From: a virus
Reading direction: 5' to 3' (one strand)
Virus record (IMG/VR): IMGVR_UViG_3300030410_000060
Span: 1 to 52,799 of that record
Length of the DNA stretch: 52,799 nucleotides
Every line of letters begins with the position of its first letter. Positions within the stretch are counted from its first letter, which is position 1. Both the position numbers and the translations under genes were made by a program. Below, piece after piece: positions 1 through 52,799 of the stretch. The notes below the pieces were generated by a model. The model was not told the DNA's origin, ran no database searches, and saw only the letters and a list, made by a program, of their open reading frames with translations.

Positions 1-54
1 GGGGTCGGGGTCGGGGTCGCGGTCGTGGTCGCGGTCGGGGTCGCGGTCGTGGTC
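1..54 (+). repeat. Hexanucleotide tandem repeat at the left edge
   Basis: Nine consecutive 6-bp units of the form GNGGTC (GGGGTC, GCGGTC or GTGGTC) run from the first base of the window. In the frame of the following gene they read as alternating Gly/Ala/Val-Val dipeptides with no stop. The array touches the edge, so its true length is unknown. It may be where an assembly broke or a circular genome was opened. Confidence 0.85.
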
Positions 55-60
55 GTCCAA

Positions 61-348
61 ATGAGCACCCTAACCCAAGAGATCCGCAAGGCGCTTAATA
101 AAATTGAAGAGCCATGTAAATGTCCAAAGGATGATTGGAGATGTGAAACTGTTCGAGAGTTTCAAGTTAACGCCCCGACATGGCTCGCGGCTCTTTGCAC
201 TAGGGTTGAGGAGCTGGAGTTATTTTCTAAAGTTCTAATAGAAGAAGCGGACCCGTATGGTTTAGAGGAATACTTCGTGACAGTGAGAGTTTGCGACTTT
301 AATAGCTTAGAAAAAGCCCTGCGCGGGTCGGATGAGAGGGACAAATGA
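61..348 (+). CDS. Hypothetical protein, 95 aa, possibly 5'-incomplete
   Basis: I do not recognise this protein. From the ATG at 61 it is a mostly helical 95-residue protein with four cysteines in its first half (CKC and WRC near residues 22-32, and ALC near residue 50) and a charged C-terminus. No convincing ribosome binding site precedes the ATG. The frame stays open through the hexanucleotide repeat to the window edge, so the real start may lie outside and the protein may begin with a Val-rich dipeptide repeat. It is the first gene of the rightward operon that leads to the exonuclease and helicase. Confidence 0.55.
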   Translation: MSTLTQEIRKALNKIEEPCKCPKDDWRCETVREFQVNAPTWLAALCTRVEELELFSKVLIEEADPYGLEEYFVTVRVCDFNSLEKALRGSDERDK

Positions 349-427
349 TAGGATGGGCAGGGTCAATTTTAATGTCGCTACGCGCTTTCCCCCAGGCAAC
401 TAAATCTTGGAGGGACGGACGTAGCAG

Positions 428-508
428 ATGGAAAAGCGTATCGAAAAGTTAGTTGTAGTTGGTCGATACGCGACTGGTCTTTTTACCAACCGAAAAATAA
501 GAAAGTAG
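428..508 (+). CDS. Possible 26-aa basic peptide
   Basis: The 167 bases between the first gene and the exonuclease gene hold a short frame, ATG at 428 to TAG at 506, encoding a basic peptide that starts MEKRIEKLVVVGRY. A GGAGGG sequence lies about 13 bases upstream, a little far for a ribosome binding site. Another 26-codon frame starting at 372 overlaps it. No homologue is recognised, so this is a tentative call. Confidence 0.22.
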   Translation: MEKRIEKLVVVGRYATGLFTNRKIRK

Positions 509-515
509 GAAGAAA

Positions 516-1133
516 ATGAAGCTGAATAACGACTTGCTTGTCCTCGACCTAGAAACCACCTCAGCCCAAGATGAACATGGCTATCAAACAAATAACGACA
601 TCATTCAAATAGGCGCTGTGCTGCTCAATCGTCAACTTACACCTATTGCGTCTTATGACAGCCTGGTAAAGCCTCGTGAGCAGGTGAGTGAGTATATCAC
701 CCAGCTTACGGGTATAACAGATGAAGCAGCGCAAGCAGCGCGGCCCTTTCCTACAGTAATCGCCGAATTAGAAGCCTTTGTCACAAGTCGTGTTGCGAAT
801 ATAAAAAATGTGCGGCTGTGCGCTTGGGGTACCTACTTTGACATCCCAATACTTAGGCGCTTGTACAAAGAACACCTGCTACAATTCCCATTCAGCGGTA
901 CGGCCTTTGATGTGAAAACAATGGCGATGATGTACATGAGTTTATCAGGACGACGAACGGATAAGCTTTCTGTACAACATGTAGCCAATATACTGTCCTT
1001 GGAGCCGTCAGGCTCCTATCACGATGCTTTGGTTGATGCGAAGATGGAAGCGCGTATTCTAAAGCGCATATTTGACGACCTGGATGGCGGCACCTATGTC
1101 AATGGCAAACTCTTAAAGATAATTAACAAGTAA
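516..1133 (+). CDS. DnaQ-like 3'-5' exonuclease (DEDDh)
   Basis: The protein (205 aa) has the DEDDh exonuclease fold. Motif I is DLET (D11, E13), motif II is the Asp in GTYFDIPIL (D109), and motif III has His 169 and Asp 174 in YHDALVDAK. These residues bind two metal ions and remove nucleotides from DNA or RNA 3' ends. It could proofread, trim recombination intermediates or degrade host nucleic acid. The polymerase of this phage has its own exonuclease domain, so proofreading is not the obvious job. The start is supported by a GTAGGAAG ribosome binding site a few bases before the ATG. It lies ahead of the UvsW-like helicase on the same strand. Confidence 0.88.
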   Translation: MKLNNDLLVLDLETTSAQDEHGYQTNNDIIQIGAVLLNRQLTPIASYDSLVKPREQVSEYITQLTGITDEAAQAARPFPTVIAELEAFVTSRVANIKNVRLCAWGTYFDIPILRRLYKEHLLQFPFSGTAFDVKTMAMMYMSLSGRRTDKLSVQHVANILSLEPSGSYHDALVDAKMEARILKRIFDDLDGGTYVNGKLLKIINK

Positions 1134-1163
1134 CTAAGAGAGTAATATTTTTTTACAGAAAAA

Positions 1164-1182
1164 GTTGACTAAGATGGTCAAC
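1164..1182. promoter_or_regulatory. Inverted repeat, possible operator
   Basis: Perfect 6-bp arms GTTGAC and GTCAAC flank a 7-base spacer in the 65-base gap between the exonuclease and the small membrane protein gene. The left arm contains TTGACT, which resembles a -35 box, but no good -10 box follows at 17 bases. It could be an operator or an mRNA hairpin. Confidence 0.35.
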
Positions 1183-1198
1183 TAATTTCAAGGATGAT

Positions 1199-1456
1199 AT
1201 GAGAGCAGTAGTTTTTGAAGGTGCGGTTTTTGGTGATCTTACTGTGGTCCAACGTGAAACTGATAAGGTCTACAAAAAGGGAAATAGGATAGCCATGTGG
1301 TTTATTGGGGAGGTCCTAACCCTTTACGCGGTGTGGCCCTTCGCCATTGGTTTTTTATTATTTAATTACGTTATGAATATCCTTTTTTTAATTGTTATAC
1401 TATGGTATAAACTTAGTAAGAGGGACCCTTATGATAAAAATCAAAGTAGGCAATAG
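1199..1456 (+). CDS. Small membrane protein, 85 aa
   Basis: There is no recognised family. The N-terminal 32 residues are soluble. A long hydrophobic stretch (about residues 33-69, broken near FNYVMN) is compatible with two membrane-spanning helices, and a charged tail follows. An AAGGA sequence lies close before the ATG at 1199. A second ATG at 1295, just before the hydrophobic part, is an alternative start. The 3' end overlaps the helicase start by 26 bases, which suggests translational coupling. Confidence 0.6.
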   Translation: MRAVVFEGAVFGDLTVVQRETDKVYKKGNRIAMWFIGEVLTLYAVWPFAIGFLLFNYVMNILFLIVILWYKLSKRDPYDKNQSRQ

Positions 1457-2744
1457 CACGAGTAAAGTCACCGGGTTGACAAATAAGCAATTTGGCGACC
1501 TCTCTAAACTGATGTCTTACGATATTGACCCCTCCGCTGCCTACTTCTCAGGGCGCGCTCACAATACCCGGAGGTCTCTTTTATCTAGACAAGGCGAATT
1601 CCCTACAGGCTTAGAATATCTATTCTGGCAATGGAAGAGCACGATCTTAGACGATATCGAAGTAGTGGACTCCCGTAAGCGTCCTAAGGCTGACGCTAAT
1701 CTAGAGCTAAACCTCCCTTTCGTCCCCTACCCTGCCCAATTGGAAGCGGCTGTCGCGGCTGAGAAGTACGCTCGAGGTATTCTTTGCGCTCCGACGGGCT
1801 CGGGAAAGAGCGTCATTATCGCCCTGATTATCTGGCGTCTTCAGGTACCTACCCTAGTGGTAGTCCCTAGCCTTGAGCTTAAGCGCCAGCTCACCGAGTC
1901 GCTTAGGGCTTGTTTTGGAAGGCTGCATCACATCACGGTAGAAAACGTAGACGCCCTTAACCCTGAGGTAGTGGATGCTAAGCATAAGTGCGTTATTATT
2001 GACGAGTTTCACCATAGTGCCGCTAAGACCTACCGGGAGCTGAATAAAAAGGCTTGGAAAAATATCTATTATCGTTTTGGCATGACAGCTACCCCCTTTC
2101 GCTCCCTAGATAACGAAAAGATACTCCTCGAGTCGGTGTTATCTCAGGTTATCTATGACCTACCCTACGGCCTAGCGGTATTAAGTAAATTCATTGTACC
2201 GGTAGAGGCTTATTATTGCGAAGTCCCTAAAGTGACCCCTATGAAGGGTAATGATAGGGACTGGGCGACAGTCTACAGCGAGCTTATCGTTAATAACAAA
2301 GCTAGGAACACCGCTATTGCAGAGATTCTTTTTAGGCTCACTTGCGCGGACGTCCCGACCCTCTGCCTTGTCAAAGAGATTAAGCACGGTAGAATCCTCT
2401 CCGACCTCACCGGAGTACCCTTCGCTAACGGTAAGGACGGAAAGAGCCAAGAGCTAATACGTCAGTTTAACACCGGACAGATTACCTCCCTGATAGGCAC
2501 CGACGGGGTTATAGGCGAGGGGGTAGACACGAAGCCCGCTGAGTTTATCCTCCTAGCTAGTACTGGTAAGAGTAAAACCCAGTTTATGCAGAACTGCGGG
2601 AGGGGCATGAGGGTACATAAGTCAAAAGAGTCGGCTAAGGTGATACTTTTTAAAGACACAAGTCATAAATATTTAACTAGACATTTTAACTCTTGTATGC
2701 TCTACTTAAGAGACGAATACGGAGTTAAGGCAGGAAAACTGTAA
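1431..2744 (+). CDS. SF2 DNA helicase, UvsW-like
   Basis: A 437-residue superfamily 2 helicase. Walker A is APTGSGKS (residues 120-127), motif II is DEFH (191-194), motif III is GMTATPF (about 218-223), and motif VI is QNCGRGMR near the C-terminus. An N-terminal region of about 95 residues precedes the motor, as in T4 UvsW, which remodels branched DNA and restarts forks. The ATG at 1431 is preferred over upstream in-frame codons because an AGAGGGA site lies just ahead of it. The bases immediately upstream (1410-1419, ACTTAGTAAG) match the core of the motif found four times on the other strand. The gene is probably translated together with the neighbouring zinc-ribbon and endolysin genes. Confidence 0.9.
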   Translation: MIKIKVGNSTSKVTGLTNKQFGDLSKLMSYDIDPSAAYFSGRAHNTRRSLLSRQGEFPTGLEYLFWQWKSTILDDIEVVDSRKRPKADANLELNLPFVPYPAQLEAAVAAEKYARGILCAPTGSGKSVIIALIIWRLQVPTLVVVPSLELKRQLTESLRACFGRLHHITVENVDALNPEVVDAKHKCVIIDEFHHSAAKTYRELNKKAWKNIYYRFGMTATPFRSLDNEKILLESVLSQVIYDLPYGLAVLSKFIVPVEAYYCEVPKVTPMKGNDRDWATVYSELIVNNKARNTAIAEILFRLTCADVPTLCLVKEIKHGRILSDLTGVPFANGKDGKSQELIRQFNTGQITSLIGTDGVIGEGVDTKPAEFILLASTGKSKTQFMQNCGRGMRVHKSKESAKVILFKDTSHKYLTRHFNSCMLYLRDEYGVKAGKL

Positions 2745-2755
2745 AGGGGAGAGTT

Positions 2756-2986
2756 ATGGAATGTCCAATTTGTGATACAGAAATGATTTTAGCCCTGGCC
2801 ACTAACTTCGGTTCTAGCTACTATTATTGCCGGAGCTGTAAGAAAGAGCTAGCCGAAATGTCGCCTTTCTCCCCTAAAGCTGAGCCCCTAGTGTGTAAGC
2901 ATTCGAACATATACTATTTTTATCCCGGGTTTGGGTCTACTCTATTCACTAAGAAATGCATCAATTGCGGAACAACAGTACTATGA
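2756..2986 (+). CDS. Zinc-ribbon protein, 76 aa
   Basis: A small protein with two pairs of CxxC knuckles (CPIC and CRSC) in its first 28 residues, and a later Cys-His with CINC near the C-terminus. This suggests two zinc sites, likely for nucleic-acid or protein binding. A strong AGGGGAGAG ribosome binding site precedes the ATG. The stop overlaps the endolysin start as ATGA, so the two are translationally coupled. The specific function is not known. Confidence 0.7.
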   Translation: MECPICDTEMILALATNFGSSYYYCRSCKKELAEMSPFSPKAEPLVCKHSNIYYFYPGFGSTLFTKKCINCGTTVL

Positions 2987-3426
2987 AAATAAATGACGCA
3001 GGACTTAAAATAATTAAAAGCTGCGAAGGCTTAGTTTTAATGGTCTACCCGGACCCAGGCACTAAGGCTAGGCCCTATACCGCTGGGTATGGGCACGCAG
3101 GTAAGGACGTCCAAAGCATGAAGATAGGAGACCCTATTACCGAGGCTCAGGCCGACGCTTGGCTCCTACAAGATTTATCTAGTGTCGAGGCGGCGGTAAC
3201 TCATTACCTAGGACCCACGTCGGTGACAGAAAACCAGTTCTCTGCCCTTGTCTCATTTGCCTATAACATAGGTTCATGGGCCACTACAACCCTATTCCAG
3301 TTAGTGAAAGCAGGGCAGCCTAAAACTGCTGCTAATCACTTTCCCCTCTATTGCACCGCTGCTGGGCATACGCTCCCGGGGCTACTTAAGCGTAGGAAGC
3401 TAGAACAGGCTTTGTTTAATAGTTAG
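2983..3426 (+). CDS. Endolysin, T4-type lysozyme (GH24 muramidase)
   Basis: The protein (147 aa) matches the T4/P21 lysozyme family, which cleaves the MurNAc-GlcNAc bond of peptidoglycan. The catalytic triad is Glu15 in SCEGL, Asp24 in YPDPG and Thr33 in YTAGYGH. E15-to-D24 spacing equals that of T4 lysozyme (E11, D20). No N-terminal signal or SAR anchor is visible, so export would need a holin. The start at 2983 overlaps the previous stop as ATGA; a longer frame from 2956 would overlap that gene further and lacks a binding site. Its last 11 bases overlap, tail to tail, the serine protease gene on the other strand. Confidence 0.93.
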   Translation: MKINDAGLKIIKSCEGLVLMVYPDPGTKARPYTAGYGHAGKDVQSMKIGDPITEAQADAWLLQDLSSVEAAVTHYLGPTSVTENQFSALVSFAYNIGSWATTTLFQLVKAGQPKTAANHFPLYCTAAGHTLPGLLKRRKLEQALFNS

Positions 3427-4105
3427 CTAAGAAAGTCTGGATATCAGAGAGGCGCACCATATAGTGGAAGCCTCCGCCCGTCATAGAGGCAATGCCCACG
3501 AGTTGGCCCTTAGCATTAACGACAGCTCCGCCGCTGCTCCCTGGGACGATCTCAGCGGTGATGACGGTTTCTTTCACTAGCATAAAACACATACCGGTAT
3601 TGCCTAAAGGTAAAAACATGTATTTAGATTGGCTAACACAGCTATCATACTCCGCTTGTGATGTAACGACAGACGGAGGAGCGTTAACCACGGTATCCTC
3701 TACGATAACGCCTGTAGTTTGATAGGTATCGTGCCCTCGGCCATGAGTGAAAGTCCTAACCCCTTCAAACCTTTCAGATTTTAGTGCTATTCCGAGTCCG
3801 TTTTCGTCTGGGAGGCCCTCGAGGAGCAATAAATCAGAATTAGCGTCTTCCTCTATCACGCGTCTACTCAAATGCCGCTTGTCCTCGGTGATCACCGTCA
3901 TGCTCCCGTCTTTAGCTAAGTGACTACAATGCCCAGCCGTTAAGATATAGGGAGTACCGGAGGGCCCCTTAACTTGAATGCCGCTACACTGCCCTTTCTC
4001 AGACTTGAGCATAACGACATTGTTTCTAATATAGCGGTCTGACTTTCCGCAGGAGGCGATAGCGAGGAGTACGAGTAAAAGGGATACTGCTTTAGTAAAT
4101 GACAT
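3416..4105 (-). CDS. Secreted lipoprotein trypsin-like serine protease
   Basis: A 229-residue protein with a bacterial lipoprotein signal: Lys5, a hydrophobic run, then lipobox IASC with Cys19. Residue 20 is Gly rather than Asp, which by the E. coli rule favours the outer membrane. The mature part has a trypsin/S1-like fold: His59 in LTAGHC, Asp91 in ANSDLLLLE and Ser191 in PGSSGG. Additional cysteines could form disulfides. It is the last gene of the leftward tail-fibre/lysis operon, 8 bases after the holin-like gene with an AAGGAAC binding site, and it ends against the endolysin. Possible roles are lysis (a spanin-like job), outer-membrane remodelling or superinfection exclusion; none is shown. 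Confidence 0.85.
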   Translation of the reverse strand: MSFTKAVSLLLVLLAIASCGKSDRYIRNNVVMLKSEKGQCSGIQVKGPSGTPYILTAGHCSHLAKDGSMTVITEDKRHLSRRVIEEDANSDLLLLEGLPDENGLGIALKSERFEGVRTFTHGRGHDTYQTTGVIVEDTVVNAPPSVVTSQAEYDSCVSQSKYMFLPLGNTGMCFMLVKETVITAEIVPGSSGGAVVNAKGQLVGIASMTGGGFHYMVRLSDIQTFLANY

Positions 4106-4113
4106 ATAGTTCC

Positions 4114-4326
4114 TTATTTTTTAGCGTAGTTCATGATAATCACTATGGCGGCGGGCACCAAGCCCCCTAAAACTCCCCACACCCCCGCTTTAACCTTTAA
4201 TGTCGCGATATCTATAGAGATATTCTTAACGTCCTTGTTTAAGGACTCCTGCGCTTCGTTTAGGCGCTTAAGCTCGTTTAAAACGTGGTTAGACCACACT
4301 ACCCAGGAGTCTCTATCGCTTTCCAT
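4114..4326 (-). CDS. Holin-like protein (coiled coil plus C-terminal membrane helix)
   Basis: A 70-residue protein with an N-terminal amphipathic coiled coil (about residues 10-45) and a C-terminal membrane helix ending in NYAKK. This is the architecture of XhlA-type holin or holin-associated proteins. It starts within the last 14 bases of the PAS gene and is followed 8 bases later by the lipoprotein protease. The lysis role is inferred from shape and position. It could instead be a spanin-like or antiholin component. Confidence 0.6.
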   Translation of the reverse strand: MESDRDSWVVWSNHVLNELKRLNEAQESLNKDVKNISIDIATLKVKAGVWGVLGGLVPAAIVIIMNYAKK

Positions 4327-4720
4327 GACGTATCTCCAAATCGGTTACGTCCATAGCGGTGGCGTAACTTAGTCCCTTATCAAACTGAGGAGAGGACCAA
4401 AGCAAAACCTTATAGCTCCCGTCCTTACACCGGTATCTATTCATAAACCCTGAGATCTTCTCTCCCAATACCATTTTTGCGGCGGTGGCGATAGTGTCTG
4501 CTAAATCGTCCGGGTGAACGAAGTCAATCCATGCCTTGTTAGTCAGCTCTTCAAAGGACCAACCTAGAGTATTAGTCCAGCAAGGATTCACTTTAATGAA
4601 ACGACCATCGATCTGAGCGATACAAAACAGAGCGGTGGAAGAATTGAAGAACAAAGAAAGCAGTGTTTCTGCATCGGCTAGTTTCTTAGTGAGTTCCTCT
4701 AGTTTAATTAAGTTATGCAT
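4313..4720 (-). CDS. Stand-alone PAS-domain protein
   Basis: The protein (135 aa) is almost entirely one PAS domain, preceded by a short helix. Diagnostic features include GRFIKVNPCW (residues 39-48), a GWSFEEL turn, FVHPDD (68-72), YRCKDGSYKVL and a terminal MDVTDLE (123-129). PAS domains sense ligands, light or redox state, normally attached to kinases or cyclases; no output domain is present. The ATG at 4720, just past the previous stop, is preferred because the frame upstream overlaps the LamG gene and carries no binding site. The gene sits between a LamG-domain protein and the holin-like gene, so it may act as a sensor in lysis timing or be a minor virion part. That is inference. Confidence 0.78.
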   Translation of the reverse strand: MHNLIKLEELTKKLADAETLLSLFFNSSTALFCIAQIDGRFIKVNPCWTNTLGWSFEELTNKAWIDFVHPDDLADTIATAAKMVLGEKISGFMNRYRCKDGSYKVLLWSSPQFDKGLSYATAMDVTDLEIRHGKR

Positions 4721-4724
4721 ATAG

Positions 4725-5522
4725 TTAAAAGAATGGGAAAAAACTCGAAATGGCTGGGTTAAAAGCTGGAGGAGCAACACCGCTTGATTTTAAAATCAAC
4801 GGTCTGGGCCTACACATTACAAATGGGTCTTCAGCTAGCTTTGATACCATTGATGCAGAAAGTGCTTTTTTCCAGCCAGCAAACTGGTAATAAATAAAAC
4901 TCGAAGCTGACCCCCCCCCTGTATTGTTACCTCCTAGATGAAGGACAGCACCGGATACTGCTGTATTAGAACCGGAAATAGTTGATGATTTTATAAAGAC
5001 ACCATTTACATAAAACTTTATTGAATTACTGGGTAAATCATAAGTTATCGTGAAAATATAAGTTCCACCGACTACAAAGCCAGTAGGTACAAATCCATTA
5101 TTGGCTCCCATGCCAGCCACAGCCGCGCCACCTCCGATGTCCATGTAACTTATGTTTCCGGATGCATCCATAAAACAAGTTATGTCTTTTCCGCTTGGCC
5201 CAGTTGAACGGTCAAAAAGACAATTGTAATTAGCACCTAGAGATACTACATTAAAAACAATTTGTATTGACCAACTACTTCCACCATAGGCAACGGTATC
5301 AGCAAAATTAGTAAGTACGCTTGGTGTACTACCTGATAGTCCATAACCAAAGACACTATTTGACCACACGGGAGAACCAGTAAACGTGCCTTGAACTGTG
5401 CTTTGATTTGATACTTCTGTTGGCTTACCAGAGCCTTCATGTAGAGGGACAAAATCAATAATATCTTGTGAATAGATACTGCTTTGATTTAATCGGCAAA
5501 ATGAAGGTTTTGAATACGCCAT
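4725..5522 (-). CDS. LamG/concanavalin-like tail appendage protein
   Basis: A 265-residue protein with an N-terminal leader and a LamG-type jelly-roll (about residues 30-225). Typical cues are the pattern FVVGGTYIFTITYD, the following NSIKFYVNGVF and the closing YYQFAGWKKALSASMV. Such domains bind carbohydrate in phage fibre tips. The C-terminal about 40 residues are Pro/Ser/Phe-rich. It lies at the distal end of the tail-fibre cluster, so it is probably a receptor-binding or capsule-binding protein. An AGGGTGA binding site precedes the ATG. Confidence 0.7.
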   Translation of the reverse strand: MAYSKPSFCRLNQSSIYSQDIIDFVPLHEGSGKPTEVSNQSTVQGTFTGSPVWSNSVFGYGLSGSTPSVLTNFADTVAYGGSSWSIQIVFNVVSLGANYNCLFDRSTGPSGKDITCFMDASGNISYMDIGGGAAVAGMGANNGFVPTGFVVGGTYIFTITYDLPSNSIKFYVNGVFIKSSTISGSNTAVSGAVLHLGGNNTGGGSASSFIYYQFAGWKKALSASMVSKLAEDPFVMCRPRPLILKSSGVAPPAFNPAISSFFPFF

Positions 5523-5533
5523 ATTAATTCACC

Positions 5534-5902
5534 CTAAATTCCAGTCACCTGAGAAATATCAGCATCTAGAGTGGTTGCTTGCCCTGTGTTTGAACCGCTC
5601 ACGATTCTTAATCGAGCCACACCGATTGGGATGTCGATTGACCAGCTAGAGACACCATTGTTTGAAACGCCTCCCGTCAGTGGCCCACCAAAATTAGTAA
5701 ACAGAGTTCCTGCCACATCATTGGCTACTTGGATCTGAGCCTGTCCTGCGATTGTGGGTCCTGTGCCACCGTTCGTGATTTGTATATCGAGCTGCGCTCC
5801 GTATCCAGCACTTAAGTCAATCGCTGTGCTGTTGACGTTTCCAGCAGAAGCGGTCATAACGACCCCAGAGGCTATATTTGTTCTGACTTTTGTAGATGCC
5901 AT
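5534..5902 (-). CDS. Small beta-rich tail-fibre-associated protein, 122 aa
   Basis: A beta-rich, low-charge protein with no catalytic motif. Its plan, a central strand pair (AQLDIQITNGG), a loop with SWSIDIP and a final RLRIVSGSNT, resembles the 121- and 135-residue proteins encoded further upstream in this cluster, though more distantly. Its start overlaps the previous gene's stop as TAATG, so the two are coupled. Probably a fibre accessory or virion decoration protein. Confidence 0.6.
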   Translation of the reverse strand: MASTKVRTNIASGVVMTASAGNVNSTAIDLSAGYGAQLDIQITNGGTGPTIAGQAQIQVANDVAGTLFTNFGGPLTGGVSNNGVSSWSIDIPIGVARLRIVSGSNTGQATTLDADISQVTGI

Positions 5903-6198
5903 TAGGTGCTCACTCCTGCGAATGCATTAAACATGGAGCTTACAGTTGTATCCAAATCATTATCAACCGGGCTCATCCCCTGATTGGCCACGGTTACGTT
6001 TGTGTAGACGGCAACAGTGTATTCCTGAACGTTAGCTGTTCCAGCTAAAACCTTGTTTGCGTACGAAACCCTTAAAGCGTGTCCAATGGTTGTATTCACT
6101 TCACCCATAACCGCAATTGCAGCTTTGATCATATAGTAGTTAACCCGATCCTGAATATCGTTGTTGTTGGCGGCTGTCATGTATAAGCTTGCAGACAT
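5902..6198 (-). CDS. Hypothetical tail-cluster protein, 98 aa
   Basis: The start has a good AAAGGATA binding site. The sequence is mixed alpha/beta: an N-terminal helix region (residues 10-50) and a Thr/Val-rich second half, with no motif I recognise. The position between the 666-residue fibre and the 122-residue protein suggests a minor structural or fibre-attachment role. Confidence 0.55.
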   Translation of the reverse strand: MSASLYMTAANNNDIQDRVNYYMIKAAIAVMGEVNTTIGHALRVSYANKVLAGTANVQEYTVAVYTNVTVANQGMSPVDNDLDTTVSSMFNAFAGVST

Positions 6199-6201
6199 AA
6201 A

Positions 6202-8202
6202 TTAGTATCCTTTAATTAGGGAGATGACATCCCATGTGTTATCTGTTGAAGAATACTGACACCCCACGTAGTCAGTTTTTCCAGCAGTTGTTGTTAATGT
6301 TACAGTCGGTAAATCAGTACCAAGTCTAAATCCACCTGCACCGCCGGTTAGGGTGATAGTGCGAGTGCCTGTAGCGTCTTGTCTAAATCTAAACTCTAAT
6401 AGTTGACCGTCGGTAGGGGTACCGGTAGGAGCTAAGAGTGTTCTATTACCGGCTAGGGTCACTGCTCCCACGTCTGTCGTATCTGAGTTAACGGGGATTG
6501 TAGCGCCATCCACCAAGGTAACTACGCGTTTTGTAATCCTTTTATTAGTTAGGGTGTCCGTTGTTCCTCGAGCCACTAAAGTATCCGTGGCTGTAGGTAG
6601 CGTGATAGTACCGGTGTTAACGATAGTGGCTATTACCGGAGTAGTGAGGGTCGGAGATGTGCTGAGTACTACACTCCCCGTCCCGGTCGAAGTCGTTACG
6701 CCTGTTCCCCCGTTTAGTACCGGTAGGGCCGTGCCCGATAGAGTGACGGCTAATGTACCCGCTGTCGTTATAGGTGAGCCTGTCACCGTTAGGAAGGCAG
6801 GGACACTCATAGCCACTGAGGTAACGGTACCTGCTCCTGAGTAGGATTGTAATGAGTAGGTATAGCTCCAGGAGGCTGCGGTTGTTCCTGAAGTGAGGAT
6901 ACAAGTCACCGTCGAGACTGAGCTAGCAGGGAGGGTGACTATTGTATTTAAGCCGGAGGATTGGACTGTTACGGCTCCTGTGCTATTGTTTACTATAGTA
7001 AACGATTGTCCTAGTACTAGGGTACTAGTGACAGGGAAAACAACGGTTTGAGTTGTAGTACCGGTAAAGAACTGCTGCTCGGCACTTGCCACCGTTAGCG
7101 TGGTCGTAGCGGCTGCCGTGGCTGTTGTGGCAAAACCTACGACCAAGTTATTAAAAGTAGAGTTAGCGTTAACGTCTCGAGACACCAAGGTACTTGGAGT
7201 CGCAGCACTAGCATAGGCGAGAGAGGCTAGGTTCTTAGAGCCGTCCGTCACTACAGCCTGGGAAGCAGTGAGCCCCGATAGGTTTAAGCTAGTGCCCGTA
7301 GCTACACCGAGTACCGGTGTTACTAAGGTAGGGCTTGTATTCATTACAAATGTCGACCCTGTCCCTGTCTGAGAGGCTACAGACGTGGCATTACCGACGC
7401 TAGTGATAGGCCCTGTTAGATTAGCATTGGTCGTAACTGTTGAGGCATTGCCCGCAGTAGCTGCGTTAAGGTTGGCGACCTGGGTAGTTGAGGACACGAC
7501 GAGCGGAGGGGTCCCAGTTACCACGGTAGAGGTAAGTTGTCCTGAAACACTTAAGCTAGTCCCGGTAGCGGCACCGATTACTGGAGTAATCAGGGTCGGG
7601 GAGGTGTTCATAACGAACGTGGATCCTGTGCCGGTTTGAGAAGCTACCGAGGTAGCGTTACCGACTGAAGTAATCGGACCCGTTAAGTTCGCATTGGTCG
7701 TAACAGTCGAAGCATTTCCGGCAGTTGCGGCATTAAGATTAGCTACTTGAGTGGTAGAGGTCACTACGAAAGGCGCTGTACCTGTTGCTATAGTGGACGT
7801 GAGTTGACCGCTAAGAGATAAGCTAGTACCTGAGGCTGCACCTAAAATAGGGGTCACCAAGGTGGGAGAGGTAGAAAGGACAAGACTTCCCGTACCGGTA
7901 GAGGTTGTGGTGCCAGTACCCCCGTTTAAAACAGGCAGAGCGGTTCCAGAATAGCCTATAGCGAGCGTACCGCTAGAAGTAATAGGGGAGCCCGTAATAG
8001 ATAGAAACGAAGGCACTGTAGCGCCTACAGACGTCACCGAGCCGCCCCCGGATAATGAGGCGATCGTGAGGTTATTGCCTGAGGGGGTAATCGTTATATT
8101 AGTGCCAGCCACTAAGCTAACTGCGCCCACCAAGGTATTGAGGCTTGTCACCCCTCCCCCGCCGCCTCCGCTAACTACTGGCCATCTGGAATAAATACTC
8201 AT
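6202..8202 (-). CDS. Tail fibre protein, 666 aa, repeat-rich
   Basis: A long Thr/Ser/Gly/Val-rich beta-structured fibre. It opens with a poly-Gly turn, and the module SGTALPVLNGGTGTTTSTGT occurs near residue 90 and again near residue 500. Two copies of a module of about 75 residues (NAATAGNASTVTTNANLTGP onward) lie in tandem in the first half. The C-terminal about 100 residues (from DTLTNKRITKRV) form a beta domain seen at the ends of many phage fibres. No chaperone or endosialidase peptidase motif is visible. It is paired with the 121-residue gene just upstream, and the pair parallels the next pair in the cluster. Confidence 0.82.
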   Translation of the reverse strand: MSIYSRWPVVSGGGGGGVTSLNTLVGAVSLVAGTNITITPSGNNLTIASLSGGGSVTSVGATVPSFLSITGSPITSSGTLAIGYSGTALPVLNGGTGTTTSTGTGSLVLSTSPTLVTPILGAASGTSLSLSGQLTSTIATGTAPFVVTSTTQVANLNAATAGNASTVTTNANLTGPITSVGNATSVASQTGTGSTFVMNTSPTLITPVIGAATGTSLSVSGQLTSTVVTGTPPLVVSSTTQVANLNAATAGNASTVTTNANLTGPITSVGNATSVASQTGTGSTFVMNTSPTLVTPVLGVATGTSLNLSGLTASQAVVTDGSKNLASLAYASAATPSTLVSRDVNANSTFNNLVVGFATTATAAATTTLTVASAEQQFFTGTTTQTVVFPVTSTLVLGQSFTIVNNSTGAVTVQSSGLNTIVTLPASSVSTVTCILTSGTTAASWSYTYSLQSYSGAGTVTSVAMSVPAFLTVTGSPITTAGTLAVTLSGTALPVLNGGTGVTTSTGTGSVVLSTSPTLTTPVIATIVNTGTITLPTATDTLVARGTTDTLTNKRITKRVVTLVDGATIPVNSDTTDVGAVTLAGNRTLLAPTGTPTDGQLLEFRFRQDATGTRTITLTGGAGGFRLGTDLPTVTLTTTAGKTDYVGCQYSSTDNTWDVISLIKGY

Positions 8203-8568
8203 TTAGACTCCCTTGCCGCCAATGAACACGTTTAAAGTACCTGTACCGCTAGTGGGAGTGTAAACCACTTGGATATAGGCAGCGGAAAGTTGATTGAGGT
8301 CGACATACGCTGTGTTAGCGGACCCCGTCGCAGTAATAGCAGGGCTGAGGGTGAGGGGTATCCAGTTACCGGGTACCGTGACATTCCCTTGAGCGTCTTG
8401 CTTATGGTCTAAGGACACCATGACGCTAAAGGTGCCCGTAGGGGTACCGGTCCAATTGAATTGGATACCAATATTATCCTGCTGCTTGGTCTCGACGGCG
8501 GCGCTAGTGATAGCTCCCGTCATGCTCGCGTTTTTAATAAGCTGAAAAAAATCAATATTATATGCCAT
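8203..8568 (-). CDS. Fibre-associated beta-sandwich protein, 121 aa
   Basis: A clear paralogue of the 135-residue protein encoded at 10737-11144. Both share the order GIQFxWTG, PGNWxPL, a YxDL strand, a VYTxTSGTG turn and a final GKG/AKG. The fold is probably a small beta-sandwich. Each paralogue sits directly upstream of a long fibre gene, which suggests a fibre base, adaptor or assembly partner. The stop is directly followed by the fibre start. Confidence 0.68.
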   Translation of the reverse strand: MAYNIDFFQLIKNASMTGAITSAAVETKQQDNIGIQFNWTGTPTGTFSVMVSLDHKQDAQGNVTVPGNWIPLTLSPAITATGSANTAYVDLNQLSAAYIQVVYTPTSGTGTLNVFIGGKGV

Positions 8569-8610
8569 AAATTAAACTCCTATTACCATCCAAACGTTGC
8601 CCAATCCAGA

Positions 8611-10734
8611 TTAAGATGACGCTAATAAAGTCACAAGAAAGCCTTTTGTGGCTGCCAATTTGTTTTGAACAGATAAGACACCTGTCGAACCAACATAAGT
8701 TACGTTGACAGTTGCCGCGTTGTTTATCGTGGTTGTGAATCCTCCAGAGGGATCGCTTACTTTGACAATACCGCCATTGCCGGAAATGAAAAATAACCCA
8801 GCAAAAGCATCAGTGGTGTCGGTAACCATAATTATCCCCCCAATGAAAGTAGGAAAGGTCCACGTTGCGGTTACGTTTGTAGCAATAATAGTAGAAGTTG
8901 CTGTGTTTCTAATCATAACAGCAGGGTTATTTGTTCCCGCCCCGGCTGATACTACTGAGCCACCAGAAATTAAAATGTCGCTTCCAGTAGTTACTTTTCC
9001 CGTAAAGGTAGAGTTCTGAGCAGTATCAATCGTCATTGCAGTAGCAGCATTAGTTCTGAAATTAAGTGCGCCAGATAGGTAGCTGATTTGAGCAGAAGAG
9101 TTAAAGTTATCACCCAGCTTTATAGAAGCATCTTTCCCATTTCCATTTGATGCGAATATAGCTAACGTGTTGCTTCCTACCGTTGTGCCAGCAAGAGTAG
9201 AATTGTACACATCAAACGGCGCTGTTGGTGCGCGCCCAATCCCGACGTTTCCAGAACTATCGATCGTCATCCTGGCTTGACCATTGTTATTTACAAATGT
9301 GAGAGGCGTCGTGGTGTCGTTTCCAGCGATACCAAATGAAAAGGCTGTGCCAGGTCGATAGTAAATCCCAGCAGTACCATTTGCAGCAGCAGGGCCTACG
9401 TTGAGCTGAATATCTGCGAAACCCGTCGCACTCGTATTATTGACGTGGTACTCGACATAGCCACCGGCAGAAGAGCCTGTAACTCCCGAAGTGCTACCTA
9501 AAGTAGCAACGCCTGTTACAGCAAGTGTGCCACCGATACCCACACTACCGCCGAAGTAAGACTGGGTACTGCCGCTTGTATAAATAGCATAGTTGGTAGT
9601 AGCCGCTGTGAGCTGACTAACATATACACCATACTGAGAGCCAATACTTGAACCAGTATTCTTAAATGCGTCGTTTATTTGGAAATGTTCGAGTGTAGAA
9701 AGAGCAAGAGCTGCTACAGTGCTTGGTGAAGACCTGAAACTTTCATAATCGGTGGCTGAAGAAGCTGCGGTTCCAGCGTTGCCGATACCAATTTGGGTAG
9801 AAGAACCACTCGTTGCAACATTGTTCTGAATACCCCAATTAGAAGGAACTGATGAACTACCTGTGGCAAGTGCCCCACCGAAAGCCGCATTACCGCTTCC
9901 ATCTATAGAACTGGAATTTGGAAAGTTGGTTGCAGCAAGAGAGGTCAAACCTGCGACATTAAGAGTTGAACCAAATACAGCAGCACCTGTTGCTCCAAAT
10001 GTTCCTGTAATGTCAAGCTTACGAACGGCAGTCATGCCGATCCCGACGTTTCCAGTGAGTGTCGAAGTGCCTGTTACTCCAAGAGTTCCGCCAAAAAGAG
10101 CATTACCGCTTCCATCAATCGACGAGCTACCTGGAAAACTTGTCACTCCCGTCAAGGTGAGGGTAGCTATGGTGGGAGCCGTGTTCATAACGAACGTAGA
10201 ACCTGTACCCGTCTGTGAGGCGATAGCAGTAGCGTTACCTACAGAGGTGATAGGCCCTGTAAGATTAGCGTTAGTCGTAACAGTAGAAGCGTTTCCGGCA
10301 GTGGCGGCGTTTAGGTTGGCTACTTGAGTGGTAGAGGTCACCGTAAAGGGGGCGGTGCCGGTCGCTATCGTAGAGATAAACCTTGTAGCGGTCGCCGTAC
10401 CGCCCAGGGTGAGGTTACCGAAAGTGTCTATAGCTGAGCTACCTGGGAAAGACGTCGCCCCTGTCATGTTGGCGTTAAGGAGTGTAGGACCATTTGAGAG
10501 GACTAGGTTGGTAGTCCCGGTAGAAGTCGTCGTACCTGTCCCGCCATTCACTACGGGTAACGCTAAGCCTGAATAGGACAAGGTTAGGGTCCCTGAAGTC
10601 GTGACAGGGCTGCCCGACACGGTGAGGAAGGCAGGAGCTGAAAGCCCTACGGAGGTAACCGTACCAGTTCCTCCGCCTGTGCCTGTGCCGCCGCTGCTTA
10701 TTGCCGAGGGTGCGTATCTTATGTAAAGACTCAT
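8611..10734 (-). CDS. Tail fibre protein, 707 aa
   Basis: A Gly/Thr/Ser-rich fibre. It begins with the same FLTVSGSPVTTSGTL and NGGTGTTTSTGT modules as the 666-residue fibre, and carries one copy of the NAATAGNASTVTT module. Four spaced repeats of the type FPGSS/NxID (I)DGSGNALFGG follow, typical of triple beta-helical shafts, and then a distinct C-terminal third (from about residue 430) with DSSGNVGIGRAP. The shared N-terminus should attach to the virion, and the divergent C-terminus would contact the host. No S74 chaperone motif is seen. Confidence 0.82.
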   Translation of the reverse strand: MSLYIRYAPSAISSGGTGTGGGTGTVTSVGLSAPAFLTVSGSPVTTSGTLTLSYSGLALPVVNGGTGTTTSTGTTNLVLSNGPTLLNANMTGATSFPGSSAIDTFGNLTLGGTATATRFISTIATGTAPFTVTSTTQVANLNAATAGNASTVTTNANLTGPITSVGNATAIASQTGTGSTFVMNTAPTIATLTLTGVTSFPGSSSIDGSGNALFGGTLGVTGTSTLTGNVGIGMTAVRKLDITGTFGATGAAVFGSTLNVAGLTSLAATNFPNSSSIDGSGNAAFGGALATGSSSVPSNWGIQNNVATSGSSTQIGIGNAGTAASSATDYESFRSSPSTVAALALSTLEHFQINDAFKNTGSSIGSQYGVYVSQLTAATTNYAIYTSGSTQSYFGGSVGIGGTLAVTGVATLGSTSGVTGSSAGGYVEYHVNNTSATGFADIQLNVGPAAANGTAGIYYRPGTAFSFGIAGNDTTTPLTFVNNNGQARMTIDSSGNVGIGRAPTAPFDVYNSTLAGTTVGSNTLAIFASNGNGKDASIKLGDNFNSSAQISYLSGALNFRTNAATAMTIDTAQNSTFTGKVTTGSDILISGGSVVSAGAGTNNPAVMIRNTATSTIIATNVTATWTFPTFIGGIIMVTDTTDAFAGLFFISGNGGIVKVSDPSGGFTTTINNAATVNVTYVGSTGVLSVQNKLAATKGFLVTLLASS

Positions 10735-10736
10735 GG

Positions 10737-11144
10737 TTAGAGCCCCTTAGCTGTTAGAACAGCGTTGAGAGACCCTGTACCGCTTGTTTTCGTATAGACG
10801 GCCCTAATCCAAGGAGCGGAGAGGAGCGCTAGGTCTAGATAGATAGGGCTACCGACTGAGGTCGGGACAGTCGTCGAGGTAACGAAGGCAGTACCGTTCC
10901 AATAGCTCAGGAGGAGAGGTACCCAGTTACCGGGGTTAGAGACGGTGTTAGTGGTATTGTCTCTAGCGAAGTCGGCAGAGACCTGGATTTGGAAGTTACC
11001 GACGGGTACCCCTGTCCAAGTAAATTGAATGCCTACGTCGTCTAAGTACTGGATACAAGAAACTTTTGAGGTAAGGGAGGCTAAACTCATGTCACCGTTA
11101 ACAATGCTGGGGAAGCTTAAGATATTATTTTTACGGTCTGACAT
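10737..11144 (-). CDS. Fibre-associated beta-sandwich protein, 135 aa (first gene of fibre cluster)
   Basis: Paralogue of the 121-residue protein at 8203-8568 (shared GIQFTWTG, NPGNWVPLLL, YLDLALLSAPW and VYTKTSGTGSL). It opens the tail-fibre operon: 41 bases upstream of its start lies a copy of the 25-nt repeated motif, after the end of the 1059-residue gene. The binding site is an AGGAGAT just before the ATG. It is likely a fibre base or connector protein, inferred from pairing with the fibre that follows 2 bases later. Confidence 0.7.
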   Translation of the reverse strand: MSDRKNNILSFPSIVNGDMSLASLTSKVSCIQYLDDVGIQFTWTGVPVGNFQIQVSADFARDNTTNTVSNPGNWVPLLLSYWNGTAFVTSTTVPTSVGSPIYLDLALLSAPWIRAVYTKTSGTGSLNAVLTAKGL

Positions 11145-11184
11145 CGGGTATCTCCTGTTAGGACTATGAGCTTTTGGCCCTGAA

Positions 11185-11209
11185 CCTTACTAAGTGTAAA
11201 ACTATCCAC
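11185..11209 (-). promoter_or_regulatory. Repeated 25-nt motif, copy 1 (candidate late promoter)
   Basis: Read on the minus strand this is GTG, a 10-base loop, CAC, then TTAGTAAGG. It lies in the 72-base gap between the 1059-residue gene and the fibre cluster, 40 bases upstream of the start at 11144. Flanking bases ATC and GGT could pair to extend the GTG/CAC stem. Three further copies exist; see the finding. Confidence 0.6.
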
Positions 11210-11216
11210 GATAGCT

Positions 11217-14200
11217 TTAGACCTTATCGGTCCTCTCCTCTCGAGATTGACCTAAGGTACGGGATTGTTTAGCTAAACCCCCTAAACTCTTAGTGCTAGA
11301 CTTATTGCCGCTAGCAGGCATTTGAGGCGTCTGAGGCTGTCCTTGAGGAGCCTGAGGCTGGGCTCCCATGATACCGGAGGGGGTCATAGTGCTGTCTAAA
11401 GGCTGTCCTAAGAACATAGATAGCTGTAATCTTGTGGTGTAAGGCAATGGTCGACCCTTATTGACGTGTTCTGTCATCTCAGAGGTGAGCTGCTTACAAA
11501 GGTGTTGATAAGCGTCTGGATTAGTGGCGTTTAAGTGCTTAACGTCCTCAGGAGTAAGAGTGCCCTTCGTAATACTATGTAGTACGGTGAGGGGCTGATT
11601 AGCTATGTCTAACGCCCTATTAAACTGGGCTTGTGCACCGGGTTCGGGAGGGAGCTTAGAGTCAAAGGCTAAGCCTCCTGCTGGTTTTGGGCGTAGGTTG
11701 TTTAAATAGGTCGCTGCGCTCCCTGCCGCAGTCCCTAGGGCGGTGGCGTGATCGGGGAGGTAATGACCTATGTTGCCGCCAATGCCGGCGATCTTCGAGG
11801 GGTCGGATTGAATAGCTTTTAGCTGGGCGTCTAGCTTGCTTCGTTTCGCGGGGTCTGGCATGAGTTTTGCGGGTAGTACTTTATCCCCGGCGCTAAACAC
11901 TGCGCCTACGACTTTTTTAGTCAAAGCAGCGCCTTGAGCGGCATGGTTTATATAGTCTACGGTCGCTTTAAAGGCTGCTGAATTGATAGGCTTATTAGAG
12001 CCCATAAACTTAAGGAGCCCTAAACGGACCGCGTCTGGGGCCTCTTTACCGAGTACCTTAACGCCTCCGGCCACTAACGCCGAGGTGAGGGGGTCATGTC
12101 CAGAAAGAGACGAGGCAATACCTAAAACTGACCCTGGGAGATCTTGGAGGAGGGAGTCTATCACTCGAGCGCTATTAGAAAAGTTATGGTTAGGGTCTTT
12201 AAGTTTGTTTAGGACTTCGCTTAAAGCCCCTAGCTTAGTGGTAGACTCGGGAGTCATTGCAAAGCTTCTGATTTCGGGACTAAGGCCCTGTACACCGGAT
12301 AGGAGTTTACCGGGATTAATTAGCTGCCCCTCCTTCGCTTGTTTAGCGGCACCGCTCAAGACGGTGTCTAAATGATATTGCTTTACTAGCTCAGCGGTTT
12401 TAGGAAAGCTCTTTTGCAATACTTCCAATATGTTAGCGTCTCCCTTGCCATTTAAGTTATTAACAATGCGCTCGCCGTCGGTACCGGCCATTTCTCTTAA
12501 ACTCTTGGCATACCCTGCGGTACTGCCTTTAGTTCTTAGGCGTGAGTCTAAAGACTCTCTTAACTCAGATTGTTTAGCGTAAGCTTGGCGTACTTCTCCG
12601 TACTTACTTAATACCTCGGCCCCCTCGTTAGAGCCGATGTGGTTACCGATAATGCGGGCCTCCTCGTTCCTTAGTTCTTGTTTCACTAAGCTCCCGGCCC
12701 TCATTAGGGACTTATTAAGGGGGTCGCTTTGCATATTATCGCCGACACTCTTAATATAATCACTTAACTGATTTAAAGTCCTGAGGTTAGGGAGTTCTTT
12801 CTGCGCCTTGGTGACAGCTTTCATGATATCGGAGGAAGGCGATACCGTCCACCCTTGGTCCTCAGCGAGTTTAGCAAGTCTTTGATTGAGGATATCTGAG
12901 GTGCCTGGAGCTTTCCCCTTCATTTGAATAGCTTTTAGTGCGGTTTGGGCGTCTTGTACCTTAGCGGCGGCTTCGATAGCGCCTTCTACGTCTCCCTGGG
13001 ACTGAGCCTTAGCGGCAGCTTTCGAGAGTTTATTGAGGTTCTGGGTAGCTTTCTCTAGCTCAGCGTTCATAGGCTCGAGCTTAGATGAGATACTAGGGGC
13101 TAGGTCTGCTCCTCTATACTTACTTTTAAAGCCTTCATACGCTTCTGAGAGGGGCGTAGTTTGTTCTCCGAATTCGTCGGCTAATTGATTACCGATCTTT
13201 TTACCATACTCTGACTTAGCGATACCGTTAGCGAGTCCTGCCACTTCGTCAGCAGACCGCCCTAAGGTGGACACCATGACGTCTCCCACCGTTTGGTGGA
13301 AGTCGGAGAGCGCGGTCTGAAACTTAAGGCCTGCACGTGTGGTGTCTGACTGCGATAAGGTCCTAAAGGCTTGTACGACTTGAGGGTCTTTAGATAAACC
13401 TGCCCTAATTTCGGGCGACATCGTAATGCCTGCTTTGTCTAGTAGCTCGTCGACTGCATCTCTGACAGGCTCGCCTTCAATACCGCCCGCCTTATCGGCT
13501 AAAGCTCTTAGGAATTGACCTGTCTTAGAGCCTGATACCGCCTCCCAGAGGGGGCTTACGACTCCTACGCCTACACCGGTGAGGGTACCTCCTACGCCTC
13601 CGCCTATGAGGCCTGCAAGACCGATATGGGTCGCTACGTTAGCCGTAGAGGCGCTCGGGTCTTGTATCACCTTCGCTAGTTCCTCTCCGCCTTGGAACAC
13701 CATGTTTTCGATAGCGCCCCTTACGGTGGCGGAGCCAATCTTAGAAACGAGGCTAGCGGCTTCCGCAGCCTCAGGAACAAGGCTACCCGCTTTAGCCAAT
13801 AGAGCAGCCTCACCGGTACCGGTAAACATACCCACCGCCAAGCCTCCCGCCTCGGACAATCCTGCTGTCCAAGGGTTAGCCTTCTGTCTTGCTTCAATAT
13901 CATGCCCAGTCGTAAGACCGCTGCCAATCTCTAAAGCTGAGGTGAGGGGCCTACTGATCAGGCCAGATACTCCGCCCTCTATACCGGTGAGGAGCTGCTG
14001 CCCTGCACCCGAGTGGGTATGTACGTCTATATCGTCTGGGGTCGCATACTTATAGCCGTTATTAAAAGCAGTGTGTGCTTCCTCCGCCGGGATATCCCCT
14101 AGCTTACCTTCTGGATTAAAGGCGGGGACTGTTGTACCCTTAGGGAAAGCGTATTGCCCGCTCGAGATAGCCTCATGTACATCCGAATGAGGGACGGTCC

Positions 14201-14396
14201 CTAATACCGGGTGTTCGCCTGATATGTCATATACAGGCACTGTCGAGGGGGCAGGGGCCTCAGGAGACGCTACAGGCGTAGGGTCTACAGGCGCAGCGGC
14301 TACGGGAGCTGCGACGTCTCCGCCCTCTGCGTAGGCGGCGGGAGCAGGTGTCCCCCCGGTGAGAGGTACCTTTTTGTCGTTCTTATTGTCAATCAT
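11217..14396 (-). CDS. Large ejection/internal virion protein, 1059 aa
   Basis: The longest protein in the window. The N-terminus is Pro/Ala-rich and carries the tag YAEGGDV (about residues 22-28). Next come Gly/Ala-rich hydrophobic segments (about 135-290, for example GLAGLIGGGVGGTL) and long helical, coiled-coil stretches rich in Lys/Glu/Gln (about 300-720). The tail is Pro/Gln-rich and disordered. This matches ejected internal proteins of podoviruses that form a trans-envelope channel. No lytic transglycosylase motif is apparent. Third and last of three consecutive large virion genes. The motif upstream of the fibre cluster starts 8 bases after its stop. Confidence 0.72.
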   Translation of the reverse strand: MIDNKNDKKVPLTGGTPAPAAYAEGGDVAAPVAAAPVDPTPVASPEAPAPSTVPVYDISGEHPVLGTVPHSDVHEAISSGQYAFPKGTTVPAFNPEGKLGDIPAEEAHTAFNNGYKYATPDDIDVHTHSGAGQQLLTGIEGGVSGLISRPLTSALEIGSGLTTGHDIEARQKANPWTAGLSEAGGLAVGMFTGTGEAALLAKAGSLVPEAAEAASLVSKIGSATVRGAIENMVFQGGEELAKVIQDPSASTANVATHIGLAGLIGGGVGGTLTGVGVGVVSPLWEAVSGSKTGQFLRALADKAGGIEGEPVRDAVDELLDKAGITMSPEIRAGLSKDPQVVQAFRTLSQSDTTRAGLKFQTALSDFHQTVGDVMVSTLGRSADEVAGLANGIAKSEYGKKIGNQLADEFGEQTTPLSEAYEGFKSKYRGADLAPSISSKLEPMNAELEKATQNLNKLSKAAAKAQSQGDVEGAIEAAAKVQDAQTALKAIQMKGKAPGTSDILNQRLAKLAEDQGWTVSPSSDIMKAVTKAQKELPNLRTLNQLSDYIKSVGDNMQSDPLNKSLMRAGSLVKQELRNEEARIIGNHIGSNEGAEVLSKYGEVRQAYAKQSELRESLDSRLRTKGSTAGYAKSLREMAGTDGERIVNNLNGKGDANILEVLQKSFPKTAELVKQYHLDTVLSGAAKQAKEGQLINPGKLLSGVQGLSPEIRSFAMTPESTTKLGALSEVLNKLKDPNHNFSNSARVIDSLLQDLPGSVLGIASSLSGHDPLTSALVAGGVKVLGKEAPDAVRLGLLKFMGSNKPINSAAFKATVDYINHAAQGAALTKKVVGAVFSAGDKVLPAKLMPDPAKRSKLDAQLKAIQSDPSKIAGIGGNIGHYLPDHATALGTAAGSAATYLNNLRPKPAGGLAFDSKLPPEPGAQAQFNRALDIANQPLTVLHSITKGTLTPEDVKHLNATNPDAYQHLCKQLTSEMTEHVNKGRPLPYTTRLQLSMFLGQPLDSTMTPSGIMGAQPQAPQGQPQTPQMPASGNKSSTKSLGGLAKQSRTLGQSREERTDKV

Positions 14397-14401
14397 GGGG
14401 C

Positions 14402-16237
14402 CTACCTTGGTTTAAAAGAAACTTTAGGGCGCTGGGTTTGTTCTGGGGCACTGCCGGCGAAAGGGCGGATACCGTAGTTGGACTTAAGGGTACCTAAGGT
14501 AGCTTTGTTACTATTAACTAGCTCCTCGAGCTTAGGGACGTTAGTATAGTCATTAAAAAATGATGTAGGGTCTTTAACGATACGATCTAAAAGGGGCTGC
14601 TCCCCTGCTTTGTACACCGTACCCAGCATTCCCTCTCGGTAGAGGGCTTGTATTGCTAGAACTTTTTCTTGCCCTGGGCCTACGACTTTCGGGTTAAAAG
14701 ACCCTGTGTTAGACTTAACAAAGTTTAAAAGGTCTTTCGCTCGCTCGTCTAATTGGTTTTGGGCAGTGATTTTACCGCGTATGTCACTGGGGATTGGGAC
14801 TTGTCCTACCCCTACGCTTGGTACGTATCTTGCTTCGTACTCTTTCGCTAAGTCAGGGGCCACCATGCGGGCGCGTTGGAGGGCTGCTTGTACATCCCCC
14901 TCTTTCGATTGAGGGCTGTTCATAGTGGTCATAGCGCCCACTTTAGCCATAAGCATACCGTTAGTCTTTTCGATCTCACCTATGTGCTGTAAAGCCATAG
15001 ACTGGGCGAGGGCTCCGCCGTTTGACGCTGCTGCCTGTTCGATCTTAGACTTGAGCATGTCGTTCATGTTAATGCGGGTAAACTCTTTGGCCGCTTGTAA
15101 GTTACCGAATTGTTTAAAGTTAGCAGATAAGAGGTTTTCTTTCTTACCTAGTTCGGACTGTTGTGCGTGGATATTTCGATCTATCTGAGAGTTTAAAAAC
15201 TTCATGGCGGGGTTTTCTTGGCCCGTAAGACCTCCGCCGATACCGCCTAGGATGAGGCCAATGCCGGTTGCGATCTTGCCGCCTGTACCCATATCGTTTA
15301 GGTATTGATTAGGGTCAATATGCCCCTCTTGGATGTCGTGCATGATGCCTTGGCGCTCAGCTTCGAGCTTGTTCATGTTATCTTGGTCGTGGGCAGTGGC
15401 TTCATTTCGAGCGGCTTCATTGGCGAGTAGGGCACCGTTAGCAGCCTCGGCGGTCTTCTGCTGGGCGTTAGCGGCTCCCCTGATACCTGAGATCTCATCT
15501 TTAATGCCTTTAGCCATGCCGAGGTAGTCGTCTGCACCGGTAGGGGAGGCAGAAGGCTGGGCTGCGTAGGGATTGGTGTAGGCAGGCACTTGGTCCTGGG
15601 CTGGGGTACGAGCGGCCTCGGGAGCTGGTGTAGCGGCTGGGGGCATTGGGGCGCCTTCTCGAGCCGCTAGCGTGGGTATCATAGCGTCTTGAGCGGCTTT
15701 ATTGGCTTTGGTGGCGGCTTCATGCTTCGCTGCTCGCTCTTGAGCATTCTTGTCGCTCGCCATTTGCTCGTCTGTCTGTTTAGCAACTTGTTCGGGGGTA
15801 AATGGCTTACCGTTAATGTCGGTGGCGCTAGCGATTTGCTTAGAGTATTGGTCTTTCGCCATAGCTTCGTCATTAGCTTGTGGGATACCGGCAGTGGGGT
15901 CTTGTGTAGGGTCTTGAGAGGGGACATGAGACGCGCCGCCCTCAGGAGGGAGGTTAGGATTAGTTTGATCTAAGGTAGGGTCCGATTGAGAGACGTCGTC
16001 TGTCCCATAAGCGTAAAGCTTTGGGGGAGCGGTCGGGGTCTCTTTCATTCGGTGATTAACTTCTCCGCCCTTAGCCATTTTAGTTTTCACCAAGTCTTGC
16101 AGTTCACTACGCATCTTAGGAGATAAACTATTGTGCTTTACTATTACTTGATGGCCGTCGGAGTGTTCGAAGGTCGAAGTGTTCTTATCCGATTTAATCG
16201 GGGTCATTTTATGAAGGGAGAGGAATAGTTTAGACAT
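14402..16237 (-). CDS. Ejection/internal virion protein, 611 aa
   Basis: A helical, Ala/Gln/Lys-rich protein. The tag KMAKGGEV lies near residue 54, followed by a disordered Pro/Gln region (about 65-210) and coiled coils (about 225-290). A Gly-rich hydrophobic patch follows (GGKIATGIGLILGGIGGGLTG, about 308-328), and the rest is mostly helical. The layout resembles DNA-ejection proteins of P22-like and related podoviruses. Its start overlaps the previous stop as TAATG. It is the middle gene of the three-gene ejection cluster. Confidence 0.68.
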   Translation of the reverse strand: MSKLFLSLHKMTPIKSDKNTSTFEHSDGHQVIVKHNSLSPKMRSELQDLVKTKMAKGGEVNHRMKETPTAPPKLYAYGTDDVSQSDPTLDQTNPNLPPEGGASHVPSQDPTQDPTAGIPQANDEAMAKDQYSKQIASATDINGKPFTPEQVAKQTDEQMASDKNAQERAAKHEAATKANKAAQDAMIPTLAAREGAPMPPAATPAPEAARTPAQDQVPAYTNPYAAQPSASPTGADDYLGMAKGIKDEISGIRGAANAQQKTAEAANGALLANEAARNEATAHDQDNMNKLEAERQGIMHDIQEGHIDPNQYLNDMGTGGKIATGIGLILGGIGGGLTGQENPAMKFLNSQIDRNIHAQQSELGKKENLLSANFKQFGNLQAAKEFTRINMNDMLKSKIEQAAASNGGALAQSMALQHIGEIEKTNGMLMAKVGAMTTMNSPQSKEGDVQAALQRARMVAPDLAKEYEARYVPSVGVGQVPIPSDIRGKITAQNQLDERAKDLLNFVKSNTGSFNPKVVGPGQEKVLAIQALYREGMLGTVYKAGEQPLLDRIVKDPTSFFNDYTNVPKLEELVNSNKATLGTLKSNYGIRPFAGSAPEQTQRPKVSFKPR

Positions 16238-17499
16238 TACTTCATACCCTTACGAGCAAGGATGGCCGATACAAAAGCGTGGGCTGCTTTAGCTGGGTCC
16301 TTAGATTGAGTGACACTGCGGGGGAGGACAATACCGCCCTGTTGAAGGGTCTTAGGGACGGTGTCATTAGCGTAGGAGTTTTTAGCTCCTGATACTTTAG
16401 GCTTTCCTGGGATAGTCTCACCGGCTGAGATAGGGGACTTCTTACCTTGTGCCACTTCGTTAACAGCCTGGGGTGGGAGATACTTTTCTCCTGGGGAGAC
16501 GAGCGCTTGGACGGGTCCGCCTTCGGCCATAAGTCCAAAGCTTTTATTCTGAGCCATATGAGCGCCGCCATGGAGATAGCGCCCTGCTGAGGACTTCCCT
16601 TGGTATCCGCCCGGGGCAGGGGGCGTTACGCCTCCGTTTTGGATAATGCCGCCCGTAGCGGCCATAGCGGCCATAGCGCCTATAGAGCCTAGGTCTGTCG
16701 CTCCCACGGTACTTGCGGTAGTACCTAGTTCTCCGCCTGCTACAGCGTTACTCGAGCCTTCGGGCGCCATACCGTTAAATATTTCTTTTGGGTCTGGGAT
16801 ACCGGCAGCTTTTCCGCCCATAGAGCCTATAGAGCCCATAAATCCTGATACGCCGTTAAGAAGTCCGCCCACGCCTGCTGCATTTGTACCGGCTGCTTTG
16901 GAGTTGATATCATTGATATTAGTTTGTACGCCTGCGTTAACCTGATTTTGACCTTGTGCGGCTCCGTACATCTGACCCTGATTAGCTAAACTATTTTGAT
17001 TTATGTGCTGTAATGCCTGCTGCTGTTGTCCGACCTGTTGTCCTGCGATACCGCCCATTTGATTTAGGGCACCTAACGACTGCTGAGCTTGTAGGGTGGC
17101 TCCCTGTCCCACGGCCTGCTGCTGAGTGTTAGCGCCTTGCATAGCGGCTTGGCGAGCGAGGAGGCCCGTGTTAGCGCCTGAGCCCCTTTGAGAGGCCATA
17201 AGAGCAGCTTGGTTAGCGACGTTTTGCCCTGTCGACTGATTGAGCATAGCTTGCGCTGGGTTAGGCCCTGTGCCGTTGGCGACCCCTTGCATCTGATTAA
17301 ACACGGCTGATTGATTGGCGATACCGCCTTGGCCTTGTAATGAGGCTAGGAAAGCCTGCTGCTGGGCTAATGCCCCTTGATTCTGTTGGTGAGCGGCATC
17401 TAACTGCTGTTGGTTTACAGGCGTCACTAGGTTAGAGGGGGCAGAGGGAGCGAAAGCGCCACCCTTGTTAATACCTAACATATTGCCAATGAAACTCAT
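16237..17499 (-). CDS. Ejection/internal virion protein, 420 aa, Gln-rich
   Basis: Residues 25-190 are extremely rich in Gln, Ala and Asn and are predicted helical. A Gly/Ala/Met-rich segment follows, and the tag GLMAEGGPV is near residue 328 with VSPGEKYLPP just after. A second Gly-Gly-Ile-Val occurs in the C-terminus. The composition and position (first of three ejection-type genes) suggest a protein packaged in the capsid and injected with DNA. Its ATG overlaps the GNAT gene stop (ATGA). The repeated 25-nt motif lies inside that gene, 64 bases upstream of this start. Confidence 0.68.
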   Translation of the reverse strand: MSFIGNMLGINKGGAFAPSAPSNLVTPVNQQQLDAAHQQNQGALAQQQAFLASLQGQGGIANQSAVFNQMQGVANGTGPNPAQAMLNQSTGQNVANQAALMASQRGSGANTGLLARQAAMQGANTQQQAVGQGATLQAQQSLGALNQMGGIAGQQVGQQQQALQHINQNSLANQGQMYGAAQGQNQVNAGVQTNINDINSKAAGTNAAGVGGLLNGVSGFMGSIGSMGGKAAGIPDPKEIFNGMAPEGSSNAVAGGELGTTASTVGATDLGSIGAMAAMAATGGIIQNGGVTPPAPGGYQGKSSAGRYLHGGAHMAQNKSFGLMAEGGPVQALVSPGEKYLPPQAVNEVAQGKKSPISAGETIPGKPKVSGAKNSYANDTVPKTLQQGGIVLPRSVTQSKDPAKAAHAFVSAILARKGMK

Positions 17500-17891
17500 T
17501 TTAAACCTTTCAAAGGGAGTACTAGGGTAGTAAAGGAAGTCGCTGTCATTCCAAATCGCTTGGCCCTACTAAGTGTAAAAGCGTCCACGGTAAAGCCCAT
17601 TAGCTGCCTGAGACCTAGCTTTTTTCCCTGCTCTATTAAGCTTTTAAATAGTAAATTCATGGCGTTATCTCTTTCCTCAGCAGGAGCCGTGGGGTCTGTG
17701 ATAAAGCTATCTAAAATACCGTGTCCGCCCTCGCACTGGCGTAGAAACCCTGCCGCCACTAGGTTCTTATCATTTATGATAACATAGCCTAGCTTAGGGA
17801 GGTCTTGGATGAGGCCGGTATCTAACCCCCTCACCTCTAGCCAAGAGCAGAGGACACCGCTGTATTGTCTTGTATAGAGTTCGGCTCGCAT
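17496..17891 (-). CDS. GNAT-like acetyltransferase in the virion cluster
   Basis: A 131-residue protein of GNAT-like build: a strand pair (GYVIINDKNLVAAGFLRQ) and a central DSFITDP followed by a helix (residues 65-90, NAMNLLFKSLIEQGKKLG). Then comes RQLMGFTVDAFTLSRAKRFG and a last strand. This corresponds to the N-acetyltransferase motif A/B order, but the pyrophosphate loop (Q/RxxGxG/A) is not clear, so activity is uncertain. Genes of this type are often found beside tail genes in podovirus-like phages. It overlaps both neighbours (TAATG and ATGA). One copy of the 25-nt motif is embedded in its coding sequence. Confidence 0.6.
   Translation of the reverse strand: MRAELYTRQYSGVLCSWLEVRGLDTGLIQDLPKLGYVIINDKNLVAAGFLRQCEGGHGILDSFITDPTAPAEERDNAMNLLFKSLIEQGKKLGLRQLMGFTVDAFTLSRAKRFGMTATSFTTLVLPLKGLK
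17564..17588 (-). promoter_or_regulatory. Repeated 25-nt motif, copy 2 (inside the GNAT gene)
   Basis: Minus-strand sequence GTG, a 10-base loop, CAC, then TTAGTAGGG. It lies within the 3' third of the GNAT coding region, 64 bases upstream of the first ejection-protein gene (start at 17499). The loop ends in CTTTTA as in copy 1. Being coding, it is constrained twice, which could explain the last mismatch (AGG instead of AAG). Confidence 0.5.
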
Positions 17892-20800
17892 TAGCCGAAG
17901 GACCTCGAGGCGGAGGTAGTTCGACTGCCTTTTTTCACCCCCGCTAGCATTTGGAGGCCGGAGAGGGTAAGACCTGCACCGGGGACATTGCCTAGGGAGG
18001 AGTCAAATAGCTCGTTAACTGTGATTTGAAACGTCTCACACTTCTGGATTTTAGGAAATATCCTAGCCTTAAAGGGAGAGGGGTTACCGCCGAAGGGGCT
18101 TTCACTTCCCATAGGGCCGGGAGCTAATCCAAAGATTGAGCCTGGGGAGAGAGGACTTACTAAAGTGCTTTGGTTTATTGCAGAGATATAATCGTAAGCA
18201 AATTGCACATTGAGTTTAAAAGGACTTAAGTAATTACCTAAGACTAAAAGCTGATAGAAACGCTCGTAGCCCTGGATACCTGCCATAGACATCCACCCGG
18301 TCTGAAAGCTCATAAGGACTGGACTACTGCCGTCTTGGTACTTACCGGGGGTCTCTTGGTAGACTTGAGAGGGGAGCGTATAGGGCGTCTGAGAAGGAGG
18401 AGATACGATACGTGGGGCAGTGATGACAGTCTCTAAGCCTTGGTATATAGTACTTGACACACCGCTAATGCCTACGAAGGTACCCCACTGCTTAAAGTAG
18501 TAGTCGTACATGAGGGTAACACCGTTGGATAACCTAAACCTGACTTGGTTTGTACCAGGTATTGCATTTGCCGATACAACAGGGATTGAGTTATAGGCTT
18601 CGACAGGGGCTCCTACATAGCTCGTGTTCAGGTCTCTGCCTAGGAGCCATATGCCCTTATCTGACTGAAACATAAGACCTTCGGGAGTAAAGACAATACT
18701 ATTCTGATTGGCACACCCGACTGTTGAGGTGACAAACTGAGGGTTAGAAAAGTCATTATTAGCGCCCGTATTGTCTGGGCCCACACCGGTGATATAATAA
18801 ATAGCGCCTGACTTAAATATAATTAGTTTATCGTCTAGGGCTGAGAGACATCTCATAGGTCCTGTACTGCCTGTAGCTGAGATCGTAGGGGGCACGTAGA
18901 GCGTGAGGAGGTCTGACATCTCCACGGGTACGTTTGAGATCACTTGCTTAGAGTACCAGAGGAGGTTTTGGTCTTCTGCGTCAATAGCGAATAGGCGCGT
19001 ACCGTAGGCACACATCGAAGTGACGGCGGGGGCTGCCGTGTGTTCTATTACTCCGCCTGTCGTATAGAGGATGGCGTTACCGATAATGGAGACGTTCCCT
19101 GTCTGAGCTAGAGTGTCTACTATCTGGACAGAGTCTACTGCTGGGTTATTTGGGTAGGTAGTGATAGGGCTATTGATTTGATAGTACACCGGATTGGTGG
19201 CGCTCCACCTATACACTACAATTCTAGGGGGGTTATTGGCAGTCTTAGCTGTAAGCCTTAGCATTGGCACGTTTATTGTAACTGAGTTAGTAGAGCTACC
19301 GGCGGGTACGGCCATCTTAACCGGGACACTCGGCGCTGATCTATGCAGAATGCCCTGCCCGTCTGTCCATTCATAGGTAGCGACATAGTAGTAGGTGTCT
19401 GAGGTCATACTCCCACCATTAACGGAGGTAGTAGTGCCAATATCCTCAGGGAATACATGGAAGCCGTGCTCTACGGGCTTAGTGCCGTCGAATTGATAGA
19501 GTTGGCCTCCGGCTAAGTGGAGGGAGCCCCCTAGCTCTGCCGTCACCATGCCCGAGGGGAGGAAATTAAAAGTCGCTAGGTTAATCCCTAACTGACTATA
19601 GATACCCGCTACTTGAGAACCTTGAGGGACGTTTGTACCTTTGTTAACTGAAGTAGTTAAGTCTTTATAAAGATAGGAGATTTGAACACTGCTGCCGTTA
19701 ATACTCACCGCTGGGAGGTTAGAAGCCTGAGTGTAGCCTCCTCCGTTGGATGCCGCTAGTCTACAAACGATATTAGCTGACTTGTCCACTAGGAAGTAGG
19801 TAGGCTGCATGAGGCCGCCATAAGCCACCATAACGTAGGTCGTGTTATTATAGGGGTGTATGAAAGCCTTGGACGCTAGCCCTACGCCTCTCATGAATAC
19901 CGTAGTGGGGCCTGAGATAGCGCCTGCTACCGTATAAGATACCGTGGCGATAAAGTTAGATGCGTTATTAGGGGTGGCGGGAGCGTTAGGGGTGTAGCTG
20001 TAAGTATTAGACTTTTCGTAGAAGATTGTTAAAACGCCTGCGTTAGCTACGGTGGCAATGTTAACGACACTTGAGGGGCCCCCGATAGCGAAAGCCGTAA
20101 CGACATTGGCTAGGTTGTAGTCATAGGCTTGTATATTGAGGAGGTTAGTGTCAAACCAGGTGACCCAGACGTTCGCATTGACGGTGTCTATGGTCATCGA
20201 GATCGACGTAGGAGCGGCGGAGGCGATAGTATTAACGATACCGCTGAGTGCGAGCTGGGGGGTGATCCAAAACGTGCGTACCGTGACTGAGCCTGGGAAA
20301 GAGATATAGAGGTTACCGCTAGGGACGGTGGCGCCGTCGAAAGGGGAAGTAATGCTATTGCCCGTCGCTATGGTGACGGGGGCGGTTGGCTTGTCTGGGG
20401 CCCCCACCGGTATCGCTATATACTTTAAGGCGGCTGCCGCTGCCCAATAGACGATAATGAAGTAGCTACCTACGATAAAGACTTTTGGACCTACGGTGGC
20501 GCTAGGCGCTGCTAGAAGGGCTGTGTTGTCTATAACGACAGTTCCTGTCTGAGAGTCCACTAGACGATAGTAGGAGTTTAAGTTAGCGTCATACCAGACG
20601 ATACAGCTTAGGCCATTCGGTGCTACGATGGCGTCTGTAGTGAGTTGGGAGGTATTCGTCCTTACCTGAGGCACTACGGAGAGTTGGAGGGGCTGAATAG
20701 CTCCCTTGTTATACCACTGGTTCGTATCTTTAGAGAGGATTTGTAGGTTAGTGCCTACAGCGCATAGGTTAGTGTTAAAGGTCGTAGCCGTCACCGGAGT

Positions 20801-20977
20801 AACGGAGGGAAGTGGAGTTAAGTTACCGAAGCCGTTACGTTTAGTTAGGGCCCCTGCCTGAGTAAATTGAGAGTTAACTAAGCTTAAGAAGCTCCCAGCC
20901 GTCACCTGATAGGGGTCGGTCTTGGTGTCTACACCTTTGGCGAAGTTAATATCGATAGGTACTTTATTTAATGGCAT
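17891..20977 (-). CDS. Tail hub/DNA-stabilisation protein (P22 gp10-like), 1028 aa
   Basis: The protein starts with the DINFAKGVDTKTDPYQV signature seen in phage-stabilisation/tail-hub proteins. The body is repeated beta blades with aromatic repeats (TYYYVATYEWTDGQG, RLFAIDAEDQNLLWYSKQ, KLIIFKSGAIYYITG, GLMFQSDKGIWLLGRD), compatible with a beta-propeller that sits below the portal and plugs DNA. Genes upstream (427, 98, 66 and 344 aa) and downstream (GNAT, ejection proteins) form the tail module. Adjacent genes overlap by one base at both ends. Length is about twice that of P22 gp10, so the extra blades and domains have no assigned role. Confidence 0.72.
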   Translation of the reverse strand: MPLNKVPIDINFAKGVDTKTDPYQVTAGSFLSLVNSQFTQAGALTKRNGFGNLTPLPSVTPVTATTFNTNLCAVGTNLQILSKDTNQWYNKGAIQPLQLSVVPQVRTNTSQLTTDAIVAPNGLSCIVWYDANLNSYYRLVDSQTGTVVIDNTALLAAPSATVGPKVFIVGSYFIIVYWAAAAALKYIAIPVGAPDKPTAPVTIATGNSITSPFDGATVPSGNLYISFPGSVTVRTFWITPQLALSGIVNTIASAAPTSISMTIDTVNANVWVTWFDTNLLNIQAYDYNLANVVTAFAIGGPSSVVNIATVANAGVLTIFYEKSNTYSYTPNAPATPNNASNFIATVSYTVAGAISGPTTVFMRGVGLASKAFIHPYNNTTYVMVAYGGLMQPTYFLVDKSANIVCRLAASNGGGYTQASNLPAVSINGSSVQISYLYKDLTTSVNKGTNVPQGSQVAGIYSQLGINLATFNFLPSGMVTAELGGSLHLAGGQLYQFDGTKPVEHGFHVFPEDIGTTTSVNGGSMTSDTYYYVATYEWTDGQGILHRSAPSVPVKMAVPAGSSTNSVTINVPMLRLTAKTANNPPRIVVYRWSATNPVYYQINSPITTYPNNPAVDSVQIVDTLAQTGNVSIIGNAILYTTGGVIEHTAAPAVTSMCAYGTRLFAIDAEDQNLLWYSKQVISNVPVEMSDLLTLYVPPTISATGSTGPMRCLSALDDKLIIFKSGAIYYITGVGPDNTGANNDFSNPQFVTSTVGCANQNSIVFTPEGLMFQSDKGIWLLGRDLNTSYVGAPVEAYNSIPVVSANAIPGTNQVRFRLSNGVTLMYDYYFKQWGTFVGISGVSSTIYQGLETVITAPRIVSPPSQTPYTLPSQVYQETPGKYQDGSSPVLMSFQTGWMSMAGIQGYERFYQLLVLGNYLSPFKLNVQFAYDYISAINQSTLVSPLSPGSIFGLAPGPMGSESPFGGNPSPFKARIFPKIQKCETFQITVNELFDSSLGNVPGAGLTLSGLQMLAGVKKGSRTTSASRSFG

Positions 20978-22260
20978 TAGAGTAGCTCGTATACCATGAG
21001 GCGTACGTTAGTGGCGTAAGTATTCTGCCCTCCGCCGTTGTAGTTATTGGTATATAGCTGGTAGTTGTAGGTCGTACCTGCGACAGTAGAGTAGGAGTCT
21101 ACCATCCAAAGGCCTCCGCAAGGGACGAACAGTGTGCTATTCGTTACACCGACTAGGTTAGTGGTGACGTCTACTTGTCCTATGGTGAGGAGAGAGGGAC
21201 CTGTCGGGTCATATCTAGTTATCCTAAAACCTGAGGAGGCGCTTGCCGCTCCTCGAGTTGTCCCGATTACCCCGCTAATCGTGGTGTCGCCGTCGGGCAC
21301 TAAACCTACCCAGATCATTTTACCCCCTGTAGAGGTAAAGTTAACGGCTACGTTAGCTGCACCGGTGTATGCTACAATCCACCCAGCGCCCCCGCTATTG
21401 ATATAAGGTCCCGAGCTAACACTAGCGATAATAGTGCGATTAATTACTTTGGGGAGGGTGATAGATTGGTCTGCTATCTTAGCGGTCGTAACGGCAAGAG
21501 GAGCGATATTGCCTGTTGACACTCCACTCGTAGCGATTTGAGCACTATTCACTCCCCCGGGGGCTATTTGGATCTTATTACCGGCCGTCTGATTAAGGGT
21601 AATATTATCTAAGGCCACTTGAGAGATGACGTTACCTGTAGGGTCCACTTGCAGAAAGCTTGTCGCTACGGGGAGGGAGGCGGGGAGTGTCAAGGTGTAC
21701 TGGGTCGCTAGAGCTGCGTTAGCTTGGATGGCAACCCCGTTACCTGTCCAGGTAGGGGCTGAGCCCGGATAACGGATAATATGAGCGCCTGAGTCAAGGT
21801 TACCCGCTACGCCTACGGCTTGGTTAAACTTGTATACACCGCTTGTACCCCCCGATGTGAATACTACGGAGGCGGGGGCTGTCAGGTTGGTGATACTGCC
21901 CGCTACACCTGCGACAGAGCCGTTATTAGTGATTTGGACTTGGTGGCCTGTAGTGTCATTATATATCAGCTCTCCTGAGGGAGAGGCGAAGATACACCCT
22001 ACGTCTGGGGAAGTTGAAGCAATAAGTCCACTAGGGATATAAAATCTGACAGTCCTGGTCTGTATTAGATCATTCTGAGCCATTGTTAAGGCAGAGTTAA
22101 TATTGATACCGGCTGGGTTAATGGGGACCCCTGAGCCTGGACTATGGTTATGGGAGTCGATAATGGTGAGAGACGATTGAGTATTCTGTGCCCAGGCAGG
22201 TCCTGCGTCTACACTCGCCTGGGGTACTGGTAGGTTCATGTTAGGAGAGTTAATAGCCAT
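20977..22260 (-). CDS. Structural protein, 427 aa (fibre/tail-associated)
   Basis: It begins with DSHNHSPGSGVPINPAGINI, a motif common at the N-terminus of phage baseplate or fibre proteins. Gly/Thr-rich beta-structured repeats follow, with a C-terminal beta domain (from about residue 280: SVSSGPYINSGGAGWIV). It is coupled to the 1028-residue tail protein. No enzymatic residues are apparent. It could be a short tail fibre or a tail-hub decoration. Confidence 0.65.
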   Translation of the reverse strand: MAINSPNMNLPVPQASVDAGPAWAQNTQSSLTIIDSHNHSPGSGVPINPAGININSALTMAQNDLIQTRTVRFYIPSGLIASTSPDVGCIFASPSGELIYNDTTGHQVQITNNGSVAGVAGSITNLTAPASVVFTSGGTSGVYKFNQAVGVAGNLDSGAHIIRYPGSAPTWTGNGVAIQANAALATQYTLTLPASLPVATSFLQVDPTGNVISQVALDNITLNQTAGNKIQIAPGGVNSAQIATSGVSTGNIAPLAVTTAKIADQSITLPKVINRTIIASVSSGPYINSGGAGWIVAYTGAANVAVNFTSTGGKMIWVGLVPDGDTTISGVIGTTRGAASASSGFRITRYDPTGPSLLTIGQVDVTTNLVGVTNSTLFVPCGGLWMVDSYSTVAGTTYNYQLYTNNYNGGGQNTYATNVRLMVYELL

Positions 22261-22261
22261 A

Positions 22262-22558
22262 TTAGTATACCCAGAGTGATACCGTCGTAGCGGCGTTAGA
22301 GGTTAGGGTTAAAGTCTTATTGTTTAGGGGCTGAGATCTATAAACAGTGGCAGGAGCTGAGATATCGGTGATAATCCACCCCTGCATTTGTCTATCGAGG
22401 AGGTGATTAACCACTGTAGAACCATTAATAAGGTTTATCTTAGTTAAGGTTACTCCTTTAGTTACTGGGTTGGCTAATAGAGGATTAAGGAGGGAAGCCC
22501 AGGAGGATTGGAGCATAGATAAAATCCGGTCTGGGGTATTGAAGGAGGGGAGGGCCAT
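22262..22558 (-). CDS. Small tail-module protein, 98 aa
   Basis: The protein has a helical first third with WASLLNPLLAN, and a beta-rich remainder (KINLINGSTVVNHLLDR, WIITDISAPATVYRS). Proteins of this type, with an INLxxGxNxVxHxLxR pattern, are frequent beside tail fibres and the hub in podovirus-like genomes. The start overlaps the previous stop (TAATG). Function unknown, presumed structural. Confidence 0.6.
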   Translation of the reverse strand: MALPSFNTPDRILSMLQSSWASLLNPLLANPVTKGVTLTKINLINGSTVVNHLLDRQMQGWIITDISAPATVYRSQPLNNKTLTLTSNAATTVSLWVY

Positions 22559-22758
22559 TATTTGTTTCTCCCTCTTTCGTCAAATACCTTGTAATCGCAG
22601 ATAGACCAAGAGCAAGATACTTTTCGGTAAGACCTTCCACTAGCGACGTCAGGGGTCTGGCGTACAGCTTTATTAGCTAACCTCTTAGCTTTTCTAACGC
22701 CTAAGCCTCCACCCTGTTGGTCGGATAATATGGGGGTTTTGCGGTAGGACCTACTCAT
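22558..22758 (-). CDS. Small basic protein of a widespread family, 66 aa
   Basis: Contains the pattern SRSYRKTPI, KRxANKAVR and SGRSYRKVSCSWSICDYK. I recall this layout from small basic proteins spread through bacterial and phage genomes, but the function is not known to me. It is rich in Arg/Lys. It overlaps both neighbours by one base, so it is translated with the adaptor and tail genes. Confidence 0.62.
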   Translation of the reverse strand: MSRSYRKTPILSDQQGGGLGVRKAKRLANKAVRQTPDVASGRSYRKVSCSWSICDYKVFDERGRNK

Positions 22759-23792
22759 TACCAGCCTGCATTTCCGCCGAAGCCGCCTTGATTAAAGCCT
22801 CCGCCGCCTGAGCGTGTATCTTGGATTGTGTCCGGCTGCCCTGCGTCTCTGTTCTTAGCCCCGGCTTCAATCCTTTGTTTTAATAAAGCTTTGTCCATTT
22901 TAAGGGCTGTCGTGTCGCTTTCCTCTTTGGTGAGGGCTTTGATAGCTGCGTCTACGATGACGTATTCGAGCCACCCTGAGATACCGGATGTAGTGATATC
23001 GCTATCAGCTAAGAGCATGGTGAGTCGGGGGAAGTATCTAAGGCGAATGAGTTGATTACCGCTAGGTACAGGGATAAACTCAATGTATTTGTCTAATAGA
23101 CGGTACTGGGCGTTAAAGACACCATAGAGGGTACTTGCGCTATTCGGATAGAAATACTTGTTTCTGTCCATAGGGTTAAACTTACGCATGGTGACGAAGC
23201 CTTGAGGCGTCGTGTTAGCGGCTAGGTCTACTCCCCATAGCTTATAGAAAGCGGGAGCTGCCTCAACTACGTTAGTTGCGGTATTAGTAAATGTGAGTTT
23301 ACCGTCTGGGAGGGGGTAGCGGCTTGTAGAGCCGTTAGTGGTAAACTGATAGGGGGCGGAGAGGAAGTAATCCTCATAAGCGTCTATGAGAAGGTCGTAA
23401 AGCTCAAATAAGCTATTGTTAATATTAAAGTTCCACTCTGATACACTAAGAAAGTTTGAGCCTTCTCTATCGGCCCGCTGCTTAGCTCGGAGTCTTATCT
23501 CTCCTAAGCTCATCTCTCCTGACATGGCGGGGACTGCTGATACCGGTGTCGAGTAGGGGCTAGAGCCTGAGACGTTTACGGAGCTGATTTGATAATAATA
23601 GGTAGTACCAGATACCACTGCTGTATCTAGGTACTGGGGGGTAGCAGGAGAGGCCACCGTGGTGTAAGTGATTTGGTCTAAAGATCTTTGGACAGTGTAG
23701 GTCGTGGCGCTGGGCATAAGGTCCCAGGCCAAAAATATGGCACCGTTACCTTGACTTGAGTAGACGTTACTGGGGGTAGCTGGTATTGCCAT
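22758..23792 (-). CDS. Head-tail adaptor with N-terminal fibronectin III domain
   Basis: Residues 3-88 are a fibronectin type III domain (LAWDLMPSATTYTVQRS, TTYYYQISSVNVSGSSPYS). The rest, from SLGEIRLRAKQRADREGSNF onward (about 94-300), is the adaptor fold that docks under the portal, and the C-terminus is Gly-rich (GGGGFNQGGFGGNAGW). FnIII modules on phage structural proteins are thought to give reversible, weak carbohydrate contacts, but on an adaptor this is unusual. A strong hairpin (23811-23846) precedes the gene. An AAAGGAC site supports the ATG. Confidence 0.75.
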   Translation of the reverse strand: MAIPATPSNVYSSQGNGAIFLAWDLMPSATTYTVQRSLDQITYTTVASPATPQYLDTAVVSGTTYYYQISSVNVSGSSPYSTPVSAVPAMSGEMSLGEIRLRAKQRADREGSNFLSVSEWNFNINNSLFELYDLLIDAYEDYFLSAPYQFTTNGSTSRYPLPDGKLTFTNTATNVVEAAPAFYKLWGVDLAANTTPQGFVTMRKFNPMDRNKYFYPNSASTLYGVFNAQYRLLDKYIEFIPVPSGNQLIRLRYFPRLTMLLADSDITTSGISGWLEYVIVDAAIKALTKEESDTTALKMDKALLKQRIEAGAKNRDAGQPDTIQDTRSGGGGFNQGGFGGNAGW

Positions 23793-23810
23793 ATGTCCTT
23801 TATAAACTAA

Positions 23811-23846
23811 GTAGGGGGGACCACTGTTTTCGACCCGCCCCCCTAC
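23811..23846. other. Strong inverted repeat before the adaptor gene
   Basis: GTAGGGGGG and CCCCCCTAC, nine perfect pairs, separated by 18 bases. It lies in the 96-base gap between the 220-residue gene and the adaptor gene. No T-run follows on the minus strand, so a rho-independent terminator is not indicated; an RNA processing or attenuation hairpin is more likely. Confidence 0.55.
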
Positions 23847-23888
23847 CTATCATGATAACGCTGTAGGAACTATTAGAAACTAAGAAGA

Positions 23889-24551
23889 TTATCCGCCGGA
23901 GCCTGGGAGTACAGAGCTTTCGTCGAAATCAAGCCAAATCGTGATAAGAGTACCGTCTGATGGGGCAGTCAATAAGTTACCTTTGTAACAGTTGAGGTAC
24001 ACGTATCCGCCAATGCCGTTAGCATTTTGAGGATTTGGGTTAACAGTGAGGTTAGGATTACCGATAACCTCAATGTGGTCGCCTGAGGACCCTGCTGCCG
24101 GGGCAATAGCTGTAGTGGCGGAGCCGCCGATTAGGGCGGACGAAGTAGCTATAAATGCTACGCCGATAGCAGGAGTTACCCCGAGAGGGAGGCCGACAGC
24201 GATCCACTGAGCAGTGGTGGCAGTACCTAAAGCAGTGATAACGTTAATGTTATTGGCTACCGTTGAGGTTGTCGGAGTTCCATTAGGAGAGGAAAGAGTT
24301 GAGACAGCGCCGATAAAGCGTCTATAGTTATCCTTGATCTGTACTTGGATAGCTCCTGCGATAGGGTTAGGGCTCCCTCCGGTAGGGGAACCGGTTGTGT
24401 GCATGAATACGTTTTTAACCATTCCAGACGATTTTAGTCCGGTAATCCCTAGGCCGTTGCCCGAAGCTACGGTAAAAGAAAACTCGAAAGAAGCAGGGCG
24501 AGCGTGAGGAGAGTAAACATTGCCTTTATTGGCCCAATTACGATTTGCCAT
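23889..24551 (-). CDS. Structural protein, 220 aa (decoration or tail-associated)
   Basis: A Gly/Ala/Thr-rich beta protein, low in charge, with no motif I recognise. The last third (DHIEVIGNPNLTVNPNPQ and YVYLNCYKGNLLTAPSDGT) looks like a jelly-roll or fibre-tip-like domain. It is the first gene of the tail module and is preceded by a structured leader and a copy of the 25-nt motif. Candidate functions are capsid decoration or a tail appendage. Confidence 0.55.
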   Translation of the reverse strand: MANRNWANKGNVYSPHARPASFEFSFTVASGNGLGITGLKSSGMVKNVFMHTTGSPTGGSPNPIAGAIQVQIKDNYRRFIGAVSTLSSPNGTPTTSTVANNINVITALGTATTAQWIAVGLPLGVTPAIGVAFIATSSALIGGSATTAIAPAAGSSGDHIEVIGNPNLTVNPNPQNANGIGGYVYLNCYKGNLLTAPSDGTLITIWLDFDESSVLPGSGG

Positions 24552-24557
24552 AGTACT

Positions 24558-24633
24558 GATATCCTTAGGTATTCCGCGCTAGTATCACCGTAGTGGCATG
24601 CGGAATAGCCTAACGGGCAAGACTAAGGATATC
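24558..24633 (-). other. Structured leader with nested inverted repeats
   Basis: The 107-base gap between 24551 and 24659 holds outer arms GATATCCTTA (24558-24567) and TAAGGATATC (24624-24633). They enclose inner arms TATTCCGC (24570-24577) and GCGGAATA (24600-24607). The arms can also be extended through CCTAA/TTAGG. It lies between the motif copy and the start of the 220-residue gene, so it would be the 5' leader of that transcript. Candidate regulatory RNA or processing site. Confidence 0.5.
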
Positions 24634-24637
24634 TTAG

Positions 24638-24662
24638 GCTTACTAAGTGTAAGGGCTTTCAC
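24638..24662 (-). promoter_or_regulatory. Repeated 25-nt motif, copy 3
   Basis: Minus-strand sequence GTG, a 10-base loop ending CCTTA, CAC, then TTAGTAAGC. Flanking GGCTT and AAGCC are complementary and extend the stem to eight pairs. It overlaps the last bases of the 78-residue gene and lies 86 bases upstream of the start at 24551, the first gene of the tail module. Confidence 0.6.
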
Positions 24663-24895
24663 AAGCCTTTGACCTCGGTAACCTTATAATAATAGACTAG
24701 GCGTGCTATAAAGGCGTATAGGTCGTCTGTATACCCCTCTAACCCTCCTAGGTAGTGGGCTACAGCTATGATAGGAATACCATAAGCTACGGCTATTTGA
24801 CCGATAGACTCGAGGAGGGGCTCATCTGGCCTCCCTCCTCGCCAAGCCACTATTGCAGGAATATTAATACGATAGAGGCTTACGTCTATGATCAT
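24659..24895 (-). CDS. Hypothetical protein, 78 aa
   Basis: A small, mostly hydrophobic protein (IGQIAVAYGIPIIAVAHYLGG, about 31-51), perhaps a weakly membrane-associated or globular helix pair. Not recognised. It overlaps the preceding gene (ATGA) and is the last of the accessory block. Its end is overlapped by motif copy 3. Confidence 0.5.
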   Translation of the reverse strand: MIIDVSLYRINIPAIVAWRGGRPDEPLLESIGQIAVAYGIPIIAVAHYLGGLEGYTDDLYAFIARLVYYYKVTEVKGL

Positions 24896-25122
24896 GTTAA
24901 ATCCTCGTCCAAGGACTCTCTCGGAGCCTTTAGTAGGGACTTACTCTTTTTCAATTCAAGGAGGCTAAGTGAGAGAGCGTACTTCGCCATGACAGCTTGC
25001 ACCGCTCTGGCCCTGTCTACTCGGTGCTTCGGGAAGGTCGTAGCCTGTCCGAGATCGTCGGTGTCTGGAATACCGAGGGCTAAGAAGCGGCCAGTGTCGG
25101 AGTTGACTAATATGAGTTTCAT
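24892..25122 (-). CDS. Hypothetical protein, 76 aa
   Basis: A charged helical protein (Lys/Arg/Leu-rich C-terminal half) starting MKLILVNSDTGRFLALGIPD. Not recognised. The ATG overlaps the stop of the 51-residue gene upstream as TAATG, so it is coupled. Confidence 0.55.
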   Translation of the reverse strand: MKLILVNSDTGRFLALGIPDTDDLGQATTFPKHRVDRARAVQAVMAKYALSLSLLELKKSKSLLKAPRESLDEDLT

Positions 25123-25277
25123 TACCCGCTCCTTTCATTGGCTTCTCGAAACCGCTCCAGTGCGAACTCAAGCTGCTCGGGGGTTAGCTCTAAGATCTCA
25201 GTAGGGAAGAGGGGCAGTTGAACTGTGCCCGTTGGTAGTGTTCCGGTTTCTAGAATGTTTACGGTGTTGGGTTTCAT
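25122..25277 (-). CDS. Small hypothetical protein, 51 aa
   Basis: A 51-codon frame with a textbook GGAGGTG ribosome binding site, seven bases ahead of the ATG at 25277. The product is a soluble acidic peptide starting MKPNTVNILETGTL and ending EANERSG. The coding position and perfect start, plus the TAATG overlap with the next gene, make it a believable gene. Confidence 0.62.
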   Translation of the reverse strand: MKPNTVNILETGTLPTGTVQLPLFPTEILELTPEQLEFALERFREANERSG

Positions 25278-25289
25278 GATTGCACCTCC

Positions 25290-25511
25290 TTAAAACCACT
25301 TAATGCGGTTACGAATTTGTTCGCTACATTCAAGAATTTGTTGAGTGCCCTTTTTCGCAAGCTCAGCGGCCTCAAGAGTTTCGTATCGAACAGGGTAGCC
25401 AACTAGACCATTCGACACCGTCCAATACTTGCGGGTGCCTGTGACTTCGAAACAATCAGCCGTGAACTTGATTTGACTTGGGGCTGGTCGTGGTCCTAAT
25501 TGGTTTTTCAT
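25290..25511 (-). CDS. Hypothetical protein, 73 aa
   Basis: A small mixed alpha/beta protein with the pattern KFTADCFEVTGTRKYWTV and a helix (ETLEAAELAKKGTQ). Not recognised; the strand-strand-helix order resembles small nucleic-acid-binding proteins, but this is only a hint. An AGGAGAA binding site supports the start. Confidence 0.58.
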   Translation of the reverse strand: MKNQLGPRPAPSQIKFTADCFEVTGTRKYWTVSNGLVGYPVRYETLEAAELAKKGTQQILECSEQIRNRIKWF

Positions 25512-25540
25512 ACTCTGTGTTCTCCTGATACCAGTATTGC

Positions 25541-25557
25541 GCGTTAACGCTTAACGC
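25541..25557. other. Inverted repeat at the end of the 33-aa gene
   Basis: Arms GCGTTAA and TTAACGC around a 3-base centre overlap the stop of the 33-codon gene. It could be an operator or mRNA-stabilising hairpin; no T-run follows. Confidence 0.35.
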
Positions 25558-25652
25558 ACAAGTTGTGTCGTTAAAGACCGAGGCGGTTTATTGAATCTAT
25601 TGGACTTTGCGGCTCTGGTAGTAATGCTAGTGCCATTATATTTCTTGCTCAT
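25551..25652 (-). CDS. Small basic peptide, 33 aa
   Basis: A 33-codon basic frame (MSKKYNGTSITTRAAKSN onward) with a clear TAGGAGATAAAA ribosome binding site ahead of the ATG. Rich in Lys/Arg/Ser/Thr, possibly DNA- or RNA-binding. No homologue is recognised. Confidence 0.48.
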   Translation of the reverse strand: MSKKYNGTSITTRAAKSNRFNKPPRSLTTQLVR

Positions 25653-25704
25653 TTTTATCTCCTAAGTTAAAGCCTAATACAATTATTATAATAAATCAAG
25701 TGTG

Positions 25705-25923
25705 TCATCCTCTTTTTAATTTAGAGTTTTTCTCCCTATTGTTAAACCTAACAGCTTCCTCGTCATCATTTAGGGTCTGCCCCTCCTGAATAGGATAGAG
25801 CTGTCCGATAGGAATGATATAAATATAGAGGGATTTTGTTAGTATCCAAGCTTCTCCATTAGCTACAGAGATCACTGTACCCGCCACATTATCCGCCATT
25901 ACCGCAATGTCGCCTTCTCTCAT
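25705..25923 (-). CDS. Hypothetical protein, 72 aa
   Basis: It opens with MREGDIAVMADNVAGTV, a strand-loop-strand beginning like a small beta-barrel or MazG/KOW-like fold, and has a charged disordered tail (NNREKNSKLKRG). Not recognised. Overlap with the dUTPase stop as ATGA shows translational coupling to it. Confidence 0.5.
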   Translation of the reverse strand: MREGDIAVMADNVAGTVISVANGEAWILTKSLYIYIIPIGQLYPIQEGQTLNDDEEAVRFNNREKNSKLKRG

Positions 25924-26333
25924 TTGCCTGTGCTCCCATATCCGCCCGTGCCTCGAGCACTGGGGTTTAGTGTGCCTTCTACAAGTGTAATTTGAGGGTA
26001 GGGGAGGACTATAAGCTGTCCAATCCTCTCCCCTAACTTATAGGGCGTTCTATTCCCGCTACCTGTAAATCGAAAGGACACCTCCCCTCTGTAGCCGCTA
26101 TCTAGTACACCGACTGAGTTACAAAGCATTAAGCCCCGCTCGCTAATACTAGACCTAGGGAAAAGAAGACCTACGTACCCTTCTGGTATCTCAAAGGATA
26201 AGCCAGTACCATATTCCCAGTACTCATCTTTTATCGACATACTATTAGCAGTTAAATCTAAAGCAGCGTCTCCCTCCTTAGCATAAGCGGGAGTTATGGC
26301 GTTTTCATAGAGCTTTTTGAATTTGATAATCAT
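25920..26333 (-). CDS. dut: dUTP diphosphatase (trimeric dUTPase)
   Basis: The protein (137 aa) shows all five motifs of trimeric dUTPases: motif 1 DAALDL, motif 2 PRSSIS, motif 3 GVLDSGYRGEV, motif 4 RIGQLIVLP and motif 5 the C-terminal RGTGGYGSTG. It converts dUTP to dUMP and pyrophosphate, keeping uracil out of DNA and feeding dTMP synthesis. The motif 3 Asp activates water. It follows the ribonucleotide reductase by 66 bases, forming a nucleotide-metabolism pair, and overlaps the next gene. Confidence 0.95.
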   Translation of the reverse strand: MIIKFKKLYENAITPAYAKEGDAALDLTANSMSIKDEYWEYGTGLSFEIPEGYVGLLFPRSSISERGLMLCNSVGVLDSGYRGEVSFRFTGSGNRTPYKLGERIGQLIVLPYPQITLVEGTLNPSARGTGGYGSTGK

Positions 26334-26399
26334 TTTTGCCTTTCTATACCCTTACGGGACTTTTTTCATGGTTTTAGCTAATTTTGTACCCTATCGGTG

Positions 26400-28022
26400 T
26401 TAAAGTCCACACACCCCGTTTAAGCACTCGCGTTCTTTCTCCTCGAACACAGTACCTTCGTCGGCTAGGGCCTCAGCGAGAGACACTCTCTCTAAAGGTT
26501 GTCCACTTCTTGAGCCGTCGGGATACACGGTAAACCCGCGTAAGCGCTTAGCATACTTCAATAGGGTATTGGAATGGGAGTCGAGAGTAGCTTCGCTATT
26601 CGACTCAGAGCCCCAGGCAGGCATGTTACAAGTACTAGATATGGACATATCCACGTAGTTTTGTACGTCTGCCTGGAACTTAACCCTTTCCTTAAAGGTA
26701 AGGTCATAGCTATCCGTAATTCTATCCAATTTTACCCCTAATTCCATAAGACGCTTAACGCTCCCGTCTACGACATATTGATAGAACCATTTGCCCTCTT
26801 TAAAGTAGCGTCTCTTATACGCCTTACAGAATAGGGGCTCTAGGCCTGTTGTGGTCTCCGCTATGATACCAATGGTACCGGTGGGGGCGACAGCTCTAAC
26901 GCCTTTGGGGACTGAGACCCCGAGCTGCTTAGCGCCAATGAAAGCCATGCTGTCACTCTCCTGCTCATACACGGATAACCAACGGTGCAGCTCTGCTGTC
27001 GCAGCGTAGGGTTGTCCTCGTATCATTAGCCATTCATGAATACCCCCTAGGCCAAGTCCGATGCGATTGTTTTTGTCTCCCACCTCTTTAATTTTAGGCG
27101 TAGGGATTTGGCTATAGATACCGCCGCAGAGGAGGAATAGAGTAGAGAGCTTAACTACTTCGGATAGCTCCTTAGTGTCTTTAATCCTATTAATCCAGAC
27201 GGTGCCTAAGTTACACTTATCGCTGTCGTCCTCACTAGTGACCTCCGTACATGCGTTTCGTAAGTTCTCGTTATCCTTACGAAAGTTGAAAGCCATTCCC
27301 GGCTCAGCAGTGCTAAACGCTTGTCTACAGTTTTCTTTCCATACTTTCTTAGCTAACTCATGTTTTGGATGATTATCATACTCAATAGCCATGAAAAATT
27401 CTGTATCATACTCGACACTTATGTTAGTTAGCTCCATAGGGAGTACAAAGGTGAGGTCATTGGCTTTAGAGGCTTTCATAGCTTCGGAGTGGTCTTTAAG
27501 TTTTAGGAACTTAAAAACGTCGGCATGAGACCAATTCATACCGGCCCATATAGCGCTTCTGCGCTGTCCGCCCTGCATGACGTAGCGCCCTGCTTCGTTA
27601 ACCATGTTCATTAAGGCGATAGGACCTGTTGAGGTCCCACCGGTGCGAGAGATTTTAGCCCCCTCTGGTCGTACCTTAGAGTAACTTACCCCGATGCCGC
27701 CGCCTGTCATGAGGGACGCGGTCACCTTACCCATTACGTCGGCCCAGCCCTCACGGCTGTCTTCGGCTCGGAATAGAAAGCAGTTATTGACCTGATGAAA
27801 CTCACGACCGGCTGCATAGAGATACCGGCCGCCTGGGATAAACTTACGGGAGAGGATTAAGTTATAGATCTTCTCTTTCGTCTTGGCGTCGAGGAGCTGG
27901 GAGCAGACACTCTCGACTACCCTCCTCGCGGTGTCCGACCACGTCTCGATACCGTCTTTCGAGTACTTCTGAAGATAAATGTCTTGGCTAAACTTAGAAC
28001 CGAATACGTCAAATTTACTCAT
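26400..28022 (-). CDS. nrdJ: Ribonucleotide reductase, adenosylcobalamin-dependent (class II)
   Basis: The protein (540 aa) is a class II (B12-dependent) reductase converting ribonucleotides to deoxyribonucleotides. Support: FIPGGRYLYAAG, NNCFLF with the first active-site Cys, GGGIGVSYSKVRPEG, KCNLGTVW (the catalytic finger-loop Cys-Asn-Leu) and APTGTIGIIAETTTGLEP. The C-terminal CLNGVC pair (C533, C538) is reduced by thioredoxin-type partners. It is shorter than host class II enzymes, as in many phages. The start at 28022 overlaps the preceding stop as ATGA with an AAGGAAAAA site; a longer upstream frame runs into that gene. No NrdB-type radical subunit or thioredoxin is seen here, consistent with class II. 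Confidence 0.9.
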   Translation of the reverse strand: MSKFDVFGSKFSQDIYLQKYSKDGIETWSDTARRVVESVCSQLLDAKTKEKIYNLILSRKFIPGGRYLYAAGREFHQVNNCFLFRAEDSREGWADVMGKVTASLMTGGGIGVSYSKVRPEGAKISRTGGTSTGPIALMNMVNEAGRYVMQGGQRRSAIWAGMNWSHADVFKFLKLKDHSEAMKASKANDLTFVLPMELTNISVEYDTEFFMAIEYDNHPKHELAKKVWKENCRQAFSTAEPGMAFNFRKDNENLRNACTEVTSEDDSDKCNLGTVWINRIKDTKELSEVVKLSTLFLLCGGIYSQIPTPKIKEVGDKNNRIGLGLGGIHEWLMIRGQPYAATAELHRWLSVYEQESDSMAFIGAKQLGVSVPKGVRAVAPTGTIGIIAETTTGLEPLFCKAYKRRYFKEGKWFYQYVVDGSVKRLMELGVKLDRITDSYDLTFKERVKFQADVQNYVDMSISSTCNMPAWGSESNSEATLDSHSNTLLKYAKRLRGFTVYPDGSRSGQPLERVSLAEALADEGTVFEEKERECLNGVCGL

Positions 28023-28471
28023 CTCTTTTTTCCTTTGTTTTTGAGTGCTTCTAATGCTGCTAGGCAAATGGCATGAGGGATAGAGTCCCCCACTGTATAC
28101 GCGAAGTCTAACTTCGTAGCTGAGTCGGATACCCTGCATATATACTGAAGTGGGGGTGCGTTATAGGATTTACTCTCTACTGTAAACCCTAACGGGTTAA
28201 GCTTGTTTACGACTGTCCAAGCGTCATATATTCTAGTTGAGTACCTAGGTAAGAGGCAGTCTTCGTCTGCATGGGCCCCTCGAGCCTCGGCAGATGTCCA
28301 TTCAAAAACTCGCACTGCGATTTCGGCGTCTAAGTTACGGCTTGAGGGGAGGTCCTCGGCTGCTTGACTCAAGGTCTTAGTGAGGCAAATCGGACACTTC
28401 TCAGCGGTATCCGACAGGTAGTGGGTCTCCTCGCAGTCGCTACAAGTAAAAGCTGTTAGATGTTTTAGCAT
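28019..28471 (-). CDS. Zinc ribbon plus phage ABA-sandwich domain protein, 150 aa
   Basis: The N-terminus has two CxxC knuckles (FTCSDC and KCPIC) forming a zinc ribbon, then a flexible linker. Then comes the pattern of a phage ABA-sandwich domain (LPRYSTRIYDAWTVVNKL, with IPHAICLAALEAL at the end). This domain occurs in small phage proteins of unknown role. The start at 28471, two bases after the previous stop with a GGGGGAAT site, is preferred over a longer frame. It is the gene before nrdJ in the operon. Confidence 0.62.
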   Translation of the reverse strand: MLKHLTAFTCSDCEETHYLSDTAEKCPICLTKTLSQAAEDLPSSRNLDAEIAVRVFEWTSAEARGAHADEDCLLPRYSTRIYDAWTVVNKLNPLGFTVESKSYNAPPLQYICRVSDSATKLDFAYTVGDSIPHAICLAALEALKNKGKKR

Positions 28472-28472
28472 A

Positions 28473-28640
28473 TCATTCCCCCAATAGTCGTGCGCAATAG
28501 GTGTAAAAAGTGTCATCGTCCATGTCCTCCGCTGGTATATCGAGGCCGTCTTCGAAAGCTAAGTCGTCGATTTGGGCTAAGTCGATTGTAAAGGTCTTAC
28601 CGTTATTTGGGTTTTCGTACTCAAATACTCGTTTAGTCAT
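28473..28640 (-). CDS. Small acidic protein, 55 aa
   Basis: A 55-codon frame starting at the ATG at 28640 with a TTAGGAGAAA binding site. It encodes an acidic product (MTKRVFEYENPNNGKTFTID then a DDLAFEDGLDIPAEDMDDD stretch). Acidic small phage proteins often mimic DNA or inhibit host enzymes, but no function is assigned here. The upstream frame to 28841 lacks start signals. A sigma70-like promoter lies just upstream. Confidence 0.6.
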   Translation of the reverse strand: MTKRVFEYENPNNGKTFTIDLAQIDDLAFEDGLDIPAEDMDDDTFYTYCARLLGE

Positions 28641-28662
28641 AAAAGTTTTTCTCCTAACTAAG

Positions 28663-28691
28663 ATACTACACGCCCTAACAATAGGCGTCAA
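28663..28691 (-). promoter_or_regulatory. Sigma70-like promoter ahead of the nrdJ operon
   Basis: On the minus strand: TTGACG, 17-base spacer, TAGTAT. It lies between the 76-residue and 55-residue genes, about 20 bases before the 55-residue gene start. It is one of five similar boxes in the window. Its strength is unknown. Confidence 0.6.
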
Positions 28692-28705
28692 TGTGTCTTT
28701 TAAAA

Positions 28706-28936
28706 CTATTTTACTCTTTTTAGCTTTCCTTGTAGAAGATACAATTTTTTGTATATGAGGTCTAGCGCTATCATATCCTCTAAGGTGGCAGGACCTACGC
28801 AATATCTGTGCCAGTTTAAGAGCTGCCCCACGTCCTTGCATTCCTCAACTATCTGGGGAGGAGGTACCTCAATTTGTAAGGGCTCCTCTCCTAGCTCATC
28901 TCTCCCGCGCTTCCATTCATTCCATTTAGTCGGCAT
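28706..28936 (-). CDS. Hypothetical protein, 76 aa
   Basis: A helical, charged protein starting MPTKWNEWKRGRDELGEEP, with a C-terminal leucine- and lysine-rich helix (LDLIYKKLYLLQGKL). Not recognised. A GGAGACACAT site supports the ATG. Promoter 28957-28985 and the 27-bp repeats lie directly upstream. Confidence 0.58.
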   Translation of the reverse strand: MPTKWNEWKRGRDELGEEPLQIEVPPPQIVEECKDVGQLLNWHRYCVGPATLEDMIALDLIYKKLYLLQGKLKRVK

Positions 28937-28956
28937 ATGTGTCTCCTTTCAAAGAC

Positions 28957-28985
28957 ATGGTACTTTTAGGGAAGGCGGGAGTCAA
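28957..28985 (-). promoter_or_regulatory. Sigma70-like promoter ahead of the 76-aa gene
   Basis: On the minus strand: TTGACT, 17-base spacer, TACCAT, about 20 bases before the ATG at 28936. Directly upstream are two 27-bp repeats with hairpin potential that could be operators. Confidence 0.58.
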
Positions 28986-28992
28986 CTATTAT

Positions 28993-29052
28993 TTATGGTG
29001 TCGTATAAGACACCGTATAAGGCTCTTATGGTGCCATATAAGACACCGTATA
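28993..29052. repeat. Two 27-bp direct repeats with internal palindromes
   Basis: Two units (28993-29019 and 29026-29052), differing at two positions, share TTATGGTG at the start and TATAAGACACCGTATA at the end. Each contains a palindrome of the type GGTGTC/GACACC that can form a 6-bp hairpin. They lie just upstream of a sigma70-like promoter, fitting a tandem operator for a phage or host repressor. Confidence 0.68.
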
Positions 29053-29068
29053 CCGTGTAAGGGCGCAT

Positions 29069-29359
29069 CTATAAGCCCGCTTCTAAAGGGGTCCGTTTTT
29101 GTACACGCACTGTCGAAAACGATACCCGTTTAATTAGCCCTGCCTCCTCCAGGGCGTCCTTGCCAAAGAACTTAGTCATAGCGTCAATACTCTCTAGGCG
29201 TGTCTGCACTACGGGAGTGACCATAACTAAAAACCTGTCTGTAGAGAAAGAACCGGTCATTCTGCATAAGTCCTTAATCTCCTTAGCTTTTTGTTCTAAG
29301 TCCTTAATCTGGGCCTCTATCATAACTAACTTCTCTAACGTCTCATCGGTGAGCTTCAT
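29069..29359 (-). CDS. Hypothetical helical protein, 96 aa
   Basis: An N-terminal coiled coil (about residues 8-33: LEKLVMIEAQIKDLEQKAKE) is followed by a beta-rich section and a charged tail. Not recognised; resembles small phage host-interference proteins only in general. A GGAGAAGA site lies upstream. The TATA-rich tandem repeats lie just beyond its 3' end. Confidence 0.58.
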   Translation of the reverse strand: MKLTDETLEKLVMIEAQIKDLEQKAKEIKDLCRMTGSFSTDRFLVMVTPVVQTRLESIDAMTKFFGKDALEEAGLIKRVSFSTVRVQKRTPLEAGL

Positions 29360-29574
29360 TGGTCTTCTCCTTTAGGCCAAGTAAATTCGTTTTCATATAT
29401 GGGGAATTTGATATACCCGTTTAGTCCGTACTCTCTAAAGGTTTCTATCTCATTGTCCCCATCCTTATAGGCTAGGAGAATGGGCACTAAGAAAGGACAG
29501 GTTCTAATCGCGGTAACTGCCATCTTTATACACCGGGGGTGGCCGGGTTTGTCTAGTACTAGTATCAGTTTCAT
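29356..29574 (-). CDS. Hypothetical protein, 72 aa
   Basis: The product starts MKLILVLDKPGHPRCIKMAV, a beta-turn-helix entry, followed by ILLAYKDGDNEIETFREYG. It has the outline of a small Rossmann-like or glutaredoxin-like unit, but no active-site motif is seen. It overlaps both neighbours (ATGA), so it is translationally coupled. Confidence 0.55.
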   Translation of the reverse strand: MKLILVLDKPGHPRCIKMAVTAIRTCPFLVPILLAYKDGDNEIETFREYGLNGYIKFPIYENEFTWPKGEDQ

Positions 29575-30146
29575 ACGCTGTGTCCTCGGCGCTGAGTGTC
29601 TTCGTTGCTGTCTTCTCGAAGTCTTGAGATAAACTCTGCGATATCGTCTGGGCTCATCGTAGAGGGGAGGGGGATATTCATAGCTTTACCATTAAAGACA
29701 AAGGTAAGGATGACGTTTTGCACCGGTGTTTTTAGGGGGGTCTTCGGGGTGGGGCGGGGGGTAGGTAGGGCTACGGGGTTGCTTACTATCTGAGCTAAGG
29801 TCTCATACTGGACTGGGCGCTTATACTCTTTAACTTGCGCAGCTCCTCCGAAAAACGCCTCCCCTAGTTGAGGGATACGGTACCGTATTGATTTGAGGGC
29901 TTTAACCTTATGGTGTCTGTCTAGCTCTAAGGTCCCTACGCCAGCTACGGCTAGGCAGTTTAGGGCCTCTGCGTAGTCCTCTCTTTGATAGGTAAACTTC
30001 TCCTCCGTCATTTTAAGCACTAAGGCGTCTAGGGTTAGTATATGCCTAGCTCTTTTCCTTTGTGCGAACATATGGAGGACGTCCGTTAGGGCGGGGCGGG
30101 TTTTAGCGTCTTCTCTTAACTTCGATATCACTTCTTTTGTAGTCAT
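29571..30146 (-). CDS. Hypothetical protein, 191 aa
   Basis: The first 110 residues are helical and charged, with EKFTYQREDYAEALNCLAVAG, consistent with a winged-helix-like unit. A Pro-rich linker (about 120-140, PTPRPTPKTPLKTP) leads to a C-terminal domain with VILTFVFNGKAMNIPLPS and DDIAEFISRLRED. Probably a two-domain regulator or host-interaction protein; not recognised. A sigma70-like promoter lies about 30 bases upstream of the ATG. It is the first gene of the accessory block. Confidence 0.55.
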   Translation of the reverse strand: MTTKEVISKLREDAKTRPALTDVLHMFAQRKRARHILTLDALVLKMTEEKFTYQREDYAEALNCLAVAGVGTLELDRHHKVKALKSIRYRIPQLGEAFFGGAAQVKEYKRPVQYETLAQIVSNPVALPTPRPTPKTPLKTPVQNVILTFVFNGKAMNIPLPSTMSPDDIAEFISRLREDSNEDTQRRGHSV

Positions 30147-30172
30147 TGATTTGACTCCTTTTCTTAATCAGG

Positions 30173-30201
30173 GTTTTACATGATTAGGGAGGGAGCGTCA
30201 A
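30173..30201 (-). promoter_or_regulatory. Sigma70-like promoter for the accessory block
   Basis: On the minus strand: TTGACG, 17-base spacer, TAAAAC, ahead of the 191-residue gene. It sits just downstream of the capsid terminator, so it restarts transcription after the head operon ends. Confidence 0.58.
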
Positions 30202-30220
30202 GAGATATTATATAATAAAT

Positions 30221-30251
30221 AAAAAAGGCTAGGGAGGAGTCCTCCCTAGCC
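30221..30251 (-). terminator. Rho-independent terminator after the major capsid gene
   Basis: On the minus strand a perfect 10-bp stem, GGCTAGGGAG and CTCCCTAGCC with a 5-base loop, is followed immediately by six T residues. It is 27 bases after the capsid stop. It ends the head operon and would protect the accessory block from high-level capsid transcription. Confidence 0.92.
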
Positions 30252-30277
30252 CTAAATCGACAAGCGATTTAATTATT

Positions 30278-31429
30278 TTATTGACTTAATGTGACGTTCA
30301 TATTCCAGCCCGGGGCTCGACATATGAGGTTTCCATAATAGCCGATACGAATTTCTAATGCATCTGCCGTGCCAACCCTTAAACCCTCAAGACCTTCCAT
30401 ACCATAGGTAAGGATGTGAGGAATTTTTCCAAGGCTCTTGAGCTTCCATGTGTCCATTTGAAGCAAGAAACATGTAACAGGAGGGCATGAACGGTCTGCT
30501 AGAACCGTGACGCGTCCGTAAGCGCTTTGGAAGGTGATACCTTCGAAAGCTACTTCAACTTCGTCGTGCTTAACTTGTACGTACTGGACCTTAGCGCCCA
30601 ATGCGTTAACAAGAGCCGAATAAGAAGCGAAGTCCATGATAGCTAAGTCAAACTTAGCGCCTTCTCGGTTACCGAAAGCGAGGGCATTGGTCATGCCTTC
30701 TTCAATCGTGTACGAGCTAGCGTCGTAACGAAGACCTGCCATACGGGTAGGGTCTTGGCTTCGGTTAACTCCCCAGAAGTTATCATTGGTAGCTACGCCA
30801 GTAGCTACAGAAGGTATCCAAGCAGCGAAACCAGTCAAAGCTTGATAAGAAGCTGTTGAGGTTGCACCGGTGGATGGGATATCGCCTGTTACTGATAGGT
30901 ATGCGCTACCAGTTCCAATTGCCCAGTTAGCGCTCAAAGAAGAAGCCGAAGCTGTCCCTTTAACGATACCTGCTGCACGGTCTACAGAAGTGACTAGCAC
31001 TGTGTCAGTAGAAGGTACGCCCCCTGCTGTCGAGGAAGCAGACAAGAGCATTCCAACTTCAAATGACACGATTTGTTGTGCATTTGTTAGAGGTAGAACA
31101 GTTCCACCGACAGTCAATCCTGCTTGTGTCGAAGCTGAGCTAGAAAGACCACGAGTCGACGTTCCGTCCGAGAAAAGCTCGAATGCAATGTTGTTCGTAA
31201 TATTTCTAAATCCGCCGTCCATTTGTAGCTTAGCTGCGTCTACGAATGCGCCAGCGTTACTCTTGGTTTGTTCCATGAGTAGGTTGGTGATAGTTACCAA
31301 TTGATAATCTTGGATAACATAGACAAAGAATGAAGCTAGGGAAGCCGCAGTCTGTTGAGCTTGTGCATTAGCGAAGATATGGGATCTACCTTGAGGGTCG
31401 CCAAATTCGATCGGTACTGGAATGTACTT
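30278..31429 (-). CDS. Major capsid protein, exon 2 (383 of 434 aa)
   Basis: Together with exon 1 at 31954-32106 this encodes a 434-residue major capsid protein, the shell of the head (HK97-type fold expected, not proved here). Exon 2 begins KYIPVPIEFGDPQGRSHIF and is open from 31429 with no start codon of its own. A TTG at 31300 is a false start inside a conserved stretch. The join of exon 1 ending DGFAG to exon 2 starting KYIPV restores the family pattern of charged N-terminal helix, DGxAG, then YxPVPI. The terminator at 30221-30251 follows. The high expression expected of a capsid gene makes an intron here striking. Confidence 0.88.
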   Translation of the reverse strand, partial: KYIPVPIEFGDPQGRSHIFANAQAQQTAASLASFFVYVIQDYQLVTITNLLMEQTKSNAGAFVDAAKLQMDGGFRNITNNIAFELFSDGTSTRGLSSSASTQAGLTVGGTVLPLTNAQQIVSFEVGMLLSASSTAGGVPSTDTVLVTSVDRAAGIVKGTASASSLSANWAIGTGSAYLSVTGDIPSTGATSTASYQALTGFAAWIPSVATGVATNDNFWGVNRSQDPTRMAGLRYDASSYTIEEGMTNALAFGNREGAKFDLAIMDFASYSALVNALGAKVQYVQVKHDEVEVAFEGITFQSAYGRVTVLADRSCPPVTCFLLQMDTWKLKSLGKIPHILTYGMEGLEGLRVGTADALEIRIGYYGNLICRAPGWNMNVTLSQ

Positions 31430-31953
31430 CAGTTTTGTTATCGTAGCGGCTTTTTATCCACTACTTCTTAAACTTATTGAGATACTCTATTATCTGTAAG
31501 CACCTAGCTACGGACTCTTTTACGAATCCTATGGCCGGGTTACAGTTGTCACAGAGAAGAGCCCTTATTTCTAAGGTTTTGTGGTCATGATCTACAGACA
31601 ATCGTCTAGTTAGGGTGGCTTGATTAGCTCCACAACAAGCACAATTACCTTCTTGATCGTCAAACATTAAAGCGTATCTTTCTTCTCGGATACGGTAATG
31701 CTTCCACAAATCTTCTCTAAAACACTTTAGTTGCCTAAGAGTATATCTTTGTTTAAGCTCAGCATACATTTTCACCCGTTCTGGGTGTCGGACACTCGTG
31801 CCAGAATTATATTCCTTTTCAGGGGTCATCTGGTATGCGTTACGGAGATCAAGGACGTTACTCTCTTGATTTTCCTCGGTATTAGCGATTTCAGCCTCCA
31901 CCGATTTTGCCCAATTCTGCACTTTAGTTCCCTAAAGTTCGGGCAAGCAATTC
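31430..31953 (-). other. Group I intron in the major capsid gene
   Basis: 524 nt. The 5' exon ends in U before G, and the intron ends in G, the group I rule. P1: exon CGGGU (31954-31958) pairs with GCCCG (31940-31944) with the U-G wobble at the splice site. P10: UGCUU (31945-31949) pairs with exon 2 AAGUA (31425-31429). P2: ACUUUAG/CUAAAGU (31932-31938, 31921-31927) with a GGAA loop. P5: UCGGU/ACCGA (31900-31904, 31876-31880) with the group I-like UAAUACCGAG. P6: AUCAAG/CUUGAU (31865-31870, 31848-31853). P7: GCAUAC/GUAUGC (31833-31838, 31762-31767). P8: UUCUGG/CCAGAA (31801-31806, 31779-31784). A P9-like hairpin is at 31443-31464. P3 and P4 were not resolved. Confidence 0.88.
31461..31829 (-). 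CDS. Intron-encoded endonuclease VII-type HNH homing endonuclease
   Basis: A 122-residue protein of the endonuclease VII/HNH beta-beta-alpha-metal family. Motifs: CACCG zinc knuckle, SVDHDHKT (catalytic His/Asp), RALLCDNCN and a C-terminal helix (residues about 105-120). Such enzymes cut an intronless allele so repair copies the intron in. I start at ATG 31829 because the frame from there looks protein-like (SVRHPERVKMYAELKQRY). A GTG at 31922 with an AGGGA site in the P2 loop gives 153 aa, and ATG 31769 gives 102 aa. The coding region overlaps the P7/P8 core, a compact arrangement. It lies wholly inside the intron. Confidence 0.88.
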   Translation of the reverse strand: MTPEKEYNSGTSVRHPERVKMYAELKQRYTLRQLKCFREDLWKHYRIREERYALMFDDQEGNCACCGANQATLTRRLSVDHDHKTLEIRALLCDNCNPAIGFVKESVARCLQIIEYLNKFKK

Positions 31954-32106
31954 ACCCGCGAACCCATCACTTGACTCGTCCTTAGGAATAAGCGCGAAAG
32001 CAGGATTCTCTTTATAAACGAGATCTTGCATGTATTCTTTGTCGTCTTTATATAGCTCCTTCAATGAAGCTAATTGATTAGTACTATTTGCATATACGGC
32101 TGCCAT
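31954..32106 (-). CDS. Major capsid protein, exon 1 (51 aa)
   Basis: The ATG at 32106 has an AGGAGG site upstream. It encodes residues 1-51 of the capsid protein (MAAVYANSTNQLASLKELYK onward, ending SSDGFAG) up to the last codon GGT, whose final base is the U before the 5' splice site. The reading frame continues ELLARTLGN into the intron and stops at 31924, so unspliced RNA would give a 60-residue dead-end peptide. The exon is an N-terminal arm typical of capsid proteins, here separated by the intron. Confidence 0.87.
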
Positions 32107-32218
32107 ATGGAAGCCTCCTATTATTTAACCTGAGAAATGATGTTTCTTATGCACCCTGTTCTCTAAGCGTTTTGTTAACTTACTATTGGCACACAAAGAC
32201 AGTCTCTGGGTGCCAGTA

Positions 32219-33343
32219 TTAAGTTTTATTCCCGTTAAACACCGCGATAGCACGCTCCCGAGCGGAGAGGGGCTTCCCGCCTGAGGTCATGTTATTGGTG
32301 AGAGTACGGGTAGTATTTTGATTTGCGGTCGATGACTGCGACTGCGTCCCTTGTGTAGTTTGGCTTGGCTTAGCGACCGGTGTAGCTGGTTTTAAACGCT
32401 TTTGGATTTTTTCTAAGCGCGAGAGTTTCTCATGCTGCTCAATCCACTGGTTTACCAGTTCGTCTTCAACTAATCTGGCTGCCTGTTCCACCGAAAGAAG
32501 TGTACCGGGTCGGTACTTTCCGGGCAGCCCTTTTTCATGGACATCTTTAATCAAGTTGACAATCTCCTCCGCCTGGCCGGTTTCTTTGATAGTCGCGAAT
32601 TCAGGGTCGCTAGCTACTAGCTCCTCTGCCTCATACGTCATCGCAGTAATGGCTTGGTTATAGGAGTCGGTCTGACTTGTCTCAAATGTCTTTTTAGACT
32701 CATCCTGAGCGGCTTCTAGCTTGGCTATCTTAGCTTCTAACTTAGCCATATAAGACGCTTGCGCGGGGCTTATTTGGTCTTGGTTTAGAAGGCGGTTAGC
32801 CATATCTTCCCTAGAAAAACCTAACTCTTCGAGGACTGAGACGGGGTCTTGAGTCATTCTATCCTTAGGAATGTACTTAGACTCGTCAAAAGTAGACGCT
32901 TTGGGCGTCTGCGTACCACTCAACTTTAAGGCTTCCTGCTCAGCTTTGAAAGCTTGGCGGGCAGCGTTTAGCTTCTGCGTCTCAGCTCTTAAGGCTTTTT
33001 CCTTACGGGCTAGGATAGCATAGTGCGGGGAGAGGGGCTCCTCTACTTTCGTCGGACTCGTTACTTCTTCTGTGTCACTAGTGTAACTTTGTTCACTTAG
33101 GGGCTCCTCAGTCGGTTTGACTTGAGCCCTAAGGCTGCTAAATTCCTCTGGGGAGACGTTTGATGCGTCCCTTACCGAGGTACCCTCTTGTACGGTGTTT
33201 TGCCCCTGGGGGGCTTGTGGAGCTTGTCCGCCGCCATTAAAGGCTGCGATAGCTCTTGCTCTGTTTTCCTTAGCGGCGTTACCCGCTGGGCCTGATTTGT
33301 CAATGAACGGAATGGCAGGACCTGCCTTTGGTGTGATTTGCAT
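32219..33343 (-). CDS. Scaffold protein, 374 aa
   Basis: It lies between portal and capsid genes, the usual place for a scaffold. The sequence is highly charged and helical, Lys/Glu/Gln/Ala-rich, with coiled coils at about residues 110-140 and 195-220, and has low-complexity ends. A motif of the form RAIAxFNG occurs near the N-terminus (about residue 28) and again near the C-terminus (about residue 363), framing the protein. The opening MQITPKAGPA resembles the portal opening MQVTPKGKGG. It would guide capsid assembly and be removed during maturation. The AAGGAAAAA site supports the ATG. Confidence 0.72.
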   Translation of the reverse strand: MQITPKAGPAIPFIDKSGPAGNAAKENRARAIAAFNGGGQAPQAPQGQNTVQEGTSVRDASNVSPEEFSSLRAQVKPTEEPLSEQSYTSDTEEVTSPTKVEEPLSPHYAILARKEKALRAETQKLNAARQAFKAEQEALKLSGTQTPKASTFDESKYIPKDRMTQDPVSVLEELGFSREDMANRLLNQDQISPAQASYMAKLEAKIAKLEAAQDESKKTFETSQTDSYNQAITAMTYEAEELVASDPEFATIKETGQAEEIVNLIKDVHEKGLPGKYRPGTLLSVEQAARLVEDELVNQWIEQHEKLSRLEKIQKRLKPATPVAKPSQTTQGTQSQSSTANQNTTRTLTNNMTSGGKPLSARERAIAVFNGNKT

Positions 33344-33389
33344 ACGATTTTTTCCTTGCTGGGATTTAAGTTATTGTTATTGCTGCACA

Positions 33390-33418
33390 ATTATAGCTTG
33401 CTTGCATGAAACTTTAAT
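33390..33418 (-). promoter_or_regulatory. Possible promoter ahead of the scaffold
   Basis: A perfect -10 box TATAAT (minus strand) lies in the 103-base gap before the scaffold gene. The -35 region ATTAAA, at 17 bases, matches poorly. It could boost scaffold and capsid over portal, but evidence is thin. Confidence 0.3.
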
Positions 33419-33446
33419 AAAGGTCCCTGCAATAGCTATAAACTTT

Positions 33447-33779
33447 TTACTCTCCGAATGCGGAGTTGAGGATATCTAGAAAGAAGCCCTTAACCTTTTC
33501 GCTTAAGGTAGGGGGAGCTGTCACCGGGGTAGGTTCGGGCTTTGGGTTAAGAACCTCTAAAGCGTTTTGATTGGCTACCATAGAGATTACTCGGGCTCTT
33601 GTCGCCTCTCTTATGGGCTTCATATAGGCGTCACGGGCAAGGGATTTAATCTCTTGGTCCTTACGCCACTGGATGAGGTCGGCCTTTCCTCCAATAGGGA
33701 TAATGCTATAGGGGAGGGCTTTTTTCTGTTGGTTAATAGAATACTCAGGAACTTGGAAATTGTGATTATATCTTAACAT
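33447..33779 (-). CDS. Head-module protein, 110 aa
   Basis: A charged helical protein with an N-terminal MLRYNHNFQVPEYSIN, a central helix (RKDQEIKSLARDAYMKPIRE) and a C-terminal SEKVKGFFLDILNSAF. It is encoded between portal and scaffold, so probably a head-module component. Not recognised; could be a portal-associated or packaging factor. Confidence 0.55.
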   Translation of the reverse strand: MLRYNHNFQVPEYSINQQKKALPYSIIPIGGKADLIQWRKDQEIKSLARDAYMKPIREATRARVISMVANQNALEVLNPKPEPTPVTAPPTLSEKVKGFFLDILNSAFGE

Positions 33780-35717
33780 TTACTGTCCTTGTGCCGGGGC
33801 GTTAGGTACCATAGGCGAAGTCGGTAGGGGTTGGGGGTTAGCCTGGGGCGTAGGGGCACCGGGTTGCGGGGCTCCGGCCTGCGGCATTTGAGGAGGGACG
33901 GCTGCGGCCTTCATGCCCTGAACTTGAGAGTAGAAGTCTCTCAGCATTTGGCAGCGCTCCTCCTCGAGCTTAGCGGGTACGTAGAGGTTATAGTATTGGA
34001 CGACTAGGTCGTTGGCTAGGGAGAGGTCCATGAAGCTATCTGGGCCGGTATAGATACCTTCCTCAATGATTTCGTCTAGGTACTTAAATATTCTTTCCTC
34101 AGAGGCGTTAGCGAGCTTCTCCATTTGTCCTAGGTCTGGGTAGTCAAGGAGGCGACGGCCTTCCTTAATGCTAATCATACCGGATTGGATCATTTCGACG
34201 ACTTTTTCCATACGACCGGCAGGGTCTCTAGGAAGGGAGGACATATTAAAGCACTGGATAACGAAAGGGTCCTTAAGCATTTTAATATGCGGGAGGTCAA
34301 TAGTCTTGGTGCCGTCTTTACCTGGGTAGACGGTCTGGTATTTGCCTGTATCTTTGGCAATGTCCGTAGCAATATCTATGACTAAGTATGCGGCATCTAT
34401 GAATATATTATCATAACGTCTGGACATCGAGGCGAACCGATCGCTAGCTATGTCGTCGTAGACCCTTTGTGCTGCTCCGCTGTTTAAACCGGCTGGTTTC
34501 TCCCCGCTAGCCTGCATTCCTGACACGCCTGACTGCTGAAAGCCGTACTGGATAAGGCGCTGCAATTGAGCGTACAGCTCCTCGGGGACACAAGGGGCGA
34601 CTTCGAAGATGGGTTTGGTACCAATGTAAGGTATGATCGTCCCGACGTCCGAATTGAAGTGGGCTGGGTTAACTTTGCTCGACGCTTCAACGAAGACGCG
34701 TGGGACACCAACGAGTTTAATTGCTCGAGAAATAGTAAATAGTAGGCTGTTAATCTCAAGTTGTGTGCCCATAAGCTGCTCGGCGAGTCCCTGTGCCCAG
34801 AAGCCGAGCAGTCGAGGACTGTAATGCAAGAACACGAAGGGGAACTTATCTTTGGTGTAAGGCTCATCGAAGATTATACCTCCTGAACAGGCTAGGGTGT
34901 GTCTACCGTCGGTGGCGCCTTTACCGGAGGGGAGGCGCCATCCTTCTATGACTAATACGAGGTCGGAGACGGACTTAGCGGACTCTGAGGAGTTATCGAC
35001 GGTCGCTCTCTCGGCTCTTTCGATCTCAGCTTTGAAGGTCGGGTTGGCTTCGATTAATACTCCCCTGTCCACTAGCTTACGGTGATAGATTTGTCTGGGG
35101 GACCCGTCACCATATACGCCCTCATTTGGGTCTATGTCTAACTCAGTGAGGAGGACGCGGTCTGCTCCTACCTTATCGTCTTCTGTCCTGTAGAATTTAA
35201 GGCAGCCCGTACCCTCTACGAAAGCGTCCCTTAGGATAAGGGCAGCCTTGTCGTAGAGTTTAGTTTGATAGAATTCACCTAAGATAAAATTATTTAGTTT
35301 TTTCGCTAAGTTACGTTCTTTATAGTCGCCGTTGTCGGTTAAGAATACGGGAGCAGGGCGAGATTGAGATAGTCTGGATACTAGGGTATCGACGCAGGAT
35401 TGAATGATATTGAAGGTAGGGCGGTCGGTCGGGAGGCCGCTGACGCTGTCCATTTTTGACATGTTATTGCCAATAAAGGAGAACAAAGACATATTCCCGT
35501 ATAATCTTGCATAGATAGCAGCTTGTTTATACCGATATGCTTGGTTTGTTCTTAGGTATTCGGCCGTAGAGAGTAGTTCGTCTTTGACTTGAGTTTTACT
35601 CTTAGCTTTCCACCAAGAGAAGGCGCTTTGGCCCATCTTTTTCTTATTGGCTGAGGTATTAAATACCTTCGTGGCTGTAGGGGCTAGGCCCCCTTTTCCC
35701 TTTGGTGTAACTTGCAT
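33780..35717 (-). CDS. Portal protein, 645 aa
   Basis: The dodecameric vertex through which DNA enters and leaves. Support is position between terminase-side genes and scaffold, length, and portal-like patterns: RLSQSRPAPVFLTDNGD, a long wing with HRKLVDRGVLIE, FPFVFLHYSPRLLGFWAQGLAEQLMG as the clip/stem region, and a helical C-terminus (EERCQMLRDFYSQVQGMK). The last about 40 residues are Pro/Ala/Gln-rich. It overlaps the 104-residue gene upstream by one base. The opening resembles the scaffold opening (MQVTPK versus MQITPK). Confidence 0.88.
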   Translation of the reverse strand: MQVTPKGKGGLAPTATKVFNTSANKKKMGQSAFSWWKAKSKTQVKDELLSTAEYLRTNQAYRYKQAAIYARLYGNMSLFSFIGNNMSKMDSVSGLPTDRPTFNIIQSCVDTLVSRLSQSRPAPVFLTDNGDYKERNLAKKLNNFILGEFYQTKLYDKAALILRDAFVEGTGCLKFYRTEDDKVGADRVLLTELDIDPNEGVYGDGSPRQIYHRKLVDRGVLIEANPTFKAEIERAERATVDNSSESAKSVSDLVLVIEGWRLPSGKGATDGRHTLACSGGIIFDEPYTKDKFPFVFLHYSPRLLGFWAQGLAEQLMGTQLEINSLLFTISRAIKLVGVPRVFVEASSKVNPAHFNSDVGTIIPYIGTKPIFEVAPCVPEELYAQLQRLIQYGFQQSGVSGMQASGEKPAGLNSGAAQRVYDDIASDRFASMSRRYDNIFIDAAYLVIDIATDIAKDTGKYQTVYPGKDGTKTIDLPHIKMLKDPFVIQCFNMSSLPRDPAGRMEKVVEMIQSGMISIKEGRRLLDYPDLGQMEKLANASEERIFKYLDEIIEEGIYTGPDSFMDLSLANDLVVQYYNLYVPAKLEEERCQMLRDFYSQVQGMKAAAVPPQMPQAGAPQPGAPTPQANPQPLPTSPMVPNAPAQGQ

Positions 35718-36031
35718 TAGTTAGCCCCGTCCCCGCCGCCTGCGCTCCACATAAGCATTGCTAGAGGGTCCGGTGCACCGCTGGTGTCGGTTAGGTCCTC
35801 CTGCTGCTTATGCTGCTCAGACATGTATTTTAGTTTAGCTTTCGTGGCTGCGTCCTTAGCCTCTGCCATTGCCTGTTCGAAGGGGTCTCTTGGTGCCTTA
35901 GCTGTACGCTTCTTATAGGGGCTCTGGGGAGCCTCTGGGGATAAAGTTAAGGTAACGCCTTCAATAGAGATCGTAGAGACCCCTGTCTTACGACAAAGAC
36001 GTATGATAGCCTCAAGTTGTTTTAGTTCCAT
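35717..36031 (-). CDS. Head-module protein, 104 aa
   Basis: It starts MELKQLEAIIRLCRKTGVST, a pattern I recall from small proteins next to the portal in podovirus-like genomes. A charged helix (residues about 48-76) and a Gly-rich tail follow. Presumed head-assembly or head-completion protein. Confidence 0.58.
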   Translation of the reverse strand: MELKQLEAIIRLCRKTGVSTISIEGVTLTLSPEAPQSPYKKRTAKAPRDPFEQAMAEAKDAATKAKLKYMSEQHKQQEDLTDTSGAPDPLAMLMWSAGGGDGAN

Positions 36032-36032
36032 A

Positions 36033-36365
36033 TTAAGATACCGGACTTAGTACTAGGGAGCCCCTCAAAACGTTAGGTGTAGCGTCGGGCAGAGAGGACG
36101 ACGTGACAATTACTGAGATCACATCTCCCGCTAGGGCCGCAATAGGTACTAACATGTTAAATTCATTAGTGATTACTGAGGGGGCGGTTACCGAATTAAC
36201 CAGGGATCCGTTTTGGTTAATCGTGATATTGATACCGTCATTCCCTAAGGTATCCGTTATCTTAACAGTAAGGGTAGTGGCCCCACTATTACTCATGGTG
36301 TAGTTATAAGTGTCTAAAGAGTCAAAAAAATAGGAGTGGTTAAAATTAGGAATAGACTGAGCCAT
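36033..36365 (-). CDS. Hypothetical beta protein, 110 aa
   Basis: A beta-rich protein (TLTVKITDTLGNDGINITIN, then VISVIVTSSSLPD) resembling an immunoglobulin-like or capsid-decoration domain. Not firmly recognised. Encoded in the head module between portal-side genes, so perhaps a decoration protein. Confidence 0.52.
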   Translation of the reverse strand: MAQSIPNFNHSYFFDSLDTYNYTMSNSGATTLTVKITDTLGNDGINITINQNGSLVNSVTAPSVITNEFNMLVPIAALAGDVISVIVTSSSLPDATPNVLRGSLVLSPVS

Positions 36366-36366
36366 A

Positions 36367-37035
36367 TTACCCCCTCTTACCGCTACGTGCTTTTATTTTA
36401 GATAGGAAAGACTTGTCGTTTTTGTTCTCGCTTCCCTTCTCGTCTTTATCGCCCGTTTCGTCAGAATCGTCATAACTTTCATCTAGTTGACTATCGTCGT
36501 AGTGTTCTTTTCCTAATGCTTCAAAGTTGAGATCGTCTGCCTCATTACCGTGTTCCTCGGTAGCTTCGTCTAGGCTGTCGTCTCTGACTTCTCCGCCGCC
36601 CGCCATTAAGTGCTTAGATAGGCGTTTAGCAATAGCTTCGGCTAGGGTACCCATATGGTTATCCTCGCCTTGGTCCTTTGGTCTTTTAGGGGCGTCGGTA
36701 TCGTCGTAAGAGCCCTTAGTGCCGCCTCTGATTAAAGAGGAGCTATCGCTCTTAGGGAGGCTTAGGTTTGATTGGTTACCAGAGTTAGCGGAAGCTTTTT
36801 GGCTCCCAGCTTTAATCATTTCGTGGTCTCTTACCGTCATGTCTTGGCAGTCGTGGGTGCAGGCATGGACCTCCCCGGAGTTCTCGGTAGGGGTATAGGA
36901 CGCAGCTCTAACAGGTCCGCCTTGAGCAAACTGGTTATCGGCGTTATGGGTAGACTCGGTCTGTCCGCTTTCTAACTTGCCGCGTTTCTTGTTCTTTTTC
37001 TGTACAGCATAGGATACGGCTAAACTTGATTTCAT
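36367..37035 (-). CDS. Charged head-module protein with AxGGxV tags, 222 aa
   Basis: A disordered, charged protein. It carries FAQGGPV near residue 37 and MAGGGEV near residue 144, both matching the tag A-x-G-G-x-V seen in ejection proteins. The middle has HACTHDCQD. The C-terminus is strongly acidic (DDSQLDESYDDSDETGDKDE) and ends in a basic stretch. It is likely packaged with the head proteins as an internal or ejection protein; function unknown. Confidence 0.55.
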   Translation of the reverse strand: MKSSLAVSYAVQKKNKKRGKLESGQTESTHNADNQFAQGGPVRAASYTPTENSGEVHACTHDCQDMTVRDHEMIKAGSQKASANSGNQSNLSLPKSDSSSLIRGGTKGSYDDTDAPKRPKDQGEDNHMGTLAEAIAKRLSKHLMAGGGEVRDDSLDEATEEHGNEADDLNFEALGKEHYDDSQLDESYDDSDETGDKDEKGSENKNDKSFLSKIKARSGKRG

Positions 37036-37036
37036 T

Positions 37037-37246
37037 TTATGTCTCCTCAGACTCGTTTAAGTGCTCACCTTCGTCTTGAGGCTCGCTATCTAATATTTGA
37101 AAGGCGGATTGGAGGGCAGAGGCTACTCCTTTTTCATCCCCGGATTGGATGGCGGCGATTAGGTCCCTGGCAGAAGCTAGAAGTCCTTGATTTGATTGGT
37201 CATCTTCCGACTCGGGGGCGTCGGGAGACCTTACTTTAGTGGTCAT
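37037..37246 (-). CDS. Acidic head-module protein, 69 aa
   Basis: Starts MTTKVRSPDAPESEDDQSNQ. Acidic, low complexity, with one helix (LLASARDLIAAIQSGDEKG). I begin at the ATG at 37246; a longer frame begins with TTG at 37291, and neither has a strong binding site. Motif copy 4 lies 57 bases upstream of this ATG. First gene of the head operon, function unknown. Confidence 0.5.
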   Translation of the reverse strand: MTTKVRSPDAPESEDDQSNQGLLASARDLIAAIQSGDEKGVASALQSAFQILDSEPQDEGEHLNESEET

Positions 37247-37303
37247 AATAGCGCTAGATATTCTATTTTTCTTAAGAAAGGGTAAATTCAAGGGTGGGTA
37301 CCG

Positions 37304-37328
37304 CCTTACTAAGTGTATTTTTATGCAC
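37304..37328 (-). promoter_or_regulatory. Repeated 25-nt motif, copy 4
   Basis: Minus-strand GTG, a 10-base loop of mostly A, CAC, then TTAGTAAGG. Flanking CCGCC and GGCGG pair perfectly and extend the stem. It lies between the first head-operon gene (minus strand) and the plus-strand promoter, where the head operon should begin. Confidence 0.62.
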
Positions 37329-37369
37329 GGCGGGGTAAAAATTGAAGGATATCAGTAAAAAATAGGTAC

Positions 37370-37398
37370 TTGACAGGTTAAATAGGGTATGAGATAGT
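37370..37398 (+). promoter_or_regulatory. Sigma70-like promoter of the plus-strand island
   Basis: Consensus TTGACA, a 17-base spacer, then GATAGT (4 of 6 to TATAAT), 22 bases before the ATG of the 43-residue gene. It would drive the two-gene plus-strand island against the surrounding late genes. Confidence 0.68.
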
Positions 37399-37419
37399 GT
37401 TTATAGGAGAAAAATTTTT

Positions 37420-37551
37420 ATGATGACTGTAATAATAGGAGCGATTTTAGGGTTTTTAGGAAGTTACCTCGCGGGAGAGGCTATGAACAATAGCGACTCT
37501 GCTAAGCGTGCCCGAGCGGCTCGAATTCAGAGGGAGAAAGATTACCGATGA
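37420..37551 (+). CDS. Small membrane-anchored protein, 43 aa
   Basis: ATG at 37420 with a TAGGAGAAAA ribosome binding site. The product (MMTVIIGAILGFLGSYLAGE then a basic tail) has one N-terminal hydrophobic helix and a positively charged C-terminus, so it probably sits in the inner membrane with the tail in the cytoplasm. Its stop overlaps the next start as ATGA. It is part of a plus-strand island inside minus-strand genes. Function unknown; a membrane-acting moron or host-takeover peptide is possible. Confidence 0.62.
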   Translation: MMTVIIGAILGFLGSYLAGEAMNNSDSAKRARAARIQREKDYR

Positions 37552-37817
37552 TTAAACATCTATGGTTTACAACTTCTGTTCTGCTAGAGGGCGACGAGGA
37601 GGAGACCTACGTAAAGGTAGTGGCCTCCGTTTTTGGGGGGAGACGAGGCGGGCATAGCCCTTATGGGCCCGTGGAGGAGGAGCCACCTGAGGTCGATATG
37701 TCGGTATCTGTAAAGATTGATGGTAAGGAGGTCTTTGTCACCGATCGTCTGTCTAAGAGGGTGAGAGAGGCCTTAGAGGAGCAATGTATAGACCAGGCTA
37801 GAAGTAGTCACCATTAG
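37548..37817 (+). CDS. Hypothetical protein, 89 aa (plus-strand island)
   Basis: A soluble protein, strand-rich (HLWFTTSVLLEGDEEETYVK, then VDMSVSVKIDGKEVFVTDRL) with a GGRRGGHSPYGPVEEEPPE loop and a C-terminal helix. Not recognised. It is coupled to the 43-residue gene, and its last 20 bases overlap the terminase 3' end tail to tail. Confidence 0.58.
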   Translation: MIKHLWFTTSVLLEGDEEETYVKVVASVFGGRRGGHSPYGPVEEEPPEVDMSVSVKIDGKEVFVTDRLSKRVREALEEQCIDQARSSHH

Positions 37818-39228
37818 CCCGGCGCTGTAGCTCCTCAAGTTCCTTAGCCTGAGCTAATGCCCCTTCGAACATGGCCTCCTGTTGTGCCCTATTCCACTCC
37901 GGTGTACCGGGGATAAGCTTAGGGGGAGGAGCTTGGTAAGCAAATCCTGGGGACTCTTTAAAGGCGTATAGGACGGAGTCGATAATATCGGAATGGGGCT
38001 TTTTCTTAACTACTATCCGGTCTGGGGTACTTTTGTCCCAGTCAATCTGTACTAGGTAGGAGTCGGTGGCAAAGCGAGAGGTTTTCTTAGCCTTAAACCT
38101 GCCGGTACGGAGGGCGTCATTTAGAAAGCCTACGTTTTCCTGCTTACGGGCTTTGTCTGCCCCTTCGACTGGAATACCGTGTTGCCTTCTCATTTCCTCG
38201 GCTAGTTTCTTTCCTAAGCCCCCTTCGTCGATAACCATTTTACTGATATTGTATTTTTTAGCCATATCCTTAATTTGATTGACTAATTCTGTTAGGCCCT
38301 GCTTAGCGGTGATTTGTTCCTCTACTAAGTAGGTAATAGGGGTCAATTCAGACCAAGCTAACACCGCTAAGGCGTCGGCGTCATTGTACCCGATATCTAT
38401 ACCTAAAATGTAGTTCCAGCTATTTGGCTTAGCTAGTTCGGGGAGGGCGTCATAGTGGTTAATCCCCTCCTTGTATCTTACCCAAAGGCTGTCTACGTCC
38501 AGTACCCATTTGTTCTGCCACTCTCTGAGGAGGGTCGGGTTATTGTCGTCCCATTCCCTCTTAGCCTTGAGGGTTTTAATGAAAGTATCCGGGTCCGGCA
38601 TATAAGGGTTTTGTAGGAGGGTCCACTCATGATGGGAGAAACCGAAGCGTCTACGCTGGGTTACCTCAAAGAAAAAACCTTGAGGTACGGGCCCAGGGGT
38701 CCCTGTCATAGCTAACCAGCCGTCTGCATAGTCGGAGATACAGGGGGTTAGGACGTCATCAATTAGAGATTGTAAGTGGGCACCAAAGTCCTGGGCCTCG
38801 TCAATACCGATACCGGGGTGTTTCTTGCCCTTAAGGCGTTTAATAAAGTTTTTCATGTCCGCCCCCATTAGCCTAAGCTTAGCTCCATTAGGGTGGGTCA
38901 TGGTGAGCTTAGACTCGACGAAGGTGCAGCCTAATTGGTGGATGGCGTTAAGCTCCTGTAACACCGGCCACATGATCTCTTTAGCTGAGTCGAAGGTGAG
39001 GGAAAGGTAGAGGCAGGTACTCCTAGGGTACTTTTCCATAGTTTTAAAGAACCTAATAGCTAGGCCATTACTCTTACCGGCTCGGCGGGAGCACTGGGCG
39101 TCTATAAATCTATTTGGGTCTGAGATAAAATCATTTTGAGCAGGGAAGTTAGGGTCAAGAAAGATGGGCTTTACTATGGTCTTTTGCCTAGCAGCTAGTG
39201 TTTTCTTGGCCCCTGCTATTGTAATCAT
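37798..39228 (-). CDS. terL: Terminase large subunit
   Basis: The protein (476 aa) is the DNA-packaging motor. ATPase: Walker A-like SRRAGKSN (47-54), Walker B GIGIDEAQDF (139-148, Asp143/Glu144) and coupling motif TGTPG (175-179). The nuclease domain has GIDIGYNDADAL (Asp278, Asp283), MVIDEGG (Asp334) and PHSDIIDSVLYAF (Asp414, Asp417), all metal-binding acidic positions. It cuts concatemers and pumps DNA into the portal. The start overlaps the upstream stop as ATGA. Its C-terminus overlaps the plus-strand island by 20 bases. Confidence 0.95.
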   Translation of the reverse strand: MITIAGAKKTLAARQKTIVKPIFLDPNFPAQNDFISDPNRFIDAQCSRRAGKSNGLAIRFFKTMEKYPRSTCLYLSLTFDSAKEIMWPVLQELNAIHQLGCTFVESKLTMTHPNGAKLRLMGADMKNFIKRLKGKKHPGIGIDEAQDFGAHLQSLIDDVLTPCISDYADGWLAMTGTPGPVPQGFFFEVTQRRRFGFSHHEWTLLQNPYMPDPDTFIKTLKAKREWDDNNPTLLREWQNKWVLDVDSLWVRYKEGINHYDALPELAKPNSWNYILGIDIGYNDADALAVLAWSELTPITYLVEEQITAKQGLTELVNQIKDMAKKYNISKMVIDEGGLGKKLAEEMRRQHGIPVEGADKARKQENVGFLNDALRTGRFKAKKTSRFATDSYLVQIDWDKSTPDRIVVKKKPHSDIIDSVLYAFKESPGFAYQAPPPKLIPGTPEWNRAQQEAMFEGALAQAKELEELQRRANGDYF

Positions 39229-39545
39229 GCGTCTTCGTCCTCAACTATTTTAGTCAAAGCTTCGTTCGTAAGGCTTTCTAAAATGTCGTTTTCTTTATCT
39301 TTAAGGTCATTGAGCATAGATACGCAGTCCTTCAAGTTTTGAATGGTGTTCCTATCGTGCTTTCTGTCCTTAATCTCTTGGTCTAATATCCCTATCATTC
39401 TATGAATAGATACCAGGGCTTTCCTAAGGAGTCCGTCTATGGACAATTGCGCATCGGTAGGGGTATCAATAGTAAAGGCCCCCGACGAGTCTTTAGGACT
39501 CCCGGGGACCGTCTTAATTTGACCTTTGGCAATATACTGTGTCAT
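39225..39545 (-). CDS. Possible terminase small subunit or packaging accessory, 106 aa
   Basis: A helical protein with a long coiled-coil C-terminal half (KALVSIHRMIGILDQEIKD, and TIQNLKDCVSMLNDLKDKE). It immediately precedes the large subunit with ATGA overlap, where a small terminase subunit normally lies, but a DNA-binding helix-turn-helix is not evident. Assignment as TerS rests on position. Confidence 0.42.
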   Translation of the reverse strand: MTQYIAKGQIKTVPGSPKDSSGAFTIDTPTDAQLSIDGLLRKALVSIHRMIGILDQEIKDRKHDRNTIQNLKDCVSMLNDLKDKENDILESLTNEALTKIVEDEDA

Positions 39546-39787
39546 TTTTTAGTGATAGGTGTAACAGTAAGAGGCGTTTCTTTCTCAAATACCACTCCAA
39601 CTACGTTAGCTTTAGCTACGGCAAATTTAATGCCCCTAATGCTAACTTCTAGGTCTGAGTCGGTGTAATACATTTCGATACCGGGGTAGAGCTTGCTATT
39701 GAGCGTCCTGCCCATAGTGCTGAGAGGAGGCACTCCGGGTTGGTTAAACTGTTGGTGTAACTGGGCAAAAGCGACTTTTCTAGACAT
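39542..39787 (-). CDS. Hypothetical protein, 81 aa
   Basis: An alpha/beta protein with a beta-rich middle (DLEVSIRGIKFAVAKANVVG). Not recognised. It overlaps both neighbours, so it is part of a tight packaging-side operon. Confidence 0.52.
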   Translation of the reverse strand: MSRKVAFAQLHQQFNQPGVPPLSTMGRTLNSKLYPGIEMYYTDSDLEVSIRGIKFAVAKANVVGVVFEKETPLTVTPITKK

Positions 39788-40038
39788 TATTTACTTTCCT
39801 CTACTGGGATAGGGGGTTTAGCCTCAGCTACTGCTTTAGCTACTAGGTCCTCCTGTTGTTTAACCGAATTGTACTCGACTTGAAGGCTCGCTAGAGTGTC
39901 GTTAAACATCTTTAGGTCTTTTTCTTTCGTATAGATATCATGCTGCAAATGGCCTGCTCGGAAAGCTAGGTTGTTAAACTCGCTTTTGATATCTTCTGAA
40001 GTTCTTGGCTTTTGGCTGGGGACTGCTTCTAATGACAT
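39787..40038 (-). CDS. Hypothetical coiled-coil protein, 83 aa
   Basis: Helical: an N-terminal basic stretch, then a long coiled coil (AGHLQHDIYTKEKDLKMFND and following). Pro-rich end. The ATG at 40038 is chosen because an AAAGGATAT site precedes it; the five upstream in-frame codons would start at a TTG. Function unknown. Confidence 0.55.
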   Translation of the reverse strand: MSLEAVPSQKPRTSEDIKSEFNNLAFRAGHLQHDIYTKEKDLKMFNDTLASLQVEYNSVKQQEDLVAKAVAEAKPPIPVEESK

Positions 40039-40049
40039 GGTATATCCTT

Positions 40050-40469
40050 TCAAAGATAGGGGTTAAAAATAACTTTCGGATTTTTTTCTAAAATCCCCGC
40101 TCCGATACGGGTAAGGTGTGTAACTGCGGTAACTATTGGAGGCATAAGGCTTTTAGCTATTCCTACTCCTCGCCACTCTTTTTTTACGAAGACCCAATCG
40201 AGTACGAAGGCCGACTCTAGGACCCTGTACACCGAGTAACCTAATATAACGTCTGGGTCTTCTTTCAGTACCGCTAGTCTAATCTCGGCCTGAGGGGAGG
40301 TGAGTATTCGTTCTATAAGCTTATGCTGATTACTAAAATAAATATCTTTCGGTATACGTCTATATACCTGATCTCCGCCATAGAGTAGGCCCTTTAACCA
40401 AGTGCTCAAGATAAAAGCCTCGTCGCCTACTGCGAAATCCCTCACGGTAATTAAGTCGGCCTTATTCAT
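40050..40469 (-). CDS. GNAT N-acetyltransferase
   Basis: The protein (139 aa) has a GNAT fold: an N-terminal strand and helix (LITVRDFAVGDEAFILSTW), central strands (IRLAVLKEDPDVILGYSVYRV), motif A LDWVFVKKEWRGVGIAKSLM (the pyrophosphate loop RGVGIA binds acetyl-CoA), and a C-terminal helix and strand. It moves an acetyl group from acetyl-CoA to an amine; the substrate is unknown. Some phage acetyltransferases modify host proteins. The last strand is short, so the fold may be trimmed. It overlaps the upstream gene by 4 bases. Confidence 0.78.
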   Translation of the reverse strand: MNKADLITVRDFAVGDEAFILSTWLKGLLYGGDQVYRRIPKDIYFSNQHKLIERILTSPQAEIRLAVLKEDPDVILGYSVYRVLESAFVLDWVFVKKEWRGVGIAKSLMPPIVTAVTHLTRIGAGILEKNPKVIFNPYL

Positions 40470-40900
40470 TTGAGCTTTCCCGTCATGATTTTAAACAAAC
40501 GTTTAATGTTCTCGTGCATGGTTCTATTGTTAACTTTCCTACCTAGGAGATACTCTATCTTTCTAGCTTTGAAAGTTCCTACTATAGTGGCTAGGGTATG
40601 CCCTTCGCTGTGCATTTCCCAGAGGGTTTGCTCGTCTTCTGAGCCAAACTTGTGCGTATGGAGGAATTGACCCGCTTGTCTATAGTATTCCTCTTTTGAT
40701 TGGTATTGTGTAAGGTCAAATCTAGAGGGGCTACTAAAAAAGGAAGCAGACCACTGTTTCAGGTTACCGTCGGGAGCCCCTGATTTAAAGTCTGTAGGCT
40801 GCTCTATATCTTCGAAGCCACTCTTTTTAAGTTCCTTAGTCCACTTATCATTAAGCTTCTTAAAATCTTTAGTCTGATAGTACTTTTCTGTCTTACCCAT
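40466..40900 (-). CDS. Hypothetical protein with HTH-like segment, 144 aa
   Basis: A charged helical protein. Residues about 95-120 (LWEMHSEGHTLATIVGTFKA) fit a helix-turn-helix of the resolvase/HTH_23 type, where the second helix would read DNA. The rest is basic. I start at the ATG at 40900; a TTG at 40918 adds six residues. Candidate transcription factor or terminase-related DNA-binding protein. Confidence 0.5.
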   Translation of the reverse strand: MGKTEKYYQTKDFKKLNDKWTKELKKSGFEDIEQPTDFKSGAPDGNLKQWSASFFSSPSRFDLTQYQSKEEYYRQAGQFLHTHKFGSEDEQTLWEMHSEGHTLATIVGTFKARKIEYLLGRKVNNRTMHENIKRLFKIMTGKLK

Positions 40901-41237
40901 TTGAGCTAGATACTTCAATAGCTTTCGACTCCGCTAAGGCTTTGGCGTCCTGAGCTGCTTTTAGCTCTACCATTTTAGCGTGGGCAATCTCTTTACTAGC
41001 GGCGGCTAGTCCTGAGAGGGCAAAAAAGCGTTTAGGCTTGTAGGCGTCGGTTTGACCTAGGTGCAAGATCATAGCGGCGAACATAAAACGCACTGAGTCG
41101 TTGTCGGGGAAGTTGTAGGTTTTAATAATAGATTTGCACCAAGACTCGAAGTCGGTCATGCCCTGAGGTATTCGAGTTGGAAAGAAGTCTAGAAGTTTTT
41201 GGAAGTAAGTAGTCAACGTGTTAATTAATTTTTTCAT
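40893..41237 (-). CDS. Hypothetical protein, 114 aa
   Basis: Starts MKKLINTLTTYFQKLLDFFP, with central helices (SWCKSIIKTYNFPDND, MFAAMILHLGQ) and a charged coiled-coil C-terminus (KMVELKAAQDAKALAESKA). The pattern recalls phage small proteins encoded near the terminase. The ATG at 41237 is chosen over an upstream in-frame ATG. Function unknown. It overlaps the next gene. Confidence 0.5.
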   Translation of the reverse strand: MKKLINTLTTYFQKLLDFFPTRIPQGMTDFESWCKSIIKTYNFPDNDSVRFMFAAMILHLGQTDAYKPKRFFALSGLAAASKEIAHAKMVELKAAQDAKALAESKAIEVSSSNG

Positions 41238-41338
41238 TCTTAAACAATAGCATAGGTGCCCCAAACAATGCAAGTAAAATGTTAACTTTATTTGGATAAT
41301 TTAGGGCACTAATTTAACTATACGATATCACTATTATT

Positions 41339-41455
41339 TTAAGAGTCCCAGATGGGCAAATCAACTAGTATAATAGCGCTCCCGTATCCTGTAATAAACC
41401 AAGCTTGGTCGTTTTCCATCATAGAGGAGTATAAATGGTCTGATAGTGTGTCCAT
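41339..41455 (-). CDS. Small hypothetical protein, 38 aa
   Basis: A short frame whose ATG overlaps the stop of the preceding 61-residue gene as TAATG, so translation would couple. The product starts MDTLSDHLYSSMMENDQAWF and has a hydrophobic segment. Its low length leaves room for doubt, but the coupling and codon fit argue for a gene. Confidence 0.42.
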   Translation of the reverse strand: MDTLSDHLYSSMMENDQAWFITGYGSAIILVDLPIWDS

Positions 41456-41640
41456 TAGGCCGCCTTATCGTTTGCAATTAGGTGTTCTACCTCTAGAACT
41501 AAACAAAGCTCTAGGGCGTGTAGGTCCGCCATGAGATTAGCTGTATCGGTAAAATTACCGGCGTGGAGGGACTCCTTAGCCCTAATCTGAACTGACTTGA
41601 TAGCTGCGATAATGTGCTTAACTTGTTCTTTACTAGTCAT
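41455..41640 (-). CDS. Small hypothetical protein, 61 aa
   Basis: An all-helical protein (MTSKEQVKHIIAAIKSVQIR and a Leu/Ala-rich helix). The ATG at 41640 has a TAGGAGATAA site; a longer upstream frame reaches the polymerase region without one. A sigma70-like promoter lies just upstream. Not recognised. Confidence 0.58.
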   Translation of the reverse strand: MTSKEQVKHIIAAIKSVQIRAKESLHAGNFTDTANLMADLHALELCLVLEVEHLIANDKAA

Positions 41641-41659
41641 ATTGTTATCTCCTAGTAAT

Positions 41660-41688
41660 AGGATAGGATAAGCCCTTAGCTCTGTCAA
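41660..41688 (-). promoter_or_regulatory. Possible sigma70-like promoter after the polymerase gene
   Basis: On the minus strand: TTGACA (consensus), a 17-base spacer, TATCCT. It lies between the polymerase stop and the 61-residue gene. The transcript would have a leader of only about 13 bases, so this call is uncertain. Confidence 0.42.
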
Positions 41689-41691
41689 GCC

Positions 41692-43818
41692 CTACTTTAA
41701 GTCCCCTAAATTATTAGCTATTTTAGGCTCGGCTATAAGGTCTACCCCCGGTAAAACCACGGCTGTCTCCATAGCGTATTGCAACAGAATAACGACATCT
41801 GCTGAGTCCTCCTCCCGGCACTCTACTACAATTTCGTCATGCACCTGAAGGACTATTTGGCAATCGGATATATCCGCTTTAGTTATTAGCTCCTTAAATT
41901 TAATCATGGCTCTGTTAGCTATGCTAGCGCCGGTACTTTGTATGGGGTGATTCATACCTAAGTTTAGGAGGTTCCTAGCAGCCCCTGGGAGTCTTGAGTG
42001 CTTAGTATTTCCATAGACAGGTACAATGTTTAACCCCTCTGGTATCCTCCTTGGACGACCGAAGATGTTATGTACTGCTCCCTCTTTTTTAACCTTCTCG
42101 TGTGAGTCTAGCATAAGCTGCTCTACGCTGGGGTAGGCTAAAAAATAGTTATCAATGATATCCTGGCATTCGTCCATTGATTTAACAATTCCTGCTTTCT
42201 TTTCTATTTCGTTTGCCATTTGGGCAGCACCAGTGCCGTAAGGTACCGCTAGAGCTATAATCTTAGCGACGTTTCTAAGTGCTTTATACTTTACTGCAAA
42301 AGAGTTAGGGGAGTCGTCTTTTTTCATTGTGGCGTCATACTTTCCGAAAACCTCAGCTCCTATAACAGAGTAAAAGTCGTCCCCGTCCTTAAAGCATTTA
42401 AGGAGCCTCTCGTCACCGCTGAGGGAGGCAAATACCCTGGGCTCTAGCTGAGAGTAGTCGGCTCCTACAAAAACCTTACCGGGGCGGGCTATGATGCACT
42501 CCTTGACTCGTTTATCGTCTCTAGGTAGGTTCTGAAAGTTAGGCTCAGAGGAGGAGTAGCGACCCGACGTAGTGCCAGCTTGTTTAAAGCTCGGCCTAAT
42601 GATATTGTACTGGGCCTTAGTTTGAATACCCTTAACGTAAGTAGTTAGTATCTTTTCATTCTTTTTATATTTTAAAAGCGTGTCTACCCATTTATATTTT
42701 TTAGATAGTTTCTTTGACAGGGCCTCTACGTCCGTAGAGAGGTAACACCAAGGGTCACGTATCTTAGAAGGTTTCTTTCTCTTTTTTGTCTTAGGGTCTA
42801 CGCCGGGGGGCTGCCATACCTGTCCTTTACGCGTCCTTATCTCGTGTAGAAGGTGCCTTTTAGGGGCAGGAGTATAAGGTATCTTCATGCCTAGGTACTT
42901 ACAAAGGTCTTTACCGCTGTCTGTGAGGAAAGAAAACTCGTTCTCGAGCTTCTCGAATAGGAGCCAAGATAGCTGCGCCCCTGAATTCATGTTAAAAGTC
43001 TTGGCTTTGGAGGTGCCCGTATACTCTGGCAGAAGGTCTGTAGCTATCTCTTTATGAATAAAAGATTGATATTCTAAGCATTCTGACTCTAGGGTGCGTC
43101 TCAAGATTTCGAGACGAGCGGTGTCAACTTTTAGACCTATGGTATTTAAGTCATAGGTAGGGCCCCGGAGCAGGGGCATCGACTCCTCAAAGAAAAAGGT
43201 ATCTAATCCCTTATCGAATAGCTCGGGGATAAAGTGATTAAATAACTTTAGGGTAAGCACTGCATCCTGGGCACCATATTTGGCTATTAGGTCTGAGTCA
43301 CCCTTATATAGCTCATATGAGCCCTTTTTGAGAGTGCCTCCATTTTTACCTATACTAGCTTTCATCTCCTCTTGTTCTTTCTTGGAGTCCTCCCCATATA
43401 CGGTCGTAGCTAGGTCTTTTAGTCCTATTCGTCGGTTTTCGTCTAGGAGGTGAGCTAGTATCATGGTATCGGTGTGAACTGAGGGCATGAGATCCACCCC
43501 GTAGCCATATCTCACCATGCTACAGTCGAAAACAGCATTGTGCATGACTAAGGACTTACCGGCTAAACTCTCTAAAAACTCCTTGGCGCTCCCTAGGGTC
43601 TCTAAATCTAGGAGTTTTTCAGCGGCTACATCCCACTCCTTAAGAATGACGTAATAGCCCTGCCCTTCGGTATCGGCACAGACTGAAAAGCCTATGATAT
43701 CGTCCTCTTTAGTAAGTCCCGTAGTCTCAGTATCAAAAGATACATAAGTCTTATCCTTAAGATATTCATTAAGCGATTTTATCTCTGCTATCGTCCTGAT
43801 TATCTTGAATTTGTCCAT
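41692..43818 (-). CDS. DNA polymerase I (family A) with 3'-5' exonuclease
   Basis: The protein (708 aa) is the replicative polymerase. Exonuclease domain: FDTETTGL (D29, E31), HNAVFD and YGAQDAVLT supply the metal-binding acidic residues. Polymerase: FQNLPR, motif A VGADYSQLEPRVFA, motif B with KIIALAVPYG, motif C QVHDEIVVE. No 5'-3' exonuclease is present. It works with the primase-helicase whose gene overlaps its start by 50 bases. A GGAGAGAC site lies before the ATG at 43818. The region before motif B also contains KYKALRNVAK, consistent with nucleotide binding. Confidence 0.96.
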   Translation of the reverse strand: MDKFKIIRTIAEIKSLNEYLKDKTYVSFDTETTGLTKEDDIIGFSVCADTEGQGYYVILKEWDVAAEKLLDLETLGSAKEFLESLAGKSLVMHNAVFDCSMVRYGYGVDLMPSVHTDTMILAHLLDENRRIGLKDLATTVYGEDSKKEQEEMKASIGKNGGTLKKGSYELYKGDSDLIAKYGAQDAVLTLKLFNHFIPELFDKGLDTFFFEESMPLLRGPTYDLNTIGLKVDTARLEILRRTLESECLEYQSFIHKEIATDLLPEYTGTSKAKTFNMNSGAQLSWLLFEKLENEFSFLTDSGKDLCKYLGMKIPYTPAPKRHLLHEIRTRKGQVWQPPGVDPKTKKRKKPSKIRDPWCYLSTDVEALSKKLSKKYKWVDTLLKYKKNEKILTTYVKGIQTKAQYNIIRPSFKQAGTTSGRYSSSEPNFQNLPRDDKRVKECIIARPGKVFVGADYSQLEPRVFASLSGDERLLKCFKDGDDFYSVIGAEVFGKYDATMKKDDSPNSFAVKYKALRNVAKIIALAVPYGTGAAQMANEIEKKAGIVKSMDECQDIIDNYFLAYPSVEQLMLDSHEKVKKEGAVHNIFGRPRRIPEGLNIVPVYGNTKHSRLPGAARNLLNLGMNHPIQSTGASIANRAMIKFKELITKADISDCQIVLQVHDEIVVECREEDSADVVILLQYAMETAVVLPGVDLIAEPKIANNLGDLK

Positions 43819-45634
43819 TTGTCTCTCCTTTGTCTACTCGAGCGCTCGTATATTCAACTAGATCGGTTGCACGGTCTGCTTTACGCTTATTAACGGCAGC
43901 TTGGTTAAAGAAGTCGAAAGACTTCTCCTCTATTTGCGTCATCTCCCTAAGTGTCTCAGTTTCAGGGTCAAAGTACAAGCGATAAGGTACGTCCTCTTTA
44001 ATCCTGTCAATATGTTGTTTCTTATGCCTAATTTTACAAAACTTAAACGCCATAGTGGTGGGGGCTCCTTCCACATAACACCGTTTAAGGGGCTGCCAGA
44101 TAGTAATTAGATAGTCCACATAACTCTCAAAGAATACCGTCCCGTAAGCGGCGTCCTTACCTATCTCTAAGTCCCCTCTCCCTGCTTTCTCTCTAGGGGC
44201 CTGGGATTGCATTACGACTAGGGTGTTGGTCTCTACGGCAAACGACTTCATTTTATGGCAGATATCGACTAGAGCTTGGTTTTCTCCATTCTTACTTTCT
44301 TTCCTTAAAATACCGATGTGGTCAATGACCACGGTGCCTACTTTTTTACCGGTGGCCTTTTTAAATGCTAGGATATAGTCCTTAATGTCCGATAACGAAA
44401 GATGCCTAAAACTGCCATCGGGGTTATGGTTACCCAAAACATGAACTTTGTCGTGTAAGCCGTCATTACCTTGACAAGCAGTGCGCCATCTTACGGCTAT
44501 TTCGTTTTCGGACTGCTCTAAGCTTACAAAAAAATGGTCATAGTCGGGGTTTCTCTCAGTAAACCATTTAAACATATTGATAGCCATGGAGGTTTTACCT
44601 ACCCCTGCCCCTGCTACCAGACCTATCACGTGCCCCAATCGAAAGCCTCCTGCGGTATTGTCTAGGAGGGGGTGGCACGCAAAACGGGTACCGGCTAGGG
44701 TCTCCTCTCCTCGCATGAGTATCTCCCTCACCGAACGGGAAAGGAGAGTAAAATCTTTAGTTATTTCGAAAGTCCAAATCTTATCTATGATATTGGTAGC
44801 GTAGGAAGCTCTATGGACAGGTGCCCTTGAGAGGGCTTTAGCGCTATTAACTAGTACTGAGGCTGCCTCTGCCTTAGTAAATCCACTGGCGAACATAAGA
44901 TGGCCTAAACGGTAGTCCCCGGAGCTTCTGTCATCGGTGTTACCGATCCAAATTTCTTTGGCTTCTTTAGAACCGGCCAATAAATCTCCGAACTTTGAGG
45001 GCAGCTTATCGTCAATACAAATGTCGTTATCAGTTATTTTATAAGCTTTATTGTAGTGGGCTTGGCAGTAGTTTTCGTCCTCCTCGGTGAGTCTAGGAAG
45101 GTCCTTGTCTAAGTCTTCGCAGGTATAGAAAGCTTCGGAGGTAAGTACGATCTCACACGGGCGAGGATTGTTTTCCTCTTTGTTATTTAAGGTACCGGGG
45201 TACCGCATAAGCTGTTTAAGTTGACAGACTGCTGGGTCTGATTTGTACATTGCGCATAGGCGGCGGGCGAGGCGTAGGAAAGACATGGCGTCTAGGTCGT
45301 CTACAGACCAATAGGCATGAGTACCGTTGCCGGTCTCTACTATGAAGGTAGGAGGAGTCCTACTATCTTTTAGGAGGTTTACGAAAGCCTCGCTAGACTC
45401 ATACTCCCCGTGCTTACGATCTAGGTCTAAAAATACCCAGTTAAAAACGTCTACCTCGCTAGCCTTAACGAAGCCGGTAGGGCCGTATTCGCTGGGGTGA
45501 TTAGGGTAGTGGTATATGTTATACCCCTGTCTGTTGTACTCTAGGGCCTCCTCGAAGGAGCACTCGAGTTGTAGAGGTACTGCTGAGGAGTCTTTATCCT
45601 TAAGCCACTGCGGGGGTAGCATAACAAATACCAT
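43769..45634 (-). CDS. Primase-polymerase (AEP) / DnaB-like helicase fusion
   Basis: A 621-residue two-part replication protein. The N-terminal third is an archaeo-eukaryotic primase/prim-pol: FLDLDRK (D70, D72), GNGTHAYW (His106) and RYPGTLN (Arg144) are the metal- and nucleotide-binding positions. A helical linker follows (about 235-290), then a RecA-like hexameric helicase: Walker A GAGVGKTS (342-349), Walker B TVVIDH (about 434-439) and VVMQSQAPREKAG. It would unwind DNA and lay primers at the fork for the family A polymerase. Phages of the T7 type use a TOPRIM primase fused to helicase; here an AEP replaces it. An AAAGGAGAGA site precedes the ATG. Confidence 0.88.
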   Translation of the reverse strand: MVFVMLPPQWLKDKDSSAVPLQLECSFEEALEYNRQGYNIYHYPNHPSEYGPTGFVKASEVDVFNWVFLDLDRKHGEYESSEAFVNLLKDSRTPPTFIVETGNGTHAYWSVDDLDAMSFLRLARRLCAMYKSDPAVCQLKQLMRYPGTLNNKEENNPRPCEIVLTSEAFYTCEDLDKDLPRLTEEDENYCQAHYNKAYKITDNDICIDDKLPSKFGDLLAGSKEAKEIWIGNTDDRSSGDYRLGHLMFASGFTKAEAASVLVNSAKALSRAPVHRASYATNIIDKIWTFEITKDFTLLSRSVREILMRGEETLAGTRFACHPLLDNTAGGFRLGHVIGLVAGAGVGKTSMAINMFKWFTERNPDYDHFFVSLEQSENEIAVRWRTACQGNDGLHDKVHVLGNHNPDGSFRHLSLSDIKDYILAFKKATGKKVGTVVIDHIGILRKESKNGENQALVDICHKMKSFAVETNTLVVMQSQAPREKAGRGDLEIGKDAAYGTVFFESYVDYLITIWQPLKRCYVEGAPTTMAFKFCKIRHKKQHIDRIKEDVPYRLYFDPETETLREMTQIEEKSFDFFNQAAVNKRKADRATDLVEYTSARVDKGETNGQIQDNQDDSRDKIA

Positions 45635-45657
45635 AAAATCTCTCCTTTAAAGCCGGT

Positions 45658-45723
45658 GGGGGACGCCTAGACAGGTGCAACATAGTCTAGATTAAGGCGT
45701 ACTATCACTCTAGCCGCGCCCCC
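45658..45723. other. Long imperfect hairpin before the primase-helicase gene
   Basis: Arms GGGGGACGC and GCGCCCCC (one bulged base) frame about 50 bases, with inner CTAGA/TCTAG matches. It occupies most of the 101-base gap between the SSB-like gene and the primase-helicase gene. It might regulate translation of the helicase or mark a replication site; not shown. Confidence 0.42.
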
Positions 45724-45735
45724 TGCTGTCGACAA

Positions 45736-46281
45736 TTAACTAGCTTTAGATCGTGTACCTTGTAGTAGCGCAGCTACTTTAGCTTGGCGGGCAGCGTCTG
45801 GGGCTTTAGCGGGAGCTTTAGCCACTACTGGGGGAGGAGTATAAGGCGCCTCCTCGGTAGCTTCAATATCGTCATAGGACTCCTCTGCGCCTACTGAATA
45901 GCTATCGTCGTCCTGAGCTTGTAAAGCGTCTACCGTAATGGCATTACTCTTATCCTGCTCCACTGAGAATAATAGCTGATCATTGCCCTTTTTAGAAGGT
46001 CTCGTACCTGTAAAAGTGACTCGTACCATAGCTCCTACAATTGCCCTTGACATTTGAGGATTAAGATGCGACTTTCCCCATACGCCAACGTTACCTTTGG
46101 AGGTTTGAAAGATGTGGAGACAGTCAGGCTTATCGGGATTAAACTTGTTAGGGATACCGGTCTTGGTCCCTAGGAAATACCCCTCGACGGAGGTAAGATT
46201 TGCTTTACCGGTCTTTTTGTCCCGTCCTCCTAAGCTGATAGAAACGTCAGAATCTAAAGATACAATTTTTTCAAAACCCAT
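45736..46281 (-). CDS. Putative single-stranded DNA-binding protein, 181 aa
   Basis: It has an OB-fold-like N-terminal domain (residues about 5-115: VEGYFLGTKTGIPNKFNPDK, then VGVWGKSHLNPQMSRAIVGA and VRVTFTGTRPSKKGNDQLLF) with many aromatic and basic residues. An acidic linker (DDDSYSVGAEESYDDIEATEE) and an Ala/Pro-rich C-terminus with a basic end follow. SSB proteins usually end with an acidic tail; here the acidic part is internal. Location beside primase-helicase and polymerase supports a role at the fork. The family assignment is not certain. Confidence 0.58.
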   Translation of the reverse strand: MGFEKIVSLDSDVSISLGGRDKKTGKANLTSVEGYFLGTKTGIPNKFNPDKPDCLHIFQTSKGNVGVWGKSHLNPQMSRAIVGAMVRVTFTGTRPSKKGNDQLLFSVEQDKSNAITVDALQAQDDDSYSVGAEESYDDIEATEEAPYTPPPVVAKAPAKAPDAARQAKVAALLQGTRSKAS

Positions 46282-46316
46282 ACTATTACTCCTCGTTCAT
46301 TGGTTTGAGAGTCACT

Positions 46317-46344
46317 GTCACAAATATTACTATCTATTTGTGAC
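46317..46344. other. Inverted repeat at the end of the kinase gene
   Basis: Perfect 10-bp arms GTCACAAATA and TATTTGTGAC around an 8-base spacer, overlapping the kinase stop codon. A second palindrome, GGTACCC and GGGTACC, lies at 46351-46368. No T-run follows on the minus strand. Possible operator for the SSB-helicase-polymerase genes, or an mRNA hairpin. Confidence 0.48.
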
Positions 46345-46908
46345 GCCTTCGGTACCCCTCCGGGTACCAAAACTTCTAATAACTTTTAGTAAATCCTGCT
46401 CTAAGTTAGCTAATGTGCTATCGTTACTCACGGTGTCGGTGAGTAGGCTAGCGTCTATGCCTGCCTCAGAAGCGTGGCCTGCGATAGCGTTAGGGCCTGT
46501 ATTTCGTTCATTTGACTCCTTAGACACTACTTTTATTAGGATAGCGCCTAAGGCTTTCATCGCCTCCCCTTCATTATTAAATCTTACATCGTCGCAAATT
46601 ACAATACCGTTTGTATTATTATTTAAAAAATCTGTCGCCTCGGCTTTCCAGAGGTCTACCCATATACTAGTGCCTACCGTAGCTCTGCCCCAGTCGGTAC
46701 CTAGCCACTGTAATAAGGTTCTATCCTTGACAAAGTGGTTAGGTCTAGTGTACACCTTCGAAATGCGACGGTATATGTATTCTTGCATATCATATAGAGG
46801 GCTAGCAAACTTAATAATCTTTACCGGTCTGTTAAAGAATACCTCTTTTAAAAGATTAGCGGCAGCGCTTTTACCTGCTCCCATAGTGCCAGTTAGTCCT
46901 ATAATCAT
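46330..46908 (-). CDS. Deoxynucleoside monophosphate kinase
   Basis: The protein (192 aa) is a P-loop kinase like T4 gp1, which phosphorylates dNMPs to dNDPs. The P-loop is GTMGAGKSAA (residues 7-16), then KIIKFASPLYDM (sugar/base loop) and WLGTDWGRATVG. IVICDDVRFNNEGEA contains the catalytic DDVRF, and a lid follows. The start at 46908 (AATGA overlap with the small membrane gene, TGGGGG binding site) is preferred over the longer frame. It fits with the dUTPase and reductase in supplying dNTPs. Confidence 0.88.
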   Translation of the reverse strand: MIIGLTGTMGAGKSAAANLLKEVFFNRPVKIIKFASPLYDMQEYIYRRISKVYTRPNHFVKDRTLLQWLGTDWGRATVGTSIWVDLWKAEATDFLNNNTNGIVICDDVRFNNEGEAMKALGAILIKVVSKESNERNTGPNAIAGHASEAGIDASLLTDTVSNDSTLANLEQDLLKVIRSFGTRRGTEGVTNR

Positions 46909-47120
46909 TCTGTCCCCCATTTTCTGCACACCTCACATCGGGATTGTCCCGTGCGAGTAGAATTTACTTTATTCCCTACAATATGCCTGTTACATAGATA
47001 TCTCATATTTGAGCTTTTAAGTCCAGTAAAATTTTTAAAAGAACTGTATAGAGAGAAAAGAGTAAGGATTATAAGAGTAGCAACTATAAGTAGGGCCTCG
47101 GAGTCCTTTAGGTGGGTCAT
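46905..47120 (-). CDS. Small membrane protein with Cys motifs, 71 aa
   Basis: One N-terminal transmembrane helix (LLIVATLIILTLFSLYSS, about residues 10-27) is followed by a soluble part with Cys at about 42, 62 and 65 (RCEVCRKW), a possible zinc knuckle. The ATG at 47120 overlaps the preceding stop (ATGA), so I start there rather than at the longer frame. Function unknown. Confidence 0.58.
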   Translation of the reverse strand: MTHLKDSEALLIVATLIILTLFSLYSSFKNFTGLKSSNMRYLCNRHIVGNKVNSTRTGQSRCEVCRKWGTE

Positions 47121-47461
47121 GACGCCCTGTCCTTTAAGAGTAGACAAGTCACTTTACCGTGTAGGTGTTTAGCTAAGTCGAGTAGTTCGTACCCTCTACG
47201 GGATAACAGCTCAGCAAAAAACTCCTCTTGGTCGGATAAAGATATCTCCATACTTGTGATACACATCTCGTGCATGTAGACGTGCACTAATTCATGACTA
47301 ATGGTCTCTAGGTCTACTCCTAGAGGGCTTAGATCGACGGTACGCTTATGCATACGTGTGATAGCTACGCTGTCCAAGCCATGTTTTTTCCTGTACTTTG
47401 GACCGGGAAGCACTCTTAAGCGCCAAGACTTACCCAGGACTTTAAATCTAAGCTGGTACAT
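47117..47461 (-). CDS. Zinc metallopeptidase-like protein, 114 aa
   Basis: Contains HELVH (His56, Glu57, His60) with a following EEFFAELLSRRG that supplies a third acidic ligand, the layout of small zinc metalloproteases of the IrrE/SprT-like kind. The N-terminal beta strands (YQLRFKVLGKSWRLRVLPG) precede. It likely hydrolyses a peptide bond; the target is unknown. It overlaps the muramidase gene by 1 base and the membrane gene by 4 bases, so the three are translated together. Confidence 0.68.
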   Translation of the reverse strand: MYQLRFKVLGKSWRLRVLPGPKYRKKHGLDSVAITRMHKRTVDLSPLGVDLETISHELVHVYMHEMCITSMEISLSDQEEFFAELLSRRGYELLDLAKHLHGKVTCLLLKDRAS

Positions 47462-47856
47462 TAGTGCCCTTTCGCCCAGTTACTTAGTACCGTGTTGACG
47501 TATCGGCTATTCCTAGGGCCACCGTGAGGAGCTTTATTAAATCGCCCGGCATTATAGGCGCTCACTGCCCTGGGGATATCTCCATTATATCGGTTTAGTT
47601 GTTTTTTTAGGTACTTAGCTGCGTAATAGATATTAGTGCCTGGGTATAGAAGGTCTCTCTCAGTGCCTTTATATCCCACTAGTCGGGCGGTGGCGAGTTT
47701 GATTTGGCAGACCCCTAAGCTGCTACTGCCTCCGTCATTTGGGTTAATCGCCCTAGGCTCGTGCCTACTCTCTGAAAAACAGATAGCAGATAAAAGCCCA
47801 GGGGGGAGATTAAAAGTCTGAGTAGCTATCGAAAAAGCAAATAGTAGTGACTCCAT
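47461..47856 (-). CDS. Lytic transglycosylase (SLT domain)
   Basis: The protein (131 aa) is an SLT-type lytic transglycosylase that cleaves MurNAc-GlcNAc with formation of an anhydro ring. Catalytic Glu29 is in SESRHEPRA, followed by the conserved SSLGVCQIKLATA and GTNIYYAAKYLKKQL, with SAYNAGR near residue 105. The N-terminus is hydrophobic and may act as a signal or anchor. It is encoded within the replication operon rather than with the late lysis genes. It could be virion-packaged or act early. Confidence 0.88.
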   Translation of the reverse strand: MESLLFAFSIATQTFNLPPGLLSAICFSESRHEPRAINPNDGGSSSLGVCQIKLATARLVGYKGTERDLLYPGTNIYYAAKYLKKQLNRYNGDIPRAVSAYNAGRFNKAPHGGPRNSRYVNTVLSNWAKGH

Positions 47857-47892
47857 ACCCTATGCTAGCATATTAAGCTAGCTAGAGTCAAG

Positions 47893-48594
47893 TTATAGAG
47901 TACCTAGCCACCGGCCTTTTCGGTTTAAGACCATAGGGACTATTTGAGGAATACCGTCAATAATGACAAGGATTGATATTATTGGTCTTTTTGCATTGAG
48001 CTTATTATAAGCCATAGAAAGGGCATTGTCATCCACTAAACATCCTGTTTTAGCTCCAAAGAGAAGGCGTTCAGGGGTAGAGGTGTAGGTAATGGAGGCC
48101 GACTCATGATAATGGCCCTCTACTACTGACATACCGTAGAGCTGACTTAGGCGTCCTGGGGTGGCGCTCTTACCGTGGATAAAGTGCACCGGTCCTAGTC
48201 TTGTCTCTAGGGTGAGGCGAGAGACCCAGCTCCAACCCTTTGGGGCTTGGAGTATCTCCCGGTAACCTTTAATCACCGAGGAGGGTAAACCTGCTGTAAG
48301 AGCTTTACGATAAACCAAGGAGCCGTGATTTGACTCGAGGAGAGTTACTTTAGGGAAAAGGCTATAGAGGGGCGTAAGTTGATTTATAGCCTCTCTTAGC
48401 TCTTTAGTAGGACTATCTAGGTCTGGGTTTTTCTCGTGATAACTCCAAGAGTGTCCGTCAATTTCGTCCCCTATCTGGACTACGTAGTCAGGGGAGTACT
48501 TCTTTTTTACTGCTTTTAGAAAAGGCAGGGTATCGGGGTGCATAAAGGGCGCATGGAGGTCACTAATTACGACTATTGATTTATACTGCTTCAT
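47893..48594 (-). CDS. Calcineurin-like metallophosphoesterase
   Basis: The protein (233 aa) has the five metallophosphoesterase motifs: SDLHAP (Asp12, His14), QIGDEID, ESNHGS, HFIHGKS and EGHYHES. These bind two metals and hydrolyse a phosphodiester, phosphoprotein or nucleotide. It is separate from the SbcD gene nearby. A possible role is in nucleotide or DNA-end processing, but the substrate is unknown. The ATG has an AGGAGAGACAT binding site. Confidence 0.85.
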   Translation of the reverse strand: MKQYKSIVVISDLHAPFMHPDTLPFLKAVKKKYSPDYVVQIGDEIDGHSWSYHEKNPDLDSPTKELREAINQLTPLYSLFPKVTLLESNHGSLVYRKALTAGLPSSVIKGYREILQAPKGWSWVSRLTLETRLGPVHFIHGKSATPGRLSQLYGMSVVEGHYHESASITYTSTPERLLFGAKTGCLVDDNALSMAYNKLNAKRPIISILVIIDGIPQIVPMVLNRKGRWLGTL

Positions 48595-48634
48595 TCTATG
48601 TCTCTCCTCTTAGAATTCGAGCCTATACAGTGTA

Positions 48635-48880
48635 TTATTCGGACTTTGGGGCCTCCGCAGTAGCTTGGCGCATTAGAAAAGACTGCATATCAAGGGAGCG
48701 CTGATCTATACGAGCTAAAGTTTCACTAATTTGAGATTGGACTACGCTTAATTTCCCTTGCACTTCTCTCATGAGTTGGTTATAGTGCGCTACGTGGATC
48801 TCAGAGGCTAGAGCCTCGGGAAGGAGTTCTTTTGCTAGTTGTCTTAATTGTCCTCTTACGAGTTTTGCTTCCTTTGACAT
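48635..48880 (-). CDS. Hypothetical helical protein, 81 aa
   Basis: Helical and charged: MSKEAKLVRGQLRQLAKELL and a coiled coil (MREVQGKLSVVQSQISETLA) with Gln-rich end. I start at the ATG at 48880, where an AAAGGGACAA site precedes it; the upstream frame to 48949 overlaps the HNH gene further. It overlaps the HNH gene's 3' end by 80 bases in another frame. Function unknown. Confidence 0.55.
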   Translation of the reverse strand: MSKEAKLVRGQLRQLAKELLPEALASEIHVAHYNQLMREVQGKLSVVQSQISETLARIDQRSLDMQSFLMRQATAEAPKSE

Positions 48881-49280
48881 TTGTCCCTTTCTTATACTCC
48901 CTGCGGAGCTTGTTTTCTGCTTTGGTCTTACTGTCATGGCAGGTTTCACATATAGCCTGTAAATTTGAAGCTACGCACCAAATCCTGTCTATTAGTATAA
49001 TCCACCCGTTCTCTAACCCTAGCATATCCTCTAAGGATTTGTCAATAGGAAGGACTGGGTCTACATGGTCTACTACCATATAGGATTTAGGGGTAAGGGT
49101 AAGGCAGAAAGAACAAATACACCATGTTTTTACTCTGGGCCTTTTTGGGTCTGAGTACGGGGCGAATATAGATTTGTTAATAATCTCCCCTCTTAGTTCG
49201 GACCTAGAAAACACTCGCCTAAGTGCCCCTTTGATCAAAGCTCGCTCTTTCTTAGATATTCTGGGGTTACTCAAGGACAA
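48801..49280 (-). CDS. HNH endonuclease
   Basis: The protein (159 aa) has an HNH endonuclease core: CSFC, VVDHVDPV (the catalytic His), then LQAICETCHDSKTKAE with Asn/His of the third motif and zinc cysteines. The C-terminus is Arg/Lys/Thr-rich. Such nucleases nick or cut DNA; in phages they can be homing, packaging-related or recombination enzymes. Located between the SbcC and phosphoesterase genes; overlaps SbcC by 14 bases. It has no intron around it that I could see. Confidence 0.82.
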   Translation of the reverse strand: MSLSNPRISKKERALIKGALRRVFSRSELRGEIINKSIFAPYSDPKRPRVKTWCICSFCLTLTPKSYMVVDHVDPVLPIDKSLEDMLGLENGWIILIDRIWCVASNLQAICETCHDSKTKAENKLRREYKKGTNVKGSKTRKRTIKTTSKRTPSRGSSL

Positions 49281-50898
49281 TCCGACTAGCGTCGGCCTCC
49301 ATAGTTACGTGATATTGGGCAGTGAACAGCTCTTTTAGCTCCTCACAATGGTCTATCACTAGTACGGAGGAGTGCTGAGTGGCCAGCTCCTCGAATAGGC
49401 GGAAGGCTTTGATCTTCATTCCTGAGTCAAGGCCGTCCAAAGACTCGTCGAACATGAGGTTATCGAAGTGTATACCGGAGGAATTTGACGTAGCTTTCAT
49501 TAGGGAGACAGAAAAACAAAGGCGTAGGAGCCCTCTCTGCCCCTTACTGAGCTGCTTATAGGCACAACGGTACCCCGACTTCTCGAGGTCAACCTTGAGG
49601 CTATCAGAGCCCTCTAATTCGAAAGTGACCTTTATCTCAGAGTCAAAGTACTTATTTAGGTACTCATTGGTATTGTTTTGGATCTCTAACACTGCTTGGA
49701 GGAGTAGAGCGGCGCGTAGGTCAAAGGAAAGCTCATTTAAGGTCTGTAAAGAGTTAAATTGTTTCTCTTTATTTTTGATCTCATCGGCGATAAGAATAAT
49801 GGTCATCTTGGCGACCTCAATAGAGGCTAGCAGCTCCTTATGTGAGTCAATGAAGGGGTTTTTCTGGGTTAGCTCTACACCAATAATGTCTTCGTATTGG
49901 TCCTGCATGTTTTTAGCGACCGCTAAGCTATCAGCATAAGGGTTTCTTTCGTCCTTAAGCTGATTTAGCGAGATTTTTAACTTTGTTAAATTCAGTTTAC
50001 TTTGTTCTACGGCGGTGACGCTTGGCGCTATCTCCTGTCCGCAGGCCCCGCAAGCCCTAGGCTTTGGCTTGTCTATAGTTTTTATACAAGCCCCTATTTC
50101 CGCTAGCTTGTCTAATATCTGTACTTTTTTGCTTTCCTCCCACCTGTCATATCCCCTCTGGGCGTCTTCTATGTGCTTTTGCTTCTGTTTTTCGAAGTTG
50201 GTCTGTTTTGCTCTAAACTCAGCGATTTGTCTGGCTTTGTTTTCACTCCAAAGCTTAGCGCTCTTTTTCTGTCCCTCTACACTACTTTGTAGTGTGTCTA
50301 GCCTAGATTTTAGTTTATCTAGGTCTGAGGAAAGAAAACGGATAGTCGAGGTAGCCTCTCTTTTAGCTAAAGTCGTGGCTTCGGCTATTTGTATAGGGAG
50401 ATCTAGGGTAGCTATGTTTTCAAATATCTGGCGTCTTGTCTTGGCGGTAGCCGTAAAGAAGGAGGCCGAAGGACTAAACTCATGAAAGTAAGAGGCGGCG
50501 GCATAGCGATCAAAGTCTACCCCTAAGAGGGAGTTTAGGAGTTTTTGACTATCTTTGAGGTCTTTACCCCTGATTTTTTCCTTGATACCGTTTATGTCAA
50601 ACCAGAAGAGGTCATTTCGATTTGCAGAACCTCGGATACGGGTGACTTGGAAGGAGCCCTGTGAGTTATGGAATTCAATCTCCACCGAGGTTGGCTCGTA
50701 GGGTGTTAGCCAACTACGGATATCGTCCGCGCTGCCGTCTTTAGCCGTTTGACCAAATAGGCCCCAGCACACCACGTCCATGACAGTGCTTTTTCCTGCA
50801 CCGGTGGGGCCTGAGATAAGGGATAGGCCCTCCTCAAAGTCTAAAGTTAGCTCTAGGTAAGATGCGAAGTTTTTAGCAGTGAGCGACACTAGTTTCAT
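49267..50898 (-). CDS. SbcC/Rad50-like (T4 gp46) recombination ATPase
   Basis: The protein (543 aa) is the SMC-type partner of the SbcD nuclease. Walker A GPTGAGKS (about 30-37); two coiled-coil arms (about 180-260 and 290-400) around a zinc hook ACGACG; signature LSKGQRGLLRLCFS; Walker B NLMFDESLDGLDSG. Size matches T4 gp46. It tethers DNA and drives end resection for recombination-dependent replication. The start at 50898 is used because it overlaps the SbcD stop as ATGA with a GGAGAGG site. Confidence 0.93.
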   Translation of the reverse strand: MKLVSLTAKNFASYLELTLDFEEGLSLISGPTGAGKSTVMDVVCWGLFGQTAKDGSADDIRSWLTPYEPTSVEIEFHNSQGSFQVTRIRGSANRNDLFWFDINGIKEKIRGKDLKDSQKLLNSLLGVDFDRYAAASYFHEFSPSASFFTATAKTRRQIFENIATLDLPIQIAEATTLAKREATSTIRFLSSDLDKLKSRLDTLQSSVEGQKKSAKLWSENKARQIAEFRAKQTNFEKQKQKHIEDAQRGYDRWEESKKVQILDKLAEIGACIKTIDKPKPRACGACGQEIAPSVTAVEQSKLNLTKLKISLNQLKDERNPYADSLAVAKNMQDQYEDIIGVELTQKNPFIDSHKELLASIEVAKMTIILIADEIKNKEKQFNSLQTLNELSFDLRAALLLQAVLEIQNNTNEYLNKYFDSEIKVTFELEGSDSLKVDLEKSGYRCAYKQLSKGQRGLLRLCFSVSLMKATSNSSGIHFDNLMFDESLDGLDSGMKIKAFRLFEELATQHSSVLVIDHCEELKELFTAQYHVTMEADASRIVLE

Positions 50899-51893
50899 AG
50901 AAGACCTCTCCAAGTAGTTTTAAGATATTCTTTCTCCTCTAGGGTCTCATCTAGAGAGTCAATTAAGCTATCAAATAATTCAAAGTTGGTAACCTTTTTC
51001 GTAGGTTTTGTTACTAAAGGTGTGTCAAAGTAACACTTTTCTAACTTATAGTTACTGTGTCCTAAAATATACTCCCCGATCTCTACTTTATCCAACTTAT
51101 CTAGCTCCGACTTAGGGCCTGAGACCTTAAGCCAAAGGAGGTCATTTGGAGACACCTTGACCTCTCGGAGAGAGTCGTAAACTACTTCTATGACCCGATG
51201 ACGTCTGAGGTTAGTGGGAATAAACTCTAAAGAGCCGTCGTCGTAGAGGACGCTAAAGCCTTTCTCTCCGTCCTCTACCTCTCCGAAGTTGAGGGAGTAG
51301 GGGTTACCGAGGTAGCTAAAAGTGCCCACTAAATTCTCTCTCCTGGGCCCGCATTGGATATCCTGTCTGCGGTGATAGTGGCTAGCTATGACTCGAAAGT
51401 CTTTGAAAGCCTCGGGCGGGAGGGAGGTTTTATCCTGGGAGTAATGACCCATAAAAGCAGTCTGTATTCCTTGGTGTAGGATTATACGGCTACCCTTCGG
51501 TATGGTAGTTAAAATATCCAACAGTGCCTCTGAGGACGTCTGATAGGGTATGAGCCAAGAGTCTAGATTAGGGGAGTACCCAGGTTTATCCAGGACACCG
51601 ACGTAGGGACTTAAAAACCCTAAAGAGTGCTCAGAGCCTTTCTCATTAATCATGTCGTGGTTACCTACGTTAAGCACTGCACCAATATCGCGACGATTAA
51701 ATAAGCTAATTAACCTATTCATGATCTCAGCCCGCACAATAGCCTTAGAGTCTAAGGTATCCCCGTTAAGGATTAAGGGTACTTTTAGCTCTAGCGCTTT
51801 CTCCTGCATCTGCTTTACTACTGCTGTCGCCTCCTCGAGAGTATTTAGTGTAAAATGGCAGTCTCCCGTTATGACGGCTAAGGGTTTACTCAT
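50895..51893 (-). CDS. SbcD/Mre11-like (T4 gp47) nuclease
   Basis: The protein (332 aa) is a metal-dependent nuclease of the Mre11/SbcD family. Phosphoesterase motifs: ITGDCHF, LNGDTLDSK, NVGNHDM, ASHYHRR. It resects double-strand ends with SbcC, whose gene overlaps its end by 4 bases, and overlaps the RecA-like gene by 8. The C-terminal about 80 residues form a capping domain. Matches T4 gp47 in length. Confidence 0.93.
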   Translation of the reverse strand: MSKPLAVITGDCHFTLNTLEEATAVVKQMQEKALELKVPLILNGDTLDSKAIVRAEIMNRLISLFNRRDIGAVLNVGNHDMINEKGSEHSLGFLSPYVGVLDKPGYSPNLDSWLIPYQTSSEALLDILTTIPKGSRIILHQGIQTAFMGHYSQDKTSLPPEAFKDFRVIASHYHRRQDIQCGPRRENLVGTFSYLGNPYSLNFGEVEDGEKGFSVLYDDGSLEFIPTNLRRHRVIEVVYDSLREVKVSPNDLLWLKVSGPKSELDKLDKVEIGEYILGHSNYKLEKCYFDTPLVTKPTKKVTNFELFDSLIDSLDETLEEKEYLKTTWRGLL

Positions 51894-52788
51894 CTTCAGA
51901 CTCCTCTTGTACAGTATCCGATACGCCAGTACCGTCGGCAGTTACCGTAAAATCTAGTTGGTGCACCGAGGTGGCGCTCTGGCTTAAATGATTCTTAGAC
52001 ACGGTAGCCCTGGTAATAATTCCATACTTTGTTAATACTCCCTTAACAGTCTTAGTTAACACCTTAATCCGCTTTAGCATGACAATAAGAGAGGAGTGGT
52101 ATTCGATTTTAGCTCCTCCGCTCGCTTGGTCGCCATGCTGCATAAAGCCGATCTTGGCGTAGGTTTGATTGGCGAGGTATACCGCTATGCTGTCGGGGTA
52201 CTTATTAATTAAGGCTACCAAGACTTTCATAAAAGAGCCGTTTTCTTTAGCGTCTTGTCCGGGCTGGGCGTGTTTCTCGCTGTCCATTTCCCTTTCGGCA
52301 TGCGACCTCGATTGTGACCCTCCGACACTGTCCCAGACGAATAGGATTTTAGAGGAGGGGTCTTGTTCTTTTATCGCGGTAATATACTTACGGACTAGTT
52401 CTCCGCCCTTCAAGATCTCATTAGTTTTAATCATAAGGACTTGAGAAGGGTCGCCACCTAAGTGGTTTTTAAACCGGGCGGCGTCATACTTATCCTCTGA
52501 GTCAAATAAGATAACCTGGATACCGGCTCTTTGAGCCGCTGCCATGCACTCTCCCGCGAAAGTGCTTTTACCGCAGTCGGGCTTTCCTGCTATCTGGATT
52601 ATCTTATTGTAAGGGATACCGGGTAGGCCGGTAAGCTGGGTGAGGGGGTGACCTGCTGGGAGAGGCACTACGTCTTTATCCGTATAGACGGATTTGACGG
52701 AGTCGCCCGTACAGATAATAGACTGCACCTTTTTGTCCTTAGCGTATAGCTTCTGCATGTCGGAAATGATTTTATTTACATTAACCAT
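51886..52788 (-). CDS. RecA/UvsX-like recombinase
   Basis: The protein (300 aa) is a RecA-fold strand-exchange ATPase. Walker A is GKPDCGKST (about 67-75), the catalytic Asp/Glu lies in the DSEDKYDAARF part, Walker B is ILFVWDSVGG (about 148-157), and LANQTYAKIGFMQHGD may be the L2 DNA-binding region. It is shorter than host RecA and closer in length to UvsX-like phage recombinases. It would load on resected ends made by SbcCD to start recombination-dependent replication. It is the first gene of the leftward replication operon; only 11 bases remain between its ATG and the window edge. Confidence 0.88.
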   Translation of the reverse strand: MVNVNKIISDMQKLYAKDKKVQSIICTGDSVKSVYTDKDVVPLPAGHPLTQLTGLPGIPYNKIIQIAGKPDCGKSTFAGECMAAAQRAGIQVILFDSEDKYDAARFKNHLGGDPSQVLMIKTNEILKGGELVRKYITAIKEQDPSSKILFVWDSVGGSQSRSHAEREMDSEKHAQPGQDAKENGSFMKVLVALINKYPDSIAVYLANQTYAKIGFMQHGDQASGGAKIEYHSSLIVMLKRIKVLTKTVKGVLTKYGIITRATVSKNHLSQSATSVHQLDFTVTADGTGVSDTVQEESEDE

Positions 52789-52799
52789 TAAAAGCTCCA

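Follow-up and report, generated by a model that had tools for sequence, protein, structure and literature searches.

Sequence evidence that a group I intron, probably mobile, splits the major capsid gene of a tailed phage

Why is the major capsid gene of this phage in two pieces, and how could an intact protein be made from it? The window analysed here is a whole IMG/VR virus record of 52,799 bases, in which terminase, DNA polymerase and B12-type ribonucleotide reductase genes are present. Its major capsid gene, downstream of a portal gene (33780-35717), occupies positions 32106-30278 of the minus strand, and its two pieces are separated by 524 nucleotides (31953-31430). A sequence-only reading of this DNA had proposed that the gene is broken after codon 51 by a group I intron, that the second half is without a start codon, and that removal of the 524 bases joins DGFAG to KYIPVP. 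The coordinates of the pieces agree with the proposed break, and no start codon is found at the head of exon 2.

31954 to 32106, minus strand: major capsid gene exon 1, 51 codons, ending GCG GGT (sequence, relatives)
31430 to 31953, minus strand: group I intron, 524 nucleotides (sequence, relatives, covariance model)
30278 to 31429, minus strand: major capsid gene exon 2, 383 codons, starting AAG TAC ATT (sequence, relatives)

In a comparison aimed at the HK97-fold major capsid proteins, exon 2 matches the capsid family NF033394 with an E-value of 6.8e-18 and 64.9 bits, which is below the cut-off of 80, and phrog_9953 with an E-value of 5e-6. A structure model of the capsid protein is poor (pLDDT 55), and its top structure matches are phage capsids, although these are weak and supportive only. 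A tblastn search with the capsid protein against GenBank phages returned no match.

The joint between the exons can be read directly from relatives that carry no intron. In these genes, which are 58-78% identical, the reading frame continues without interruption through DGFAG-KYIPVP at codon 51/52, as the alignment of intronless homologues at residues 51/52, suggested earlier as a check, was meant to reveal. Intron-free alleles miss exactly the insert, such that the joined sequence corresponds to the removal of 31953-31430. Judged from the protein alone, the joint could lie one base to the side, because GGT and GGG both encode Gly, and the U..G rule decides in favor of GGGU/GAAUUG...AACUG/AAG (slashes denote splice sites), the junction expected from the sequence-only reading.

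The elements that can be assigned within and next to the insert are as follows.

31954 to 31958, minus strand: P1 exon strand CGGGU, last U opposite G (sequence)
31940 to 31944, minus strand: internal guide sequence, P1 strand GCCCG (sequence)
31945 to 31949, minus strand: internal guide sequence, P10 strand UGCUU, pairing with exon 2 AAGUA (sequence)
31921 to 31938, minus strand: P2 hairpin ACUUUAG-GGAA-CUAAAGU (sequence)
31758 to 31916, minus strand: catalytic core P3-P8 with P7.1/P7.2 and P7' (covariance model R1)
31909 to 31914, minus strand: P3 5' strand UUGGGC (alignment, R1)
31788 to 31793, minus strand: P3 3' strand GUCCGA (alignment, R1)
31900 to 31904, minus strand: P4 5' strand UCGGU, with 3' strand ACCGA at 31880-31876 (alignment, R1)
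31848 to 31870, minus strand: P6 hairpin AUCAAG...CUUGAU (alignment, R1)
31834 to 31838, minus strand: P7 5' strand GCAUA (alignment)
31762 to 31766, minus strand: P7 3' strand UAUGC (alignment)
31801 to 31833, minus strand: P7.1/P7.2, outer stem CCAGA/UCUGG (alignment, R1)
31773 to 31787, minus strand: P8 hairpin CACCC...GGGUG (alignment, R1)
31461 to 31769, minus strand: endonuclease VII-type homing endonuclease gene, 102 amino acids, P9 region (Pfam, sequence)
31443 to 31464, minus strand: P9.1 hairpin GUAGUGG-AUAAAAAG-CCGCUAC (sequence, relatives)
31430 to 31442, minus strand: intron 3' end GAUAACAAAACUG, ending AACUG, last G being omega G (sequence, relatives)

The five-base-pair P1 with its U-G wobble, the five-base-pair P10 with exon 2 and the P2 stem with a GGAA loop, all noted previously from the letters of the window, are thus present. 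Searches with Rfam models, including RF00028, yielded no match in the window either at the gathering score or in permissive mode (E<=5), and no match was obtained with 20 loci carrying related introns. We likely owe this silence to a divergent P7 together with a gene of 300 nucleotides placed between P7' and P9.1. The earlier suggested check with RF00028 is negative, but a covariance model specific to the family was strongly positive. This model (R1) was built from 27 capsid-gene introns of relatives with the intron of the window left out, and it matches 31916-31758 with 130.5 bits and an E-value of 5.5e-31. No other strong match exists in the window, and the next best hit within 24000-34000 reaches 7.9 bits when filters are switched off.

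The core comprises 41 pairs, of which 96.0% are paired in the 27 relatives, versus 73% for shuffled and 28-42% for slid controls. Changes on both sides occur at 32 of the 41 pairs, including those of the P3/P7 pseudoknot, and covariation in the relatives supports P3, P4, P5, P6, P7, P7.1, P7.2, P8 and P9.1. P7 alone is found as GCGUA/UACGC, GCAUA/UAUGC, GACUA/UAGUC and GAGUA/UACUC. Automatic scoring placed a guide G across from the final exon U in 31 of the 35 full introns in the capsid gene, at sites that differ in exon sequence.

A second line of evidence comes from the 3' end, which is shared by nearly all related inserts and consists of a covarying hairpin with the loop AUAAARAG, then GRUAACA, then ..UG. 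A search of viral contigs for this motif revealed more than 100 loci, often with a textbook AAGAUAUAGUC element and P9 preceding it. This 3' element, GGAUAAARAGCC..CGRUAACA, corresponds to P9.1 plus the tail and is present in more than 100 viral contigs (e.g. L184, L165, L121, L143 and L112); its P9.1 stem covaries in 142 distinct copies. A new ribozyme class, as suggested by the silence of Rfam, was considered and rejected, since the 3' motif led to Rfam-positive group I introns and the P3/P7 pairs settled the matter. Matches to R1 coincide in place with introns called group I by RF00028 (55-103 bits). The insert is a group I intron by its sequence, because the same model matches both the window and introns that Rfam recognizes as group I. 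The anatomy, namely covarying P7.1/P7.2 between P7 and P3', indicates that it probably belongs to subgroup IA.

Most of the insert is filled by a gene for a 102-residue endonuclease VII (31769-31461), located in the P9 loop, which was absent from the earlier account of this DNA. In its longer frame the protein matches PF02945 with an E-value of 7.6e-20. It carries the motif C-x2-C ... DHDH ... C-x2-C-N and aligns with T4 endonuclease VII and Hpy99I, relatives of known structure. The ATG lies in J8/7 and the following codons in P7' (31769-31762), while the stop lies in a P9.1 strand (31464-31461), so gene and ribozyme share sequence at both ends. An alternative open reading frame with a GTG start at 31922 overlaps the core, and this GTG is less likely to be the real start.

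We therefore consider it almost certain that the capsid gene of this tailed phage harbors a mobile group I intron, probably of type IA, that encodes an endonuclease VII-type homing endonuclease. A covarying core, guide pairings, intact intron-free alleles and an endonuclease domain are all observed. From the sequence we infer splicing in cells, homing and the exact cut site. In the transcript, the exon 1 end CGGGU would pair with the guide GCCCG to form P1, and the P3-P8/P7 core would bind guanosine and cleave 3' of the exon-terminal U. The freed exon 1 would then attack the bond that follows the terminal G, while exon 2 is kept in place by P10 (AAGUA/UGCUU), and an intact capsid protein of 434 residues would be made from the product. 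The presumed target of the endonuclease is codon 51 of capsid genes that lack the intron, where repair of the cut would copy the intron in.

Several other explanations for a split capsid gene were weighed against this one. A free-standing homing endonuclease gene might have divided the capsid gene into two pieces that are translated separately without splicing, for which a phage methylase gene holding an HNH insert out of frame offers a precedent (PMC11855218) and with which the lack of an Rfam intron match would agree. However, exon 2 is not headed by a start codon, the insert contains a complete group I core whose P1 and P10 match the exons, and in alleles the two parts meet precisely where splicing is predicted, all of which makes this origin improbable. 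It is more doubtful still that the arrangement is an assembly chimera or a dead capsid pseudogene. The locus is known from a single metagenomic record, but introns at the same codon (51) occur in the independent contigs L025, L273, L281, L285 and L351, and the exons have kept their reading frames and share up to 83-85% identity with intact relatives.

Explanations that act at the level of translation or of the protein fare worse. Ribosomes could bypass the insert in the manner of T4 gene 60, given the in-frame stop after the joint and the hairpins present. Known bypass gaps are about 50 nucleotides, far shorter than the 524 nucleotides of this insert, which moreover holds a complete covarying group I core, and bypassing is for these reasons scarcely credible. 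An intein, translated in frame and excised from the protein, is suggested by an insert lying in frame between conserved residues, but it is refuted by the in-frame stop after nine insert codons (ELLARTLGN, then stop). The endonuclease also needs its own start, and Pfam shows no intein domain in the insert reading frame P0001. We assign the intein the lowest probability of all, one that is practically nil.

The group I intron of the window belongs to a larger family that Rfam misses. Scans of IMG/VR returned more than 100 relatives, from which 108 distinct capsid genes were compared over codons 1-115. The gene is unbroken in 75 of these, and a further one (L253) was flagged but has no insert, giving 76 uninterrupted genes. 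At least 29 of these 108 have full introns within the first 115 codons, spread over roughly a dozen positions (codons 14, 21, 22, 29, 31, 35, 48, 51, 53, 55, 59, 61 and 108); the gene of L039 is also broken near codon 412. Judged by motif, the invading introns carry three kinds of endonuclease (endonuclease VII type, another HNH type and GIY-YIG type), and a few have none. Cores at different codons can be 86-87% identical (codon 59 in L349 with codon 55 in L014; codon 51 in L025 with codon 29 in L002), and this near identity suggests that introns have moved between sites within the capsid gene.

The codon-14 introns (L321:3365-4001, L062:1322-2157 and L008:1038-1925) have a GIY-YIG-type endonuclease (motif MIIYFV..IVYIGQ) whose gene precedes the core, a layout unlike that of the intron in the window. 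A second capsid lineage, which is S-CBWM1/S-TIM5-like (L184, L165 and L188), is full of group I introns; L184 alone has 11 RF00028 matches, and some exons in this lineage apparently measure only tens of bases.

Upstream of a full intron, 22 of the 29 intron-bearing genes contain one or two further inserts of 30-59 nucleotides, at codons 22, 28, 30, 34, 35, 46 and 51 (L026:2273-2305, L349:3963-4000, L338:4103-4135, L270:3212-3256, L035:2238-2294, L257:2927-2963 and others). None is present in the 76 intron-free capsid genes (Fisher p 6e-17). These mini-inserts lack a catalytic core; all that they contain is a guide, made of P1 and P10 strands, that is antisense to their own splice junction, as in L026, where UAAAAUACUUGCCCGCGUCUAGAGGCGCAAUUG lies between CGCGGGU and AAGUAU. 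The mapping of these inserts imposed a U before the insert and a G at its end; the guide was not imposed. A guide G lies opposite the last exon U in 22 of 23 mini-inserts, the antisense match to their own junction beats that of shuffled inserts in 18 of 23 (p<=0.005), and an in-frame stop occurs within three codons in 20 of 23. Four weakly scoring mini-inserts at codon 30 need a bulged U in P1.

A scan with strict pairing gave 13 matches in 6.2 kb of the exonic parts of intron-bearing genes (controls 0-1), versus two in the 25.6 kb contributed by genes without introns (controls 1-3). No excess was seen when the regions preceding 115 other group I introns were scanned, with 27 matches against 16-30 in the main controls and 8-12 in crude shuffles, so the inserts are not general in that sample. 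A still shorter arrangement occurs in L211 (3697-3806), where GCTGGT at capsid codon 51 is followed by a six-nucleotide insert, TAACTG, with an in-frame stop. The guide that matches it (UAUUUGCCAGC, also written TATTTGCCAGC) lies inside the next full intron, which begins at codon 55. Translational bypassing of the mini-inserts was also considered. At four codon-30 sites GAT or GAC lies upstream of Lys32, and only joining of the RNA restores the conserved Tyr, which argues against bypassing.

The simplest and likeliest reading of these sequences is that a neighbouring ribozyme splices the mini-inserts. On balance, we favor the view that they are guide-only, core-less mini-introns with a terminal G, spliced by the core of the full group I intron located downstream in the same transcript. 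In L257 a single core would then serve two mini-introns plus itself, and the intron of the window would represent an autonomous parent of such a system. If neighbouring ribozymes do splice these inserts, intron evolution would have taken a parasite-of-a-parasite step, and nature would supply an instance of one group I core acting on several junctions, which is directly testable in vitro.

The nearest precedent found for the mini-inserts is a set of introns of 63-75 nucleotides in Phialophora SSU rRNA genes (PMC3160393). These tiny introns likewise have P1 with G.U plus P10 and almost no core, but they keep P7, end in U and reside in fungal rRNA (PMC3160393). The phage inserts, in contrast, are 30-59 nucleotides long, end in G, hold only a guide and are in every case followed downstream by a full intron. 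If spliced as proposed, the mini-inserts, which are located in relatives and not in the window, look new.

The full intron is more familiar. The T4 td intron is of the phage IA type, with a U.G P1, a P3-P8 core, P7.1/P7.2 and an endonuclease gene in a peripheral loop. The intron of the window resembles this type as represented in RF00028 in having P1 with U.G, a P3-P8 core with the P3/P7 pseudoknot, P7.1/P7.2, a terminal G and a peripheral-loop endonuclease gene. It differs in scoring under the RF00028 threshold, in a P7 of GCAUA/UAUGC instead of GACUA/UAGUC, and in an endonuclease that is T4 endonuclease VII-like and placed in P9.

The location of the intron had been singled out in the sequence-only reading as worth attention. 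The sequence bears out the intron, but capsid-gene introns are already known, and that of the window adds another case. In the mycobacteriophage LittleE, an intron in the major capsid gene was established by RT-PCR and N-terminal protein sequencing (PMC3706429), and Tuc2009 is cited there as also having a capsid-gene intron. The LittleE intron is similar in that it interrupts a major capsid gene, spans about 0.8 kb, follows an exon-end U, ends in G, includes an endonuclease gene and is spliced in vivo. It differs in having a LAGLIDADG-type endonuclease gene, which is encoded on the opposite strand, and in a core that was left unresolved. The capsid families are unrelated as far as tested, the capsid protein of the window being without a match in the phage record collection. 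Jug phages also carry many group I introns and endonucleases in essential genes, with splicing supported by metatranscriptomes, although their introns reside mainly in terL, nrdD and polymerase genes (PMC12363816). The intron of the window, which is predicted to be self-splicing, is a well-supported instance in a gene that has to supply hundreds of copies of its protein.

Window positions 1-55, right at one end of the record, hold nine copies of a hexamer repeat, GGGGTC/GCGGTC, which could be a coding repeat or an end artefact.
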